Below are positions 1 to 64,000 of a stretch of 64,000 bases of DNA, piece by piece; the first letter of the stretch is position 1; each line of letters begins with the position of its first letter. The stretch comes from Commensalibacter oyaizuii (GTDB lineage Bacteria > Pseudomonadota > Alphaproteobacteria > Acetobacterales > Acetobacteraceae). Position numbers and translations under genes: made by a program. The stretch covers positions 1,272,501 through 1,336,500 of the forward strand of contig NZ_JASBAO010000001.1 in the NCBI RefSeq assembly GCF_029953265.1. Direction: 5' to 3'. Below the pieces are notes generated by a model. That model had not been told where the DNA came from and did not search any database. It worked only from the letters and a program-made list of their open reading frames with translations.

Positions 1-83
1 CACGAGCAGATACTTGGTCACAAACACACACACTGCCACGCAACGATACATTTTCTAAATAATAAAATTTAGATAATTTATAT

Positions 84-117
84 TAAAAAAGGAGGAATAA
101 AGTTTCCTCCTTTTTTA
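84..117. terminator. Intrinsic terminator, probably bidirectional
   Basis: An A-run, a 7-bp stem (GGAGGAA / TTCCTCC, arms near 91-97 and 104-110) and a T-run follow each other, so the structure reads as a rho-independent terminator on both strands. It would end the leftward sugar-porter transcript and whatever enters from the left edge of the window. Confidence 0.8.
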
Positions 118-126
118 TTTCTACTT

Positions 127-1515
127 TTACTTTTGTTGATAAGGATAAAATCTATTTGCTTTTAAATCCCCCTCAATCTCTTCTAACGTTTTTCCTTTGG
201 TTTCAGGAACTAAGAAAATAATAAAAATGACTGCAATAATAGAAATCAATGCATACAACCAAAATGTATAAGTAGCACCCAATGCCGTCACCAGACTTAG
301 CGTTGTCAGTGTTACAATCAAATCAAAAAACCAGTGACTAAAAGAACCTAAACTTGCCCCTTTGCCACGAACAAATAATGGATAGACTTCGGCATTGATC
401 AGCCAAATACAAACACCAAATCCTCCACAATTTAACATTAGATAAGCCCCCAAACAAACAACAACCAGAATTTTACTGAAGTCTGTTTGCGGCCCAGCCC
501 CCATGAACAAATATCCCATTACAATCAGTGCAACGATGGAACCAGGAATAGTCCATAATAAATAGCGACGACGGCCGATCTTATCAACAAGCACACTACC
601 AATCATGGTCATAATAACGACCAGTAAAGTACTTGCCCCTGTTCCTAAAATCGCGGCTTTTTGTGAAAAACCTGCGTGGGTCAAAATTGTTGGTGCATAA
701 TAAATTAACGCATTATTTCCCGTTATTTGTGAAAACATTGCAATAGAAGCACCGACAATAACTGCGGGTCTAATCCAAGGTTGAGCAAGATCTTTCCACG
801 TACCTTGAGGTTGATTTGTGACTGTGTGTATTTCATCAATTTCTGCTTGTGCCGAGGCAGAGTTACCACGTAGTTTTTCCAGGATCTTAAAAGCTTCTTG
901 ATCACGTTTTTGCATAACCAACCAACGTGGGCTTTCAGGTAATAAAATCATTCCGGCAAGTAATATTATTGCAGGAATAACGCCTAGACCAAACATCCAC
1001 CGCCAATGATCCCCCAATACAAACCCACTGAAATAGGCCACGGTAATTCCAAATACGACCATGAATTGGAATAAAACAACCATTTTACCACGATGTTGTG
1101 GTGGTGCCACTTCAGCAATATAAACAGGAATAATTTGTGTTGAACTCCCTGCTGATAGTCCTAGTAAAAAACGTGAAGCAATTAAAAATACCATATTAGG
1201 AGCACAAGCGGATGCAATAGATCCCAACGCAAAAACAACCCCTACAGCAACAACCATAACGCGACGACCCAAACGGTCAGATATAGGACCAGTCCCTAGA
1301 CAACCAAATAAAGCCCCAAAAATAATCGCACCAGTCACAAGTTGTTTGTTGAGATCATCAAGCGCAAACTGCTTTCCTAACCCTAATAAAGCAACGCCAA
1401 TGACCCCCGTGTCGTAGCCAAATAATAATCCACCTAAAGCGGCAATTACCGCTATGGCGATAACAACTGCCGTACTTTGTGGTACATGCACATCAGCTTG
1501 CCCCAATGATGCCAT
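127..1515 (-). CDS. MFS sugar porter (XylE/GalP type)
   Basis: A 462-residue major facilitator protein of the sugar porter family, an inner-membrane proton-coupled or facilitated hexose/pentose importer with 12 expected membrane segments. Visible family signatures are FGYDTGVIGVALL in helix 1, the loop motif SDRLGRR, PESPRWL before the central loop, and PETKGKTLEEIEG after helix 12. The start is set at the ATG at 1515 because GGAG lies 7 bases before it; an in-frame TTG 42 bases upstream has no ribosome site. The gene is single, with its own upstream region (1516-1800) and the terminator at 84-117. The substrate cannot be read from sequence; glucose, xylose, galactose or arabinose are all possible. 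Confidence 0.9.
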   Translation of the reverse strand: MASLGQADVHVPQSTAVVIAIAVIAALGGLLFGYDTGVIGVALLGLGKQFALDDLNKQLVTGAIIFGALFGCLGTGPISDRLGRRVMVVAVGVVFALGSIASACAPNMVFLIASRFLLGLSAGSSTQIIPVYIAEVAPPQHRGKMVVLFQFMVVFGITVAYFSGFVLGDHWRWMFGLGVIPAIILLAGMILLPESPRWLVMQKRDQEAFKILEKLRGNSASAQAEIDEIHTVTNQPQGTWKDLAQPWIRPAVIVGASIAMFSQITGNNALIYYAPTILTHAGFSQKAAILGTGASTLLVVIMTMIGSVLVDKIGRRRYLLWTIPGSIVALIVMGYLFMGAGPQTDFSKILVVVCLGAYLMLNCGGFGVCIWLINAEVYPLFVRGKGASLGSFSHWFFDLIVTLTTLSLVTALGATYTFWLYALISIIAVIFIIFLVPETKGKTLEEIEGDLKANRFYPYQQK

Positions 1516-1611
1516 AAATTTGCTCCAATATAGAATGTTATTAAATGAATTAGTCAAAAGATAGCTAAATATATCAGCACAAAATTAGAAGTTATCGTAC
1601 AAAATTTATGG

Positions 1612-1630
1612 AACATCACGATGTTGTGAT
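1612..1630. promoter_or_regulatory. Palindromic site upstream of the sugar porter
   Basis: AACATC-AC-GATGTT (1612-1625) is an imperfect palindrome, overlapped by ATCAC-N6-GTGAT (1615-1630). It lies about 100 bases upstream of the sugar-porter start, in a position suitable for a repressor or activator operator. No regulator is named by the sequence, and short palindromes arise by chance in AT-rich DNA. Confidence 0.25.
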
Positions 1631-1800
1631 CAGAAATGTTTACAACAAAAGGGATGGTAAGATTTTACTTTTTTTATCTTATTAAGAAGGTTAAATTCTT
1701 CTTAAAAAACAAACCTTTGTAGTATGAATATTATGAATTTCTAAATCATCAAAATTTGATAAAGAGAATCGTATATTACAAAAATTGTTAACTTTTAATT

Positions 1801-2772
1801 TTAAGAAAGATGATAAAAACTCTTAAACCAGTTTATAAAACGACAAGTACCATCTTTTAATAATGTTTTAGGGGACCACCCTGTTATTTTATATATCTCA
1901 CTAATATCTGACAAAGTAGCTTCAATATCAGTTTCGGGGCGCTTTATATATTGAACATTAGCCGTTTTTCCCAAATTAACTTCCAAATATTTAATTAAAT
2001 ATTCTACACGTTCCCTACGGCTATTTCCAATATTCAAAAGATTATAATCTTCTAAATCAGAACAGTCCCATAAACTTAACATCGCATCAACTACATCATC
2101 AATATAGGTAAAATCCCTTGAAAGATCGGCCCCCCTATATAATGTGATAGTCCGACCGTTAATAATAGAATTGGCAAAGATGTAATAGGCCATGTCAGGA
2201 CGTCCCCAAGGACCATAGACCGTAAAAAAGCGTAACCCCGTCTGTTTGATCCCATAAAGATGATAATACGTAAATGACAGTAACTCTGCCGAACGTTTTG
2301 ACGCTGCATACACTGAGCTTGGTAAATCAACTCTATCATTCTCACTAAAAGGTAGTTTAGTGTTCAAGCCATAAACCGAGGAAGAAGAAGCATAAAAAAT
2401 ACGTTGTAAATTTGGCAACTGACGTGCCAACTCTAAGATATTCAAATGACCGTTGATATTTGTTTGAACATATGAAAAGGGATTTTGTAGAGAATACCTT
2501 ACCCCTGCTTGGGCAGCTAAATGAATAATATATCGAATATCACATTCGTAACGATCGAATACACTTGCCATCGCATGCTGGTCTGTTATGTCAACTTGAT
2601 GAAATTCAAAATTCTTAAATTGTTGTAATTGTTTAAGACGACTATATTTTAAAACAGGTGCATAATAATCATTGAGATTATCGATACCAACAACTTTCTC
2701 ACCACGTTCCAATAATGCTTTGGAAATATAAAAACCAATAAATCCTGCTGCACCTGTTACCAAGCAAACCAC
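1801..2772 (-). CDS. NAD-dependent nucleotide-sugar epimerase (UDP-glucuronate 4-epimerase type)
   Basis: A 323-residue extended short-chain dehydrogenase/reductase. The N-terminus carries the NAD-binding GAAGFIGFY loop, and the active site shows the Ser-Tyr-Lys set with SVYAASK at about residue 155-161. VYGPWGRPDMA is characteristic of UDP-glucuronate 4-epimerases, which supply UDP-galacturonate for LPS or capsule. The start is a GTG at 2772 with AAGGGA five bases before it. It stands alone on the minus strand; no glycan genes adjoin it here, although several glycosyltransferases lie 20 kb away. GlcNAc or dTDP-sugar epimerase activity cannot be excluded. Confidence 0.8.
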   Translation of the reverse strand: MVCLVTGAAGFIGFYISKALLERGEKVVGIDNLNDYYAPVLKYSRLKQLQQFKNFEFHQVDITDQHAMASVFDRYECDIRYIIHLAAQAGVRYSLQNPFSYVQTNINGHLNILELARQLPNLQRIFYASSSSVYGLNTKLPFSENDRVDLPSSVYAASKRSAELLSFTYYHLYGIKQTGLRFFTVYGPWGRPDMAYYIFANSIINGRTITLYRGADLSRDFTYIDDVVDAMLSLWDCSDLEDYNLLNIGNSRRERVEYLIKYLEVNLGKTANVQYIKRPETDIEATLSDISEIYKITGWSPKTLLKDGTCRFINWFKSFYHLS

Positions 2773-2962
2773 GTTAATCCCTTAAATAAAAATAACTTAA
2801 AAAATTAATATTCCAAAATATAAAAATAGCAAATTAAATATAACATACATGCTAAATAATATGCTAATTTTAAACAAAGCCTTTAATTCATAGTGTTCAA
2901 TTTTTATATAAAAGCAATATGAATATTGTCATAAAATGATATGATTAAACATAGTATTATGA

Positions 2963-2991
2963 TTGAAGCACGATTATTCATCATATAGAAT
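2963..2991 (+). promoter_or_regulatory. Candidate sigma-70 promoter for dps
   Basis: TTGAAG (2963-2968) and TAGAAT (2986-2991) are separated by 17 bases, matching 4/6 and 5/6 of the -35 and -10 consensus. The predicted start lies about 40 bases before the dps ATG. I see no clear OxyR or Fur site in the 266-base gap. Confidence 0.45.
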
Positions 2992-3038
2992 AAGCTAATT
3001 TATTACTTACTTTTAAAAAACAGTTAGGAGACTGCAAG

Positions 3039-3545
3039 ATGACTAAAACAAAAAGTGCTCTTCACCCTACACGTAATAATCTACCTTCCAATACCAAAAC
3101 CGTAGTTATTCAACTACTGAACAAACGCCTTGCCGATGGTTTAGATATAGCTTTAATCACCAAACAAGCCCATTGGAATTTAAAAGGACCACAATTTATT
3201 GGCGTCCATACCATGGTTGATGGCTTTCGTACTGAACAAGATACATTCAATGATGAAATGGCTGAAAGGATCACTGCTCTGGGTGGAACAGCTTATGGTA
3301 CCTCCCAAGCCATTACTGATACCTCAAGCATCACCCCATATCCGACCGATATTTATAATGTTGAGGATCATATCAAGGCATTAATTGAACGTTATGCGAC
3401 ATTTGCCAATGCCATTCGTCAAGCAATTGATGAAGCTGATGAAGCAGGTGATGCCGATACCGCAGATTTATTTACAGGTATTTCACGAGCAATGGACAAG
3501 CAATTATGGTTCCTTGAAGCACACATGCCTGTCACATCCAAATAA
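3039..3545 (+). CDS. dps: DNA-binding protein from starved cells, ferritin-like (Dps)
   Basis: A 168-residue Dps. The family forms dodecameric cages that oxidise and store iron using hydrogen peroxide and shield DNA during stress. The inter-subunit ferroxidase residues are visible: His in KQAHWN, and the Asp and Glu residues in HTMVDGFRTEQDTFNDEM. The N-terminus is lysine-rich (TKTKSALHPTRNN), consistent with DNA binding. TTAGGAG stands about 10 bases before the ATG. It is monocistronic, with a perfect 14-bp hairpin directly downstream. Confidence 0.95.
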   Translation: MTKTKSALHPTRNNLPSNTKTVVIQLLNKRLADGLDIALITKQAHWNLKGPQFIGVHTMVDGFRTEQDTFNDEMAERITALGGTAYGTSQAITDTSSITPYPTDIYNVEDHIKALIERYATFANAIRQAIDEADEAGDADTADLFTGISRAMDKQLWFLEAHMPVTSK

Positions 3546-3553
3546 TTAAAATG

Positions 3554-3596
3554 AACGTAAACTCTGCTATTATTTGTAATGGGCAGAGTTTACGTT
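3554..3596. terminator. Long hairpin between convergent dps and DUF192 gene
   Basis: A perfect 14-bp inverted repeat (AACGTAAACTCTGC at 3554-3567, complement at 3583-3596) with a 15-base loop lies between two converging genes. The U-run is weak, so it may act as a terminator for both strands or as a 3'-end stabiliser. Confidence 0.65.
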
Positions 3597-3615
3597 TCAA
3601 TTAAAATCTAGCAAT

Positions 3616-4173
3616 CTACTTCTTTTTATTCCCTATTTCGACAGCCTCACCTTTGGAAACCGTGGATTGATCAGGTTCAAAGGCTGCACTATCAACAGTA
3701 TCACCAACCGTAATTCCCAATTTTTCCGTAATCCCCCCCTGAAGTTCTAATGTTGCTATAACTGCGCCACGACTATTAATCGGGGCTAAACTGTAAGGGA
3801 CAGTATTTTCTGCAATTGCCTGAATACGATGATGTCCATCTATAAAAACCATATCTAAGGGAACAAGCGTATTCTTCATCCACATATTGCTGGGTTGTGG
3901 GCCAGGCCAAACAAATAACATGCCCCCGTTTTCTGGGACATGGGGTCTAAACATCTCACCGACCTCTTGTTCTTTTGGAGTTTTAGCAATTTCCACTAGG
4001 AACTGATGCTTTTTCCCAGTTTTTGTCGTAATCGTTAATGGTTGCTTTGTTAACTCTGGTTGTGGCCGAGTAATTTCCGATTGATCATTTTGCGCAAACC
4101 CATCGATGATGGGAAATATTCCCACCATCCCCATACCTATGCTCACCATTAACCATTTCATATATTTTTGCAT
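3616..4173 (-). CDS. Exported DUF192 family protein
   Basis: A 185-residue protein with an N-terminal hydrophobic stretch ending in GFAQ, read as a signal peptide, followed by a DUF192 domain (about residues 45-160). Family hallmarks are TPKEQEVGEMFR, GMLFVW, MWMKNTLVPLDMVFID and the closing GDTV. DUF192 proteins are small beta-barrels of unknown biochemical role, common in the periplasm of alphaproteobacteria. A lysine-rich tail closes the protein. The ATG at 4173 is preceded by TTTAGGT. The next gene upstream on the same strand is a metallo-beta-lactamase hydrolase 39 bases away, so the two may be cotranscribed. Confidence 0.85.
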   Translation of the reverse strand: MQKYMKWLMVSIGMGMVGIFPIIDGFAQNDQSEITRPQPELTKQPLTITTKTGKKHQFLVEIAKTPKEQEVGEMFRPHVPENGGMLFVWPGPQPSNMWMKNTLVPLDMVFIDGHHRIQAIAENTVPYSLAPINSRGAVIATLELQGGITEKLGITVGDTVDSAAFEPDQSTVSKGEAVEIGNKKK

Positions 4174-4212
4174 ATATTTTTTACCTAAATTTCCAATTAC
4201 ATGAATCTTATG

Positions 4213-4887
4213 TTAAATTAAATAAGGATTGTTTAACCGTTCAAAACCAATTGTGCTGCCGATCCCGTGTCCTGGCAAAACATAAATATCATCCCCTAAA
4301 GGTAACAATTTTTCTTTAATTGTTTCAACCAAACAATCCCCATCACCGTAAGAAAAATCAGAACGTCCAATCGTTCCTTTAAATAAAACGTCCCCGGTAA
4401 TCATAAATCTTGCCTTTGGTTCATAAAATACAACATGACCAGGGGTATGGCCAGGAACATGTAAAACTTCAAACGACATACCTTGAAATGATAACAGCTC
4501 TTTATCTTGTAAAAACCGGGTTGGAATTACATTCTCGGCTTCTTCAACATGAGTACCAAAATTAGTCATATCTTGTTTGACCTTGTCTAATAAAAACTTA
4601 TCCTGACAAGAAGGACCCAAGATTGGCACAGAATTCTGATATTGTTGTTCTAAATGTCTTTGCAATGCCATCGTGACCCCCACATGATCAAAATGACCAT
4701 GGGTTAATAAAATGGCCTGTATTTCCACATCAAGAGAATTAATCATTTGAAGTAAAGACATTAAATCCCCACCTGGATCACTAATAACGCCTTTTTTTAT
4801 ATCTGGATTCCAAATCAACATGCAATTTTGTCTTAACATGGTCACTGGCATAATCTCTATTTTCAGAGATGCAATTGAAAGAAACAA
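4213..4887 (-). CDS. MBL-fold metallohydrolase (YcbL/glyoxalase II-like)
   Basis: A 224-residue single-domain metallo-beta-lactamase-fold hydrolase of the glyoxalase II-like group. Metal ligands are visible in THGHFDHVG, PGHTPGH, TGDVLF and the final PGHG. The N-terminus KIEIMPVTMLRQNCMLIW matches the usual family opening. The likely start is the TTG at 4887, because GGAG lies exactly six bases before it; a GTG at 4899 is a weaker alternative. Members hydrolyse thioesters such as S-lactoylglutathione, but lack of the glyoxalase II C-terminal domain leaves the substrate open. Confidence 0.85.
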   Translation of the reverse strand: MFLSIASLKIEIMPVTMLRQNCMLIWNPDIKKGVISDPGGDLMSLLQMINSLDVEIQAILLTHGHFDHVGVTMALQRHLEQQYQNSVPILGPSCQDKFLLDKVKQDMTNFGTHVEEAENVIPTRFLQDKELLSFQGMSFEVLHVPGHTPGHVVFYEPKARFMITGDVLFKGTIGRSDFSYGDGDCLVETIKEKLLPLGDDIYVLPGHGIGSTIGFERLNNPYLI

Positions 4888-5117
4888 AAAACACTCCACT
4901 CTTTCTATAATATATTCCTATCATTGAAGGATTATATTCTATTAATCAATAATTCTCATCTATCTTTTTGTGTCCTCTTTACATCATAAATTATCACACT
5001 TCTAAATGTTACTTTATAAAATTGAAAAAAACCAAGATTATGTCTTGCTCTTACAGTCCTGATCCATTACTGAATAAGACATCTCATGAAATTTAATTGG
5101 TTCACATAGGGTTGTCG

Positions 5118-5945
5118 ATGAAAAAGGTATTCATGCAAAATAACAAAAAAATTAAATTTGCTTCTTTTCTTTTAATGTTTTCTTGTATGTCTGGTGTAAC
5201 GCATTATGCGCATGCACGCTCTACTCATCATGGACAAAAAAAATCTGTATCCCATGCTAAAAAAGCAAGCCATGGTGCTGCTGCACACAAAGTCTCTTTC
5301 AAAACCAGCAGTCACGCGTCAAAGAAACAACGCAACCATTATAAAACCAAGAGATTACGCTATGCTCATCGCTCTGGGGGTGGGCGTGTCATTCAATGTG
5401 TTGCTTTTGCACGTTCAGCCACAGAAGTACAACTAAGAGGGAATGCTGGAACTTGGTGGAATAAAGCTGAAGGGATCTATTCCCGTGGAAATACGCCAAA
5501 ACCCAACAGTGTGTTGAGTTTCCGCTCTACAAGACGTATGCCCTATGGACATGTTGCCGTTGTTAGGCAAATTGTCGATTCTAGAACCATTATTATTGAC
5601 CAATCCCACTGGGCACAAAGAGGCATCAGCCGAAATACACCTGTCATTGACGTTTCTCCAAATAACGATTGGACGGCTGTTCGCGTTGCTATGAATGGTA
5701 ACAAAAATGCTTTTGGCAGCATTTATCCAACTCATGGATTTATTTACCCCAGTAATGATGACAGCGGTGAAATACGCAATGCATCAACAAAACGTAATTA
5801 TCCTCAACAGCTAAGGACAAAAACTTGGTCTGCAGATGCTGCAACAGCCAGAGGATATTCAAAAGTAAATACTCAAGTAGCACTAGCACCCAACGTATCT
5901 GACGATTTTTTCGTTAATGATGCCCCAAATCGTTTTTTAAAATAA
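5118..5945 (+). CDS. Exported CHAP-domain amidase/endopeptidase
   Basis: A 275-residue secreted protein. A signal peptide (about residues 1-35, ending near HYAHA) is followed by a highly basic His/Lys/Ser-rich segment (about 36-90), a CHAP domain (about 92-190) and a C-terminal tail of unknown role. The CHAP catalytic Cys lies in VIQCVAFAR and the His in MPYGHVAVV. CHAP enzymes are NlpC/P60-like hydrolases that cut peptidoglycan peptides or amide bonds; the basic segment could hold it to the wall or nucleic acid. The ATG at 5118 is preceded by AGGG. Upstream 4888-5117 is a divergent promoter region shared with the MBL hydrolase. Confidence 0.85.
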   Translation: MKKVFMQNNKKIKFASFLLMFSCMSGVTHYAHARSTHHGQKKSVSHAKKASHGAAAHKVSFKTSSHASKKQRNHYKTKRLRYAHRSGGGRVIQCVAFARSATEVQLRGNAGTWWNKAEGIYSRGNTPKPNSVLSFRSTRRMPYGHVAVVRQIVDSRTIIIDQSHWAQRGISRNTPVIDVSPNNDWTAVRVAMNGNKNAFGSIYPTHGFIYPSNDDSGEIRNASTKRNYPQQLRTKTWSADAATARGYSKVNTQVALAPNVSDDFFVNDAPNRFLK

Positions 5946-5954
5946 CAAATGGAT

Positions 5955-6413
5955 TTAGGGACGTCCCTGTCGGTGATATGGATGTCCCTGTATAATAGTT
6001 AACGCCCTGTATATTTGTTCTGCTAGTAATATTCTTACGAGCATATGGGGCCACGTAGATGCACCAAACGAGATGGTTGCATCAGAACGCTGAAGTGCTG
6101 TATTATGCAACCCTTCTGCCCCCCCTATCAAGAAAGAAATGGGTTTCGACTGTTCTAACCACAGCTGCATCTTTTTAGAAAATTCTATACTGCTATAATT
6201 TTTTCCACCCTCGTCCATACTGACCACAATAGAACGATCAGGCAATGCCTCTAACAAAGCCTGTGTTTCTTTTAGCTTGGATTCTTGGGGACTGCCTTTA
6301 GCTTCATTGACCTCAGTAATGGTTAATTTGGGTCGAATCCGTTTTACATACCGTGCAACCAGATCAAGTTCTGACTTATGCCGCATTTTTCCCACGGCAA
6401 TAATATGAAACAT
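5955..6413 (-). CDS. rlmH: 23S rRNA pseudouridine-1915 N3-methyltransferase RlmH
   Basis: A 152-residue SPOUT-fold methyltransferase that uses SAM to methylate pseudouridine 1915 in helix 69 of 23S rRNA on the 70S ribosome. FLIGGAEGL forms the cofactor knot, and the C-terminal RALTIIQGHPYHRQ is the diagnostic tail that contacts the ribosome. Full length. The start ATG overlaps the rsfS stop codon by one base (TAATG), so translation is probably coupled. It is the last gene of proA-nadD-rsfS-rlmH. Confidence 0.96.
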   Translation of the reverse strand: MFHIIAVGKMRHKSELDLVARYVKRIRPKLTITEVNEAKGSPQESKLKETQALLEALPDRSIVVSMDEGGKNYSSIEFSKKMQLWLEQSKPISFLIGGAEGLHNTALQRSDATISFGASTWPHMLVRILLAEQIYRALTIIQGHPYHRQGRP

Positions 6414-6850
6414 TATACGCTGGGTTCTTCTGGCTCCTTGGGTTGTTCAGAAATTTCAACGTTCCAAATACGCTCGATATTATAATATTCACGTGCTTCT
6501 GCTTGGAATAAATGAACGATAACGTCGCCTGTATCTAACAACACCCAATCAGGACTACGCTCAATAGCAGTCCTTTTGATGCCATAATCAAATAATGCTT
6601 TGTCTAAATTTTCAGCCATCGCCATAATTTGACGGTCAACTAACCCTGTTGCGATAATCATTCGATCTGCAAAAGATGCCTTACCAACAAGATCAATGAC
6701 AACGATGTTTTCAGCTTTATCATCCTCCAAAGAGGCAACCATTAAAGCAACCACCTCATTTAACTTTGCTTCATCCAACATTGTTGTTCTTTTTGGGCCT
6801 TCTTTTGGGCCTTCTTGAATCACATCTTTGCGTGAAATGTTTTCAGTCAT
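6413..6850 (-). CDS. rsfS: Ribosome silencing factor RsfS
   Basis: A 145-residue RsfS/DUF143 protein, which binds ribosomal protein L14 and blocks joining of the subunits when nutrients are short. The core domain (about residues 28-135) shows the family pattern IVVIDLVGKASFADRMIIAT and ERSPDWVLLDTGDVIVHLF. The first 25 residues form a charged extension with a repeated EGPK. The start ATG at 6850 has AAGGA upstream. It sits between nadD and rlmH, the usual arrangement in alphaproteobacteria. Confidence 0.95.
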   Translation of the reverse strand: MTENISRKDVIQEGPKEGPKRTTMLDEAKLNEVVALMVASLEDDKAENIVVIDLVGKASFADRMIIATGLVDRQIMAMAENLDKALFDYGIKRTAIERSPDWVLLDTGDVIVHLFQAEAREYYNIERIWNVEISEQPKEPEEPSV

Positions 6851-6865
6851 ATAAAATTCTTTTCC

Positions 6866-7489
6866 TTAATTATAGGAGTCTTCTAATAATTGTTTTTGCT
6901 GCAATCGTAATGCCGTTGCAGAAATTGTGTTTTCAGGAGCTGGAACAAAAACCCAAGCCGGTGCTTTGCAGTCCGCTAATATGGTTGAGTAACGTGATGG
7001 TAATCTTGTCTCTCTCGCCCATTGCGCTGCTTGCCCTTTTAATGCTGTATATATATAAGATGGCCTTGGAAAAACAGCCATAGGCACCAATCTTAGTATT
7101 TCTTGCCAATGTGACCATAGTGCCATTTGTGCCAAACCATCAGCTCCCATTAGCCAAACAAATTTACAGCAAGGGAAACGTTGTTGTACGATTTTAATAG
7201 TATCACAACTATAACGCGTGTGCAGTCTTGATTCTATATCTGTTGCAATCAATCGCCTTCCACTGAGATTTGCTTTAACTTTCTGATATCGCTCTTCGAA
7301 AGGAGCCATATCAGTACCAACTTTCAAAGGGTTACCAGGGGACACCATTAGCCAAACCTGGTCAAGACGTAAAAATTTTAATGCTCGATCAGCTAATTGC
7401 AAGTGTCCTTCATGAATAGGGTTAAAAGACCCCCCAAATAAGCCGACCCGTATTCGCCTTCTATCCCCCCAAGTTGGTATGGCAATCAT
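6866..7489 (-). CDS. nadD: Nicotinate-nucleotide adenylyltransferase NadD
   Basis: A 207-residue nucleotidyltransferase that converts nicotinate mononucleotide and ATP to deamido-NAD. The adenylyl-binding motif GLFGGSFNPIHEGHL is at about residues 17-31, and the second motif ISATALR is near the C-terminus. The ATG overlaps the proA stop by four bases (ATGA). The NAD synthetase that uses its product is encoded at 33527-35563. Confidence 0.96.
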   Translation of the reverse strand: MIAIPTWGDRRRIRVGLFGGSFNPIHEGHLQLADRALKFLRLDQVWLMVSPGNPLKVGTDMAPFEERYQKVKANLSGRRLIATDIESRLHTRYSCDTIKIVQQRFPCCKFVWLMGADGLAQMALWSHWQEILRLVPMAVFPRPSYIYTALKGQAAQWARETRLPSRYSTILADCKAPAWVFVPAPENTISATALRLQQKQLLEDSYN

Positions 7490-8751
7490 TTAGGCCGCAC
7501 CTGACCGCTTCCTAAAACTTCGTAGCGATAACTTGTTAATTGTTCAATTCCAACGGGTCCTCTGGCGTGTAATCGCCCTGTCGCAATCCCAATCTCTGCA
7601 CCGAAACCGAACTCTCCACCATCACAAAATTGAGTTGATGTATTCCACATCACCACAGCACTCTGAACTGTGTCCATAAATTGTCGCGCGGCCTGTTCAT
7701 CTTGCGTAATAATTGCTTCGGTATGACCACTACCATAACGTGCAATGTGTGCCAATGCGTCCTCTATATCCTTAACAACAGCAACGGACAACACACTATC
7801 CAGCCACTCAGTCGCAAAATCTTCAGACGATGCGAGCTTGATCTCATCAACGAGACCACAAGCCTCTTGATTACCAACAAAACGACATCCTAGCGCTTTC
7901 AAATCTTTGATCAATACTGGTAATAATTTTTTTGCTATTGCCTGATCGATAAGCAATGTTTCTGTAGCACCACAGATTCCAGTACGACGCATTTTAGCAT
8001 TAGCAACGATTGAACGTGCCATATCGAAATCAGCAGCTTGATGTACATAGGTGTGACACAAACCTGCTGCATGTGCCAATACTGGAATACGGGCCTCTTT
8101 TTGCACAAAATGGATAAGGGATGATCCCCCTCTGGGAATCAATACATCTATCAGACCAGTAGCATGTAACATATCAGTGACATGCTGACGATCACTGTCG
8201 GGTGGCATGGCAATGATATCTGGGTTTAATCCTGCTGCGATAATCCCTTGTTTCATTGCTTTGTGAATAGCCAATGCTGTATGGTGGCAATCTGATCCAC
8301 CACGTAAAATCACACCATTTCCAGATTTTAAGCAAATACCTACGGCATCAGCACCAACATTAGGACGACTTTCGTAAATCATCCCAACCACCCCTAAAGG
8401 GACTGAAACGCGTTTGAATTTTAATCCATTTGGACGTGTCCAAGCGGCCAATTCTTTTCCTAGAGGATCGGGCAACTTGGCAATATCTTCTAACCCAACT
8501 GCAATATTTTCAAGACGATCATGATTTAACGTCATGCGATCTTTGAAAGCATCACTTACCTTTGCACTTGCTAAATCTTGCATGTTTGCAGCCAAGATTG
8601 CTGTCTCCGCTGAACGTAGGGCTTGTGCTGCCAAAATTAATGCTTGATTACGTTGTTGCACATCACTGCGAGATAAATCATAAGCGGCAACACGAACTTT
8701 CTTGGCCAAATCAGCAATAATACCATTTTGGGATAAGGTGGAAACTGCCAT
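7486..8751 (-). CDS. proA: Gamma-glutamyl phosphate reductase ProA
   Basis: A 421-residue aldehyde-dehydrogenase-superfamily enzyme of proline synthesis that reduces gamma-glutamyl phosphate to glutamate semialdehyde with NADPH. The catalytic Cys is in TGICGATETLLID, and ESRPNVGADAVG and SGNGVILRGGS mark the cofactor region. Full length. AAGGAG and AAGG lie upstream of the ATG at 8751. It heads the operon with nadD. The last enzyme of the same pathway, proC, is 10 kb away at 18398; no proB is seen in the window. Confidence 0.97.
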   Translation of the reverse strand: MAVSTLSQNGIIADLAKKVRVAAYDLSRSDVQQRNQALILAAQALRSAETAILAANMQDLASAKVSDAFKDRMTLNHDRLENIAVGLEDIAKLPDPLGKELAAWTRPNGLKFKRVSVPLGVVGMIYESRPNVGADAVGICLKSGNGVILRGGSDCHHTALAIHKAMKQGIIAAGLNPDIIAMPPDSDRQHVTDMLHATGLIDVLIPRGGSSLIHFVQKEARIPVLAHAAGLCHTYVHQAADFDMARSIVANAKMRRTGICGATETLLIDQAIAKKLLPVLIKDLKALGCRFVGNQEACGLVDEIKLASSEDFATEWLDSVLSVAVVKDIEDALAHIARYGSGHTEAIITQDEQAARQFMDTVQSAVVMWNTSTQFCDGGEFGFGAEIGIATGRLHARGPVGIEQLTSYRYEVLGSGQVRPK

Positions 8752-8801
8752 AGTGCCTTATACTCCTTTATAACATGAGTAAAAAATGAATATTCTATCC
8801 A

Positions 8802-9896
8802 TTATACATTAAAACGAAAAAGTAAAATGTCACCATCTTTGACAATATATTCTTTTCCTTCAACTCTGGCTTTCCCCGCCTCCTTTGCCCCGGCCTCCCC
8901 TTTAAATTGCACATAATCATCATATGCAACCGTTTCACAAGCGATAAATCCGCGTTCAAAATCGTTGTGAATCACAGCCGCTGCTTGAGGAGCTTTTGTT
9001 CCTTTAATGATAGTCCAAGCTCTGGTTTCTTTGGGGCCACAAGTAAAATACGTAATCAAATTCAATAAGTGATACCCTGCTGCAATCACACGATCCAAAC
9101 CACTATTTTCCAGCCCCAAACCTGCCAGAAATTCCATTTGATCCTCTTTACCCAGTTGACTGACTTCTGCTTCAATATCCGCAGAAACAATAACGGCCTC
9201 TGCCCCTTGTGCCTTGGCCATTTGAACAACTTTTTCAGAATAGGCATTCCCAGTTGCAGCAGATTCTTCTTCAACATTACACACATATAAGACAGGCTTA
9301 CTGGTCAAAAGTTGCAACCGTTCAACTGCTTTTTCTTCGCCTGGAGGTATTACATCACGAACTGCTTTCCCATCTTGCAGCGCTTTAATCAATGGCTCAA
9401 TCAATGCCACCGCGGCTTGGGCTTCTTTATCATTCCCACGTGCTTTTTTCTGCAAGGGAATAATGCGCTTTTCAAGACTTTCTAAGTCGGCAATCATTAA
9501 TTCTGTTTCTATGATCTCTGCATCGCGAATAGGATCAACCGATCCTTCGACATGAACAATATCATCGTTGTTAAAACAACGTAAAACGTGAATAATTGCA
9601 TCCACTTCACGAATGTTGGCTAAAAATTGATTTCCTAAACCTTCACCTTTAGATGCCCCTTTAACCAATCCTGCAATATCGACGAACTCTAAACTGGTTG
9701 GAACGATCTGCTGGGAATTTGTGATTTTAGATAAGACAGTTAATCGAGGATCTGGAACTGCAACCCTACCAACATTGGGTTCAATTGTACAAAACGGATA
9801 ATTCGCTGACTGTGCTGCAGCCGTTGCTGTTAACGCATTAAATAGGGTAGATTTCCCAACATTAGGCAACCCAACAATCCCACAATTAAACCCCAT
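8802..9896 (-). CDS. ychF: Redox-regulated ATPase YchF (OBG family)
   Basis: A 364-residue P-loop protein of the OBG family that prefers ATP to GTP and associates with ribosomes. It shows the G1 motif GLPNVGKST, the G3 region VDIAGLVKGASKGEGLGNQF, and a C-terminal TGS domain (FTCGPKETRAWTI to the end). AAAGGAG stands six bases before the ATG. It follows pth with a three-base gap, the usual rplY-pth-ychF order. Confidence 0.97.
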   Translation of the reverse strand: MGFNCGIVGLPNVGKSTLFNALTATAAAQSANYPFCTIEPNVGRVAVPDPRLTVLSKITNSQQIVPTSLEFVDIAGLVKGASKGEGLGNQFLANIREVDAIIHVLRCFNNDDIVHVEGSVDPIRDAEIIETELMIADLESLEKRIIPLQKKARGNDKEAQAAVALIEPLIKALQDGKAVRDVIPPGEEKAVERLQLLTSKPVLYVCNVEEESAATGNAYSEKVVQMAKAQGAEAVIVSADIEAEVSQLGKEDQMEFLAGLGLENSGLDRVIAAGYHLLNLITYFTCGPKETRAWTIIKGTKAPQAAAVIHNDFERGFIACETVAYDDYVQFKGEAGAKEAGKARVEGKEYIVKDGDILLFRFNV

Positions 9897-9899
9897 TTT

Positions 9900-10472
9900 T
9901 TACTCCTTTGTTAACAATGCAACTTTTGACATAAAAGCATCCATTTTTTCTTCGACTAATAATGGTGCTGATTGCGCAACCCCATCAATCAATGGATCCA
10001 ACCATTCGTACTCATTTTTGGAAAAATTACTTAAAACATAATGCGCAACTTGTGCTTTGTCCCCTGGGTGACCTATACCCAAACGAACCCGCCAATAGTT
10101 TTGATTACTCATCATCTTATCGATTGACCGCAATCCATTATGTCCCGCTGCACCCCCACCTTTTTTGATACGCAACCGCCCAGGGGCAAGGTCAAGCTCG
10201 TCATGGAAAACAGCCATATTTTCAATTGGGATTTTATAAAAAGCAATTGCTTGCTGCACGCTTTCACCCGACAGATTCATATAAGTCATTGGTTTTAACA
10301 AAAGGATTTTTTCCCCTTGAATCGTTCCTTCGGCAACTTCGCCCCGAAAACGCTTGCGCCACGGGGTGAACCCGTGACGCTGCGCAATTCGATCGACCGC
10401 CATAAAACCAATATTATGACGGTGTGCCTGCATTCCAGACTCAGGATTACCAAGCCCAGTCCACAGTAACAT
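9900..10472 (-). CDS. pth: Peptidyl-tRNA hydrolase
   Basis: A 190-residue hydrolase that frees tRNA from prematurely released peptidyl-tRNA. The active-site Asn and His are in GLGNPESGMQAHRHNIGF, followed by LKPMTYMNLSGESV and the HDELDL and GGGAAGHNGLRS motifs. The substitution of His for the usual Thr before RHN is minor. It lies 29 bases after rplY and three bases before ychF. Confidence 0.96.
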   Translation of the reverse strand: MLLWTGLGNPESGMQAHRHNIGFMAVDRIAQRHGFTPWRKRFRGEVAEGTIQGEKILLLKPMTYMNLSGESVQQAIAFYKIPIENMAVFHDELDLAPGRLRIKKGGGAAGHNGLRSIDKMMSNQNYWRVRLGIGHPGDKAQVAHYVLSNFSKNEYEWLDPLIDGVAQSAPLLVEEKMDAFMSKVALLTKE

Positions 10473-10501
10473 CTTTTATTCTTTCTCTAATTGAAGTAAA
10501 T

Positions 10502-11152
10502 TTATTCTTCAGCTGCTGCTTCAGATGCATCTTCTTCTGCACCCTCTTCTGCTGCTGCTTCGTCTTCAACTTCAACCGCAACTGTCGGTGCGGCAATAGT
10601 AGCGATCACAAAATCTTCTTCATTTTGATTGGTATGAGAAACGTTCTCAGTACCTTTAAGATCTGACCAACGAACAGTATCATGCAGATCTAACGCAGAA
10701 ATATCAGCGATGAATGCTTCAGGAATGTGATCAACATCACAGTTAATTTCAACAGAATGTTGAACAACATTAAGAACACCATCACGTTTCATACCTGGGC
10801 ATTCTTCTTCACCTTCAAAGTGAACAGGAATTTCAACGCGGATTTCTTGACCTGCAACCATGCGTTGGAAATCAACGTGTAATGGACGATCTGTTACAGG
10901 GTGCATTTGAACCGCACGCATCAAAGCAACAGAGGTTTTTTTACCATCAACAACAATTTGATACAATTGAGAACGCCAAGAACCATGCAATTCGCGCATA
11001 ATGATACGAGGGTCAATTGCAATCATCGCAGGTTCAGATTTACCACCATATACAACGCCAGGTACTAGACCAGCACGACGAGTTGCGCGCGCTGCCCCCT
11101 TACCAGCCTTCGCACGCACTGCAACATTCAATTCAACAAACTTCTTTGCCAC
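10502..11152 (-). CDS. rplY: 50S ribosomal protein L25 (general stress protein Ctc type)
   Basis: A 216-residue L25 of the long (Ctc/TL5) type that binds 5S rRNA. The N-terminal L25 domain begins ELNVAVRAKAGKGAARATRR, a second beta domain follows from about residue 95, and the tail is a run of Ala and Glu. The start is the GTG at 11152: AGGAG lies seven bases before it, and the upstream in-frame stretch is hydrophobic and unlike the family. A terminator-like hairpin ends only about 28 bases before the GTG, which suggests attenuation. Confidence 0.93.
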   Translation of the reverse strand: MAKKFVELNVAVRAKAGKGAARATRRAGLVPGVVYGGKSEPAMIAIDPRIIMRELHGSWRSQLYQIVVDGKKTSVALMRAVQMHPVTDRPLHVDFQRMVAGQEIRVEIPVHFEGEEECPGMKRDGVLNVVQHSVEINCDVDHIPEAFIADISALDLHDTVRWSDLKGTENVSHTNQNEEDFVIATIAAPTVAVEVEDEAAAEEGAEEDASEAAAEE

Positions 11153-11179
11153 GTTAAAACTCCTAAAATATAAAAGGCA

Positions 11180-11212
11180 AAACAAAAACACCAACCTCCA
11201 GGGGTGTTGGTG
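11180..11212 (-). terminator. Terminator or attenuator before rplY
   Basis: Read on the minus strand, the stem CACCAAC / GTTGGTG (arms 11206-11212 and 11189-11195, 10-base loop) is followed by TTTTTGTTTTG, a standard intrinsic terminator. It lies about 62 bases after the phosphatase stop and 28 bases before the rplY start, too close for a separate rplY promoter between them. Confidence 0.7.
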
Positions 11213-11274
11213 CATGTTATGCTTTACCGAAAAAACTTATAAAATGCAAATATCTTTATAACAAAAACAAAGTT

Positions 11275-11886
11275 TTATTCTAAAGGTAATGCGTGTAACT
11301 CCCATGCCTTGCCCCCGTCAACAGGCGGACGGGCACACAAAGGTTGGGCATTGGGCAAACGTACATTCGCTTTTAACCCCATCATGTGACGCAACGAACG
11401 GAAAATACCACCATGGGCAACAATCAAGACATTCCCTTCCCCTGCCTTGCGAATGGAACGATTTACGGCTTCGCTGATCCGTGCGCATAATGTTTGGAAA
11501 GATTCCCCACCTTCTGGGGTAAATTTCCCTGCAATCCAATCATCGTACCATGGCCCCATTGGCTGGCCTTCCTCTGTACCAAAACAAACTTCTTTCAAAC
11601 TGTCATCAAGTTCAACAGGAATCGTAACACCAACTTTTTCTTTGATAATTGCGGCTGTAATTTCAGCTGTGCGACGTGCACGCCCCAAAGGGGAACTGAC
11701 AATTTGGGTAATGGGCAATTCCAATTGCTCCCAATGATTAGCAATTGCATTGCCTGCAGCCACGGCTTGTGATAAACCGACTGTATTTAATGGAATATCT
11801 GTGCGTCCTTGCGATAAATTACGTGCATTCCAATCGGTCTGACCATGACGCAAATACCAATAAGGACGTGTAAGTAAAGAAGACAT
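11275..11886 (-). CDS. Histidine phosphatase family protein (phosphoglycerate mutase-like)
   Basis: A 203-residue branch-1 histidine phosphatase. The catalytic His is in RHGQTDWNARNLSQGRTDIP, with the supporting Arg in ARRTAEI, Glu in EVCFGTEEG and second His in VAHGGIFRSL. The fold covers cofactor-dependent phosphoglycerate mutases and small-molecule phosphatases; the short length and GpmB-like pattern favour a phosphatase over the glycolytic enzyme. AAAGG stands before the ATG. It follows prs by 21 bases and is probably in its transcript. Confidence 0.85.
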   Translation of the reverse strand: MSSLLTRPYWYLRHGQTDWNARNLSQGRTDIPLNTVGLSQAVAAGNAIANHWEQLELPITQIVSSPLGRARRTAEITAAIIKEKVGVTIPVELDDSLKEVCFGTEEGQPMGPWYDDWIAGKFTPEGGESFQTLCARISEAVNRSIRKAGEGNVLIVAHGGIFRSLRHMMGLKANVRLPNAQPLCARPPVDGGKAWELHALPLE

Positions 11887-11907
11887 AAAATAACCTTTAC
11901 AAATAAA

Positions 11908-12843
11908 TTAATCAAACAAAGACGAAACTGAACTTTCATCTGCAACGGCCCGAATGGCCCGTCCCAACAAATTATCCAAAGAAATTTGACGAATTTTAGT
12001 CGCCGCACGCACAGCATCAGATTTTAAAATGCTGTCTGTGATCACTAATTCACCAATAACAGAATTTTGCACTCTTTCTGGTGCACTGCCAGATAATACA
12101 CCGTGTGTAACATAAGCATCAATAGCAGTCGCCCCAGCATTCATTAGCGCTTGCGCTGCATTGCACAAAGACCCACCGCTATCGATAATATCATCAACTA
12201 ATAAACAATGACGACCCTCGACATTTCCAATGACGTTCATCACTTCGGAAACCCCAGCACGTTCACGGCGTTTATCTATGATCGCCAAATCCACGTCTAA
12301 ACGTTTTGCCAATTGACGGGCTCGCACCACCCCCCCCACGTCTGGGGATACCACCATAATGTCGTTCTTCCCTGCGTGCTTTTTCATAATATCACGAGTA
12401 AATAAAGGAGCTGCATACAAATTATCAACAGGAATATCAAAAAAACCCTGAATCTGACCAGCATGTAGATCAAGGGTTAAAACACGATTAGCCCCAGCCT
12501 CTACCAATAAATTTGCAACCAGTTTTGCACTGATAGGTGTTCTGGGACCTGATTTACGATCCTGACGTGCATATCCAAAATAGGGAATAACCGCTGTAAC
12601 CCGTCGTGCAGATCCGCGACGTAATGCATCCAACATAATCAATAATTCCATTAAATTATCATTGGTTGGATAACTTGTACTTTGTACTGCAAAAATGTCC
12701 TCGCCCCGAACATTTTCATAAATTTCAACAAATACCTCTTTATCCGCAAAACGCTGAACAGACGCATCACACAACGGCATCTTTAAATCCGCTGCCACAG
12801 CCTCTGCCAATGGGCGATTACTATTCCCAGAAATAATTTTCAT
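11908..12843 (-). CDS. prs: Ribose-phosphate pyrophosphokinase
   Basis: A 311-residue class I PRPP synthase, transferring pyrophosphate from ATP to ribose 5-phosphate for nucleotide, His, Trp and NAD synthesis. Motifs seen are [10 protein letters not shown], the flexible-loop and metal site [19 protein letters not shown], and the PRPP-binding [17 protein letters not shown] lies nine bases before the ATG at 12843. Full length, in line with a leftward run of housekeeping genes. Confidence 0.97.
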
Positions 12844-12897
12844 TTATGCAACTCCAATATAAACCAGATCAACAAAAGATCCCGTTTTTATCCTTAT

Positions 12898-13869
12898 TTA
12901 ATTTTGTAACCCAGGTGGGGTAACCAATGGTGCCTTTGTCATACCACCATTTTCTGCCAAAGGTCGATTATTACGCCCTGAATAATTATCAATAACCCGT
13001 TTAATACCCCCAGCTGCCTCCTCACCAACAGCAGAACCCGTATCGCCCCAATATACATCTAAACTATGTGCGGGGACATCGTTTATTTGGGTTACTTTTC
13101 CAGCTTCCTTACCCTTTTTATCAACAATCCGCCAAACGACCTCAACATGCTGTACGGGATTCCCTCTTGTTCCTGCCGCACCATTTGTCACGCTTACATT
13201 ACACCCAACACTATAATCTGCCTTACTCTTATCTTGCTGTATGGCATTTAATTTATCATTTAAAGAAACAACAAACTGTCTGGCAATAACTGTGTTCCCA
13301 TCACCTGGGGCACCTTTTACCCCCTCAAAATAAATCTGGGCAGGGCGATTTTTTAAACTATGAGGATCTGATACCATCTGACGCGCCTGCAATCCCGTTA
13401 GCACCTCGTTTACAATTGGGGCTGCCTGCTGGGCAACCTGTGCGTAAATTGCTTCGTTCCCACTGGCCCAATCTTTCGTTGAAACAGGCATCGCATCACG
13501 CGTGGCTTGTACCTTACCATCAGGAGAGATGATGCTGAGTTTAGGCACCACCATATCCCCTTGGTTCTCAACTTTTGTGACTAATAACCATTCTCCCTTT
13601 TGTGCCTTGCCAACAACTGCAGGAACCGTTTGATCCAACATTGCTTTGGCAATGTCATGTGCAAGCACTGCCGATTCTTTGTCATTCAACAAAGATTCCG
13701 TTGGAACTGGGACAATTAATCGCGCAGGTGGAGGATTACTTAATACCCCCCCCTTATTGCCTGCTTGCTTTTCAAAAGGATGAGGAACCGTCATACAACC
13801 TATTAAAGGCGTAAAACTTAATAAACAGGCTACTATTTTAGAAACTCTAAAAAAAGATATCTCTTTCAT
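12898..13869 (-). CDS. Predicted lipoprotein of unknown function
   Basis: A 323-residue protein with a lipoprotein signal: a short charged start (MKEISFFR), a hydrophobic stretch and the lipobox LIGC at about residue 25, so it should be lipid-anchored in the envelope. The remainder holds a proline-rich spacer and a soluble domain with no family I recognise. The start ATG at 13869 has AAGGA upstream and lies seven bases after the pgeF stop, so it is in the lgt-midA-pgeF transcript; Lgt is the enzyme that would lipidate it. It resembles proteins found only in acetic acid bacteria, but that is an impression. Confidence 0.75.
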   Translation of the reverse strand: MKEISFFRVSKIVACLLSFTPLIGCMTVPHPFEKQAGNKGGVLSNPPPARLIVPVPTESLLNDKESAVLAHDIAKAMLDQTVPAVVGKAQKGEWLLVTKVENQGDMVVPKLSIISPDGKVQATRDAMPVSTKDWASGNEAIYAQVAQQAAPIVNEVLTGLQARQMVSDPHSLKNRPAQIYFEGVKGAPGDGNTVIARQFVVSLNDKLNAIQQDKSKADYSVGCNVSVTNGAAGTRGNPVQHVEVVWRIVDKKGKEAGKVTQINDVPAHSLDVYWGDTGSAVGEEAAGGIKRVIDNYSGRNNRPLAENGGMTKAPLVTPPGLQN

Positions 13870-13876
13870 CCGCAAT

Positions 13877-14650
13877 TTATCCTTTGTAACAAGCAATAGC
13901 TGAAATTTGATGTCCCAATGGTCCACCTCCTGCCAATGTACGACGCCGATGACTGAAAAAATGTTTAGGGTCTGTTAACGTATCCCTTCCCAAACCTGCA
14001 ACAATTCCAACGCGCCGTCTTTTTAAACGATCAATGCAATAATGACCTAAATCAAACAAATATTGATCATCTCGAATCAATTTAAAAAAGGAGCTTCCCT
14101 CTGGATCATACTCTAAAACTTGCTGACGCATGTCTTCTTTTACTTCGTATCGAGATCCATCAATACATGGGCCCACAACTGCAATAATTTCATGTATTTT
14201 TGCCCCCAAATTTTCCATTTGAGTTACAACCTCTTCCAAAATTCCACCAGCAGCGCCACGCCATCCTGCATGCGCAGCCCCCACAATTTTGCCATCGAAC
14301 GTGCTTAATAAAATAGGTCCACAATCCGCAGTAACAACACTGACAGCAATATCTGGGTCATTTGTAACCCCACCATCAACCTCGTCGGCTGCACAATTTT
14401 CTTTGGTCACATACTCGATTTTGGTACTATGTATTTGCATGCCCCCCCATAAATTTTGAGGATCGACCCCCATAATATCTGCAACAATATGTCTGTTCTT
14501 TTGAATATGGGCAGGATTATCTTCGGTTTTTAACCCGCAATTTAATGAAGCATATCCACCTTCAGAAACACCCCCCAAGCGGGTGAAAAATCCATGTCGA
14601 ACTATGTTCGATAATAAAGAATGACGAATAACACAAGGTTCAGCAGTCAT
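13877..14650 (-). CDS. pgeF: Peptidoglycan editing factor PgeF (YfiH, DUF152)
   Basis: A 257-residue multicopper-polyphenol-oxidase-fold protein. The family in bacteria removes misincorporated L-Ser from peptidoglycan precursors and also has purine nucleosidase activity. The zinc-site residues are visible: His in MQIHSTKIE, Cys in VVTADCGPI and His in GAAHAGWRGAAGG. VRHGFFTRLGGVSEG opens the domain. The ATG at 14650 overlaps the midA stop by 11 bases; upstream in-frame ATGs are less well placed. Confidence 0.92.
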   Translation of the reverse strand: MTAEPCVIRHSLLSNIVRHGFFTRLGGVSEGGYASLNCGLKTEDNPAHIQKNRHIVADIMGVDPQNLWGGMQIHSTKIEYVTKENCAADEVDGGVTNDPDIAVSVVTADCGPILLSTFDGKIVGAAHAGWRGAAGGILEEVVTQMENLGAKIHEIIAVVGPCIDGSRYEVKEDMRQQVLEYDPEGSSFFKLIRDDQYLFDLGHYCIDRLKRRRVGIVAGLGRDTLTDPKHFFSHRRRTLAGGGPLGHQISAIACYKG

Positions 14651-15689
14651 GATTAGAAACATCCTTATCCATTTCAAAAGCAGGTGGAATTGGTAACTTT
14701 GGATGGCATATTGCCATTACTTTGAATAAATGTCCCATCTGAGCAGGGTCAATCAAACGATACACAGCATCCGCCAATTGTTGTTTTTCATCAACAGTTG
14801 CAATAGCCATTAGATTTTGGGCACGCAATAAAATACCCAATTGTTTTAAAAATTCACCCTGAGTCTGAATCCCGTAAACGCTGGCTCCTGCCTCTTGTGC
14901 GATCTCTTTTAACGCTAGAAAATCAATATGCGCTGTCAAGTCAGCACTACCAATAGGTGCCAAAGGGGATACTTTTTTTTGATGAGCAATTGCTTGCAAT
15001 GTGTCACCAACAACAGAAACCGCATATCCATAATCAATAAATAATGCTGCCCCACCATCACAACAAATACGTTTTGCAATATCGTCTATAATTTGCTGTC
15101 CACTCTCACAGACTTCAACAATATCGCCAACTGAAATAGAACGGTTAAAAATAGGGACTTTTGGTAAATGGTTGATCGGGACTTGTATAAAGACATCACC
15201 CTTGACGTAACGTTCAGCCCAAGTCTGTGATGAATTTCGAACAAATTGACGTATGGGCAAAGCATCTAGAAATTCATTTGCGATCAGAATCATTGGCCCC
15301 TTGGGCAATGTTGCAATGGAATCGTACCACTCAACAGATAGATCGTTATGATTTGCAACAGCTTGTTGTTGGATCCGTTTTAAGCGAGGTGAAGTTTCAA
15401 CGAACCTGACATGACACCGTTTATACAACTCTGGCGCTGCCTTACGAATAACACGCAGCACATCGGCCATCAAAGTGCCGCGCCCTGGACCGGCTTCAAC
15501 CAAGGCTATATTCCCTTCAGCGGGCATGGATTGCATCACAACAACAACCCATGTTGCAATCATTTCACCAAATAATTGAGAGATTTCAGGAGCCGTAATA
15601 AAGTCAGAAAAAGGATCTTTGTTTGCATAATAAGCGGCATTTGCAGCCGCCATAAAATGATCTAACCTTACGGGAGAAGAATCAGTCAT
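14640..15689 (-). CDS. MidA/NDUFAF7 family SAM-dependent protein methyltransferase
   Basis: A 349-residue class I methyltransferase of the MidA family; the mitochondrial member NDUFAF7 dimethylates an Arg in complex I subunit NDUFS2. Visible are the N-terminal FSDFITAPEISQLFGEMI, the SAM loop VEAGPGRGTLMADVLR, and LIANEFLDALPIRQF. The bacterial target is probably the complex I homologue, which fits the NDUFA12-type gene at 37592. It overlaps lgt by eight bases and pgeF by 11. Confidence 0.9.
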   Translation of the reverse strand: MTDSSPVRLDHFMAAANAAYYANKDPFSDFITAPEISQLFGEMIATWVVVVMQSMPAEGNIALVEAGPGRGTLMADVLRVIRKAAPELYKRCHVRFVETSPRLKRIQQQAVANHNDLSVEWYDSIATLPKGPMILIANEFLDALPIRQFVRNSSQTWAERYVKGDVFIQVPINHLPKVPIFNRSISVGDIVEVCESGQQIIDDIAKRICCDGGAALFIDYGYAVSVVGDTLQAIAHQKKVSPLAPIGSADLTAHIDFLALKEIAQEAGASVYGIQTQGEFLKQLGILLRAQNLMAIATVDEKQQLADAVYRLIDPAQMGHLFKVMAICHPKLPIPPAFEMDKDVSNHDC

Positions 15690-16509
15690 TCTCGATAACT
15701 AAACTTTTTAATTTTGGTAAACGATAAGACTGCCATATAAAGTACCCCCCAGCGATTGCCATTGGAATACATAAGATTTGCCCCATGGTTAAACCGAACG
15801 TCAAAAATCCCATAAAACTGTCTGGCTCTCGGAATAATTCACAAAAACTGCGCATAACAGCATATCCAAGTAAAAAAACTCCAGAAAGAAACCCTGCCTT
15901 TTCACGAACGGATTGTTTACGCGATAACAAAATCATAATCGTAAATAAAACCACCCCTTCTAAAAAGAATTCATATAATTCAGAAGGATGTCGCGCCCCA
16001 ATCACATCTGGATAAATCATTCGCCATGGCAACCAATCTGGTGCAACACGTCCAACCAATTCACCATTAATGAAATTGGCCAACCTACCCAATCCTAACC
16101 CTAGGGGGACTACTGTTGTGACCCTGTCAGAAAAGCCAAGAAAACTTAGATGGTATTTACGAGTAAATAAAATTAATGCAAGAATAACGCCCAGTGCTCC
16201 ACCATGAAACGACATCCCACCGTGCCAAACTTGTAAGATCATTAAAGGATGGGAAAAATATAAAGCAGGCTGATAAAATAAAACATACCCTAAACGCCCA
16301 CCAATGACGACACCCAAAGTCGCCCAAGTCAAAAAATCGTCAACCTGCAATTTTGTTGCAACAACAGGCTCCTTTTTAACCAATCGTCTTACCAATAGCC
16401 ACCCAGCAACCAATGCTGTAATATATGCCATAGCGTACCAACGAATAGCCAACGGGCCAAGCTGTAACATCACAGGATCAAAGTGCGGATAATGCAAAGG
16501 GCCAAACAT
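15682..16509 (-). CDS. lgt: Prolipoprotein diacylglyceryl transferase
   Basis: A 275-residue inner-membrane enzyme, seven membrane segments expected, that transfers diacylglycerol from phosphatidylglycerol to the lipobox Cys of prelipoproteins. The signature GLGLGRLANFINGELVGR is complete and the essential His is in GGMSFHGG. It overlaps midA. Three predicted lipoprotein substrates are in this window (12898, 41573, 45433). Confidence 0.97.
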   Translation of the reverse strand: MFGPLHYPHFDPVMLQLGPLAIRWYAMAYITALVAGWLLVRRLVKKEPVVATKLQVDDFLTWATLGVVIGGRLGYVLFYQPALYFSHPLMILQVWHGGMSFHGGALGVILALILFTRKYHLSFLGFSDRVTTVVPLGLGLGRLANFINGELVGRVAPDWLPWRMIYPDVIGARHPSELYEFFLEGVVLFTIMILLSRKQSVREKAGFLSGVFLLGYAVMRSFCELFREPDSFMGFLTFGLTMGQILCIPMAIAGGYFIWQSYRLPKLKSLVIEND

Positions 16510-16551
16510 AGAATAATTACTCTTTCAGCATCGATTCAAAAAGGAAGCATC

Positions 16552-17532
16552 TTAAAGGTAAGAATCTGCTTTTAGCAAGTAATCTTGAACATACTGGCCA
16601 ATCCCATTTTCTAATGAAGTAAATGCTTTGTTATATCCAGCCCCTTGCAAACGGCGCATATCGGCCTGGGTAAAATATTGGTATTGCCCCTTAAGTGCTT
16701 CTGGCATCTCAATGAAATCAACCTGCTTTGACACGTTCATAGCCCCACAAACAGCATAAGCTAAATCTAAATATGTTCTGGCCTGACCCGTACCGCAATT
16801 ATATATTCCGTTAACTTGTGGATTATTTAACAACCATAAAATTACATCCACAACATCCCCAACCCAAATAAAATCGCGCGCCTGCGCACCATCAACCAGC
16901 CCCTCTTGATCTGATTTAAATAATTTAGGGGCTTGCCCTTGAACAATATCGTCAAATTTCACCTTAACGACCGAAATCATTTTTCCTTTATGATATTCGT
17001 TGGGGCCATAAACATTGAAAAATTTTAAACCAACCCATTGCGGTGGGGTGGGTTGTTCCTGTGCAACGATATCCAAGACTTGCATATCAAAAGCCTGTTT
17101 TGACCAACCATACAAGTTTAAGGGTTTTAACAATCCGATATTTTGAGGATCATCGTTAAAATCTTGGGCTTGATTAGCCCCACCATAAGTGGCCGCAGAA
17201 GAGGCATAAATAAATCTTACTTCATTTTTTGTGCACCATTTCCACAACCGCATAGATAGGTCAACATTCGTTTTCCAAACCAAATCCCCATCTTTGGCAG
17301 TTGTTTCACTTATTGCCCCTAAATGGATAACAGCCGTAACATCTTTTGCAGTTGCTAGAAAATTATCCATATTCTCTGGCAAAATGATATCATCTGGAAT
17401 ATGCTTGGCAACATTACGCCATTTTCCCTGATCACCAAGCCAATCGACAATCACTGTTCTCTCTTTAAGCTGATAAAGCTTGGCTTGTAAACATGAGCCA
17501 ATAAACCCTGTAGCACCAGTAATGATAATCAT
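16552..17532 (-). CDS. hldD: ADP-L-glycero-D-manno-heptose 6-epimerase
   Basis: A 326-residue extended SDR enzyme that makes the heptose donor for the LPS inner core. The NADP loop TGATGFIGS starts the protein, and the catalytic pattern is YASSAATYGG followed by YGWSKQAFD. FNVYGPNEYHKGKMISV is typical of HldD and separates it from UDP-glucose epimerases. It is 42 bases upstream of lgt. The ribosome site is weak. Confidence 0.93.
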   Translation of the reverse strand: MIIITGATGFIGSCLQAKLYQLKERTVIVDWLGDQGKWRNVAKHIPDDIILPENMDNFLATAKDVTAVIHLGAISETTAKDGDLVWKTNVDLSMRLWKWCTKNEVRFIYASSAATYGGANQAQDFNDDPQNIGLLKPLNLYGWSKQAFDMQVLDIVAQEQPTPPQWVGLKFFNVYGPNEYHKGKMISVVKVKFDDIVQGQAPKLFKSDQEGLVDGAQARDFIWVGDVVDVILWLLNNPQVNGIYNCGTGQARTYLDLAYAVCGAMNVSKQVDFIEMPEALKGQYQYFTQADMRRLQGAGYNKAFTSLENGIGQYVQDYLLKADSYL

Positions 17533-17654
17533 GATATTTTCGTATACGCAGATTTAGGTTAAAATTAAAATTATTTATACAAAACATGATAACTACCTAT
17601 AATAGATTATTCCAGTCTATTATTCGCTTTTTAACTAATTTAAGGATGAAACAT

Positions 17655-17945
17655 ATGCCTGATCGTAAAAAAATGTTCAACGATGCTTCCAAAGCTGCTG
17701 GCGGGGCGTTTTCTGTATTTAGCGGTATAAAAGAAGAAATTGGTGCCATTGTAAAAGGACGTGTTGATGAAATTTTATCAACCCTACATCTGGTTCGTCG
17801 TGAAGAATTCGAAATCATCAGCGAGATTGCCAGTCGCACCCGTTCTGCCCAAGAAAAATTAGAAGAGCAAGTTGAACAACTTGAAAAACGTCTTAATCAA
17901 TTAGAAGGTCGCTCTGACCATAACGACTCATCTACGTCAAATTAA
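17655..17945 (+). CDS. UbiK/BMFP family accessory factor
   Basis: A 96-residue protein with a short amphipathic N-terminal part and a C-terminal coiled coil (about residues 55-88: EEFEIISEIASR then KLEEQVEQLEKRLNQLEG). This is the BMFP/UbiK family, which assists the aerobic ubiquinone-synthesis complex. The ATG at 17655 is chosen because AAGGA lies eight bases before it; an ATG at 17646 overlaps that site. Start of a rightward run with csaA and proC. Confidence 0.85.
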   Translation: MPDRKKMFNDASKAAGGAFSVFSGIKEEIGAIVKGRVDEILSTLHLVRREEFEIISEIASRTRSAQEKLEEQVEQLEKRLNQLEGRSDHNDSSTSN

Positions 17946-18006
17946 AACGTAACAAACTGACGCACGCCAGTTATAATTTATATTTAACGACAAGGATAAT
18001 CCTAAA

Positions 18007-18339
18007 ATGGATCTTATCGAATGGAAAGATTTTGAAAAAATACTAATGGTTACTGGCACCATTACCCGTATCGAGGACTTCCCCCAAGCCCGCAAACCCG
18101 CCTATCAAATATGGGTTGATTTTGGCAATTATGGGGAACGGAAAACCAGTGCACAATTAGTACGGCTTTATCAAAAAGAGGATCTGCTAGGAAAACAAAT
18201 TGTTGGCATTATCAATTTTCCAGAAAAACAGATTGGTCCATTCCGATCCCAATTTTTATTAACAGGATTTGAGACTGAAGAAGGCGTGGTTATTACCACA
18301 GTTGAACGTCCTGTTCCCAACGGTACCAAAATTTCTTAA
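18007..18339 (+). CDS. csaA: CsaA-type tRNA-binding protein
   Basis: A 110-residue OB-fold protein of the CsaA family, which binds tRNA and has export-chaperone activity in Bacillus. The whole protein matches the family pattern: [56 protein letters not shown] and a final RPVPNG. It lacks the catalytic part of Met-tRNA synthetase, whose C-terminal domain it resembles. AAGGA lies before the ATG. Confidence 0.9.
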
Positions 18340-18397
18340 TATTGAAGATTTATATGCTTTTTACTTCAATATCAACTTAACTATGAAGGAATAATTG

Positions 18398-19195
18398 ATG
18401 TCAAATATACCCCCTATTCTTCTAATTGGTTGCGGCCATATGGGCAAAGCAATGTTGAAAGGATGGATACAAAAAGGATTATCCCCTTCTTTTATTGTGC
18501 ATCGTCATGAAATAGAATTACCAGCCCCCCACAAACGGGTAAATTCTGTTCACGATATCCCCCAAGATTTTAAACCTGCCGCTATTATTTTGGCAACAAA
18601 ACCCCATCAAGCGCAAGAAATCATTCCCGATCTTGCACCATGGTCAAAAAATGCAGTTAACATTTCCGTGCTTGGTGGACGTAATTTAACATGGCTTGAA
18701 CAACAATTTGGTTCAGATACAGCCATTGTCAGAGCAATGCCAAATACTCCATCTGAACTAGGGCTGGGCATGACATCAGCCATTGGAAACCCAATTGTAA
18801 ATTCGCACCAAAAAGAATTAACAGACGCTCTGCTTCGTGCCATTGGCGAAGTAGCATGGTTGCAATCAGAACAAGATATGGACGTAGCCACTGCGATTGC
18901 TGGATCTGGCCCTGCTTATATTTTCTTATTGGCCGAACTATTACAAAAAGTAGGAGAAGAAAAAGGCCTATCAAAGGAATTAGCAAAGTTATTGGCACGA
19001 CAAACAGTTGTTGGTTCTGCTGCTTTGTTAAGTCGTTCCAAAGAAGAATCAGAAGACTTACGTAAAGCGGTTGCCACCCCTAACGGAATTACTGAACGTG
19101 CAGTGAATGTCTTGATTGATCGCAAAGCTTGGCCAGATGCATTATCCAAAGCCATTCAAGCAGCAGCAGATCGTTCAAAAGAGATGGCATCATAA
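18398..19195 (+). CDS. proC: Pyrroline-5-carboxylate reductase
   Basis: A 265-residue NADPH-dependent enzyme, the last step of proline synthesis. The N-terminal Rossmann loop is LIGCGHMGKAM; MPNTPSELGLGM and the C-terminal signature SGPAYIFLLAELL, with GITERAVNVL, are characteristic. The ATG at 18398 has AAGGA seven bases before it. It is separated from proA by 10 kb and lies on the other strand. Confidence 0.95.
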   Translation: MSNIPPILLIGCGHMGKAMLKGWIQKGLSPSFIVHRHEIELPAPHKRVNSVHDIPQDFKPAAIILATKPHQAQEIIPDLAPWSKNAVNISVLGGRNLTWLEQQFGSDTAIVRAMPNTPSELGLGMTSAIGNPIVNSHQKELTDALLRAIGEVAWLQSEQDMDVATAIAGSGPAYIFLLAELLQKVGEEKGLSKELAKLLARQTVVGSAALLSRSKEESEDLRKAVATPNGITERAVNVLIDRKAWPDALSKAIQAAADRSKEMAS

Positions 19196-19218
19196 TCGAT
19201 CTTTTTTATCAAATTAAC

Positions 19219-19242
19219 GGCCTATATCCAAACATATAGGTC
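19219..19242 (+). terminator. Hairpin after proC
   Basis: GGCCTATAT and ATATAGGTC form a 9-bp stem with one G-U pair and a six-base loop in the 73-base gap after proC. There is no T-run on the plus strand, so termination is doubtful and a leader structure for the next gene is possible. Confidence 0.35.
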
Positions 19243-19268
19243 ATCGACACGATTTACGAGGTAAGTTT

Positions 19269-19901
19269 ATGAACAACGAAGAAATCCAACTGCAATTATT
19301 TAACAAAGCTATGACGCTAGCAGCCCAAAACGGATGGAGCTCCATGTCCGTTGCCCAAGCCGCGCAACAAGCAGATATTCCACTTAATCTAGCGCGCCGA
19401 TATTTTCCTTGCAAATCATCTCTGCTGTTATATCTAAACCGTCTGGCCGATGAAACAGCTTTAGAACAAAAATACCAAGATCAACCCGTGGCAGAATATC
19501 TTTTCGATTTATTCATGAGCAGGTTCGATTTATTTCAAGAATATCGCAATGGTATCATTTCAGCCCTACGTACCCTGCCTTTTAATCCGCCTTTGGCAAT
19601 CATGATGGGCATAGCAACACAGAACAGTATGCGTTGGATTGCCGAATCGGCACAAATAAATACCCATGGAGTAAGAGGGCTGGCATGTATTAAAGGATTA
19701 ACCGCGATTTGGACTTTGACATTGCGTGTATGGATCAAAGATGACAGCCAAGATCTTTCCCAAACCATGGCATCCCTGGATCAAGCCATTAAAAAGGCTG
19801 GTAAATTAGCCCCCTATTTTGTAACAAAAACAAATGATACTCATGCAGAAAGTGCTTCTTTCGCAAAGGATGAATCTTATAATTTAGATGAAAACAAATA
19901 A
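19269..19901 (+). CDS. TetR-family-like transcriptional regulator
   Basis: A 210-residue protein. The first 60 residues fit a TetR helix-turn-helix (QNGWSSMSVAQAAQQADI then ARRYFPCKSSLLLYL), and the rest is a helical ligand-type domain with no further similarity I can name. The alternative is a COQ9-like protein, which shares the TetR fold; the strong recognition-helix pattern makes a regulator more likely, but UbiK nearby keeps the other reading open. GAGG stands seven bases before the ATG. Target unknown. Confidence 0.65.
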   Translation: MNNEEIQLQLFNKAMTLAAQNGWSSMSVAQAAQQADIPLNLARRYFPCKSSLLLYLNRLADETALEQKYQDQPVAEYLFDLFMSRFDLFQEYRNGIISALRTLPFNPPLAIMMGIATQNSMRWIAESAQINTHGVRGLACIKGLTAIWTLTLRVWIKDDSQDLSQTMASLDQAIKKAGKLAPYFVTKTNDTHAESASFAKDESYNLDENK

Positions 19902-19974
19902 TTTTTTTCTTTTTTTTATTTTTTCTCTTTACGTTCTGCAAGAAGTCGTCTAAAAGATGCTTCGTAACCAACGT

Positions 19975-20049
19975 TGGGGTGTAGCCAAGCGGTAAGGCAG
20001 CGGATTTTGATTCCGCCATGCGGAGGTTCGAATCCTCCCACCCCAGCCA
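19975..20049 (+). tRNA. tRNA-Gln (anticodon UUG), CCA encoded
   Basis: A full cloverleaf is visible: acceptor TGGGGTG / CACCCCA, D arm GCC-GGC, anticodon stem GCGGA / TCCGC with loop TTTTGAT giving anticodon TTG, T arm GGAGG-TTCGAAT-CCTCC, discriminator G and encoded CCA. It lies 73 bases after the TetR-like gene. Confidence 0.97.
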
Positions 20050-20081
20050 TTTTGGTTATATTTTAATTTTAAGGTTTGTTA

Positions 20082-20852
20082 TTGACCAAGCCAATAAAAT
20101 CATTTCATTTCCCCTGTAATCATCAAACCTTGTCGTGTGAGTTATACCCTCCACATCCTTTGACACGTCAAAAGAAAATTACGATTTCTATTACGTCAAA
20201 TCATATTATCAAAATTCGTGCCCCAATACGTACCCCCCTTAAAACGATTACAGCTTTATTAACAGACCATAGTCACTGGATCGTTAAACAGCTTCACAAG
20301 AAAAAAAAACCTGTTGTTTTAAATTACACGCATCTTGAACCCCATTTATATCTTGGAAAGTTTTATCCTTTATATATTGATGAAAATCCAAACCAAAAAC
20401 AAAATATATTATTTCAAAACCATCAAATATATATTTCTGTGCGGTATTATACCCCTTATAAAATATATGCCTTATTAGACAACGCCTATCACTTTCAAGC
20501 GTTACAATATTTTACACAACGTATACATAATTTTCAGGCACAGACCCCTTGGATTAACTGGAAATGCCCGCCAATCCTGCGTATTAAAAAAATGACCAGC
20601 CGTTGGGGCAGTTTTACAAATAAAAATACGGGCATCATAACCCTTAACCAGCATTTAATCAAAGCGTGTCCCCAATGTATTGATTATGTTATTTTACACG
20701 AACTTTGCCACGCAGCTGAAATGAATCACAGCAAGCGATTTTATGTATTGTTAGATAAAATCATGCCTGATTGGCGTCTATGGCAGTCACAAATCCATCA
20801 ACAGAGTGCCTTACTTCTTTACAACCCCACTCCAAAAGCAGACAATCGGTAA
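20082..20852 (+). CDS. YgjP-like M48-type zinc metallopeptidase
   Basis: A 256-residue protein of the YgjP/WLM-like family. The zinc-binding motif HELCHAAEMNHS is near residue 205, preceded by the family pattern MTSRWGSFTNKNTGIITLNQHL. No signal peptide or membrane segment is seen, so it is probably cytoplasmic; substrates of the family are not established. There is no ATG near the front: the TTG at 20082 is chosen because AAGG lies seven bases before it. It is rich in Lys, His and Asn. The SulP gene starts 28 bases downstream. Confidence 0.8.
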   Translation: MTKPIKSFHFPCNHQTLSCELYPPHPLTRQKKITISITSNHIIKIRAPIRTPLKTITALLTDHSHWIVKQLHKKKKPVVLNYTHLEPHLYLGKFYPLYIDENPNQKQNILFQNHQIYISVRYYTPYKIYALLDNAYHFQALQYFTQRIHNFQAQTPWINWKCPPILRIKKMTSRWGSFTNKNTGIITLNQHLIKACPQCIDYVILHELCHAAEMNHSKRFYVLLDKIMPDWRLWQSQIHQQSALLLYNPTPKADNR

Positions 20853-20880
20853 ATTCAGTTTCATTTTTGTCTTGTCCTAT

Positions 20881-22587
20881 ATGAAAAATTTTTTATCCCT
20901 CCCTGCTGGCATTCGCTCATTACAGCAACTTACCCCTAAAAATGCTTTGAATGATGTCCTGGCTGGTATCATTGTTTCCAGCGTTGCCATTCCCGTGGGG
21001 CTGGCTTATGCAAACCTGATGGGGGTTCCTGCTATTATTGGCTTATATGCCTGTATCATTCCTGTTTTTATCTATGCGCTTTTTGGGGCATCCCCATACT
21101 TAATTGTAGGCCCAGACGCCGCCGTCAGCAATATTGTAGGACTTAGCCTAACAGCATTCTCTTTAGTCTCTACAAATGATCGTGTCCAAGGTGCTGCAGC
21201 AATTGCCATTGCTGTTGGTATTATTAGTATCATCGCTGGAAAATTACGCTTTGGATTTATAGCAAATTTTTTATCCCGCCCTATATTAACGGGATATTTG
21301 GCTGGTGTTGGCATAGAACTGATGATTACCCAACTACCAGTTGTTACTGGAATTGATTTACCCAAAGGCAATTTTTTTCAGCAAACCCATTTCTTTCTAT
21401 TTCATCTATCTTCTATACACTGGATTACGTTCGCCTTAGCCCTTTGTTTTTTCATTTTTATCAGGCTTTGTGTCACCTTTAAGCCCGCAATTCCTGCCCC
21501 AATCATTACGGTTATTATCGCCATTATTCTATCTTGGGCGTTTAATCTACCTGAACACGGCGTTAAAATTCTAGGATATCTACCCTCTGGTCTGCCTCGT
21601 TTTCAGATTCCTTCTTTTGACTATCCCATAACAGACTTTATCAAAACTGTTCTTGCCGTAACCATTATCAGTTTTTCCAGTGGCATCATCACAGCACGCA
21701 GTTTTTCCGCAAAATTAGGACAAAAAATAGATGCAAATCAAGAACTTATAGGATTTGGAATTGCCAATATATTTTCTGGCTTTTTTCAAGGATTTACCAT
21801 AACAGGTGCAGATTCACGTACGGCCGTTGGGATTAGTTCTGGTGGTAAAACCGCATTAGTAGGCATTACCTCTGCAATTAGTATTGGTATCATTATCACT
21901 TTTTTATCCAAACCTTTGGGGCTACTACCTTCTTCGATACTAAGTATCATTTTAATTTCAACAGCCATTAATCTTATAGACGTCAAAACATTTCGTTTTC
22001 TTTTAAAGGTCAGCGTGATCGAAGCATGCTTTGTTATTATCACGGTCTTAGGTGTTTTGTGGGTTGGAGTATTACAGGGCATTATCATCGCAATTGGTAT
22101 CACTTTACTGCATACTCTACTGCTTTCTGCAAAACCCAGGGATGCACAATTAGGAATAACCTCTACAAGTCATGACCTGGTAAATTTTAATCTAGAGCCA
22201 AACGCAAAGCCTATCCCACATTGTATTATTTATGTTTTTGAGGCCTCTATTGTCTTTTTTAACGAAGACTTCTTCATAAACCGTTGTATTCGTATCATTA
22301 ATGAATATCAAAATCAGGATATCCGTTGGTTCATATTAGATGCCTCTGTCATGACGATTGGAGATGCTAGTACATTATATGCACTGAATCATATTTCCAC
22401 TGTCCTAAAACAACAAGATATTACGTTCGTCATCGCTGGCGGGCATTTTAACTTTAGAAAAATTATAGCAAAAAGTGATATTATTCATCAAATTGCTGGT
22501 AACAAAATCTATGAATCTGTTGAAATTGCCCTTAATGAATTAATTGCTCCACAACTAACAGATACGAGCCAACATCATCATGTCTAA
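20881..22587 (+). CDS. SulP family anion transporter with STAS domain
   Basis: A 568-residue inner-membrane carrier. The transport domain (about residues 15-420) has the family opening NDVLAGIIVSSVAIPVGLAYA and IVGPDAAVSN, and a cytoplasmic STAS domain follows (about 455-560, with IRWFILDASVMTIGDAST). SulP proteins move sulfate, bicarbonate, or dicarboxylates by proton or sodium symport or by exchange. The ATG at 20881 fits the family length, though no clear Shine-Dalgarno is seen. Its last eight bases overlap the following gene. Confidence 0.9.
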   Translation: MKNFLSLPAGIRSLQQLTPKNALNDVLAGIIVSSVAIPVGLAYANLMGVPAIIGLYACIIPVFIYALFGASPYLIVGPDAAVSNIVGLSLTAFSLVSTNDRVQGAAAIAIAVGIISIIAGKLRFGFIANFLSRPILTGYLAGVGIELMITQLPVVTGIDLPKGNFFQQTHFFLFHLSSIHWITFALALCFFIFIRLCVTFKPAIPAPIITVIIAIILSWAFNLPEHGVKILGYLPSGLPRFQIPSFDYPITDFIKTVLAVTIISFSSGIITARSFSAKLGQKIDANQELIGFGIANIFSGFFQGFTITGADSRTAVGISSGGKTALVGITSAISIGIIITFLSKPLGLLPSSILSIILISTAINLIDVKTFRFLLKVSVIEACFVIITVLGVLWVGVLQGIIIAIGITLLHTLLLSAKPRDAQLGITSTSHDLVNFNLEPNAKPIPHCIIYVFEASIVFFNEDFFINRCIRIINEYQNQDIRWFILDASVMTIGDASTLYALNHISTVLKQQDITFVIAGGHFNFRKIIAKSDIIHQIAGNKIYESVEIALNELIAPQLTDTSQHHHV

Positions 22588-23485
22588 AAAAATCTGCCTC
22601 TTTGCACATTATAGTACAGCTCAAACTTTACCTAAAGATGTAAAGCATTATTTGCAAGCGCTATATGATAATGGTTGGGAAACGCATATCGCGCTTTCTG
22701 GTCACACTAAGATTTCCGAAGATACCCAAAATTTCTGCGCCTCTTACAACATTACCCCTCATTTACGCCCTAATCAGGGATTAGATTTTGGTGCATGGCA
22801 AGACATGATGAAAAAGGGAGTTACACTTGATGCAGATCATATTTTATTAACCAACGATAGTATCTTTGGGCCTATTTATCCAATGCACCCTATATTTACA
22901 CGGATGTTATCCCAAAAAATAGATATATGGGGTATGGTCGAAACTTTAGAAGTTAATTGGCATTTACAGTCATGGTTTTTATGTTTTAATCAATCCCTAT
23001 TCCAACACAAGAAAATACAGGCTCTTTTTAATCAGCCTTTCCATACGATGGAAAAAGCAGATATTATCTATAAAGCTGAATTGGGGTTAGGAAGAACTTT
23101 AAAACAAATCCCCAATTTAAAATATGCTGCTTGTTGGTCAAAAATAAATCGCTACCCCCTGAGAGATCCAAAACAAACTAATCCCATGCATCTAGATTGG
23201 TTCAGTGTTCTAGACTCTGGACGAGTACCTTTTATTAAAAAAGAGGTTATTCGTGATAATTATTACGGAATCTTTTGGTTAAATTATTATAGGAAGTTAC
23301 TGGCAAATAATCGATATTTTCCGTTGGATCATGTCGACTGTTATTTAAAGCAATTCCCTAAACGACCTTTGCCTGTCATACCAAAGTGGAAACGTTTTTT
23401 ATATCTCTTTAGCACTTACGACACTAAGATTGCTTGGCAATATTTCTTAAAACAAGGCATATCATGCCCTATTATTGCCCCCTAA
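22580..23485 (+). CDS. RgpF-like rhamnan synthesis / glycan protein
   Basis: A 301-residue protein of the rhamnan synthesis F family (PF05045 type), usually acting in assembly of rhamnose-rich surface glycans. The pattern NQGLDFGAWQDMM, LTNDSIFGPIYP and IDIWGMVET matches the family. The ATG overlaps the end of the SulP gene, suggesting translational coupling, an unusual pairing. Its 3' end overlaps the convergent glycosyltransferase gene by 14 bases. Confidence 0.8.
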   Translation: MSKKICLFAHYSTAQTLPKDVKHYLQALYDNGWETHIALSGHTKISEDTQNFCASYNITPHLRPNQGLDFGAWQDMMKKGVTLDADHILLTNDSIFGPIYPMHPIFTRMLSQKIDIWGMVETLEVNWHLQSWFLCFNQSLFQHKKIQALFNQPFHTMEKADIIYKAELGLGRTLKQIPNLKYAACWSKINRYPLRDPKQTNPMHLDWFSVLDSGRVPFIKKEVIRDNYYGIFWLNYYRKLLANNRYFPLDHVDCYLKQFPKRPLPVIPKWKRFLYLFSTYDTKIAWQYFLKQGISCPIIAP

Positions 23486-26267
23486 CCCAACGATAATATT
23501 CCAAAAGCGTTTCTGCTTGATGTTCGAACGTTTCAATATTGTCTTTGTAGGGATTTTCATAATGATTAAACATAGAAGCTTTATCTAACAAAGCTTCTAC
23601 AGCCTTCTTAAGTTCGATGGCATCCCCGTCTAAAGAAATATACGTCCCATTAACACCGTCTATCACAGCCTCAGACTGTCCACCTGGATGACTACAAATA
23701 ACCCATACATCCCGCAATAAGGCCTCTCTGACGGTCATGCCATAGCTTTCTTTCCATTGAGATGGGAATAGCAGCACATCGATATCGTAAAAGAAATCAT
23801 CTTTCGTTTGTTCATTATAAGGCGGAACGGTGGCAACTTTACCTGAAACTTGCCACTCCCGAATATCGATCGGTGGATGTCCCATATGAACTTTACTATC
23901 TATAATATATAACTCCCAATCAGAACGATGTAATGACTCAAAAGCTTGCTTTATAACTTGATACCCCTTAATTACCTCATCGCCAGCGACAAAGCCAAAC
24001 CGTAATGGTGTATCTACATTACGTGTAGGCCTTTCTTTCATCGACCTATCAATTCCATTCGAATGCACTTTAATTAAATCAGGATGAATACCATTGGCAA
24101 TAAATAGCTGACGGTGCGTTTCACTAGGACTTAATAACAAAGACGCCTCTTGCAACCCTTGTTTCATCATAACCATACGCTCAGTCAGATGTCTGGCATG
24201 AATTTCACAAGATTGGCAAACCTGCAAATCAATCTTTGTTTGAAAACAATATTTTCGATCAGCCTTTACCATAAATTGACGGTTACATAACCACCAAGAA
24301 TCGTGCAGCGTAACAATATAAGGAATACCAAGACTCTGACATGAAAACAGCATTTGCACACCCAAATTTTGAATAGCATGAAAATGAACAATATCAGGCT
24401 TCACAGCATCTAACACAGCATCAAAAGGTTCAACGATTTCGAGATTATTAAACTGCGTCGTATCATGTATGGAAGGTGTTAAATCCACAGAGTAAACCAC
24501 AGACCCTTGACTTTTGTATCTACGTAATCCCTGATATGAATCTTTGAATGGTCGCGATGTAAAAATGCTGACCTCTACATCTTCAACTTGCTGAAGACGT
24601 TTTACCATCTCTTCTGCGACAATCGTTGCCCCACCAAAAGAATATGGATCGTAATGGATATTAACCACTAGCACTTTCAACTTATTTTTTGATACAAACT
24701 GTGGATTACCAAAAACAGGTCTAACTTGTTGTTCAGTTATAGTTTCTGGTAAATAACGTTTTATTATCGTCTGATATGCGGCTTCCCCCATCTTTTTTCG
24801 CAAATCAATATTATTTGCTAAACATAAAAGCTTTTCTTCCCATTCGGCACTATTACAGGCTAAGAAACCGTTTTCCTGGTCTGTAATTACGTCTACAAAA
24901 GCCGCACGATCAGAACAAACTGACGGGATCCCAAGTATTGAGGCTTCTAAATACTTAATATTACTTTTAGCATCATTAAATATAATAGGTTCCAATGGAG
25001 CAATTGCAATATCTGCCTGGGCTAATACCCCCAGATAACGTTCATAAGATAATGTGGGAATATACTTTACTTGCTGTGCAACAGTTTGAAAATTAACGGG
25101 TAATTCTAACTCTCCTACGATCCATAGACATAAGTTAGAATTCTTTTGAAGTGCCGCTAGAATACCATCCGCAGCAACCAAGAAATCAGCATTATGTGTA
25201 CTAGTTCCTGAACCATACAAAATAACGACTTTATCAGAATCTTTTTGTTTCCGTTTATCCTGTGTGGGTTTAGGATAGTATTGTTCAGCAATTCTTAGTG
25301 TTTCTTTATCTAACGCATTTTCAATAACAACAACATTTTTTACCCCAGCTTCATGCATCACCTTAGCTAGTGTTTTAGTTGACGCAATGGCTCGATCACA
25401 CGCTAACATTGATTTTCGATATAGATCGGCCCCAAAATGTAACAAATCCTTCTCTGCCTTGGGCAAAGTATCCATGAAACTACATTGAGCATATAACTCT
25501 TGGTCGACGATCAAATCGTCAACCTCCCACCACGGCTGCAATCCCAAACGTTTTGCTTCATTTAATTGTTTCAATACGTTTGAAAAAGCAGGAACACGGT
25601 AAAAAATAACTTGTGTGCAAATTTGCAAAGCGGATAGAACTTGAACGTGATCACGCCAATCTACGACAACAACTTTCCAACCTAATCGTTTGAAATGCTC
25701 TGTTTTTTGTTGAACTCTATATTTGTAACACTGTGGTAAAGTAATTTCAGAAACAATTAATATCAAAGGGTAATTTATATTTATATCTTGCTGAGTAAAC
25801 TGACCATTTAATATTAATTGCAGCTTGTCACCTGCAATATCTTGTGTATATGTTTGGTATATTTTAGATGAAGTATCTGGTGATTTATATAAATATTGTA
25901 ATTTTCTCCCTATATATTCTAATTTTGGAAAGACATAAGTGGCTTTTCTATAAACTCCTTGAATGCCTTCTTCATGATACGTTTTTAAAGTTTTCTTCTT
26001 AATATTTTTGAAGGAGTGTCCCGTCGGCAGTTTACGCTTAAATAAATAGTTTAATACACGAATGGGCGCTGTGATTTTCCACGAACGGGAAGATTGAAGT
26101 TGTTGTAATAATCTCTGCTTTTCTTCTAATGCATATTGTAGGCTTGTAATCTGCAAATTGTAGATTTTTGTACTATGACGATATACGTTTAACAGATCTT
26201 GTTGTTTTTTTAATTGGTTCATATCAGATTTATCATCAGACTGCCCAGCAACAAATTTCTTACGCAT
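23472..26267 (-). CDS. Large two-domain glycosyltransferase (GT4-like), coiled-coil N-terminus
   Basis: A 931-residue cytoplasmic protein. Residues about 12-65 form a coiled coil ending in SRSWKITAPIR, a signature seen after coiled coils in LPS and O-antigen transferases. A first GT-B domain spans about 167-515 (WWEVDDLIVDQE, GSGTSTHNADF, IAIAPLEPIIFNDAKSNIK), and a second GT4 domain about 530-925 (VLVVNIHYDPYSFGGAT, TLHDSWWLCNRQ, ESYGMTVREALL). Substrates are unknown; two linkages could be built by one chain. The first domain is related to that of the protein at 29851. The gene lies between RgpF-like and repeat-protein genes. Confidence 0.85.
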   Translation of the reverse strand: MRKKFVAGQSDDKSDMNQLKKQQDLLNVYRHSTKIYNLQITSLQYALEEKQRLLQQLQSSRSWKITAPIRVLNYLFKRKLPTGHSFKNIKKKTLKTYHEEGIQGVYRKATYVFPKLEYIGRKLQYLYKSPDTSSKIYQTYTQDIAGDKLQLILNGQFTQQDININYPLILIVSEITLPQCYKYRVQQKTEHFKRLGWKVVVVDWRDHVQVLSALQICTQVIFYRVPAFSNVLKQLNEAKRLGLQPWWEVDDLIVDQELYAQCSFMDTLPKAEKDLLHFGADLYRKSMLACDRAIASTKTLAKVMHEAGVKNVVVIENALDKETLRIAEQYYPKPTQDKRKQKDSDKVVILYGSGTSTHNADFLVAADGILAALQKNSNLCLWIVGELELPVNFQTVAQQVKYIPTLSYERYLGVLAQADIAIAPLEPIIFNDAKSNIKYLEASILGIPSVCSDRAAFVDVITDQENGFLACNSAEWEEKLLCLANNIDLRKKMGEAAYQTIIKRYLPETITEQQVRPVFGNPQFVSKNKLKVLVVNIHYDPYSFGGATIVAEEMVKRLQQVEDVEVSIFTSRPFKDSYQGLRRYKSQGSVVYSVDLTPSIHDTTQFNNLEIVEPFDAVLDAVKPDIVHFHAIQNLGVQMLFSCQSLGIPYIVTLHDSWWLCNRQFMVKADRKYCFQTKIDLQVCQSCEIHARHLTERMVMMKQGLQEASLLLSPSETHRQLFIANGIHPDLIKVHSNGIDRSMKERPTRNVDTPLRFGFVAGDEVIKGYQVIKQAFESLHRSDWELYIIDSKVHMGHPPIDIREWQVSGKVATVPPYNEQTKDDFFYDIDVLLFPSQWKESYGMTVREALLRDVWVICSHPGGQSEAVIDGVNGTYISLDGDAIELKKAVEALLDKASMFNHYENPYKDNIETFEHQAETLLEYYRWVRGQ

Positions 26268-26292
26268 TCATTCTATCCAAATTAATAATTAT

Positions 26293-26329
26293 AAAAAAAC
26301 CAGTTACTACAAACATAGTAACTGGTTTT
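26293..26329 (-). terminator. Strong terminator of the first repeat-protein gene
   Basis: A perfect 14-bp stem (AAAACCAGTTACTA at 26296-26309, complement at 26316-26329) with a six-base loop is followed on the minus strand by seven T. It ends leftward transcription from the repeat-protein genes before the large glycosyltransferase gene. Confidence 0.88.
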
Positions 26330-26374
26330 AAAATAACCAAAATAAAGCAAAAAACTTTATTAATATATTATTTA

Positions 26375-27769
26375 TTAAGAAACAAGGAATTTATCTGTAG
26401 TTAATTCAGATACAGAAACACCTTCGATAATAATAGTATGCTTACCTTCAATATTCAGTACTGCATTACCATTAGCATCGTTTTGTGAATTTCTCAACAA
26501 TTCTGCTAGGCTCTGTTGGTTCAACCCATAATTGAACAATCCAATACCATTGGTGCTGCCATCTTTTGCGAAGTCAGTAATAACTGTAGTACCGCCATCA
26601 CTTGTACCATCTGCAAACAAGAAGGCGTTGTTACCTTCACCACCTGTAAAGGTTGAGTTACCGGTTCCTGCTGTGAATGTATCGTTTCCAGAACCACCAG
26701 TAGCATTGAAAGTTGTATTGCCACCACCAACAATAGTATTAGCAAAAATATTCAACCCAGCAGTAGAACCAGACGCATTTAAGGTTTCGTTACCAGCATC
26801 AGCAGTAAAGAACCCAGATTGATCACCCTCTGCATTTAATGTATAATTAAGACCTCTTGAACCAAAACCAATAGCGTTTCCAGCAACAGTTGCTGATATA
26901 TCGCCACCACCATTAAACAAGGTAAAGTTTTTATCAGCGTCAACCTGTCCATCTTGAATTTGGGCAGCGTTTAGATCACCAGTTGCTTTAACGGTTGTTG
27001 CAAAACCGCCATTCAGTGAACTTACATTGCTATCGTAAGAGCCATCAAACGTAACTGTTCCTGAAGTACCACCATTAACGGTACTTCCACCACCAACGGT
27101 AATTGTATTACCATAGCTGACATCATTAACTAATGAACCTGCACCAACATCTACGAAAGAGTTATTTCCAAATAGTGCAACAGTATCTCTACCTGCACCA
27201 TTTTTTACAGCTGCAGTAATTGTATCATGACCTTCAGAGATAACGTTGTTGTTTCCGTTACCTAATTCAATTGTGCTATTTGCTCGACCAGTGTTAATAA
27301 CCCAGTCACCACCATTAACAGTATTACCTCTAAAGACGATGTTATTTCCAGCTTGGTTACCACCGACAAATTGACCACTTTCTTGGCCAGCGATATATGT
27401 CGTTTGAGCAGTACCACCTGCTAGTACTTTTACATTTTGCCCTGATGACATACCGGAGGAAAGCGTTACAGGTTGATTCAAAAATTGTGTTACTGGAGCA
27501 TTCCGATCTGGATTAAACCCACCAGTAACAATGTATTCATAACCATTTCCAAAATGATAAGAACCAGTCGTTGTGACGAGTCCGTATCCAATTTTTCCAT
27601 CAACTAATGAGGGATCATCAGAAAGATTCATAAAATTCAATGAATCTTGTTCATCTAAGTTGCTAAGCTCTGATTTAATTTGATTCGCGATACTAACAGC
27701 TCTTGAACCATCAAGTGTAACCGAGATTGCGCTATTAGAACCGCCGACAAGCGTAATTACTTCACCCAT
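26375..27769 (-). CDS. Repeat-rich, RTX-like secreted protein (copy 1)
   Basis: A 464-residue protein with no N-terminal signal peptide, rich in Gly, Asn, Thr and Ser. Residues about 110-360 are short beta-strand repeats of the solenoid type (GNGNNNVISEGHDTITA, GGGSTVNGGTSGTVTF). An RTX-like segment follows (GGSGNDTFTAGTGNSTFTGG) and then ITDFAKDGSTNGIGLFNYGL and a C-terminal domain ending KFLVS. Lack of a signal peptide with RTX-like repeats near the C-terminus suggests type I secretion, but no secretion genes are in the window. It is a tandem paralogue of the gene at 27960. Start: ATG with TAGG upstream. Confidence 0.75.
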   Translation of the reverse strand: MGEVITLVGGSNSAISVTLDGSRAVSIANQIKSELSNLDEQDSLNFMNLSDDPSLVDGKIGYGLVTTTGSYHFGNGYEYIVTGGFNPDRNAPVTQFLNQPVTLSSGMSSGQNVKVLAGGTAQTTYIAGQESGQFVGGNQAGNNIVFRGNTVNGGDWVINTGRANSTIELGNGNNNVISEGHDTITAAVKNGAGRDTVALFGNNSFVDVGAGSLVNDVSYGNTITVGGGSTVNGGTSGTVTFDGSYDSNVSSLNGGFATTVKATGDLNAAQIQDGQVDADKNFTLFNGGGDISATVAGNAIGFGSRGLNYTLNAEGDQSGFFTADAGNETLNASGSTAGLNIFANTIVGGGNTTFNATGGSGNDTFTAGTGNSTFTGGEGNNAFLFADGTSDGGTTVITDFAKDGSTNGIGLFNYGLNQQSLAELLRNSQNDANGNAVLNIEGKHTIIIEGVSVSELTTDKFLVS

Positions 27770-27889
27770 TCTTATACCTACTCTACTTTAATTACTTATG
27801 TTTAATTATTTAGCGATTTTTATTGTTGTTTTCAATCAATACAATATTTTTTTACATAAATCAATATATATAACAAAGTATATTGTAAC

Positions 27890-27945
27890 TGATGTTGTAT
27901 AAAAACAATTTACTTAGAAGGCGCAAAATAATTTATACAACATCA
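27890..27945 (-). repeat. 14-bp inverted repeat between the two repeat-protein genes
   Basis: TGATGTTGTATAAA (27890-27903) and its exact complement (27932-27945) enclose a 28-base loop, 14 bases after the stop of the upstream gene on the minus strand. There is no T-run, so it is more likely a processing or stabilising stem, or an operator, than a terminator. It would separate the expression of the two paralogues. Confidence 0.5.
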
Positions 27946-27959
27946 AATTTTATATTTAC

Positions 27960-29390
27960 TTAGGCTGCGCTATTGTTATTTGCAACCAAGAACTGATCAG
28001 TATTTAATTGAGATACTGAAACATTTTGTATCGTAATGGTATGTTGACCATCAATATTCAGCACTGCATTGCCTTGAGCGTCATTTTGTGAGTTTTGAAG
28101 CAATGTTGCCAAGCTATTCGTATCCAGACCGTAATTAAATAATCCAATTGTATTATGACTACCTTCATTTACAAAATCTGTAATTACTGTAGAGCCATTT
28201 TGGCTGTTATCTTTGGTAAACATGAACAAATTATTACCAGCACCACCAGTAAAGGTAGTATTTCCTGTCCCTGCGGTTAGAACGTCGTCCCCAGAACCAC
28301 CAATTCCAACAAAATTAGTACCACCACCAGACACAGTATTTGCGTAAATTTGTACTGATGCGGTTGAACCTGATGCGTTCAAGCTTTCATTACCAGCGTC
28401 AGCAACAAATAAAGCAGACTTATCACCAACAGCGTTTAAAGTATAAGAGCTTTGTGATTCCCCAAAACTGCCTCTAGCACCAAATGCTACAACCTGGCCT
28501 TTACTTGTCAGTGTCGTTTGGCCATAACCGTTAAAGAAATTTAAATTTCCGTCAACACTAATATTCGCATCACTACCTTGTGTGACTTTTAAATCTGCAC
28601 CGTTAACTGCTGAAACCGTAATGGCGGTTCCACTCAAAAGCTCATTGTTAGGCCCTTCTTGAAAAGTAACCGTTGCGTTTGTCCCACCTGTTACGGTGCT
28701 GTTCTTACCAAGATCAAAAGTGTTATGATTACCTAGATCGTTGATAAGCGTATTCTCGCTTAACTTAACTTGAGAGTTTGCCCCCGTCAATGTCAAAGCG
28801 TTATATCCGCCAACACCACCAGTGATCGTATCAGAGCCTTCAGAGTAAACGCGATTGTTTCCAGAACCCAACGTGACTAAGTTCTGACCAACACCAGTAT
28901 TTATTTGATTATTTCCATTACTACCTCTAACTGTAGAATTGCCTTCTCCAGTATAAATAGTCCAGCGGCCAGATTGTCCCTCTCCATTAAACACAAGACT
29001 GCCAGCTGTATTCATAATTTGACCAGATTCACTGCCAGCGTTGTAAGTAAACCCTGACTGTCTTCCAGCCAAAATATTAATATTTGCACTTAAGCCATTA
29101 TTATTTAAAGTGATATTCCCAGTTTCAGCGGAATCAGCAATGACAACATATTGGTATAGACTTGGAATTTGATATGTACCAGCGTCATCAATAATGCCAA
29201 CTGCTGCGACACCAGCTGGAACGTCAGGATTTCCAGAATCTGGATTTAACTGAAATGCTTTCGCAGTACCATTATTAATATCATTATTAATTTTTGACTG
29301 TAAAGTACCTACTGGGCCCTCAGCACGTCCCGTTGCCCCTTGTAGGGTCACTACCCCTGAAGCACCGGTAATGGTCATTGTTGTTGTCAT
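27960..29390 (-). CDS. Repeat-rich, RTX-like secreted protein (copy 2)
   Basis: A 476-residue paralogue of the 26375 protein with the same order of parts: an N-terminal domain (to about residue 120), a Gly/Asn/Ser-rich solenoid region, an RTX-like stretch GGSGDDVLTAGTGNTTFTGG, VITDFVNEGSHNTIGLFNYGL and the tail. The shared blocks ADAGNESLNASGSTA and NSQNDAQGNAVLNI show recent duplication of the C-terminal half, while N-termini have diverged. The ATG at 29390 has GAGG eight bases upstream; an earlier in-frame start would add hydrophobic residues without a ribosome site. Likely a type I secreted surface or matrix protein; function unknown. Confidence 0.75.
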   Translation of the reverse strand: MTTTMTITGASGVVTLQGATGRAEGPVGTLQSKINNDINNGTAKAFQLNPDSGNPDVPAGVAAVGIIDDAGTYQIPSLYQYVVIADSAETGNITLNNNGLSANINILAGRQSGFTYNAGSESGQIMNTAGSLVFNGEGQSGRWTIYTGEGNSTVRGSNGNNQINTGVGQNLVTLGSGNNRVYSEGSDTITGGVGGYNALTLTGANSQVKLSENTLINDLGNHNTFDLGKNSTVTGGTNATVTFQEGPNNELLSGTAITVSAVNGADLKVTQGSDANISVDGNLNFFNGYGQTTLTSKGQVVAFGARGSFGESQSSYTLNAVGDKSALFVADAGNESLNASGSTASVQIYANTVSGGGTNFVGIGGSGDDVLTAGTGNTTFTGGAGNNLFMFTKDNSQNGSTVITDFVNEGSHNTIGLFNYGLDTNSLATLLQNSQNDAQGNAVLNIDGQHTITIQNVSVSQLNTDQFLVANNNSAA

Positions 29391-29850
29391 ATTTATACCT
29401 CGTAATATAATAATAGTTATTTTCAAATAACAAATTTAACATTTCATACTATGAAATTGTTATATGAAAGGAATACAACGACATATTAACAACTTCAAAC
29501 ATAAAAGCCATAATAAATGTTAAATCAAATTTATTTGTAATTCTTTTAGACATCTTGTGATTAGGATAAGTGCAGTATCAACCCCTTTTGTAATCTAACT
29601 AAACTATATACCATAGTGTATCTATTTTTTTAATATATTTTTGTAAAAAAAACAAAGATATTTTCTCTATACAGACTTAAAAAATATTCATTTTGAAGAA
29701 ATAATGAAATTATAAATTTCACGATTTTTTTTGAACAAAATCTATAAAACACTATTGCATATATTCAAATTACCGCTCTTTACGAATACCAATAATATTC
29801 ATTATACATAACATTATATCAGCACAGTTAAAAACCATAGGAATGCTATT
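29391..29850. promoter_or_regulatory. Divergent intergenic region between repeat protein and glycosyltransferase
   Basis: These 460 very AT-rich bases must hold promoters for the leftward repeat-protein genes and the rightward glycosyltransferase. I see a small palindrome TGAAAT-N5-ATTTCA (29705-29721), no convincing consensus promoter pair, no open frame of note and no RNA gene. Confidence 0.5.
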
Positions 29851-32841
29851 ATGCCTCAAGATTCTGATCATCAAGATTGCCCAAAATATTCTTTACAACA
29901 AATTCTTGATAACCATAACGAGCAACTTCTATTTTATAGACCCCATGATCAGCAGCATATACACCCACACCATACATGCTTAACGTGGCTCATTGGTAAT
30001 ATTCTTCCTAAAAAAATCATAATCCTTGATAATGAACAATATAATACACAATCTGTAATCAGTAATTTATTAAATCAATTCGAACTTTCAAGTCAATGTT
30101 ATGGAAATATCAAGCAACAAACATCTAACTCTGCCCATAACTCCATAATTCCCCTTGATCATCTGAGCAGCCTAAACGACAGTTTGATTTATTTTAACTC
30201 CGCATACATATCAATTAACGACCACCCAACTCTATCCTCAATAATTAAGCATTTGCCAACGAATAGTATTTTGATATTTAGTAATGTTTATGAAAAAAAT
30301 TCAATTTCCAAAGAAAATCAAAAACTAATTGATCAGTGGCAAACAGCTTATCTTAATTTTGAATTTAATCATCATGGTGGATTGCTGATAATATATACTG
30401 GAACAACCCCCCCCCCTACTTTACATGGGCTTTTTAACCTTAAAAATATACCTAAACTTGCTCAACGATTTAAAACACGTTGTGCTATTATGGATGAATA
30501 TTGGCAACTAAAAGCGTTGTCGCAAAATAATATACACCTCACCTACAAAAAAGATCTTTTAGAGGCAAAATCAGAAACAAATCTATTGGAGCAACAGCTC
30601 TATTTCTTACAAAAACAAAAACAAACTGAGCTGCAGCAATTACAAAATACAATAGCACACTTAACACAACAACTTGGTCGGTCTAACGAACCCCCAAAAT
30701 CGTTTTATACAAGACTTAAACTATTCATAAAAAGAAAGCTACAATCTTACACAGTAAAAAAAATTGTTAGTTCAAATCGTTTTTATACTATATTTATTCC
30801 CAAAAAAATACGTCAGTACGTAGAACAGCCAGCCTCTAATATCGACATTTCTTCTCCAACTTACGATAATAATTATCGTCCACGCCGTATAACATTCGTT
30901 GCAGGAGAACCTCATACACCTGGTGTAATCTATCGTTGTTATCGCAATGCGCAAGCATGCAGAATAGCAGGGCATGAGGCAAAAGTAATTAATGCGGCAG
31001 ATGTTGGTCCCCAAGATATTAAATGGGCTGACATCATGATCTTATGGCGGGTTGAATTTAGCGGACATATTCTTGGAATCGTTGAGTTAGCTAAACAATA
31101 TAACACCTTAACTGCATTTGACGCCGATGATATCGTTTTTAAACCTCAACTAGCCTATATTGAAATTATTGATGGCATACGCAGCATTGGAACCACAGAG
31201 GCAGAAACCTCACGTACTTTTGGTAATATGAAGCAGACATTGATGCGTACTGACTTTGCCGTCGCAACAACTGCTGAAATGCGTGAACATATGGCACAAG
31301 AATTAATTCCCAAACATGCTGGGCCATTGGTGTTCACACTACCTAATATTTTTGATGATGAGTGCGTTCAAACAGCTCGCTTTGCTGCCAGAATGAATAA
31401 ATTACAAAAGAACGATACTTATATCCGTATTGGATATGCTTCAGGAACACGCACGCATCAACGCGATTTTGCTTTGGTTATTCCTGCGCTGATTAGTGTT
31501 TTCAAAAAACGCCCACAAGTCCGCCTAGTGTTATTCAGAGAACCTGAAAACCACCGACCTATTTTACATATGAATGAATATCCTGAACTTCAGGACTACG
31601 AAAATCATATTGAATGGAGAGATACTGTACCACTGCAACAACTCCCCCAAGAATTGGCGCGATTTGATATATCTATTGCCCCGTTAGAAGCAGACAACGT
31701 TTTTTGTAATGCCAAAAGTGAACTAAAATATTTTGAAGCTGCGTTAGCTAATGTTTGTTCTGTTGTCTCGCCAACAGGGCCTTTGAAAAGATGCATTGAA
31801 CATGGTGTTACAGGTTTTTTAGCGAATACAACTCAGGAATGGGAAAAACATTTAATAACCTTAATTGACAATCCTGAATTACGCCATCAAGTAGCTCAAA
31901 ATGCATATCACGATGTTTTATGGAATTTCGGTATTCAACGTCAGTCCAAACTATGTGATACAATTTTCCATAGCCTTACAGGTGAAAAAGGTGCTGCCCA
32001 GGCTGTAGAAACCATGATCAATCGTGGGAAATATCGTAATTTAAGCCTGCCCACCATCCCTGAAAGCGAGATTCTTTTCGATCATGATGCCTTACGAACA
32101 GCTATGGTAACGGTTATTATTACTTCTTATAACTATAGCCAATATATAATTGAAGCAATGGAATCCGTCAAAGCACAGACTTTGCAATATCTTGATATGA
32201 TCATTGTTGATGATGGTTCCTCTGATGATTCTATCGATCTGATCCTGGCTTGGGCTAATAATCATAAGAACCGTTTCAACCGCCTTCAATTACACCGCTC
32301 GGTCAAAAATGCAGGACTTGGAGGGGCTCGTAATATTGGTATTGCTGCTAGTGAGACTCTTTATTCTATGCAACTGGATGCAGATAATCGATTACTACCA
32401 GATACATGTGAAAAACTTCTGGCTGTCATGCAAGATACTGCTATAGGGTATGCTTATCCCCAACTGCGTCATTTTGGTGCGGGTGAAAGCATCGGGGGCC
32501 ATGTTCCCTTCCATCCATTACGTTTGACTGTCGGCAATTATATTGATGCCATGGTAATGTTAGCCAAGTGGGCGTGGGCTGCTGCAGGGGGTTTTTACGT
32601 ACAACGCGACGCAATGGGGTGGGAAGATTACGATATGTGGTGCAGACTGGCTGAATTAGGAATCCAAGGAACACAAGTTCTTGATGCGTTTGCAGAATAT
32701 CGTGCTCACTTTTCGTCTATGACTACTACTGTTACAGAGCAAACCAATCATAAACCTAAAGTTGTTTCCCATCTTTCTGAACGCCACCCCTGGATCGATA
32801 TCGTTTATCCAGAGGATTCGCCTTGGTACAAGAAAAAATAA
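29851..32841 (+). CDS. Multidomain glycosyltransferase with degenerate methyltransferase front
   Basis: A 996-residue protein. Residues about 1-190 resemble a class I methyltransferase of the kind fused to glycosyltransferases (the end FEFNHHGGLLIIYTG fits the usual FEF-HGHG-L pattern), but the SAM glycine loop and acidic residue are lost. A coiled coil follows (about 238-276), then a GT-B/GT4-like domain (about 343-700, GEPHTPGVIYRCYRNAQ, FDADDIVFKP, SIAPLEADNVFCNAKSELK), and a GT2 domain (about 750-985, VTVIITSYNYS, IVDDGSSDDS, LDADN, WEDYDMW). AGGA stands eight bases before the ATG. It probably builds a surface glycan or decorates the adjacent repeat proteins; the acceptor is unknown. Confidence 0.82.
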   Translation: MPQDSDHQDCPKYSLQQILDNHNEQLLFYRPHDQQHIHPHHTCLTWLIGNILPKKIIILDNEQYNTQSVISNLLNQFELSSQCYGNIKQQTSNSAHNSIIPLDHLSSLNDSLIYFNSAYISINDHPTLSSIIKHLPTNSILIFSNVYEKNSISKENQKLIDQWQTAYLNFEFNHHGGLLIIYTGTTPPPTLHGLFNLKNIPKLAQRFKTRCAIMDEYWQLKALSQNNIHLTYKKDLLEAKSETNLLEQQLYFLQKQKQTELQQLQNTIAHLTQQLGRSNEPPKSFYTRLKLFIKRKLQSYTVKKIVSSNRFYTIFIPKKIRQYVEQPASNIDISSPTYDNNYRPRRITFVAGEPHTPGVIYRCYRNAQACRIAGHEAKVINAADVGPQDIKWADIMILWRVEFSGHILGIVELAKQYNTLTAFDADDIVFKPQLAYIEIIDGIRSIGTTEAETSRTFGNMKQTLMRTDFAVATTAEMREHMAQELIPKHAGPLVFTLPNIFDDECVQTARFAARMNKLQKNDTYIRIGYASGTRTHQRDFALVIPALISVFKKRPQVRLVLFREPENHRPILHMNEYPELQDYENHIEWRDTVPLQQLPQELARFDISIAPLEADNVFCNAKSELKYFEAALANVCSVVSPTGPLKRCIEHGVTGFLANTTQEWEKHLITLIDNPELRHQVAQNAYHDVLWNFGIQRQSKLCDTIFHSLTGEKGAAQAVETMINRGKYRNLSLPTIPESEILFDHDALRTAMVTVIITSYNYSQYIIEAMESVKAQTLQYLDMIIVDDGSSDDSIDLILAWANNHKNRFNRLQLHRSVKNAGLGGARNIGIAASETLYSMQLDADNRLLPDTCEKLLAVMQDTAIGYAYPQLRHFGAGESIGGHVPFHPLRLTVGNYIDAMVMLAKWAWAAAGGFYVQRDAMGWEDYDMWCRLAELGIQGTQVLDAFAEYRAHFSSMTTTVTEQTNHKPKVVSHLSERHPWIDIVYPEDSPWYKKK

Positions 32842-32850
32842 TCACTGTTT

Positions 32851-32889
32851 TAAAAGCCTATATTACAATATAGGCTTTTATTTTTGTAA
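32851..32889 (+). terminator. Terminator of the large glycosyltransferase gene
   Basis: AAAAGCCTATATT and its complement (arms 32852-32864 and 32867-32879) are followed by T-runs, a standard intrinsic terminator on the plus strand just after the stop codon. The next 200 bases hold nothing I can identify until the broken Sel1 gene. Confidence 0.85.
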
Positions 32890-33090
32890 ATATATTACTG
32901 CAACTTTTTATTAGCTTATGACCTAGAATCTATAAGAAATTTCTGAACACTATCTCTCTAAACCCGAACTATGATTGATTGATACTTCCTCACACACAAA
33001 TAAAAGCAAGATATTCATGTCTAATATAATGAAAATATAACAATAAAGATTTATAGAAAATACTATGACTTTAATAAAGTAATTTTAGAT

Positions 33091-33479
33091 ATGCTTTTAT
33101 TTTTTATTCTCGTTTTTTTATCCCCTTTATAAACACAGCCCTCGCAAAAAAAATCACCAGAACGATTGGGATTTATAAAACAAAAGGCAAATCAAGGTGA
33201 TATTAAAGCTCAACTATTGATAGGGGCCGTGTTTGCAATAGGTCCATATGGTATTAAACAAAATATTTTTGAAGCAAAAAATCATACCAAAGTTAGAAAA
33301 TGGTACAGGAAAGCAACAGACCAAAGGGATGGTACATCATTGAATAATTTAGGCGTATTTTATGTTTTTAGCCAAGGTGTCCCTAAAATATTACAAAAGC
33401 TAAAGAATATTTCAAACAGGCCTGCTTGCACAGAAACAGCAAAGGACGTAAAAATTATAAGCATTCGAACGATCAATAA
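33091..33479 (+). pseudogene. Broken Sel1-repeat (TPR-like) exported protein gene
   Basis: Pieces of one small Sel1-repeat protein lie in different frames. ATG at 33091 starts a hydrophobic signal-like stretch that meets a TAA at 33130. The mature region continues in that same frame (QKKSPERLGFIKQKANQGD, NNLGVFYVFSQGVPK), while the end of the signal peptide (FINTALA) and the last Sel1 helix (TKAKEYFKQACLHRNSKG, to the stop at 33477-33479) are in other frames. At least two indels near 33110-33135 and 33385-33395 are needed to restore it. Sel1 proteins mediate protein-protein contacts. Homopolymers at the breaks leave sequencing error possible. Confidence 0.7.
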
Positions 33480-33526
33480 ATCATAAAAAAATATAGATAA
33501 TATATGTTGGTCTTTATCCTTGACTA

Positions 33527-35563
33527 CTAACTTTCTGGTACATTCTCTAGTAATTCCTTTATCCAAATCGTGGCATTCCCATCCGATGGTGCACGCCAGT
33601 CCCCACGTGGGGACAATCCCCCCCCAGCTGAAACCTTTGGGGCATTAGGCATTGCAGAACGTTTAAATTGACTAAACACAAAAAAGCGTTTTACAAAAAC
33701 CTCTAACCAATGTCGAATTTCTGATAAATTATAGGCAATTTTCTTATCTTCAGGAAATCCTGACAACCAATTTCCCTTATTAACATCAGACCAGATAGAA
33801 TAAGCAAGAAAAGCCACTTTTGATGGTTTTAACCCGTATCGTAAAATATAATATAGATTAAAATCCTGTAAGGCATAAGGACCGATTTTAGCCTCAGTGC
33901 TTTGCAGCGTTTTATTATCTTGTGATGGAATTAATTCTGGAGAAATTTCAGTATCTAAAATGCGTTGCAAGATTTCACCTGCATCCTCTGAAAAATGTCT
34001 GGATTGAATAACCCAACGAATTAAATGTTGAATCAAGGTTTTTGGTAGCCCTGCATTCACATTATAATGCGACATTTGATCCCCAACCCCATAAGTACAC
34101 CATCCCAAAGCCAGTTCTGATAAATCGCCAGTTCCAATTACAATGCCATGATGATGATTGGCCAATCTGAATAAATAATCAGTTCTTAACCCAGCTTGAA
34201 CATTTTCAAATGTAACATCATATACTGCTTGCCCATCGGCATAAGGGTGCTTCATATCCTGTAACATTTGTTTGGCTGCTGGGCGAATATCTAAACATTC
34301 CCACTGTATTCCTAAAGCGTCCATCAATGCCTCAGCATTGTTTTTGGTTTCAAAACTGGTTCCAAAGCCTGGCATCGTATACCCTAAAATTGACTCTCGC
34401 CCTATTTGCAGTTCATCCACCACTTGGGCAGCAACCAATAACGCTTGGGTAGAGTCCAACCCACCAGAGATCCCAATAACTAGTTTTTTTGCACCAATTG
34501 CCTGAATGCGTTGTTTTAGTGCTGATACTTGGATTCTATATGCTTCAAAACAATCTTGTTCCAATCGTTGTACGTCTGATGGAACAAAGGGAAACCGCTC
34601 TACAGGGCGCTTTAATCCCAAATCAACCAATGCTGGTGATAACGTAAAGTGAATATTACGATAATCATAGGGAACAGATAAATTTTGATGAAACGTTCCA
34701 ACCTGCATACGTTCTTGTCTTAGAATATCTAGGTCAATATCTGCAATTAAACAAGTTTGCCCTTCGGGAAAGCGATCTGTTTGTGCTAAGATTCGACCAT
34801 TTTCAACAATGGATAATTGACCGTCCCATGCCACATCGGTTGAAGATTCCCCCTGCCCTGCAGCAGCATACAAGTACGCACAAATTCCACGTGCAGATTG
34901 TGACTGGCACAATAATAAACGCTTATCAGCTTTTGCAATAGTAATATTACTGGCAGAAAGATTGGCGATTACTGTCGCCCCACCTATACAGGCATAGCTG
35001 CTGGGGGGAACTGGCACCCACAAATCTTCACAAATTTCTGCACTGATAACAAAATCAGGATAATCAACAGCGGAAAATAACAGATCCACACCGAAAGGAA
35101 CCTGTTGCCCCAACAAAGTTATCTGCCGATCAACAATGTGTTGGCCACTAGCAAATTGCCTAGCCTCGTAAAACTCGCGATAATTAGGTAGGTAGGATTT
35201 TGGAATAACTCCCAAGATTTTACCCTTATGGATAGCAATTGCGCAATTATAAACAGCACCTTTAAAAATTAACGGAGCACCCACAATCAACACAGGCAAC
35301 AAAGTTTGAGTTGCTTGACAAAGGGAACTAATTGCTTCGACTATGCTATCTAATAAGACATGCTGTAACCTAAGATCTTCTATTGCATAACCTGACAAAG
35401 ACAGCTCAGGAAATACACACAACGCTGCCCCCTGTTCGTGTGCCTTACCAGCTAAGCTGATAATTTCCTGACTATTGGCAATTGGATCTGCCAAACGCAC
35501 TGAAAAATTACAAGTAGCAACCCGAACAAAATTATGTTCATAAAGAGAATAAAAATTTTTCAA
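33527..35563 (-). CDS. nadE: Glutamine-dependent NAD+ synthetase
   Basis: A 678-residue two-domain enzyme that amidates deamido-NAD with ammonia taken from glutamine. The N-terminal nitrilase-type glutaminase shows the Glu (FPELSLSGYA), Lys (IPKSYLPNYREFYEARQF) and Cys (ISAEICEDLWVP) triad; the C-terminal synthetase has the ATP loop ISGGLDSTQALLVA. The TTG at 35563 is taken as start: GAGG lies eight bases before it and it gives the family opening NFYSLYEHNFVRVA. It lies 26 bases after dsbB. Confidence 0.95.
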   Translation of the reverse strand: MKNFYSLYEHNFVRVATCNFSVRLADPIANSQEIISLAGKAHEQGAALCVFPELSLSGYAIEDLRLQHVLLDSIVEAISSLCQATQTLLPVLIVGAPLIFKGAVYNCAIAIHKGKILGVIPKSYLPNYREFYEARQFASGQHIVDRQITLLGQQVPFGVDLLFSAVDYPDFVISAEICEDLWVPVPPSSYACIGGATVIANLSASNITIAKADKRLLLCQSQSARGICAYLYAAAGQGESSTDVAWDGQLSIVENGRILAQTDRFPEGQTCLIADIDLDILRQERMQVGTFHQNLSVPYDYRNIHFTLSPALVDLGLKRPVERFPFVPSDVQRLEQDCFEAYRIQVSALKQRIQAIGAKKLVIGISGGLDSTQALLVAAQVVDELQIGRESILGYTMPGFGTSFETKNNAEALMDALGIQWECLDIRPAAKQMLQDMKHPYADGQAVYDVTFENVQAGLRTDYLFRLANHHHGIVIGTGDLSELALGWCTYGVGDQMSHYNVNAGLPKTLIQHLIRWVIQSRHFSEDAGEILQRILDTEISPELIPSQDNKTLQSTEAKIGPYALQDFNLYYILRYGLKPSKVAFLAYSIWSDVNKGNWLSGFPEDKKIAYNLSEIRHWLEVFVKRFFVFSQFKRSAMPNAPKVSAGGGLSPRGDWRAPSDGNATIWIKELLENVPES

Positions 35564-35589
35564 ATGCTTTTCCTCTGCCAAACCATCTA

Positions 35590-36114
35590 TCAAGAAAAAC
35601 TAGACGGACGGTGCCTCATCCTTGTTCCAACTATAATAGCAATAAACAAGACTAAAGAATATAACCCATTTAACATCGTTAAAGAAATAGGCAGCCAGTC
35701 AAATAAATAAGAAGCTATATCGCAAGGTTTACTAGGTCGATCAGGCATTGACATAAAACGTGCATTTAAATCTTGAACATGAGAAGAGATTGAATAACAT
35801 TCTGGCAATGGGCTTGGCCACCAACCTTGTTCAACCCCGATATGCAAAAAAGATAATGCCAAACTAGCCAATAAAACCAACGCAGCCAGATTAAAGATCA
35901 ATCCGATAAAACGATTTTTAACGATAAAAACAAAAATACCAAATAAAATTAAAATACGATATGGCCACCGCTCCAACAAGCATAATCCACATGGAGCCAT
36001 ATTCCATATATTTTGGAAAAACCACGCCATAATAAGCGCAACCAGCCCTGATATAATCATCATCATTCCTAAAATAAATCGAATAGGCTGTTCCCGATGT
36101 CTGAACATAATCAT
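35590..36114 (-). CDS. DsbB-like disulfide bond formation protein
   Basis: A 174-residue inner-membrane protein with four predicted membrane segments. The first periplasmic Cys pair is in APCGLCLLERWPY, and the second pair is PLPECY and KPCDIAS. DsbB reoxidises DsbA and passes electrons to quinone. A DsbA-like partner candidate is encoded at 43287. The start is ATG at 36114, with a second ATG two codons on; the ribosome site is weak. Confidence 0.88.
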   Translation of the reverse strand: MIMFRHREQPIRFILGMMMIISGLVALIMAWFFQNIWNMAPCGLCLLERWPYRILILFGIFVFIVKNRFIGLIFNLAALVLLASLALSFLHIGVEQGWWPSPLPECYSISSHVQDLNARFMSMPDRPSKPCDIASYLFDWLPISLTMLNGLYSLVLFIAIIVGTRMRHRPSSFS

Positions 36115-36198
36115 TATCTTTCTATAATTTCAAGATTAATACTGTACAGTTTACTATAAAAACACCTGAACCAAATATCTTTAAGAAATAAAAACGAA

Positions 36199-36236
36199 AT
36201 AAAAAAAGCTGGTTATTGTTTGTAATAACCAGCTTT
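36199..36236 (-). terminator. Terminator of the NDUFA12-mlaD-DUF2155 operon
   Basis: A perfect 13-bp stem (AAAGCTGGTTATT at 36205-36217, complement at 36224-36236), six-base loop, followed on the minus strand by TTTTTTT. It lies 24 bases after the DUF2155 stop codon. Confidence 0.87.
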
Positions 36237-36259
36237 GAATAAATTTAAGACACGTCTTA

Positions 36260-36808
36260 TCAATGTTGAGAATGAATAGAATCTTCCAAAGATTTCTCTA
36301 AATCATCAGAAGATTGTCCACTTCCATTAACATCTGACTTTTGACCTGATGATGTACCCGTCGAAGGTTGCGCAACAAGAGGTTCTGAACCAACTGTACC
36401 CTCGCACTTTACCATACTGACATTATACAATGGATGCTCGAAAACAGAATCCCCTGGTTCAGCTGAAAAAATCCATGCAGCAAACGGATTAGTTGGCAAT
36501 TTACTATCCACAATTTGTAAAAAAGCCGCATTATCAGGTGACAGTGCTGTGGGCCGTGTGATGCATCGTTTGACACTGATGGTTAAGGTTTTATATGTTT
36601 CAGTCCCCCCAACAGGAATTGTTAAAACAGTGGCTTCAGATTCAAGCTTGCTTAAAACGCGAATAACAGCTTTGGGTTGACTTAACCATGTATCTGCTGA
36701 CACCGAAGAAGCGTTTGAAGAAGATGACTTCTTTTTTTCAGCATTTGCGTGATGATGAATGCCAACGTTCAGTATACAAGACGCCGCAACCAATAAAATC
36801 TTTTTCAC
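36260..36808 (-). CDS. DUF2155 exported protein
   Basis: A 182-residue periplasmic protein: signal peptide to about residue 23 (HHHANA), a Ser-rich stretch, then the DUF2155 domain (about 42-138) with two Cys residues (VKRCITRP and MVKCEG) and the diagnostic AAWIFSAEPGDSVFEHPLYNV, then a low-complexity tail. The function of the family is unknown, and it is nearly confined to alphaproteobacteria. The start is a GTG at 36808 with GGAG nine bases before it, overlapping the preceding stop codon (GTGA). Confidence 0.87.
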   Translation of the reverse strand: MKKILLVAASCILNVGIHHHANAEKKKSSSSNASSVSADTWLSQPKAVIRVLSKLESEATVLTIPVGGTETYKTLTISVKRCITRPTALSPDNAAFLQIVDSKLPTNPFAAWIFSAEPGDSVFEHPLYNVSMVKCEGTVGSEPLVAQPSTGTSSGQKSDVNGSGQSSDDLEKSLEDSIHSQH

Positions 36809-37035
36809 ACTACAGGACTCCGTAATTGGTCAATCATTTCCTTTAATACTGACCGCATAAATTGTTCATCAACCCCCATCAACATTGCATCTTCAAACGC
36901 ATCTTGCATCATTTGCATTAATTCAACATGATTTTCAGTTAAAATTTTGATCTTCTCCTTGCAAATTACAGGCTTTTGATCGGTTTGTAGCCACATCAAG
37001 GAAGACAAATCCAATTGATCATTCGACTTAATCAT
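36805..37035 (-). CDS. Small conserved-looking protein of unknown function
   Basis: A 76-residue, mostly helical, acidic protein with Met-rich helices (LMQMMQDAFEDAMLMG). No family is recognised and there is no signal peptide or membrane segment. The ATG at 37035 has AAGGGGG upstream. Tight packing between mlaD (ten-base gap) and the DUF2155 gene (four-base overlap) supports it as a real coding gene. Confidence 0.7.
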   Translation of the reverse strand: MIKSNDQLDLSSLMWLQTDQKPVICKEKIKILTENHVELMQMMQDAFEDAMLMGVDEQFMRSVLKEMIDQLRSPVV

Positions 37036-37045
37036 ACATACCCCC

Positions 37046-37576
37046 TTATTCTAAAGGAGCTATAGCTTTGTCATCGGTTGTATTTTTCTTATGATCATCC
37101 GATTTAGGTTTATTATCAGCAATAGAAAAGACGAATTTGCTTAAAAGTTCCTGCAAACTGATTGAACCTTGAGTATGAGACATAAACTGACCAGGTTTTA
37201 AGATACTCTCATCCCCACCAGGAGATAGGTCAATATATTTCCCCCCCAGCAAACTATCACTCGTAATGACAGCGGCAGTATCAACTGGTAATTGCAAGTC
37301 AGGACGCACAGTAAAAATGACAGTGGCTTTATAAGTCTTGGGATCAACGGTTTCCTCAATAACTTTACCTACGTTAACCCCAGCTAATTTAACATCTGAT
37401 CCAATGTCTAGCCCATCAATATGCTCAAATGAAGCTTTCAAGGGATAGCCACTTACCCTTTCCTGACCATGACCAACAATTGCCAAAATAACCACTGTGA
37501 TAAACGCAACAATCACAATAAATCCAACAATTATTTCAATAATCTGTCGTGTTTTGTTCGAAGTGGTAACCTGCAT
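37046..37576 (-). CDS. MlaD family protein (MCE domain)
   Basis: A 176-residue protein with one N-terminal membrane segment (about residues 10-34) and a single MCE domain (about 42-120: FEHIDGLDIGSDVKLAGVNVG, SDSLLGGKYIDLSPGG). MlaD hexamers in the inner membrane carry phospholipids between the membranes. The usual partners mlaE and mlaF are not adjacent. It follows the NDUFA12-like gene by 15 bases. Confidence 0.9.
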   Translation of the reverse strand: MQVTTSNKTRQIIEIIVGFIVIVAFITVVILAIVGHGQERVSGYPLKASFEHIDGLDIGSDVKLAGVNVGKVIEETVDPKTYKATVIFTVRPDLQLPVDTAAVITSDSLLGGKYIDLSPGGDESILKPGQFMSHTQGSISLQELLSKFVFSIADNKPKSDDHKKNTTDDKAIAPLE

Positions 37577-37591
37577 AATGATTTAATTTAC

Positions 37592-37960
37592 CTATTCCCC
37601 AGGGGACCAGCTTTCATAATCACCCGTTGCTTTGGCACGTTTTCCACCAGCATAGTCACTGCCTTGAGGGTGGTATGCTGTTGCAGTTCCTGTAGGGTTG
37701 GCATGATATTCCGTTTGCCAAGGATGACGTTTAGATGCTGGCAAAGGTGCATCAGCTCCATGATGAAGCCATACCCACCATTCAGGAGGGACAACAGATG
37801 GATCGTCACCTTTGTTATAAATGACCCAACGCTCACGACGTTGTTCCCCACCGCCTAGACGGTTCAATTTGCGAGATTCATAATAAGACCGCCCGCCAGC
37901 ATCCTTGCCGACCAAACGTCCCTTAAACATCGTGTGAAGGCGTGTTCCTAAAGTTGTCAT
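37592..37960 (-). CDS. NDUFA12-like complex I accessory subunit
   Basis: A 122-residue homologue of mitochondrial NDUFA12 (B17.2), a supernumerary subunit of NADH:ubiquinone oxidoreductase that is also found in alphaproteobacteria. Signatures: LVGKDAGGRSYYE, RERWVIYN, DPSVVPPEWWVWLHH and KRHPWQTEYHANPTGTATAY. It heads the operon with mlaD and the DUF2155 gene. The complex I genes themselves are outside the window. Confidence 0.93.
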   Translation of the reverse strand: MTTLGTRLHTMFKGRLVGKDAGGRSYYESRKLNRLGGGEQRRERWVIYNKGDDPSVVPPEWWVWLHHGADAPLPASKRHPWQTEYHANPTGTATAYHPQGSDYAGGKRAKATGDYESWSPGE

Positions 37961-38310
37961 GACTCTAATACATTAATATTTATATGAATAACGATTTACT
38001 CTTGTATAGAATTCTAAAAGTTAAAGATATACCCTTTTCACAAAAAAGCATAAAATCTTTCTCAATTTGAATCTATAAAAAACTAAATAGATATTTATCT
38101 ATACAGGATGGACGTATAAAAATCAATTTTACGTATACTGGAATAGATATATCTTTCAACCACCGTAAATTAAAAATCTTTTAGTTTTTAATCAAAAGAA
38201 ACTTAGAGAGAAATTTTATCCACAATATCCACTATATCCATAGGCGTGTATAATTTTTACATCGATATTATCCCTTATCTTCAGCCTCTAAACCGCTTAA
38301 ACTATCAAGT
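37961..38310. promoter_or_regulatory. Divergent intergenic region with candidate promoter
   Basis: These 350 AT-rich bases separate the leftward NDUFA12 operon from the rightward reductase-like gene. TATAAT at 38249-38254, with TATCCA 17 bases before it (38226-38231), is a plausible rightward promoter about 55 bases before the ATG at 38311. I looked for NrdR-type boxes and found none convincing. No RNA gene or small frame is apparent. Confidence 0.4.
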
Positions 38311-39891
38311 ATGAAAACACGACATCTTTGGAATGGCGTCCGGATGCGTAATCTGCGTACTGCGATTGATCCTGATGCACCTTTACACTCTGTTATGATC
38401 CCTGAAGATTGGGAAAATAACGCTGCAACAGCGATCCTTCAATTATGCCCAGAGCATTTGCTGGACGCATCCCCTATAAAAACGGACGTTTTAATAGCAA
38501 ATTGGCTATTCCCTCTGTGCGAACAGGCAACCAATTTTACCGCGCAACATTGGGAATCCATCTTGTTATTAAAGCAAGCATGTCCCAACAGCGTCATTTG
38601 GAAAAACGATCCTGGTCAAAAACCAGGTATTGTTATCAATCTTGCCGCTTTTGCTTCGACTGAGACGGGGTTTAATGCTCAATCCTACCGACATGTCTTA
38701 GAGGTTGTAGCCGATACATTACGTGTTTTGCATCGACAGCAGGCTAATTTCATCAACGGTGAATTACCCTTTGCAGAATTGTCCCCCAATCATCAAAATG
38801 ATTTAGAGAATCAACAGCTAGAATTTACAGCCCAACCCAGTGCTGGTATCATCTACCTTTCAAACCTTGACGCTTGTCTAGCACAGCTGGGTTACGACTA
38901 TGACAGCGTCGACGGTAGGGATGTTGCATGTTGTCTTGCCTGTTTTGCAACACTTTTGGCAAATACAGGATGTGGTGCAGATTTCTTGCCCTTATCCCCA
39001 GACTGGAATGCATTGCCAGAATTGGCAACAACAGCAAAAGATATCTGGGCACTTGCTTCTGATGAACCACGCTCTCGCTTGGAACGAATCGACACCAGTT
39101 TTTCAACACCAGGTAACCCTGCAGATCTATTACTGGAATCAGAGTCCTGTGGCCTTGCCCCTATTTTTTCTTTGCTAAGGGAAGATGGCCTATTGGCTTT
39201 TAGTACTCTGGCAAGGTTAGCCCACAAAGGATTAACCTTAGAATCAGCACTAGCAGCAGCACTAGCTGGCGAAAGTATCATCCACCCCCCTTCAGCCCAA
39301 GCACATTACGCCATGCACCAAGCCTTGGCAGGGTTTGTTACTCATATGCCAGCACGTCCTAACCCGATTACCCATCCCTTGTCCTCTAAAACAACATTAT
39401 GTAGGGGCGTAAAAAAACCTCTTCCTCCACGACGTAAGGGAATTACCCAAAAAGCCAGTATTGCCGGACGGGGTTTATTTTTACGAACAGGGGAATACGA
39501 AGATGGTACTTTAGGAGAAATTTCAATAACCCCTACCAAAGAAAATGCAATGGTCAAAGGACTACTAGAAAGCTTAAGCCAAGCGGTAAGCATCGGCTTG
39601 CAATATGGTGCCCCTTTAAAGGAATATGTCTCGACTTTTGCTTACAGTCGCTTTGGCGTTGCGGGAACTGTCGAAGGTGACCCGGGTGCATTATATGCCA
39701 CCTCTTTTCTAGATTACAGTTTTAGGGCACTTTCTGATATTTATCTACATGAACCCTTGGCAGATGCACCCAACAATTTACACGCTAGTGATGAAGCCTT
39801 ACCTATGCTACCCTTAGATTTACCCGATGAAGGTGAAAAACAAACTCCACCTCATCATCCTCGAAATAGTAAATTTAAACTGGTCAGTTAA
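38311..39891 (+). CDS. Catalytically reduced relative of class II ribonucleotide reductase (TSCPD domain)
   Basis: A 526-residue protein whose parts align in order with class II (B12-dependent) ribonucleotide reductase. MIPEDWENNAATAIL matches the N-terminus, INLAAFASTETGFNAQSYRHVLEVV and LSNLDACLAQLGYDYDS match internal blocks, and about residues 380-490 match the C-terminal part (FLRTGEYEDGTLGEI, LQYGAPLKEYVSTFAYSRFG, ATSFLDYSFRAL). The barrel with the catalytic Cys and the NPC-E motif is absent, and length is about half the usual. It is probably a pseudoenzyme, perhaps regulatory. A RidA gene follows 15 bases on. Confidence 0.75.
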   Translation: MKTRHLWNGVRMRNLRTAIDPDAPLHSVMIPEDWENNAATAILQLCPEHLLDASPIKTDVLIANWLFPLCEQATNFTAQHWESILLLKQACPNSVIWKNDPGQKPGIVINLAAFASTETGFNAQSYRHVLEVVADTLRVLHRQQANFINGELPFAELSPNHQNDLENQQLEFTAQPSAGIIYLSNLDACLAQLGYDYDSVDGRDVACCLACFATLLANTGCGADFLPLSPDWNALPELATTAKDIWALASDEPRSRLERIDTSFSTPGNPADLLLESESCGLAPIFSLLREDGLLAFSTLARLAHKGLTLESALAAALAGESIIHPPSAQAHYAMHQALAGFVTHMPARPNPITHPLSSKTTLCRGVKKPLPPRRKGITQKASIAGRGLFLRTGEYEDGTLGEISITPTKENAMVKGLLESLSQAVSIGLQYGAPLKEYVSTFAYSRFGVAGTVEGDPGALYATSFLDYSFRALSDIYLHEPLADAPNNLHASDEALPMLPLDLPDEGEKQTPPHHPRNSKFKLVS

Positions 39892-39906
39892 CTAAAGGAA
39901 ACCATT

Positions 39907-40371
39907 ATGTCCACCCCCGAAGAACGTCTTGAGGCTTTGAAAATTGTTCTACCCACCCCAGCCACCCCCGTGGCAAATTATGTACCAAGCGTAAAAACTG
40001 GAAATTGGTTGATTATTTCTGGGCAATTACCCTTGGTTCATAGCAAATTATTTGCCACAGGATTACTGGGGGATGAAGTTGATGTTGAAACCGGGGCCAA
40101 GGCTGCTAGATTTTGCATGATTAATATTTTAGCTCAAGCACGGGCTGCACTTGGCAGTCTTAACTATATTAATAAGCTGGTACGTTTGGGCGGTTTTGTC
40201 GCAAGCACCCCAACATTCACCCAACAAGCAGCAGTTATGAATGGTGCCTCTGATTTGGCTGTTGAGGTCTTTGGCCCAGCTGGGCAGCACGCACGTTCTG
40301 CTTTTGGCGTGGCATCATTGCCAATGAATGCTTGCGTTGAAGTCGAAGCATGGTTTGAATTCAACGCCTAG
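39907..40371 (+). CDS. RidA/YjgF family protein
   Basis: A 154-residue member of the RidA superfamily, whose archetype hydrolyses reactive enamine/imine intermediates from PLP enzymes. It fits the longer YjgH/TdcF-like branch (VPSVKTGNWLIISGQLPLV, LGSLNYINKLVRLGGFV, ARSAFGVASLPMNACVEVEAWFE). Arg and Glu near the C-terminus, typical of the active site, are kept. AAAGGA precedes the ATG. Confidence 0.9.
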   Translation: MSTPEERLEALKIVLPTPATPVANYVPSVKTGNWLIISGQLPLVHSKLFATGLLGDEVDVETGAKAARFCMINILAQARAALGSLNYINKLVRLGGFVASTPTFTQQAAVMNGASDLAVEVFGPAGQHARSAFGVASLPMNACVEVEAWFEFNA

Positions 40372-40377
40372 CCAATA

Positions 40378-40408
40378 AAATGACCAAGTAAAGACTACTT
40401 GGTCATTT
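40378..40408. terminator. Bidirectional terminator between RidA gene and recA
   Basis: A perfect 13-bp stem (AAATGACCAAGTA, complement at 40396-40408) with a five-base loop lies between two converging genes; A and T tracts at the ends serve both strands. Confidence 0.8.
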
Positions 40409-40411
40409 CCA

Positions 40412-41446
40412 TTATTCAGCTAACAAATCATCTGACTCATTTTCGTCAGACATCATGGCATCGCCAACAACCCCTGCCTTTTCACGAATACGTTGTTCAA
40501 TACTGTGACTGACTTCTGGATTGTCTCGTAAAAACTGCTTTACGTTCTCGCGTCCTTGACCGATGCGTTGACTGTCATAAGAAAACCATGACCCAGCTTT
40601 CTCAACAATACCGGCCTTAACACCAAGATCAATTAATTCGCCCATTTTACTGATACCTTCACCATACATAATATCGAATTCTACTTGGCGGAACGGTGGG
40701 GCCATTTTATTTTTGACTACTTTGACACGAGTCTGATTTCCTGTGACCTCCTCTTTATCCTTAACTTGACCAATACGACGAATATCCAAACGTACAGAAG
40801 CATAGAATTTTAGCGCATTTCCACCAGTCGTTGTTTCTGGCGAACCAAACATGACACCAATCTTTTGACGAATCTGATTTAGAAATATCAAACAGGCATT
40901 TGAGCGTGAAACGGAACCAGTTAATTTTCTTAAAGCTTGGCTCATTAAACGTGCATGTAACCCAACATGGTTATCCCCCATGTCCCCCTCAAGCTCGGCA
41001 CGGGGAACCAGTGCTGCCACACTATCAATAACCAATACATCAACTGCACCTGACCGTACTAACGTATCCGCAATTTCAAGTGCCTGCTCTCCTGCATCAG
41101 GTTGGGAAATAAGCAAATTATCAATATCTACGCCTAGTTTTCTGGCATAAATTGGATCCAAGGCATGCTCGGCATCGATAAATGCACAAGTTCCGCCCGT
41201 TTTCTGGGCTTCAGCAATGATATGCAACGCCATCGTTGTTTTACCAGAGCTTTCAGGTCCATAAATCTCAACAATACGTCCGCGTGGCACCCCACCAATG
41301 CCTAAACCTATATCCAGTCCAATTGATCCTGTTGATATCGCCTCAACTTGAACTGCGGGTTTTTCACCCATTTTCATAATGGAACCTTTACCAAAAGCGC
41401 GTTCAATCTGAGCTAATGCACCATCTAATGCTTTATTTTTATCCAT
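40412..41446 (-). CDS. recA: Recombinase RecA
   Basis: A 344-residue RecA, which forms ATP-dependent filaments for strand exchange and SOS signalling. Walker A is GPESSGKTT, Walker [10 protein letters not shown]; the DNA-binding loops follow ([42 protein letters not shown]). The tail is acidic. The ATG at 41446 gives the standard [11 protein letters not shown] opening. In the 126-base upstream region I do not see the alphaproteobacterial SOS box GTTC-N7-GTTC. Confidence 0.98.
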
Positions 41447-41511
41447 TATCTTTAAAACCTTCTTTTTTATCAACAACCAAATATTACTTTGATTCTATTA
41501 ACTTTTATCGC

Positions 41512-41547
41512 AAAAAAAACGTCACTTTCATTTTACCGAAAATGACG
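41512..41547 (-). terminator. Terminator of the gamma-glutamyltransferase-like gene
   Basis: A 10-bp stem with one mismatch (CGTCACTTTC at 41520-41529, GAAAATGACG at 41538-41547) is followed on the minus strand by eight T. Confidence 0.8.
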
Positions 41548-41572
41548 CATGAATCCATTATAAAATAAATAT

Positions 41573-43060
41573 TTATCGACGACTGATCGCAAGACCCGAT
41601 CCTGAAGGATCAGTATAAGCACGACAATAATTGCTATTTCCAGGCATACCTTCTTCACAGAACACAGCGTTTACCCGACCTTGGGGGGAATTGGGATGGG
41701 CAATGTCAATATTGTTTTTTCCATCTTTGGTATGGGTCAGCAATGTATTTAAAACTTCAGCACCTGCTGCTGCTGCCTCATTTTGTCCAGAAGCTGAAAC
41801 CGCAGCCATAAAGCGATTTTTATATGTTGCGATCGCTGCAGTTAACAAAGGTTGTGGCACTGACTTAGGAGAAGCTGCCATAACAATCCCCGTTGTTCCA
41901 GCAATACGACCAGTACCAAATAAATTATTCATTGTTAATGCACAGGAGACAGCACCACCATTACGATCCATCACTGAAAATGAAGTCGATGCAGGTAGGG
42001 AAGGCAAATTACCACTACCAGCTTTGCCTTCATTTAACCAAGACTGCGCTTTATTTTCCTGAGCTAAAATATTTTTTTTATCAAAGGCCAAACCATTACT
42101 TGCTCGCCATTGCGCCACTGTCCCTTGAGATATTGCAGAGGCATTTCCTTTTCCATTACTTAGATTTCGCCACGCCATTGCCATGCCCAAACCACCATCA
42201 GCAGATGGAGAAACGAAATATACATTTTGTCCCTTAGCCATTACCACCGACAAAGCTGGGGCTTTTACAGGTAGGGCATTTCTAAACCCTTCGCCACTTA
42301 ATCCACCCCCAGCGGCTTGCGCTCCAAGGGCATAGCTGTGCGCCAAAGATCCGATATACAAATCAGATACCCCAGAGGTAATTAATCGATCGTAAATAAT
42401 TTTTAAACGGGGCTGATACAACATATCCCCTGCCTGCAATACTGTACCGTCTTTACGAGCAAAGATTTTTTGCATCGCGGCATCCAAAAATAAAGGTCCT
42501 TGTACAGCTGCCAAATCATTGGCAAAAATGTCAGATACCGTTACCCCATTTTGGGCCATATTTCCAATAAGGTGTAAAATATCGTTAATATCTGCTTTAC
42601 CCTCACTAGCCTGTAGCAAATATAATCCACGTGCCATCATCGGAACGGCTGCGGGACGGTCGGCTTGCCCCTGAATTATGCCTGATTGGGGTAAAAATAG
42701 AAAGGATTGTGCCGGTTGACCAGGACGATACGCAATACAAGCACCCCCGCCCCCCAAGGACGCACGTGACGGCAATGTCACTGTTAAAGCAAAACCCAAA
42801 GCCGTTGCTGCGTCCGCTGCGTTACCACCACGAATTAAAACATCCCGCGCAATCATTGCTGCCTGAGGTTCGTCTGCTGCAACACTACCAACATAGCCAG
42901 TTACGCGATTGTTTAAATTTTTTGTTTTGATGGTTTTATGGCCAGTATGTTCGCCACCACATGCCGTCAATGATACAGCAACCATAGCACTGATAGCTAC
43001 TTTACCTGCTTTTCTTAAGAAATTAGTATCGGTAATAAAATGATGAGCAGGCTTTTTCAA
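41573..43060 (-). CDS. Gamma-glutamyltransferase-like lipoprotein
   Basis: A 495-residue Ntn-hydrolase-fold protein. A signal sequence ends in the lipobox LTAC, so it is predicted to be lipid-anchored. The GGT body is recognisable (AADEPQAAMIARDVLIRGGNAADAATA, SLGGGG). At the self-cleavage site the usual TTH-SVVD is STSFSVMD, so the catalytic Thr appears to be Ser. The C-terminal domain shows TMNNLFGTGR. GGT enzymes break or transfer the gamma-glutamyl group of glutathione. The TTG at 43060 (AAGGA nine bases before it) gives a normal signal length; a GTG at 43117 with GGAG is the alternative. Confidence 0.8.
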   Translation of the reverse strand: MKKPAHHFITDTNFLRKAGKVAISAMVAVSLTACGGEHTGHKTIKTKNLNNRVTGYVGSVAADEPQAAMIARDVLIRGGNAADAATALGFALTVTLPSRASLGGGGACIAYRPGQPAQSFLFLPQSGIIQGQADRPAAVPMMARGLYLLQASEGKADINDILHLIGNMAQNGVTVSDIFANDLAAVQGPLFLDAAMQKIFARKDGTVLQAGDMLYQPRLKIIYDRLITSGVSDLYIGSLAHSYALGAQAAGGGLSGEGFRNALPVKAPALSVVMAKGQNVYFVSPSADGGLGMAMAWRNLSNGKGNASAISQGTVAQWRASNGLAFDKKNILAQENKAQSWLNEGKAGSGNLPSLPASTSFSVMDRNGGAVSCALTMNNLFGTGRIAGTTGIVMAASPKSVPQPLLTAAIATYKNRFMAAVSASGQNEAAAAGAEVLNTLLTHTKDGKNNIDIAHPNSPQGRVNAVFCEEGMPGNSNYCRAYTDPSGSGLAISRR

Positions 43061-43212
43061 AAAGGTACATCCTTTTAATAAATAACGACTACGTAAACGA
43101 TAAGAACGCTTTGACACGCGGTTGGTCTCCGATGAATCAGCAGAATTAACAAATATTTAGACTTACAGTTACAATTATTCACAGTAAGAATATAATTAAT
43201 AACCGTTTTTTT

Positions 43213-43241
43213 ATAACATAATAACCATAATACTGTATAAT
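43213..43241 (+). promoter_or_regulatory. Candidate sigma-70 promoter of the DsbA-like gene
   Basis: ATAACA (43213-43218), a 17-base spacer and a perfect TATAAT (43236-43241) lie about 46 bases before the ATG at 43287. Confidence 0.5.
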
Positions 43242-43286
43242 GTTATGTTGAATAATTATTTACTTTTTCTACCAGGAGAAACATTT

Positions 43287-44060
43287 ATGAAAAAGTCGCC
43301 TTTTCAGCGCTACTTTCACATTCCTTTAACCGCCAGCTTGTTCTGTGGTGTTATGGTGACCCCACTTTCAGGGTATGCTCAAGATAATAGCAGTTTCACC
43401 CCTGAACAACACAAAGAAATTATTTCCACCGTGCGTCAGGCGCTTAAAAACGACCCTTCTATCCTGGAAGATGCCATTATTGCAGCACAACAAAAGAGAA
43501 CAAAACAACGTACGGAAAGTGCTTCTAAAACTTTGGCTGAGAAGAAAAATGTTTTGATGAATGTTTTGCCAACAGACGGATTTATTGGCAATCCAAATGC
43601 TAAGAATACAATTGTAGAATTTTTTGACCCACGCTGTCCATATTGTAAGAAAATTCTTCCTGAACTGGTTCAACTCACCAAAGATGACAAAAATGTCCGC
43701 ATTATTTTTAAAATTGTTCCTATTCTAGGGGAAAATAGTGTTTTACAGTCCAGAGCCATCGTCGCAGCAACTCGTCAAAATGGGTATGTTAGCATGATGA
43801 AAGCCATTATGGATTCAAAAGAAGAAATTACAGAAGACACAATTAAAACAATTGCTAAGCAACAAAAGCTGGATGCTGATCGTTTGATCCAAGATATGAA
43901 AGCGGCTTCTGTTACCAAAGCACTAGAGGATAATGTTCAGTTACTACGCGACTTGGGGATTGATGGTACGCCTGCACTGGTGATTAATGATAAAAAAATA
44001 ATCCCTGGTGCCGTTAGTTATGAAACTTTAAAAACAATCTTACAAAAAGAAGGCAGGTAA
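43287..44060 (+). CDS. DsbA-family thiol:disulfide oxidoreductase
   Basis: A 257-residue periplasmic protein: signal peptide to about residue 31 (SGYAQ), a helical N-terminal extension (about 38-85), then a thioredoxin fold with the redox pair in FFDPRCPYCKKILPEL and the cis-Pro loop GIDGTPALVI. This is the DsbA/Com1/ScsC group with an N-terminal helical part that may mediate oligomerisation. AGGAG lies eight bases before the ATG. It could be the substrate-facing partner of the DsbB-like protein at 35590, or an isomerase. Confidence 0.9.
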   Translation: MKKSPFQRYFHIPLTASLFCGVMVTPLSGYAQDNSSFTPEQHKEIISTVRQALKNDPSILEDAIIAAQQKRTKQRTESASKTLAEKKNVLMNVLPTDGFIGNPNAKNTIVEFFDPRCPYCKKILPELVQLTKDDKNVRIIFKIVPILGENSVLQSRAIVAATRQNGYVSMMKAIMDSKEEITEDTIKTIAKQQKLDADRLIQDMKAASVTKALEDNVQLLRDLGIDGTPALVINDKKIIPGAVSYETLKTILQKEGR

Positions 44061-44073
44061 AATTAAGTCGATT

Positions 44074-44102
44074 ATAGGCTATTATCCTTAATAATAGCCT
44101 AT
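44074..44102. terminator. Hairpin between convergent DsbA-like gene and hemA
   Basis: A perfect 11-bp stem (ATAGGCTATTA at 44074-44084, complement at 44092-44102) with a seven-base loop lies between two converging genes; the T-tract is short. Confidence 0.65.
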
Positions 44103-44114
44103 CTTTCCTATCTA

Positions 44115-45338
44115 CTATTTTAACAACAAAGCCCGCAATGCATTAACCATATCATCCATCATATCATCTGTGTGAAATGGATTAGGCGTTAAACGTAGTC
44201 GCTCTTTTCCCTTGGGGACAGTTGGATAGTTGATAGGCGTTGCATAAATTGCATATTCTTCTAGCAAACGTCTGCTAACCTCCTTACATAAATTAGCATC
44301 CCCAATCATCACAGGTACGATTTGGCTTTCCGTCTGAATAAAGGGAATACCAGCATCTTTTAATTTTTGCTGGAATGTATGAACGCGTTCGAACAATTTC
44401 TCACGTCGCCAGTTTTGTTCACGCACCAAACGTACACTAGCCAGTGCTGCTGCAACTACCGATGGAGGTAGTGACGTGGTGAAAATAAATCCTGATGCAG
44501 CTAATCTTAAATATTCGATAATATCCTTGTTGGCGGTAACGTATCCTCCGTGAACGCCGAATCCTTTTGCCAGTGTTCCTTCGATAATATCAACCTGGTC
44601 TGCGACCCCATCGCGCTCTGAAACACCACCGCCTTGTTTACCGTACAAACCAACGGCATGTACTTCATCCAAATACGTTAATGCATTGTATTTACGTGCC
44701 AACGCACATATTGCCCCTATATCAGCAATATCCCCGTCCATTGAATAAACACTTTCAAAAGCGATCATTTTTGGTGAATCTTTAGGAGCTGCAGCTAGTT
44801 TTGATTCCAAATCATTTAGATCGTTATGTTTAAAGATGATACAATCAGATCCTTTTGCCCCCTTGATTCCTGCAATCATTGACGCGTGATTTTGCTGATC
44901 AGAAAAGGTAATCCAGCCTCCAGACATACTGGTTAAAATTGTTTGTAAACTAGCCTGATTAGACACGTACCCAGAGACAAATAACAATCCAGCCTCTTTA
45001 CCATGTAGATCTGCAAGCTCTGCTTCTAGTGCTACATGCAAAGGATGTGTTCCTGCTATATTGCGCGTTCCCCCGGCCCCTGCACCGTATTCCTGTATCG
45101 CGGTAATTGCGGCATTCATGACTTCGGGTTCGATACCCATCCCCAAGTAATCATTAGCAGACCATACAACAACCGGTCTTTCTGGTTGTTGTGGTGTGTC
45201 ATTGTCATAAATCGGATAATGTGCAGATCGTCTGCTTAACGGTGTAAATCTACGATATCGCCCCTGTTGTTCAATGTCTTGTAATGCAGTTTTACAATAT
45301 GCGTAAAAAGGGTGTGCAGATATCGTACGTTCTGTCAC
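44115..45338 (-). CDS. hemA: 5-aminolevulinate synthase
   Basis: A 407-residue PLP enzyme that condenses glycine and succinyl-CoA to 5-aminolevulinate, the C4 (Shemin) route to haem used by alphaproteobacteria. Visible: VVWSANDYLGMG, AGGTRNIAGTHPLHVALE, the cofactor region YLDEVHAVGLYG, and the Schiff-base Lys in TLAKGFGVHGGY. The start is a GTG at 45338 with AAGGAG nine bases before it. Confidence 0.96.
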   Translation of the reverse strand: MTERTISAHPFYAYCKTALQDIEQQGRYRRFTPLSRRSAHYPIYDNDTPQQPERPVVVWSANDYLGMGIEPEVMNAAITAIQEYGAGAGGTRNIAGTHPLHVALEAELADLHGKEAGLLFVSGYVSNQASLQTILTSMSGGWITFSDQQNHASMIAGIKGAKGSDCIIFKHNDLNDLESKLAAAPKDSPKMIAFESVYSMDGDIADIGAICALARKYNALTYLDEVHAVGLYGKQGGGVSERDGVADQVDIIEGTLAKGFGVHGGYVTANKDIIEYLRLAASGFIFTTSLPPSVVAAALASVRLVREQNWRREKLFERVHTFQQKLKDAGIPFIQTESQIVPVMIGDANLCKEVSRRLLEEYAIYATPINYPTVPKGKERLRLTPNPFHTDDMMDDMVNALRALLLK

Positions 45339-45432
45339 TTAAACTTACTCCTTAAATTCCGTACAGATTATTATAATATCAATCTAAAATCTTACGTCTG
45401 TGGATAATGATATGGTTTTTAAAAATTTGAAA

Positions 45433-45882
45433 TTAATGAATATCGACCCGCACAACATTTTTTTGCACTGCCCCGTCTGCTTTGGCTGTTAATTGAACCT
45501 GTTCTGGTCTAGCACCAGCCTTAACAATGGCCTGTGCAACAGCCTGCCCATCTTGTTTCACAGTTTTTTGCAGTTGTTCTTGTTGTAAGGATGGTGTTTG
45601 TGCAACAGGCGTTACAATGGTCACAACAAATAAAGCATCTGCTTTTCTTTTCAACGCATCCCTAACCAAAATTGCTAAAGGCTTTGCCCATTGATCAGCA
45701 GGAGTACCCTGTACAATTTCGATTGGCGGGGCTGGCGGTGGTGGGGCTGGTGGGGCTGGCGGAACATAAGGTATAGGTTTGCGCCCTGCACTGGGATTAA
45801 ACGTTCTTTGATCCACCAATTTACATGCGTTCAGGAAAAATAAACTGCTTAATATTATAAAAGTATTATAACGACGGGACAT
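45433..45882 (-). CDS. Small proline-rich lipoprotein of unknown function
   Basis: A 149-residue protein with a lipobox (FLNAC, about residue 20), a proline-rich linker (VPPAPPAPPPPAPP) and an 85-residue alpha/beta domain whose C-terminal part (AQAIVKAGARPEQVQLTAKAD) resembles the fold of OmpA-like or periplasmic adaptor domains, though I cannot assign a family. The linker could span peptidoglycan. Single gene. Confidence 0.7.
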   Translation of the reverse strand: MSRRYNTFIILSSLFFLNACKLVDQRTFNPSAGRKPIPYVPPAPPAPPPPAPPIEIVQGTPADQWAKPLAILVRDALKRKADALFVVTIVTPVAQTPSLQQEQLQKTVKQDGQAVAQAIVKAGARPEQVQLTAKADGAVQKNVVRVDIH

Positions 45883-46353
45883 AATTTTATCTATTGCAAG
45901 GGGTTTATATAAATAACACCATAGGAAAACATTTTATAGTTTATCAAGTTATTTTCCTAATACTCATGCAAATTATATTCAAGATAAAATTGCATTACCC
46001 TTAAAATATAATATTTTAATAAAATTTTATAAAACGAACTACCACTATATAAAATAATAATATTTTATACAATCTTACCTATTAAAAAAAAACAATATAT
46101 ACTGCTACCTGAGTTACAATCTTTATCATTTATTAAAATACTTGTTGACAAGTTTGCAATATCGTTTTCACACTAGATTATTCGAAAATCAAAAAGGTTC
46201 TTTAAAATATGATAAATGCATTTTTAAAATTCCCGTCATCAAAAAAACGTGACTGATTTTCAAAAATTTAAGTATAATCTGTTAGGAACATAAACCTACA
46301 TTTTTGTTTTTAAGTCTTTCTATAATCTATAATACTTTAAGGAGATTTTTATT
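45883..46353 (+). promoter_or_regulatory. Intergenic region and candidate promoter of gap-pgk
   Basis: These 471 AT-rich bases hold the gap promoter. The best candidate is GTGACT (46249-46254), an 18-base spacer, and a perfect TATAAT (46273-46278), giving a leader of about 70 bases that ends in AAGGAG nine bases before the ATG. A palindrome ACTTGT-TG-ACAAGT (46140-46153) further upstream could be an operator. No gene is seen in the stretch. Confidence 0.5.
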
Positions 46354-47376
46354 ATGGCTATTAAAGTTGCAATTAACGGTTTTGGTCGTATCGGTCGTTT
46401 GGTACTACGCAGCATCATCGAAACAGGCCGCACCGATGCCGAAGTTGTTTTAATTAACGATCTAGGAAGCCCAGAAGCAAACGCACATCTTCTTACCTAT
46501 GATACGGTTCATGGTCGTCTTCCTGCTGATGTTACTGTTACAGATAACACTATGACCATTAAAACCCATGCTGGTCGTACCATTGGCCCCATCAAAATCA
46601 CCGCAGAAAGAGACCCAAGCAAATTACCCCTACAAGGTGTGGATGTTGCTATGGAATGTACGGGTCTGTTCACAAATAAGGCAGCCGCTGGTGAATTATT
46701 AAAAGCAGGTGCTCGCAAAGTATTAATCTCTGCCCCTGGTAAAGAAGTCGATGCAACCGTTGTATATGGTGTTAACCAAAATGTTATCACCAGTGACATG
46801 ACTGTCATTTCCAACGCTTCTTGTACAACAAACTGCTTGGCCCCAATTGCCAAAGTATTGCAAGACACTGTTGGTATCGAATTTGGTAGCATGATTACCA
46901 TCCACTCATACACAGGTGACCAACGTACTGTTGATACATTACACAAAGATCTACACCGCGCACGTGCTGCTGCACAAAATATTATTCCAACGACTACAGG
47001 TGCTGCAAAAGCCGTTGCATTGGTTATTCCTGAATTAAAAGGCAAACTAGACGGTATTGCTATTCGTGTTCCAACCCCTAACGTTTCTTATGTTGCATTA
47101 GAATTCGTTCCAAGCAAAATCCCTGCTTCTATTGAAGAATTAAATGCTTATTTCAAAAAGGCAGCTGAAGGTCCATTAAAGGGAATCTTGGGTTATAATG
47201 ACAAACCATTGGTAAGCTCTGACTTCAATCACTGCTACAATTCTTCTACATTCGATGCAACTCAAACAGGGTTTATTGATGGTGGTAAAATGATCCGCGT
47301 TGCAGGTTGGTATGATAACGAATGGGGTTTCTCAACCCGTATGACTGATACAGCAGTTATTTTAGGAAGCAAATAA
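46354..47376 (+). CDS. gap: Glyceraldehyde-3-phosphate dehydrogenase (type I)
   Basis: A 340-residue NAD-linked glycolytic and gluconeogenic enzyme. The cofactor loop [11 protein letters not shown], catalytic Cys in [12 protein letters not shown], and [11 protein letters not shown] at the C-terminus are complete. AAGGAG precedes the ATG. pgk follows two bases after the stop, so the enzymes of consecutive steps are co-expressed. Confidence 0.98.
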
Positions 47377-47378
47377 CA

Positions 47379-48605
47379 ATGGTTGATCAAAAAGCATTTA
47401 AAACGCTTGATGATCTTGATTGTAAAGGTAAAAAAGTACTATTACGTGGGGACTTAAATGTTCCCACCCATGATGGTAAAATTACCGATACAACAAGATT
47501 GGAACGTTTAGCCCCTACGATCCAAGAATTGGTGAAAAAGGGTGCAAAAGTCATCATTTGCAGTCACTTTGCCCGTCCAAAGGGGAAAGTGGTTCCTGAA
47601 ATGTCTTTAAGACCTGTTGGTCAATCATTGGCCCACATCTTAAATCTGCCCGTTGCATTTGCGGATAATTGTATTGGCCCAGATGCCAAAAAAGCAGTCG
47701 ATGCGTTAAAAGACGGTGACATTTTGTTACTGGAAAATACCCGCTTCCACGCTGGTGAAGAAAAGAACGATCCAACATTATCAAAAGAATTGGCTGCGTT
47801 GGCTGACATCTATGTTGATGATGCGTTTTCTGCATCTCATCGTGCCCATGCCTCAACAGAGGGGGTTACAAAATACCTTCCTTCTTTTGCGGGGCGTTTA
47901 ATGGAAACAGAACTGAATGCATTAAACCGCGCGTTAGAAAACCCAAAACGCCCAGTAGGTGCCATCGTTGGTGGATCGAAAATATCTACTAAATTGGATC
48001 TACTTTCCAATATGATCAGCAAAGTTGACGTATTGGTTATTGGTGGTGCAATGGCGAATACTTTCCTCGCTGCTCAAGGCGTTAAAGTTGGCAAATCATT
48101 GCAAGAAGCGGAAATGCATGACACCGCACGCAATATTATGGCAACGGCCAAGGAAAAGGGTTGTAAGATTCTGCTTCCTGTCGATGTTGTTGTTGCTGCT
48201 GAATTAAAAAATGATCCAGCAACCAAAATCGTAGATGTCAATGCGGTTCCTGATGACCAAATGATTTTAGATGTTGGGCCAAAAACCGTAGAATTGTTGA
48301 ATAAAACCCTAACTGAACTGAAAACTTTGGTTTGGAACGGTCCTTTAGGTGCATTTGAATTCACCCCATTTGACAAAGCAACCAATGCAGTGGCTCAAGA
48401 AGCTGCCAAATTAACCAAAGCTGGCAAACTGGAAAGTGTTGCTGGTGGTGGGGATACCGTTTCTGCGTTAAAACATGCGGGTGTTATTCATGACATGTCC
48501 TATGTCTCTACCGCTGGCGGTGCCTTCCTTGAATGGCTGGAAGGTAAAGCACTTCCCGGTATTGTTGCTTTGACAACATTGGCACGGGAAACTATTCCTT
48601 TGTAG
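47379..48605 (+). CDS. pgk: Phosphoglycerate kinase
   Basis: A 408-residue kinase that interconverts 1,3-bisphosphoglycerate and 3-phosphoglycerate with ADP/ATP. Substrate-site [18 protein letters not shown], hinge and nucleotide motifs [14 protein letters not shown] and [14 protein letters not shown] are seen. Full length; ends 5 bases before the operon terminator stem region. Confidence 0.98.
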
Positions 48606-48610
48606 GATAT

Positions 48611-48641
48611 AAAAAGAGGGCGATTTATTCGCCCTCTTTTT
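48611..48641 (+). terminator. Terminator of gap-pgk
   Basis: A perfect 13-bp stem (AAAAAGAGGGCGA, complement at 48629-48641) with a five-base loop, GC-rich at its centre and ending in five T. Strong intrinsic terminator. Confidence 0.93.
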
Positions 48642-49037
48642 ATAGATAGTATAATCATTGATAAGATTCTTCACAAATATCTGCTATGTTAGCAATAACT
48701 TTTTTAAACATTACCTGTCATATAAAAAAACTAATAAGTTTGTTACAAACATAACGGTATTATAAATTCTTCATTCCCCAAAAATCGACTAATATTTCAA
48801 ATGTATGCTCCAACGTTTTCTTAATTTTACAAGATAAACTAAAGCAAACTAAGTTGTATTTACAAAGTATACTCATAAGTGTGCATAGCACTACATAATT
48901 ACCTTATTACAATACACAATATTCTAACTAGTTTGCACAATGATATTTGTAGTTACTACTTTCTACAATATTTTGCCAATGTTCATTCATTTTACATTTG
49001 AAACCTATATCATCAAATTCGAATGATAAAAGATTTA
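48642..49037. other. Intergenic stretch between pgk and the MarR gene
   Basis: About 400 bases, very AT-rich. I see no open frame with a ribosome site, no tRNA and no repeat; it marks the boundary between housekeeping genes and the accessory segment at 49-57 kb. Confidence 0.5.
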
Positions 49038-49066
49038 TTGACAACATGTTGTCATTTTATTAAACA
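49038..49066 (+). promoter_or_regulatory. MarR operator overlapping a consensus -35 box
   Basis: TGACAACATGTTGTCA (49039-49054) is a perfect 16-bp palindrome. Its left end forms a perfect -35 box TTGACA (49038-49043); 17 bases on, TAAACA (49061-49066) is a poor -10. The regulator gene begins at 49075, so a bound dimer would block its own transcription. The ATG would lie within a few bases of the transcription start. Confidence 0.65.
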
Positions 49067-49074
49067 ATATCATC

Positions 49075-49506
49075 ATGACAATGCAAAATAAAATTATTAT
49101 TGGACTGTTCAGGGCTTATCACGATGTCAACCTGATTGGTGATAGATTAGCCTCTCAACACGGTTTAACAACATCAAAATGGAAGGTATTAGGCGCAATA
49201 AGACTCGAAAATAAACCGTTAACCGTGCCGTATATCGCACGTATGATGGGTTTGACACGCCAGGCCGTACAACGAACTATTGATGAGTTATTAAAACTTG
49301 AATATGTCCAACAACTTCATAATCCTGCCCATAGAAAATCATCTTTATTTCAATTAACAAGACTTGGTGTGAAAGCCTTTGATACAATCAATATAGAGTG
49401 GAAAAAAATGGCAGATAATATTTTTAAAAATCTAAATATTCATGACATTGATAGCACAATAAAAAGTCTGACCCACATCATCATCGCAATTGAAAATATG
49501 AAATGA
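49075..49506 (+). CDS. MarR family transcriptional regulator
   Basis: A 143-residue winged-helix regulator. The DNA-binding part (about residues 30-100) shows LTTSKWKVLGAI, the recognition helix MGLTRQAVQRTIDELLKLEYV and the wing NPAHRKSSLFQLTRLG; the terminal helices form the dimer. MarR proteins usually release DNA upon binding phenolic or other small ligands. No Shine-Dalgarno is seen, and an ATG two codons on is an alternative. The palindrome upstream predicts autorepression. It overlaps the next gene by four bases. Confidence 0.87.
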   Translation: MTMQNKIIIGLFRAYHDVNLIGDRLASQHGLTTSKWKVLGAIRLENKPLTVPYIARMMGLTRQAVQRTIDELLKLEYVQQLHNPAHRKSSLFQLTRLGVKAFDTINIEWKKMADNIFKNLNIHDIDSTIKSLTHIIIAIENMK

Positions 49507-49967
49507 CAAAGAAATACACTCTGTCCTTTATTCACCGTATTGCTGGAATAACAGCCTTAATTATTTTACTAATTTTTTGGTTTTCAACAGTTACAACTGA
49601 ATTAAGTGGCCATTTAAACTTTATAAAAAATGTTAAAATTTTAATCCCTTATGGCTTTATTTTTCTTATTCCTGCATTAATTATTGTAAGTGGAACAGGA
49701 TCTAAAATGGCAGGAAAAATAAATAATCCAGCTATTCATCATAAGAAAAAACGTATGCCTTTTATTGCATTAAATGGTCTTATTATCTTGATTCCATGTG
49801 CATTATATTTGCGTTATCTTGCTGTTCACGAACATCTTGATTTTACTTTCTTCCTTATTCAAATAGTCGAGTTAATTGCAGGTGGCGTTAACATCACCCT
49901 ATTAATGTTAAATGTTCTAGCTGGAATAAATTTGTCTAAAAATAAACAGCGTAAATTGTCCATGTGA
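49503..49967 (+). CDS. Four-helix membrane protein of unknown function
   Basis: A 154-residue inner-membrane protein with four predicted membrane segments (about residues 13-30, 43-63, 86-104 and 116-139). His residues near the membrane (FIHRIAG, AIHHKKKR, VHEHLD) are noticeable, so haem or metal binding is conceivable but unproven. The ATG overlaps the marR stop (ATGA), so it is coupled to the regulator and is probably its target, perhaps in export or resistance. Confidence 0.7.
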   Translation: MTKKYTLSFIHRIAGITALIILLIFWFSTVTTELSGHLNFIKNVKILIPYGFIFLIPALIIVSGTGSKMAGKINNPAIHHKKKRMPFIALNGLIILIPCALYLRYLAVHEHLDFTFFLIQIVELIAGGVNITLLMLNVLAGINLSKNKQRKLSM

Positions 49968-50018
49968 TTATTATTTTTAAAGTACATTTATAACTAACGG
50001 ATCATAATATGTTTGATG

Positions 50019-50542
50019 CTAGAAATCGATATAGTTGTATTGAGTAACAGAAAATAAAAAACAACTGACATGATCTAATGACTTTTGTCCTTTTAAATCA
50101 TTTTCAGATGCAATTACCACTGGTGTTATCCCCCTGGCTTGCAATGCTTGTTCCAACAATCGATTGAAATTAGTCGTAATAATGACTTTGATAAATACAC
50201 CTTTGACTAATTTTACAATTGCATGGTGGGCATCAATGAGAACCTTTAATCCTTTTTTCATAATCTTTTTTGAAAGGTTCGATACCACTCCGCCCAATAA
50301 TTATCTCTACCTTCATCGGATTCACAATCAAGCTCCATTTCCTCTTTTGCTGTGGCATAACGTGCAATTAGATCACACGTGCCCCATCCCGTCATAATAC
50401 CTGATGATCTGGAAATGCCTGACCCTACTAATATTGCATACATTTTTTTATTAGACTGAATTGTGAATGCTAATTTTATTGACGTATCTTCACCAAAATG
50501 ATCCTTTCTAACATCCTTTCTGACAGTGAAGTCATTATTCAA
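50019..50542 (-). pseudogene. Remains of a SIR2-domain gene (possible former defence gene)
   Basis: Two fragments in different frames match one SIR2-like N-terminal domain. The upstream piece (50542 to about 50258) has MYAILVGSGISRSSGIMTGWG, equal to the NAD-binding opening of SIR2-like NADases; the second (about 50264 to 50019) has VIITTNFNRLLEQALQARGI and VSCFLFSVTQYNYIDF. A frameshift joins them near 50260-50300, and everything beyond the first 170 or so residues is missing. SIR2 domains of this type occur in anti-phage systems that deplete NAD. No ribosome site or intact frame remains. Confidence 0.72.
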
Positions 50543-50730
50543 TCGTACATATTAAAGCACACCCTTATCCAACAAAAGCAGCAACTAATATCAAATTATT
50601 TAAAGATAAAATAAGCAGATTAAAAAAACTACTTTTTTGAACCAGTTATAGACAAGTAAAAAAGCCTTACAGTAACAACTATAAGGCCATTTTAATAAGG
50701 CTCACAAAAACTTCTAAACGTAATTTGAAT

Positions 50731-52254
50731 CTATGCTACTCTACAAATTAAAGGTGTTTTTCCAACTTCAGTTCTATGTATCAAAACAGAATCTGGCGGC
50801 ACGCACGACAATCTAAACCGACAATTATTTTTTATAAAAGCTGACTTCTGATAATCCGAGAATTTAGCCTTAGATGCAAATAAACCACTTAGCATTGCCT
50901 CGGTTATTGTTATTTGTACAGTACTGTCGTTGCAAATCTGTTTGTAATCTGCGTAATTATTGGTTGCTATCACTAAATGCACATCATTTCCCTGCTGGTT
51001 GACGTGCAATTGATAGATGTCTGCAATTTTATTTAAATCAACGATATTCGCATCCTTTAAATTCTGAGCGATAATCGGCAATGCGTGCGGAACATAAAAT
51101 GCCGTACTTGCAATCGTAATAAAATCATCACTGCGTCCTACATATTCGAACTGCATTGAATTCAAAGAATGTGTCTTCAAATTTGACCTTCTTATCACGC
51201 GATCTCCTAATTTATATCTTAAGACGGGGGCTTCATTCGCAAATAACCTTGTTACGACCAAGTCGCCTTCTTCCCCCTCTTGAACCCAACGGCCATTTTC
51301 GTCAACAATTTCAATTAAATGTAATCCGGGTACGGCGGTTAAAATATTACTATTTTCGTCTAGTTGCAGGCCAATGGTTTCGGCTTGGGTAGCAGCAAAG
51401 AAACTCAATATCAATAAATTAGGATAAGCACACCTTAGATCATCTTTTACCTTTTGAGGTAATAAGCCACTACCATATAAAACCAATCGCAACTCTTGTT
51501 TTTGCTGATTGGTCAACGAATTGGCATATGGCACCAAAGCGGCAATATCATTAACAATACCCATCAATACTTTTTGTCCTGGGTTGTTCATAATACGTTG
51601 ATACGTATTACAAGACATCGGACCAATACCTAAATAATTTATATTAGGAATTTCTTGTAATAACCCACCAACCATAGTGCCACTGCTCCATAATTGGTTA
51701 TCTGCTAATGTTGTTCCAACCCAACATGCTTGTTTGGCATCCATATAAGGTTCAATAATATGTTGCCCAATAAATGTGCCAGCCCTTTTGTAAGTATCTA
51801 ATAACTCTTGTCGAGAATACACAATCTCGGAGGCACGACCAGAAGCTGTACCACCACTATTGGCAATTTGAAATCCACCTCTTTCCACTGGAACGACCAT
51901 TCCAATACGTTTATCCGCAAAGAGATCTGTAAAAACTTCTTTATTAGTGACGGGGATAGACATAAACGCTTCAAAAGACGTTATTGGATCAGTACCAACA
52001 ACGTTATTTATACGATCCTTCCAAACGGGGTTCGTTCGACATATCTCTACCAATTGTGTTATTCGCCTTAAGACAACGGCCTCTTGGACATTAATATCAA
52101 GCGCATCAAAAGATGTTCCTGTTATTGTTTGTGAAAAATTTAAACGTGACAGAAACGTAGGTAATTGTAAAATCTCATCTATATTTTTTGGGTATAGCAA
52201 CGATTCAGGAATAACAGTTTCTAATATTTCTTGAACAGAATTTGTGATAGGCAT
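50731..52254 (-). CDS. PaaK-like AMP-forming acyl/aryl ligase (stand-alone adenylation enzyme)
   Basis: A 507-residue member of the phenylacetate-CoA ligase branch of the adenylate-forming superfamily. The phosphate loop is ANSGGTASGRASEIVYS, followed by FFAATQAETIG (adenine site), GDLVVTRL, LRYKLGDRV and YVGRSDDFITI; the C-terminal catalytic Lys is in RTEVGKTPLI (about K499). All catalytic elements are present, so it should be active, but loading onto CoA, a carrier protein or directly an amine is not shown. It lies 28 bases after the decarboxylase gene, in one transcript. Confidence 0.82.
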   Translation of the reverse strand: MPITNSVQEILETVIPESLLYPKNIDEILQLPTFLSRLNFSQTITGTSFDALDINVQEAVVLRRITQLVEICRTNPVWKDRINNVVGTDPITSFEAFMSIPVTNKEVFTDLFADKRIGMVVPVERGGFQIANSGGTASGRASEIVYSRQELLDTYKRAGTFIGQHIIEPYMDAKQACWVGTTLADNQLWSSGTMVGGLLQEIPNINYLGIGPMSCNTYQRIMNNPGQKVLMGIVNDIAALVPYANSLTNQQKQELRLVLYGSGLLPQKVKDDLRCAYPNLLILSFFAATQAETIGLQLDENSNILTAVPGLHLIEIVDENGRWVQEGEEGDLVVTRLFANEAPVLRYKLGDRVIRRSNLKTHSLNSMQFEYVGRSDDFITIASTAFYVPHALPIIAQNLKDANIVDLNKIADIYQLHVNQQGNDVHLVIATNNYADYKQICNDSTVQITITEAMLSGLFASKAKFSDYQKSAFIKNNCRFRLSCVPPDSVLIHRTEVGKTPLICRVA

Positions 52255-52282
52255 AATATATTCTTTGTTAATACTATATATT

Positions 52283-53788
52283 TTACAATTTTATAATTTT
52301 GTTACTTGTTTTTCGAATATTAATGATCAGATCAATAACATCATTGATCGTAATTTCATGATTCATTATAACAATGCGCAGTGCCGTTACATCATCTAAA
52401 TCCACCTTAGAAATAAAATGCCGCCCACCAGTGCGTAACACATTCCAAATTTTAAGTTGTAATTGATTTAACTGCTGATCTGGTACCCCTTTGGGGACAT
52501 ATCGAAAACATAAAATATTGGACTCTGGTGCGTGTAAAACTTCAAAATCATTCAAAGATTGAATGTAATTGTAAGCTTGGGCTGTAATCTCAACTAAATA
52601 ATTTAATTTTTCTTCAAATAACGTTCTGCCGTATAATGTCCATGCCACCCATAAATTCAAAATGGAGGGTCGTTTAGTACATTCAAAGTTCTTAGTCCCG
52701 CTTTCAAAGCGACTAATTTCATCAGTTTCTGAAACATAACTGGCATGAGATGGAAAAGATAAATTTGAATGTGCAGCATTTTTATAAAAAAGCAGTGTAC
52801 AAGCAGCAGGAACAAATAATGTTTTATGCGCATCCAAGCAAAAAGAATCTGCATACGATAAATCCTTGACCTTGCTTCTTAACTGGTCTGAAACTAAAAA
52901 AGCACCACTATGCGCTGCATCCACATGAAACCATGCATCATATTGATGGGCCAAATCGGCCAATTCTTTCAACGGATCGATTGCACCAACACTTGTTGTT
53001 CCAGCAGAGCCAATAATACAAAACACACGTAATCCTTTGGCCTTGGCTTGTTGTAATGCTTGTTGTGCTTTGCGAATACAAATTTGACGTTTTTTATTGA
53101 TAGGTAAGATAACAATATTATCTTGTCCTATTCCTAAAATCCCCGCAAGCCGACTTACTGAAAAATGAGAATCAGCTCCAATCGCTATTGCTGGCTTTTC
53201 ACTACCTTGTACCAAAGTACCTTGTCGTAAAATATCCGGAAATTTAAGATTGCGCGCTGCAGTGACCGCAGTCAGATTGGCAAGGCTGGCCCCTGAGGTT
53301 GAAATCATATCAAAATCTTGCTGTTCCCAACCAAGAAAATGGCTGAACTCCTCTGCCATAATTTTATCAGCAACATTCGGTAAAGGTCCACATTCATAAA
53401 AAGAAGCGGGCTGAGGACATATCGAAGCAACCATATCATACATCGCTGCGACAGGGACAACAGATGAAAATTGTCTTGCCATATATCCGGTTGAATTTAC
53501 TCGAATTCCAGTGCGAATATGTAAGTCAATAATACTGTTAAATCGTTCTAATGGCGTTTTATGCTCGAAATCTTTGGTTGTTAATTGCTTAACGATATTC
53601 ATTAAATTAGAAGGTTGAATTAAATGAACACCATGCTTACTTTTATCTTGTAGCAAGTGCGTAATCTTTTGATCAATGCATTCCAAAAAATCTGAGACCA
53701 AAGAGGGATTAAAAGCGTCATATAAAACTGAATGATTTACAGCATTGGATAATTGATTTTCTTGCAAATCAAAAAGAATATTTTTCAT
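52283..53788 (-). CDS. Group II PLP-dependent amino-acid decarboxylase
   Basis: A 501-residue enzyme of the group II decarboxylase family (aromatic amino acid, histidine, glutamate, diaminobutyrate decarboxylases). The PLP region shows ISTSGASLANL, the Asp in FHVDAAHSGA, and the Schiff-base Lys in LDAHKTLFVP (K322). The usual GGT-ANL reads GASLANL, and DPHKW reads DAHKT, so it is a divergent branch; the substrate cannot be assigned. It would give a primary amine. First gene of a two-gene leftward unit. Confidence 0.85.
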   Translation of the reverse strand: MKNILFDLQENQLSNAVNHSVLYDAFNPSLVSDFLECIDQKITHLLQDKSKHGVHLIQPSNLMNIVKQLTTKDFEHKTPLERFNSIIDLHIRTGIRVNSTGYMARQFSSVVPVAAMYDMVASICPQPASFYECGPLPNVADKIMAEEFSHFLGWEQQDFDMISTSGASLANLTAVTAARNLKFPDILRQGTLVQGSEKPAIAIGADSHFSVSRLAGILGIGQDNIVILPINKKRQICIRKAQQALQQAKAKGLRVFCIIGSAGTTSVGAIDPLKELADLAHQYDAWFHVDAAHSGAFLVSDQLRSKVKDLSYADSFCLDAHKTLFVPAACTLLFYKNAAHSNLSFPSHASYVSETDEISRFESGTKNFECTKRPSILNLWVAWTLYGRTLFEEKLNYLVEITAQAYNYIQSLNDFEVLHAPESNILCFRYVPKGVPDQQLNQLQLKIWNVLRTGGRHFISKVDLDDVTALRIVIMNHEITINDVIDLIINIRKTSNKIIKL

Positions 53789-54102
53789 TTTACTACCTTG
53801 AATTAGTTCGATTTTGCCAATTCTAGGTAGCTTTCATATAATTTTATATAGAGTAAAAAGACAAATAACAGTCAAAAAAAGAAAATTTTAACATTACTTA
53901 AAATATCTTACTAAACGAACAAGTCTTTTTCACGACCCCACAAAAACAGCCAAAAAATGATTATTTTATTTCGTTTTTTTACCAAAAATGACGCTCATTA
54001 TGTCTGAAATACAACCATATTTGTCACTTTTGCCTCTCTTAAAAATTTTTAATCAAATTATAGTATGGGGATCTTAACTTTTTTTAATAAGGTTTAATAA
54101 AC
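53789..54102. promoter_or_regulatory. Divergent promoter region of the adenylation/condensation cluster
   Basis: These 314 bases lie between the leftward decarboxylase-ligase pair and the rightward hydrolase-condensation pair, so both arms can be controlled together. TATAGT (54059-54064) lies about 40 bases before the rightward ATG, without a good -35, as expected for an activator-dependent promoter. Two imperfect direct repeats CCAAAAA(A)TGA (53950-53960, 53982-53991) could be sites for the AraC-type regulator at 55962. Confidence 0.4.
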
Positions 54103-54660
54103 ATGAAAAATACGGCTTTAATGATCATTGATTTACAAAATGACTATTTTGCTGAAGGTAAATTTCCGCTGCCTGATATTGATACGGTCTCAGAGCAAAG
54201 CAAAAAAGTTCTTGAAATGGCGCGCAAGAATTCACTTCCTATTATTCACGTTAAACATGAATTCACCTCACCAGAGGCGCCTTTCTTTACCCCAGCCTCC
54301 AAAGGGTGTGAAATTAATGAAATTGTTAAGCCATTACATAGTGAACATGTTGTGGTAAAAAATTATCCAAATTCTTTCAAAGGAACAAACGTCAAAGAAA
54401 TTTTAGATCAGCATCATTGCAAAAACATTATTATCGTCGGAGCAATGGCCCAAATGTGTGTTGACGCTACCGTTCGTGCTGGGGCTGATCTTGGGTATAA
54501 TATTACAATCATTCACGATGCTGTCGCAGCACAGCAAGCAAAGTTTAACGACATTGACGTTTCTGCCGACGAGGTTCACGCATCTTTTATGAATGCGCTT
54601 TCTTTTGGTTATGCGAGCGTTATCGATACAAAAGAATTTATTTCTCAACTACAAAAATAA
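54103..54660 (+). CDS. Isochorismatase-like cysteine hydrolase
   Basis: A 185-residue isochorismatase-fold hydrolase. The triad is visible: Asp in IIDLQNDYF (D10), Lys in VVKNYPNSFKGTN (about K86) and Cys in GAMAQMCVDATVRAG (about C118). The family covers nicotinamidases, isochorismatases, N-carbamoyl and other amide hydrolases; absence of chorismate-pathway genes argues against an isochorismate role. AAGG lies ten bases before the ATG. It is 21 bases upstream of the condensation-type gene. Confidence 0.85.
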   Translation: MKNTALMIIDLQNDYFAEGKFPLPDIDTVSEQSKKVLEMARKNSLPIIHVKHEFTSPEAPFFTPASKGCEINEIVKPLHSEHVVVKNYPNSFKGTNVKEILDQHHCKNIIIVGAMAQMCVDATVRAGADLGYNITIIHDAVAAQQAKFNDIDVSADEVHASFMNALSFGYASVIDTKEFISQLQK

Positions 54661-54681
54661 TAATTTTAGATTGTTGTTCCT

Positions 54682-55959
54682 ATGTATTCACGTCACTTAA
54701 ATACTGTTGAGACAGGTATGGCTAACGCCCACGCCAGCTTTATGGGTTCATCGCAAGTTGTTACCTTGATTTATATTGATCACAAGATTGATGAAACTGA
54801 ATGTCAACGAATCTTTACACAATATTGTCTTGATAATCCTATTCTTTTATCTAAACTGATCGTTAATGGGGATAAATGGTACGTTAAGCGTGATAAAACA
54901 CTTCATAATCCCAGCTTTAACACATTCAGAATGGATTACCATTTACCCAAATTTGATACGATCTTAAGAAAAGAAGTTAATGATATTTTAGATCACTCAA
55001 GTGAGTTAACCCGATTACGAATTATTTATCTGCAAAAAAATATTGGATGCTTGTTAATCTTAACACAACATCATGCAATAGCAGATACTTTCTCTGCAAA
55101 ACAGGTCCTATCCCATATCTTAAGTTCTGTGGACAACTCAAAACAACAACATTCCTTTGAACATATGCCTGTATGGCATCCTACTGTGCCCTGTCGCCGT
55201 TGCGAGGATGACCTACATTCCGACATATCAAACACTTCAAATATTGTGCCTTTACACAAAGCACTTTATAAAATTAATAATCCAACGCCTACACCTGTAA
55301 CAAATTTACATAGCTGGATTATTAATAGAAATGAATTGAAGGCTCTTGATCACTATTCAAAAGCTTCGAATGTTTCTTTGAATTCGTTATTGACTTCGAT
55401 TTTTTCACTTGCTGTTATGGACGTATTACATATACGAAGTATTAATACCTATAGCGCAGTTTCTTTACGAAAAAAAAATAAAGATTTAACAGAAATTGGA
55501 TGTAAGTTAGAAATCGCTGACATTAATATTCAAATGTCAGATATCGCGACTGCGGCTCAACTATTTGAAAAGCGAATGCATGCCATTAAAAATGCAATAC
55601 CAAGAGAAGCAGAAGAAGATAGTTTAATTCCTGCAAATCATATACCTCAACATATTAACCGTCAAAATGCCATTAACGGATGTGAGGGACTGGGATTTAC
55701 TAATGGTGGAAAAACAGAAAATTTACTGACACAACCTGATATTCATATTCTAGCTTATCGATCAGTTGCTAATCGCACTTCGGGCAGTTTATTATTTACT
55801 TTTCATTTCTCATTTCATCTTGGAACCTTGGTCATAACAGCTGTTTTCTCTGAATTAATTCTAAGTGCAGAACAAAGTAAAATTTTTATTGAAAATGCAC
55901 ATCGTATTATTCATTCAATTGCCATGGCTTATACTTCGCCCGTAGCCTATGAAATATAA
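54682..55959 (+). CDS. Free-standing condensation/acyltransferase-fold protein
   Basis: A 425-residue protein of the condensation-domain superfamily (NRPS C domains, PapA-type acyltransferases). The opening RHLNTVETGMANAHASF fits the usual start, and the catalytic motif HH-xxx-D is present as QHHAIADTFS (H130, H131, D135), with Thr where Gly is usual. A structural motif near residues 270-285 (YSAVSLRKKN) matches the position of the family's second core region. Such proteins join an acyl thioester or adenylate to an amine or hydroxyl. There is no carrier domain. The ribosome site is weak, so it may be coupled to the preceding gene. Confidence 0.72.
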   Translation: MYSRHLNTVETGMANAHASFMGSSQVVTLIYIDHKIDETECQRIFTQYCLDNPILLSKLIVNGDKWYVKRDKTLHNPSFNTFRMDYHLPKFDTILRKEVNDILDHSSELTRLRIIYLQKNIGCLLILTQHHAIADTFSAKQVLSHILSSVDNSKQQHSFEHMPVWHPTVPCRRCEDDLHSDISNTSNIVPLHKALYKINNPTPTPVTNLHSWIINRNELKALDHYSKASNVSLNSLLTSIFSLAVMDVLHIRSINTYSAVSLRKKNKDLTEIGCKLEIADINIQMSDIATAAQLFEKRMHAIKNAIPREAEEDSLIPANHIPQHINRQNAINGCEGLGFTNGGKTENLLTQPDIHILAYRSVANRTSGSLLFTFHFSFHLGTLVITAVFSELILSAEQSKIFIENAHRIIHSIAMAYTSPVAYEI

Positions 55960-55961
55960 AA

Positions 55962-56897
55962 CTATGTTTTAATACCATATTTTCTACGATATTCTCTTGG
56001 GGTAAGGCTGGTAATTTTTGTAAAATTTTTACGAAAAGAGCTGGTATCAGCATATCCAATTTCCCAAGAGATTTGATCAATCGAGGCATTGGTACTGGCA
56101 AGAATATTCCGCGCGCGTTCAATTTTAAAATGTTGTAAATATGCTTTTGGCGTTAGTTTCGTTGACTTTTTAAAACGCCTTAGAAAAGTTCGTTCTTCTA
56201 GCCCAGACTGATTAACCAAATCTTTGACAGTGACCTTACGCAAATTTGTATTTAATAACCATCGTTGAGCTTTCAAAATAGCTTTGTCACCGTGGTTATA
56301 TTTCGGCATGAAATTAATATATGAACTTTGTAATTTTCTTGGGGGGTCAATCAGCATGAACTGGGTTGTCCTTAGCATAATACTGCGGTCAAGGAAACGT
56401 TCGACAACCCTTAATCCCAAATCAATCCAAGCCATCATACCACCAGCGGTAATGATATCCCCATCATCAATTAAAATCTTATCTTCTTTTATGATAACAT
56501 TGGGAAAAGTATATTTAAAAATTTCAGCATAGGCCCAGTGGGTCGTTGCTTCTCTATTATTCAACAAATTCGTTTCAGCTAAAATAAATGTTCCTGCACA
56601 AATAGAAGCCAAAATACATCCTTGCTCATGATAGTGAAGTAAAAATTTAAGTAAGTTTTGATTATCCGATCTGTTGGGAATTTTATCTAGGCTGGGGGGT
56701 AAAATAATAACATTTGGTATCTCTTTACCCACAGAGTACAATGCTTCATCTGATATGATTTCTACTTTGATTTTTTGTTTGGCAGCACACGCATATTCTG
56801 CCATAGAGAAAAGATCTGCAAGGCCGTAAATAGCGGCTTTCTGGGCTGTCTTATATGCAATAATCCATATTTGAATAACAGAACGATCCTTTACCAT
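55962..56897 (-). CDS. GlxA-type AraC family transcriptional regulator
   Basis: A 311-residue regulator: an N-terminal DJ-1/PfpI-like domain (about residues 8-190, with SICAGTFILAETNLL holding the nucleophile-elbow Cys) and a C-terminal AraC double helix-turn-helix (about 215-308, LEERTFLRRFKKSTKLTPKAYL and ISWEIGYADTSSFRKNFTK). Members often activate amine, betaine or carnitine catabolism genes. It ends two bases from the convergent condensation-type gene, so it most likely controls this cluster. Confidence 0.9.
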   Translation of the reverse strand: MVKDRSVIQIWIIAYKTAQKAAIYGLADLFSMAEYACAAKQKIKVEIISDEALYSVGKEIPNVIILPPSLDKIPNRSDNQNLLKFLLHYHEQGCILASICAGTFILAETNLLNNREATTHWAYAEIFKYTFPNVIIKEDKILIDDGDIITAGGMMAWIDLGLRVVERFLDRSIMLRTTQFMLIDPPRKLQSSYINFMPKYNHGDKAILKAQRWLLNTNLRKVTVKDLVNQSGLEERTFLRRFKKSTKLTPKAYLQHFKIERARNILASTNASIDQISWEIGYADTSSFRKNFTKITSLTPREYRRKYGIKT

Positions 56898-57121
56898 TTT
56901 TCATTTCACAATTTTCCAATGATTTGTTTCATATGATAAATTGATAGACAACTGTGAATAAATAATCCTACAAGGTTATCTTACCATCACAATTCCACCC
57001 AAACGAATATTGCAAAAATCAATATTCTCATCATAGTAGATGCTACTAATTCATTTTAACAATAAAATAATTTTGATTACAAATATATTGTTTTTTTATA
57101 GAGACTTAATTTCATAAATAT

Positions 57122-57155
57122 AAAAAAGGTTTTACAATGCCAAATCATAAAACCT
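57122..57155 (-). terminator. Terminator of dapF-mtaB-ftsY
   Basis: AGGTTTTA (57127-57134) and its complement (57148-57155) with a 13-base loop are followed on the minus strand by six T, about 33 bases after the ftsY stop. Confidence 0.65.
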
Positions 57156-57187
57156 GTCGACCTTTTATAAAATTAAATAACTTATTT

Positions 57188-58168
57188 TCAGATATTAGCT
57201 TCTGGTTCTTCTTTGTCTTCTACAACTTCTGTTGTAGAAACCTCTACCCCAGAGTTACCGACCAATCCCAAAGCAAATTCTTCTGCAGAGAAATCTCTTA
57301 AATCTTCTGCTTGTTCGCCCACTCCAACAGCATGAATGGGTAGACCGAACTTTTGAGCCAAAGCAATAACAATCCCCCCACGTGCCGTACCGTCTAATTT
57401 GGTAATAACCAATCCCGATACATCAACAATTTCTTTGAAAATTCGGACTTGCTCAATAGCATTTTGTCCTGTGGTTGCATCCAATACTAACAATACTGAA
57501 TGAGGGGCGGTCTCATCAAATTTGCGCATAACGCGTATAATTTTGGCCAATTCTTCCATCAAAGCACTCTTGTTGTGCAATCGTCCTGCTGTATCAACCA
57601 ACAATAAATCAGCACCTTCATTTTTAGAGCGCTTTAATGCTTCAAAAGCCAATCCAGCAGCATCGGCTCCTGGCCTACCCGCAATCACTGGCGCACCGAC
57701 ACGTTCCCCCCATATTTGCAATTGTTCTACCGCAGCGGCACGAAACGTATCCCCTGCCACCATCATGACCTTTAATCCCTGCTCACCATAAAACCTGGCC
57801 AGCTTGCCAATCGTTGTAGTTTTACCCGTACCATTTACCCCGACCATCAATACTACGTGGGGTTTTAACTCTAAATTAGGTTTAAATGGCACCGCAACAG
57901 GTTGTAGTACTCTGGCAATCTCTTTTGCTAATGCGTCTTTAATCTCTTTATCTGTAACCTCAGAACCAAAGCGTGTTTTACGGAAGGTTTCAATAACATT
58001 TTCTGCGACTTCTGGACCAAAATCGGCAGCAATCAAAACTTCTTCTAATTGTTCAAGAGATCCCTCATCCAACCTTCGTTTGGTAAAAACAGAGGTTAAA
58101 TTTGTCCCCAACTTTTGCGTTGAGCGTGATAATCCTTGTTTAAGGCGCGAGAAAAAACCAAGAGCCAT
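57188..58168 (-). CDS. ftsY: Signal recognition particle receptor FtsY
   Basis: A 326-residue SRP GTPase that receives the Ffh-ribosome complex at the membrane. The helical N domain (about 15-100) is followed by the G domain with GVNGTGKTTTIGKLA, DTFRAAAVEQL, LLVDTAGRLHN and ITKLDGTARGG. The acidic A domain of longer FtsY proteins is nearly absent, as usual in alphaproteobacteria. The start overlaps the mtaB stop by one base. Confidence 0.97.
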   Translation of the reverse strand: MALGFFSRLKQGLSRSTQKLGTNLTSVFTKRRLDEGSLEQLEEVLIAADFGPEVAENVIETFRKTRFGSEVTDKEIKDALAKEIARVLQPVAVPFKPNLELKPHVVLMVGVNGTGKTTTIGKLARFYGEQGLKVMMVAGDTFRAAAVEQLQIWGERVGAPVIAGRPGADAAGLAFEALKRSKNEGADLLLVDTAGRLHNKSALMEELAKIIRVMRKFDETAPHSVLLVLDATTGQNAIEQVRIFKEIVDVSGLVITKLDGTARGGIVIALAQKFGLPIHAVGVGEQAEDLRDFSAEEFALGLVGNSGVEVSTTEVVEDKEEPEANI

Positions 58169-59427
58169 TATTTTCTTTCCACTATTATTCCATCAAAATC
58201 ACCCGAAATAACTTCGGCTGTCAGAATTTCACCAGGTGTTGCCTCCACCCCTTTTGCTATTGCAGCAGCGAATTGTTCAGTATGTCCCCGATCTGGCGTT
58301 TCCATTAAAATACGAACCTGCTTGCCCACCAAAGATTGATGAAACTGCTTTGCAGATTCAACGCCAAGTTCGCGTAGCTTAGCAGCGCGCTCCTTACGAA
58401 CAGCAACAGAAACTGCTGGCATTTGTGCTGCGGGTGTTCCTTTACGCTCGCTATAAGGGAAAACATGCAAATAAGGAAAAGCTTGTTCCTTTAAAAACGC
58501 ATAGGTTTCTTGGAAATGAATTTCATCTTCTGTGGGAAAGCCTGCAATAATATCAGCACTTAATCCAATATCAGATCGAACCGCACGCAGCTTTCGAACC
58601 AATTGGTCGACATCTGCAGTCAGGTGGCGGCGTTTCATCCGTTTCAAAATCATATCAGAACCCGCTTGAACCGATAAATGTACATGTGGCATTAACCTTG
58701 GTTCAGTAGCTAATAAATCCCATAAAGTATCATCGAACCCAATCGGGTCAATTGAGGATAAACGTAACCGTTCCAATGCTGGCACAGCATTTAAAACTGC
58801 TTTACATAAATCCCCAAGGGCGATATTGCCATCAAAATCTTTACCCCAAGAAGCAATATCAACCCCTGTTAGTACGACCTCTTTGTAATCACGCGCAACC
58901 AAAGCTTTAACCTGATCAATAACCCCAGAAACCGTAACCGAACGTGACGGTCCGCGCCCAAATGGAATAATGCAAAACGTACAACGATGATCACATCCCT
59001 GCTGTACTTGGACAAAAGCCCTCGTCCGTCCCGTAAATTCCGTAACGACCTGCGCTGCTGTTTTTTTGACAGCCATGATATCAGAAACTTGATTTCCAGA
59101 CGTTATGGCATCATCTGTCCAATTTTTTTCTTGTAGTTTATCCTCGTTCCCTAAAACCTGAACAACGCCAGGTAAAGAAGACCATTTTTCAGGATTTAAT
59201 TGGGCTGCACATCCAGTTACAATAATACGCTGTTTACTATCTGTACGATTTAAACGACGTATAGCTTGCCTTGCTTGCCGTTCAGCCTCGGCCGTTACGG
59301 CGCAGGTATTCACAACCACAACATCTTCTAAACCATCAGCATATTGTCCCATAACCTCGCTTTCATAACGGTTAAGGCGACAACCGAACGTTAAAATCTG
59401 GGGTTTGGGACGGCCCGTCTGTGTCAT
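58168..59427 (-). CDS. mtaB: tRNA (t6A37) methylthiotransferase MtaB
   Basis: A 419-residue radical-SAM methylthiotransferase that converts t6A37 to ms2t6A37 in ANN-decoding tRNAs. The N-terminal cluster Cys residues lie in TFGCRLNRYE, VNTCAVTAEAE and VTGCAAQ; the radical-SAM CxxxCxxC is QGCDHRCTFCIIPFGRG. A C-terminal TRAM-like part follows. It overlaps dapF by four bases and ftsY by one, the standard dapF-mtaB-ftsY operon. Confidence 0.96.
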   Translation of the reverse strand: MTQTGRPKPQILTFGCRLNRYESEVMGQYADGLEDVVVVNTCAVTAEAERQARQAIRRLNRTDSKQRIIVTGCAAQLNPEKWSSLPGVVQVLGNEDKLQEKNWTDDAITSGNQVSDIMAVKKTAAQVVTEFTGRTRAFVQVQQGCDHRCTFCIIPFGRGPSRSVTVSGVIDQVKALVARDYKEVVLTGVDIASWGKDFDGNIALGDLCKAVLNAVPALERLRLSSIDPIGFDDTLWDLLATEPRLMPHVHLSVQAGSDMILKRMKRRHLTADVDQLVRKLRAVRSDIGLSADIIAGFPTEDEIHFQETYAFLKEQAFPYLHVFPYSERKGTPAAQMPAVSVAVRKERAAKLRELGVESAKQFHQSLVGKQVRILMETPDRGHTEQFAAAIAKGVEATPGEILTAEVISGDFDGIIVERK

Positions 59428-60248
59428 AGCGGATAGTTATCCAAATCAACCTCTCCTCGAAAGGAAAAACATGTCGGCCCCGTCATTAACACGCTGTCAT
59501 CAGCTTCGTTCCATTCGATAATTAAATTTCCACCATCCATTTTAACCTCGCAATATCGATCAGCAAGCCCACGACGCACAGCATTAACCACCGATGCACA
59601 TGCTCCAGAACCACAAGCCAATGTTAAACCAGCCCCTCGTTCCCAGACCCGCACGCGCATACTTTGACGATCAAGCATTTGAACAAATCCGATATTAGCC
59701 CCTTCAGGAAATAGGGGATCTTTTTCCAATACCTTGCCACAAAAAACAGGATCGACCGTTGATAAATCATCAACAAAAAACGTAACATGAGGATTTCCCA
59801 TAGAAACCGCAGCAGGTTCACCGGCCAAAGGTAAATATAAACTATCCACATCGTGTTGAAGGGGAATATCTTGCCATCTCGTTTTGGGTTTGCCCATATT
59901 GACCTTCATAATATGGGTATCAACGACCTGGGTTGGCAAAAGACCTGCATTGGTTTGTAAAATAAATTCTTTACGTTGATATTGATGGTGCATCAATGCC
60001 GTTACACAACGCGAACCATTGCCACAGGCCCCTGCTTCGTCGCCACCTTCGTTAAAAAAACGAACAAAAACATCAGCCTTTTTATCCACAGGTGCAGACA
60101 AAATTACTAATTGATCACATCCAATCCCATAACGGCGATCACATAATGCCTTGATACGGCGTTCATTAAAAGGGATACTATTGACAGAATTATCGATAAT
60201 GACAAAATCATTGCCGATACCGTGCATTTTATAAAAAGGAATATTCAT
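59424..60248 (-). CDS. dapF: Diaminopimelate epimerase
   Basis: A 274-residue PLP-independent epimerase that interconverts LL- and meso-diaminopimelate for lysine and peptidoglycan. The two catalytic Cys residues are in GACGNGSRCV and LACGSGACAS. The start MNIPFYKMHGIGNDF is typical. First gene of the operon with mtaB and ftsY. Confidence 0.97.
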   Translation of the reverse strand: MNIPFYKMHGIGNDFVIIDNSVNSIPFNERRIKALCDRRYGIGCDQLVILSAPVDKKADVFVRFFNEGGDEAGACGNGSRCVTALMHHQYQRKEFILQTNAGLLPTQVVDTHIMKVNMGKPKTRWQDIPLQHDVDSLYLPLAGEPAAVSMGNPHVTFFVDDLSTVDPVFCGKVLEKDPLFPEGANIGFVQMLDRQSMRVRVWERGAGLTLACGSGACASVVNAVRRGLADRYCEVKMDGGNLIIEWNEADDSVLMTGPTCFSFRGEVDLDNYPL

Positions 60249-60324
60249 TCTTCTTCTAAACGTAAATATTATTTCTTAAAACTACTTAATCCACATATCA
60301 TAAAAAGCATACACCTTTTACACT

Positions 60325-60957
60325 ATGAATCACTTACAAGATTTTCATCCTCGATCTTTTGATATTGCTGATCAAGAAAATGATTACCAATATTATACAT
60401 CTCGTACCATCCCCCCCCTGATGGATCAAGGCGGATACAAAGCCATTGAGGCCTTATATCATACTCTGATACAAAAAAGCGATACCATCGTTGATCTGAT
60501 GTGCGGTTCTGACAGCCATTTGCCCAACGATATTGAATATCAACACCTGATCGGTATTGATCTTAATGAAAAAGCGTTACATGAAAATACACGTTTAACC
60601 AAGAAAATTATTCAAGATCTTTATAAAAATCCCCAAATTCCGTTGCAAGATAACACAGCGGACTATATCTGTTTGTGCTGTGTTGTCGAATATTTGCGCA
60701 ATCCAATTGAAATTTTTTCCGAATGCTACCGAATTCTAAAACCTTCTGGACGGATTATTATTTCTTTTTCGTCTCATTTCCTTCCTCTTAGGGCCACGGC
60801 CTTATGGCAGGCTTTATCCAACCAAGACCGCCAAAAACTAATCAAAGTCTTTTTACAACGAACAGGCTTTATCCATTTTGACCAAGGCGAAGTCCACCCA
60901 CCCGCAGACCATCCCGTTTGGAAAGACAGTATTTACAGCGTGATTGCCCAGAAATAA
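60325..60957 (+). CDS. Class I SAM-dependent methyltransferase
   Basis: A 210-residue methyltransferase-like protein. The SAM region is VDLMCGSDSHL, with the acidic residue in IGIDLNEKAL and a motif IV-like CCVVEYLRNP and RILKPSGRIIISF. It resembles small proteins of the ubiE-like group. The glycine loop is shortened (MCGSDS). No Shine-Dalgarno is visible before the ATG. It starts a three-gene rightward run (gap nine bases, then a four-base overlap). Confidence 0.75.
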   Translation: MNHLQDFHPRSFDIADQENDYQYYTSRTIPPLMDQGGYKAIEALYHTLIQKSDTIVDLMCGSDSHLPNDIEYQHLIGIDLNEKALHENTRLTKKIIQDLYKNPQIPLQDNTADYICLCCVVEYLRNPIEIFSECYRILKPSGRIIISFSSHFLPLRATALWQALSNQDRQKLIKVFLQRTGFIHFDQGEVHPPADHPVWKDSIYSVIAQK

Positions 60958-60966
60958 GAAAATGAT

Positions 60967-61581
60967 GTGAACAAAATAGTTTTTGACTGTCCATATTGCA
61001 AAAGCAAAAATATGGTATTTGAAGTCTATTCAACCTCTACAGATTATTATAATGACAATATTCGTTACGCTGAAACACGATGTGATAATTGCGGTAAAGT
61101 TGTTACATTTTCAAAAAACATAGACAGTCAGCACAACACTCTCAGAACCGTAGGAATAAAAACCTTACCATACCCATGTCCCCAGTACACCCCTGAAACA
61201 ATCAAGAATATTTTTGATGAAGCATCGCAATGTTACAGCCACAATTATTTCTTGGCCAGTACGGCAATGTTAAGGCTTTGTCTGGAAACCGTTACAAAAA
61301 ATCTATTGGTCAAAGAAGAGGACAGACAACAGAATCTATATAATCGCATAGAACTTCTCTTCGATACTCAACACATCACGAAAAAATTACGTGATTTTGC
61401 AAATGAAATTCGATTAGAGGGTAATATTGCAGTACATGAAGGCACAATAGACCAAAATAATCTTCAAGATTTATTTGACTTTATCATTGCCCTGTTAGAG
61501 GAATTATATACCCAACCTAGAAAGCTTGAACTAGCTAGAGAAAAACGCAATCAGCGTAAAGAACAAGGAAAATCGTCGTGA
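60967..61581 (+). CDS. DUF4145 domain protein with N-terminal zinc ribbon
   Basis: A 204-residue protein. The N-terminal part has two CxxC pairs (DCPYCKSK and RCDNCGKV) forming a zinc ribbon, followed by a helical DUF4145 domain (about 70-180: ASTAMLRLCLETVTKNLL, LRDFANEIRLEGNIAVHE). The family occurs in restriction and defence loci and elsewhere; the role is unknown. The start is a GTG at 60967. The C-terminus is basic. Confidence 0.75.
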   Translation: MNKIVFDCPYCKSKNMVFEVYSTSTDYYNDNIRYAETRCDNCGKVVTFSKNIDSQHNTLRTVGIKTLPYPCPQYTPETIKNIFDEASQCYSHNYFLASTAMLRLCLETVTKNLLVKEEDRQQNLYNRIELLFDTQHITKKLRDFANEIRLEGNIAVHEGTIDQNNLQDLFDFIIALLEELYTQPRKLELAREKRNQRKEQGKSS

Positions 61582-62372
61582 CCCAACAACCTGCCTTTTA
61601 TATTCCCCATGGAGGTGGTCCTTGTTTCTTTATGGATGATCCCCATGATGTATGGACCAATATGGGTAATTTCTTACATAAATTGCCCCAAAGTCTACCT
61701 TGTTTACCCTCTGCAATTATTATTATTTCAGGGCATTGGGAAAACGCACCTATAAGAATACAGAACGCTGCCCACCCTTCATTATATTATGATTATTATG
61801 ACTTTCCCGAACATACGTATCAATTGAAATATCCAGCAAATGGACACCCACAGCTGGCACAAAAAATTAAAAACCTTTTTGACATCCATGGCATAAAAGC
61901 AGAATTTGAACATGAGCGCGGGTGGGATCATGGCGTTTTTATCCCATTAAAGGTAATTTTCCCTAATGCTGACATTCCAATTGTTCAAATTTCCTTGCAT
62001 CCCTCTTTAGATCCACAGCTTCATATAAAAATAGGACTAAATTTATCCTATTTAAGAAAGAAAAATATTTTAATTTTAGGCAGCGGGATGAGTTACCACA
62101 ACCTGCCCTATTTATTTTCAGGTCAAGAAACAAAGGAAGCATTTGCATTTCATCATTGGCTCGCGTCAACGCTTACAAATCCTGATATTGCGGAACGCAA
62201 TCAAGCCCTTATTGATTGGGAAAACGCCCCTGGTGCACGATCAAGTCACCCCAGAGCGGAACATTTACTGCCATTAATGGTAATTGCTGGTGCAGCAGAT
62301 CAGGATATAGGCCACTGCATTTATAAAGATATTATCCTGCAAAAACCTATTACAGGGTATCGGTTTGGATAA
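61578..62372 (+). CDS. DODA-type extradiol ring-cleavage dioxygenase family protein
   Basis: A 264-residue class III extradiol dioxygenase-like protein (YgiD/4,5-DOPA type). Metal ligands are seen in YIPHGGGP, SGHWE and RGWDHGVFIPL, and GSGMSYHNL carries the late His. Members open catechol rings with Fe or Zn. The GTG start overlaps the previous stop by four bases, so it is co-expressed with the DUF4145 gene. Confidence 0.88.
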   Translation: MTQQPAFYIPHGGGPCFFMDDPHDVWTNMGNFLHKLPQSLPCLPSAIIIISGHWENAPIRIQNAAHPSLYYDYYDFPEHTYQLKYPANGHPQLAQKIKNLFDIHGIKAEFEHERGWDHGVFIPLKVIFPNADIPIVQISLHPSLDPQLHIKIGLNLSYLRKKNILILGSGMSYHNLPYLFSGQETKEAFAFHHWLASTLTNPDIAERNQALIDWENAPGARSSHPRAEHLLPLMVIAGAADQDIGHCIYKDIILQKPITGYRFG

Positions 62373-62449
62373 CAAAGGCTATAGGTAATTTATTAATTTC
62401 TAACAGCTACACATCTTATTATTGATCTTTCATAGACAACCACGATAAA

Positions 62450-62689
62450 TTATTGAAGATTACGCTGTACGTTCGTTGGAATATGAGGTATTGGTTGATT
62501 AGCAGATTGTTGAGATGACCCGTTAAAAGACTCGATAATTAAACTGGCAACAATAATACCAACGATCAAACCTGCAAATTTTAAGAGATGTTTAACCAAA
62601 TTAAAGGTTGTTCCCTTTTTAGCAGCCTGCTTTTTGGCAAAAGGAATTGTTACAAAAGCCATGACAGCAATGATAAGAACAAAAATCAT
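62450..62689 (-). CDS. Small membrane protein of unknown function
   Basis: A 79-residue protein with two predicted membrane segments (about residues 2-18 and 36-54) joined by a basic loop (FAKKQAAKKG), and a polar, Pro/Gln-rich tail. No family recognised. It stands alone between two unrelated genes. Confidence 0.55.
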   Translation of the reverse strand: MIFVLIIAVMAFVTIPFAKKQAAKKGTTFNLVKHLLKFAGLIVGIIVASLIIESFNGSSQQSANQPIPHIPTNVQRNLQ

Positions 62690-62855
62690 GAATTATTACC
62701 TAAATATGAATTGTACAGCATTATTTCATAATTAATACAAACTGTTAGCCTTTGTCTATCGATTAGTCATCAGATATAAATTAATTATCAAATACAGAAA
62801 TTTACTTAAAAAATAATTTCCTTGTACATAGCATTCTCCTGATTAAGAATCGTAT

Positions 62856-63535
62856 TTAACCCTTTGGGTATTCTGTACATAGCAAACGGTATGGGAGCTC
62901 ATCTTCTTCAATTTCAGGGAATCGACCCATTTTTTTATAAAAACGATTATCATGTTCATCGTCGTTACACATGGACACCTCACCTAATAAAACAGAACCA
63001 GTTCCCTTCTCGATCTCAAAATCATGATACAAATAAGGATAAACTGTAATACTCTCTCCTGGTGTTAATTTAACTTGGGTTCCAGCTGGCACCTCGAATT
63101 CCCGTCCATCACAATGCACTTTTACAGGACTGACTTTGTCCAAATCTTCATCCTTTGTTGCATTATGGACACGAATCAGCATATTTCCACCGCCACGATT
63201 GATAATATCCTCCATTTTGTTCCAATGAAAATGCATTGGGGAGTACTGACCTTCTTTTAAATATAACAATTTTTCAGCATAAGTTTTTTATATTTTTTGT
63301 TTTTTACATTGCCATTTCGTAATGTAATCAAGGTAAAACCGACTTTATCAAATTTTCCTTTACCACAATCCGTAACATCCCAACCCAATAAATTATCTTT
63401 TACCTCAACATATTCATGAATCTTATTTTCCCACTCTTTGGGGGTAAAATTACGAAAAGGAGGCAAAAAATAACCTATTTTTTCAATCATATGTTGCATT
63501 TCTTTAACAGCTAGATTAATTTCTGAACGTTTCAC
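62856..63535 (-). pseudogene. Frameshifted D-lyxose ketol-isomerase
   Basis: Two pieces make one D-lyxose isomerase of about 226 residues. The first (from the GTG at 63535, GGAGG eight bases before it) reads MKRSEINLAVKEMQ to NGNVKNKKYKK, and the second continues YAEKLLYLKEGQYSPMHFHW to LLCTEYPKG at 62856. The metal ligands HFHWNKMEDIINRGGG and the late His of YLYHDF are present. They are joined if one A is added to the run of six at 63284-63289. The enzyme interconverts D-lyxose and D-xylulose. A sequencing error in the homopolymer would make this an intact gene. Confidence 0.8.
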
Positions 63536-63822
63536 GAAGACTCCTCCTTGATGTTTTGTGGAAAATTGAATATCTATAATAATAATGTTTATATATTAAT
63601 TATTATCTTCACGTCTTGGTGAGCTTTGTTTTCAAAAAAATTCATTAAAGATTAAAGATTTATAATCATCTATCAGGTTTTAATGGTTCTAACTTCATTT
63701 CCCCCAATATTTAGCTTATTTATTCCCAGTCGTCATAAATCCAAACCTTATCCACAGTAATCTTTGGCCCTGTTCCTATTCTGGCCATTCTATAATAAAA
63801 ACAAACTTTACCGGATTTTTAT

Positions 63823-64000
63823 ATGCCGTTTACAAAAATTAATTCCTCTCTTGCTCAAGCTTTAGAGCACAAAGGATATGCCTCCCTTACCCCTGTCCAA
63901 GAAGCTGTCTTGGAAAACGAAAATCCTCAGCAGGATTTACTCGTTTCCGCACAAACAGGTTCTGGAAAAACGGTTGCTTATGGTATTGCCATGGCACCCA
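63823..64000 (+). CDS. DEAD/DEAH-box RNA helicase (N-terminal part, cut by window edge)
   Basis: The first 59 residues of a superfamily 2 helicase. The Q motif GYASLTPVQEAVL and the Walker A loop SAQTGSGKT are visible. The ATG at 63823 is the only reasonable start; TATAAT at 63791-63796 may be its -10 box. The rest lies beyond the window, so the subtype cannot be stated. Confidence 0.88.
   Translation, partial: MPFTKINSSLAQALEHKGYASLTPVQEAVLENENPQQDLLVSAQTGSGKTVAYGIAMAP

Follow-up and report, generated by a model that had tools for sequence, protein, structure and literature searches.

Gut Clostridia carry fatty-acid-amide clusters (FAA and OAA) with the components OaaA, OaaACP and OaaC (PMC13142362, a preprint). 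This source describes FAA clusters with their own ACP and A domain, and condensation domains that carry the motif (D/H)HxxxD(S/A), tend away from Gly after the Asp and require holo-ACP. No product is reported there for OaaC with oleoyl-CoA, which disfavours an acyl-CoA donor.

Five intact ORFs were found at positions 50731..56897 of the window, which is the whole 64-kb stretch of DNA that was analysed, and the coordinates and strands given in an earlier sequence-only reading were confirmed (Table 1). In the open-licence literature searched, no recognisable account of these five genes as a set came up. The catalytic residues named in that reading are also present (ligase K499, decarboxylase K322, hydrolase D10 and K86, and the HHxxxD motif), except that the hydrolase cysteine is C119 and not C118. 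The four copies found in the genus keep all of these unchanged, H130, H131 and D135 of the condensation-like protein among them, and K499, K322, D10, K86 and C119 are also invariant in a wider core set of 8 sequences per enzyme.

Table 1. Features of the five-gene unit and its control region, in window coordinates
Feature	Position	Strand	Remarks
Terminator-like stem-loop with T run	50663..50688	-	consensus scan; about 43 bases beyond the ligase stop
Adenylating ligase	50731..52254	-	divergent PaaK-like family; 507 aa; K499 conserved
PLP-dependent group II decarboxylase	52283..53788	-	501 aa; K322; closest solved relative human GAD67
26-bp block	53860..53885	.	same sequence in three diverged copies; includes GACAAATA and, in the leftward reading, a TTGACT hexamer
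Second conserved block	54001..54026	.	TGTCTGAAATACA-N3-ATATTTGTCA, with inverted copy TATTTGTC
Isochorismatase-like cysteine hydrolase	54103..54660	+	185 aa; D10/K86/C119
Condensation-like protein	54682..55959	+	425 aa; HHxxxDT at 130-136
GlxA-type regulator	55962..56897	-	DJ-1/PfpI domain and AraC HTH; 311 aa

When compared with the FAA/OAA clusters of PMC13142362, the unit likewise has a free-standing condensation-type protein next to an adenylating enzyme and belongs to a gut bacterium. A small diffusible amine is expected as the acceptor, and the residue after the motif Asp is again not Gly. It differs from the clusters in that source in having no ACP, in having a PaaK-like ligase that falls under the AMP-binding cut-off, in the Thr that replaces the Ser/Ala of the motif, in the remoteness of its condensation kinship, and in the addition of a decarboxylase, a cysteine hydrolase and a GlxA-type regulator.

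The five-gene set is present in 4 of 9 Commensalibacter genomes, including that of C. communis LMG 31819, in identical order and orientation at three different sites, one of which is an 18-kb contig bearing replication and partition genes. This is more co-occurrence in relatives than chance would give. In the closest pair of copies (G122/G152), the dN/dS of 0.06-0.14 for all five genes shows that purifying selection acts on each of them. Three copies carry the 26-bp block unchanged; among 300 sets generated by simulation, no common word was longer than 12. Co-occurrence at three sites, purifying selection and the unchanged block show that the five genes are one conserved, selected and horizontally moving functional unit with a common divergent control region, and support the earlier proposal of a single functional unit in a gut-associated genus. 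According to their ORF lists, the surroundings of the four copies have no further gene in common, such as a transporter.

Within the control region, the 26-bp block is a candidate operator or -35 region for the leftward operon and the second block is a candidate operator for the rightward operon. Sigma-70-like sites occur in the region at chance level (27 versus 30.9 expected). The stem-loop beyond the ligase gene is likely to be the leftward transcript end because of its position and not because of its count, since 4 terminator-like stem-loops were found by the consensus scan versus 4.2 expected in shuffles.

Its profile scores place the ligase in a family of its own that is PaaK-like but divergent. 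It reaches 13.3 bits against Pfam AMP-binding, below the cut-off of 29.9, and 30.1 bits against the PaaK equivalog TIGR02155, far below the cut-off of 646.3, with a profile match to the PaaK structure 4r1l (1.4e-11). It resembles the PaaK-type phenylacetate-CoA ligases in two stretches and in its terminal lysine, a residue that has a role in adenylating enzymes. It is unlike them in scoring under the TIGR02155 cut-off and in belonging to a separate family of 8 sequences that are mutually at least 39% identical and each adjoin a decarboxylase gene. Weak matches in 13 Pseudomonadota genomes (25-37 bits over 46-174 positions) were taken as ordinary PaaK-type matches and not counted. A phage origin was rejected, with one weak phage record only (28% over 34% of the ligase), as was a viral origin, with no relative in viral contigs and, for the two proteins run against PHROGs, no match.

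The decarboxylase scores 163.1 bits against Pfam Pyridoxal_deC (cut-off 27), and its best PDB match is human GAD67 (2.3e-50; query residues 35-492), followed by GAD65 and GADL1. The length of this match and the retained PLP lysine are shared with the GAD/CSAD-type group II PLP decarboxylases, unlike which it lies below the NCBIfam equivalog cut-offs shown, for example 177.5 versus 606.1 bits for PanP. Across the core set, its main lineages are 42-59% identical to one another. The earlier suggestion that it makes an amine appears reasonable because its closest relatives are decarboxylases of glutamate and other acidic amino acids. Among the substrate-site residues of GAD67, the ones that align with Y351 and R471 also occur in 8zpi, a decarboxylase of the diaminobutyrate type, and the Gln position falls on Q106 or on R105, depending on the alignment. 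The assignment to an acidic amino acid as the substrate class is weak. In PADLOC, where 5 proteins were scanned, the decarboxylase weakly matches SspA/DndA, which was taken as general PLP-fold similarity, and a defence reading was rejected.

The hydrolase scores 118.5 bits against Pfam Isochorismatase (cut-off 27), a family that contains many amidases. The regulator is above both Pfam cut-offs, with 50.7 bits for DJ-1_PfpI (26.6) and 75.9 for HTH_18 (33.6).

The condensation-like protein scores 17.4 bits against Pfam Condensation (PF00668), below the cut-off of 30.6. Its HHxxxDT motif, present in all four genus copies, keeps both His and the Asp of HHxxxDG and replaces the Gly. Columns 30-413 align with a profile of 20 C domains (E 7.8e-5), and none of 100 column-shuffled decoys reaches this score (maximum 18.1 versus 42.3). 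In a search of 398 genomes, the single match of its profile outside the genus is a 3860-aa frame (E 2.1e-4), which is recognised by the C-domain profile at 1.7e-134. PDB searches with a single sequence and with four sequences found no C domain. By profile comparison alone, the protein thus appears to be a remote relative of NRPS condensation domains. A known NRPS pathway in another part of the genome was rejected, there being no condensation domain at E 0.001.

The combination of decarboxylase, ligase and cysteine hydrolase is not confined to this genus. It is new here that these three form a core in other bacteria, of soil and root nodules, namely Bradyrhizobium, Sinorhizobium, Nonomuraea and one further alphaproteobacterium, with another partner. 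Five such loci were viewed, in four lineages and two phyla. Two of five Bradyrhizobium records are among them, and the other three, from B. elkanii, have 100.0% ligase identity to one that was viewed. A Streptomyces plasmid match of 21.6% identity was dropped, its neighbourhood having no core trio. In all five viewed loci the condensation-like protein and the regulator are absent, and four small MakC/D- and PixA-like paralogues sit between the ligase and the hydrolase. The closest known proteins are MakC/MakD and PixA/AidA (NF049870; PDB 6tct, 8rqy). All 20 of the small proteins match the MakCD model NF049870, the nine scores given being all below its cut-off of 110 bits (8 of 8 in one set at no more than 59.6, and the first of a set of 12 at 23.4). 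Their profile matches PDB 8rqy at 2.9e-16 and MakD at 1.4e-15. Unlike in MakC/MakD systems, no pore-forming toxin is named among the annotated neighbours, many of which are hypothetical, at three annotated loci. A search of the 9 Commensalibacter genomes, made with no positive-control genome, found no PixA/MakCD-like proteins.

Since four lineages other than this genus have the core with no condensation-like protein beside it (five loci viewed), the core chemistry does not need this protein as an obligatory step. The proposal that it joins an acid to an amine is consistent with its remote condensation-family kinship, but is weakened by these loci. It is conceivable, if rather unlikely, that the three enzymes alone make the product. 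The ligase would then be an amide synthetase, with the amine attacking the adenylate, or a CoA ligase that supplies a common transferase. Tailoring, for example by a second O- or N-acylation, would be all that the condensation-like protein does, and in the other lineages the MakC/D-PixA-like proteins would bind or store the product. The retention of the trio in the five loci favours this, as do the uniform MakCD matches of the small proteins and the similar order in which identities rank the lineages for decarboxylase and ligase. However, the hydrolase departs from that order, the Nonomuraea copy being 24-36% identical to all others with its gene reversed, and neither an enzymatic nor a storage function is known for the small proteins. 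In addition, the condensation-like gene does not look like a casual passenger, as it shares its distribution over the genus with the ligase (4 of 9 genomes), follows the hydrolase gene by 21 bp and is constrained to a similar degree.

The earlier observation that no carrier protein is adjacent was borne out, with no PP-binding match within the 64-kb window. The genome has PP-binding matches at 4 places, among them a PKS-type locus and a ligase/BioF-like gene set with an 80-aa carrier, and carriers such as these could act on the unit in trans. In an FAA-type pathway of this kind, the ligase or another enzyme would load an ACP, either a housekeeping one or that of the sphingolipid-type or PKS locus, and the condensation-like protein would take the acyl chain from it. 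The holo-ACP dependence of FAA condensation domains (PMC13142362) would fit such a pathway. It is nevertheless improbable, given that all four places are over 100 kb away and that the unit lies on different replicons, with no carrier in the surroundings viewed from their ORFs.

The genes might instead be a catabolic or detoxifying unit. The hydrolase would then split a host or dietary amide and the ligase activate the freed acid, with the amino acid being removed by the decarboxylase and the leftovers conjugated by the condensation-like protein. This is in keeping with the abundance of amidases in the hydrolase family and with GlxA-type regulators being frequent controllers of amine use, but is quite improbable, as decarboxylation is an unusual catabolic step in an aerobic acetic acid bacterium and the four copies, going by their ORF lists, share no transporter or other neighbouring gene.

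It is therefore tentatively favoured, at somewhat less than even chances, that the five genes are a mobile, inducible module making a small N-acyl amine. The best reading is that this module would resemble the gut fatty-acid-amide clusters in its working, with no clustered carrier, its product, substrate and condensation step being deduced. The decarboxylase would act on an amino acid, probably of the acidic glutamate/aspartate type, to give an amine (for example GABA or beta-alanine), and the PaaK-like ligase would convert a carboxylic acid to an adenylate and then a CoA thioester. The condensation-like protein would join the amine and acyl groups, as the free-standing enzymes of the gut clusters do, and the hydrolase may cut this amide or a by-product. 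An amine or amide would be sensed by the GlxA-type regulator, whose action on the divergent promoter would be through its two conserved blocks. The unit is testable because it is small and is carried by a named strain, C. communis LMG 31819.

A wider possibility, which is doubtful at present, is that there is an undescribed mobile amide core, consisting of a GAD-like decarboxylase, a new PaaK-like ligase family and a cysteine amidase, which Alphaproteobacteria and Actinomycetota have in common and which has acquired two unrelated partners. In insect-gut Commensalibacter the partner would be a condensation-type amide synthase that needs no carrier, and on rhizobial plasmids and in an actinomycete it would be a MakC/D-PixA-like quartet. 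If so, condensation-fold enzymes would be able to use free CoA or adenylate donors to form amides directed at the host. The core loci may also help to find the role of the poorly understood PixA/MakC/D-like family, because its four small proteins lie between two enzymes with assayable reactions. If the favoured N-acyl-amine module is right, insect gut bacteria would own a small transferable kit for amides that resemble those by which human gut Clostridia reach host receptors, and this kit, having no clustered carrier, would simplify the known condensation-fold chemistry.

The cluster of adenylating ligase, decarboxylase, cysteine hydrolase, condensation-fold protein and GlxA regulator described in the sequence-only reading is present, with all five reading frames intact.

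Positions of the five genes, the conserved blocks between them and the extra-genus loci of the core trio (decarboxylase, ligase and cysteine hydrolase)
Feature	Location	Strand	Remarks
Ligase, PaaK-like	50731-52254	-	ORF intact
Decarboxylase	52283-53788	-	ORF intact
First conserved block	53860-53885		26 bp
Second conserved block	54001-54026		
Cysteine hydrolase	54103-54660	+	ORF intact
Condensation-like protein	54682-55959	+	ORF intact
GlxA-type regulator	55962-56897	-	ORF intact
Core trio	L013:13415-19764		Four MakC/D-PixA-like paralogues between
Core trio	L014:13625-19521		Four MakC/D-PixA-like paralogues between
Core trio	L015:13220-19551		Four MakC/D-PixA-like paralogues between
Core trio	L016:13421-19682		Four MakC/D-PixA-like paralogues between
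Core trio	L035:5737-11772		Four MakC/D-PixA-like paralogues between; genome G867

Gaps are 28 bp between ligase and decarboxylase, 21 bp between the hydrolase and condensation-like genes, and 2 bp between the convergent condensation-like and regulator genes; 314 bp separate the divergent decarboxylase and hydrolase. The GC content of the five-gene unit is 35.6%, versus 38.6% for the window. The decarboxylase, hydrolase and regulator pass their Pfam cut-offs. The ligase does not (AMP-binding, 13.3 versus 29.9 bits) and scores far beneath the PaaK equivalog cut-off; it matches PaaK (PDB 4r1l) at 3.7e-9 as a single sequence and at 1.4e-11 with an 8-sequence profile, and is PaaK-like in sequence. 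The condensation-like protein is also under its cut-off (Condensation, 17.4 versus 30.6 bits).

As had been claimed, no carrier adjoins the genes. The four PP-binding places in this 2.41 Mb genome, all more than 100 kb away, are an 80-aa frame, a further small carrier that belongs to a ligase/BioF-like gene set, and two larger proteins, one PKS-like (2205 aa) and the other a ligase-carrier protein (680 aa). The last two adjoin one another approximately 109 kb from the unit (L074, C1:1203001-1222000) and are possibly a separate biosynthetic locus. No condensation domain was found in the genome at E 0.001.

The condensation-like protein matched no C domain in the PDB in single-sequence or four-sequence searches. 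For profile comparison, 30 C-domain loci were fetched from alphaproteobacterial genomes, of which 28 were used; 21 domains passed the motif filter and one wrong-strand row was taken out, leaving 20. The two profiles match at E 7.8e-5 over columns 30-413, with a score of 42.3 versus 18.1 for the best of 100 column-shuffled decoys; five unrelated control alignments gave no match (E 0.12 or worse). HH and D are in register in the alignment to the 21-domain set, and the motif HHxxxDT is present in all four genus copies. Across 398 Pseudomonadota genomes, the sole extra-genus match to the condensation-like profile was a 3860-aa frame (2.1e-4); this frame is itself recognised by the C-domain profile (1.7e-134). 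The name condensation-like is used for the protein, which is a putative C domain.

Co-occurrence in relatives was borne out. The ligase is found in four of nine Commensalibacter genomes, the condensation-like gene in the same four, and the order and orientation of all five genes are identical in each. The five genes are one unit that moves. It lies between pgk and ftsY in the window, between glnB-like and uvrA-like genes in G122 and G152 (names read from sequence), and in C. communis (G150) on contig 14, of 18,224 bases, adjoining a ParA-like gene and a RepM-like initiator (158.7 bits, under its 250-bit cut-off). This contig is plasmid-like. An ORF resembling a polysaccharide exporter and a set resembling sugar-utilisation genes lie on it too (L010:1-18220). 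None of six genus stretches compared around ftsY aligns to the unit, and the pgk-ftsY alignment spacing is approximately 0.8 kb in G154, 3.0 kb in G122 and 8.7 kb in the window. In four of the six (L085-L088), the segment 44115-48605, bounded by an ORF at 44115 and by pgk, has the opposite orientation with respect to ftsY.

The cluster proteins diverge faster than the housekeeping marker FtsY, being 71-79% identical between the window and G150 (FtsY 91%) and 42-64% between the window and G122 (FtsY 85%). Remoter pairs are near or at silent-site saturation; for the close pair G122/G152, dN/dS is 0.10 for the ligase, 0.14 for the decarboxylase, 0.08 for both the hydrolase and the condensation-like gene, and 0.06 for the regulator.

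The first block of the divergent region is identical in the window, C. communis and G122; the longest shared word in 300 first-order simulated sets was 12. In all three, GACAAATA and its inverse TATTTGTC occur in the two blocks, facing the two operons. Allowing up to 3 mismatches, the window contains a single copy of the second block; of the initial 15 bases of the first block it contains one perfect copy and another, at 44976, that differs at 2 positions. Both blocks are good candidate operators, presumably bound by the GlxA-type regulator.

The unit is rare in the sample, which comprised plasmid records and genomes of Pseudomonadota. Condensation-like protein searches found it in two of 150 family genomes, and ligase profiles in two of 289 class genomes and, genuinely, three of 398 phylum genomes, all within the genus; 13 weak partial matches in the phylum were set aside. 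A tblastn search of 72,556 plasmid-collection records with the ligase gave eight: five from Bradyrhizobium, one each from Sinorhizobium and Nonomuraea (40-46% identity), and one from Streptomyces (21.6% identity), which was dropped on its neighbourhood, lacking the trio. G867 came in addition from 248 genomes of a single alphaproteobacterial family, which were searched with a profile.

The five extra-genus loci viewed, from rhizobial plasmids, Nonomuraea and the alphaproteobacterium G867, share the order decarboxylase, ligase, four small proteins, hydrolase, the hydrolase being reversed in Nonomuraea. Where annotated, the ligase and small proteins are labelled hypothetical. In G867, squalene/hopanoid-type ORFs (L035:1205-3300) and an MMPL-type transporter ORF (11871-14264) flank the trio, names again read from sequence. 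Catalytic residues of the three enzymes are kept in 8 of 8 sequences. Lineage order by identity is alike for decarboxylase and ligase, unlike for the hydrolase; the Nonomuraea hydrolase has only 24-36% identity to other copies and may therefore be a separate recruit.

Twelve small proteins scanned had no Pfam match. The NCBIfam MakCD model matches all 12 and eight of eight more, under cut-off wherever scores were printed, and a profile built from the 12 has matches in the PDB to 8rqy, 'Inclusion body protein' (2.9e-16), and to MakD, 6tct (1.4e-15). PMC11484084 describes MakC and MakD as accessory proteins that are not secreted and whose function is unknown, and PMC9060813 describes PixA/AidA as a poorly understood stationary-phase family. 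A search of the nine genus genomes, run without a positive control, found no such proteins.

The condensation-like, C-domain and regulator profiles had no match at E 1 in six frames of the five loci, the first and last finding the positive control L008, and the condensation-like protein had none in the plasmid collection. The core trio thus exists without it and must do something by itself, the strongest counter-evidence to an N-acyl-amine module. The rival reading, in which the trio makes its product alone, is somewhat unlikely.

The decarboxylase is nearest to human GAD67 (2.3e-50), then GAD65, GADL1, a diaminobutyrate-type enzyme and CSAD, so its substrate is likely an acidic or diamino acid, and the product would be GABA, beta-alanine or a diamine. 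The active site does not decide between them because Y351 and R471 are found with either substrate type and the alignment places the Gln with an uncertainty of one residue. The PaaK-like ligase would activate an acid. The condensation-like protein may then form an N-acyl amine, by analogy with the fatty acid amide clusters of gut Clostridia, in which a free-standing condensation domain, motif (D/H)HxxxDS/A, is reported to join a fatty acid carried on an ACP with a small amine (PMC13142362). The likeness is that gut bacteria have a protein of condensation type in both cases. An important difference is that the unit here has no ACP, and OaaC is reported to have given no product from oleoyl-CoA (PMC13142362). 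No description of this gene set was found in open-licence literature.

The original interpretation is plausible, each of its chemical steps being hypothetical; the observation beneath it is sound, and stronger than the sequence alone could tell its reader. Because the trio must act by itself, the five-gene unit is put forward only tentatively, as the best reading, as an N-acyl-amine module.
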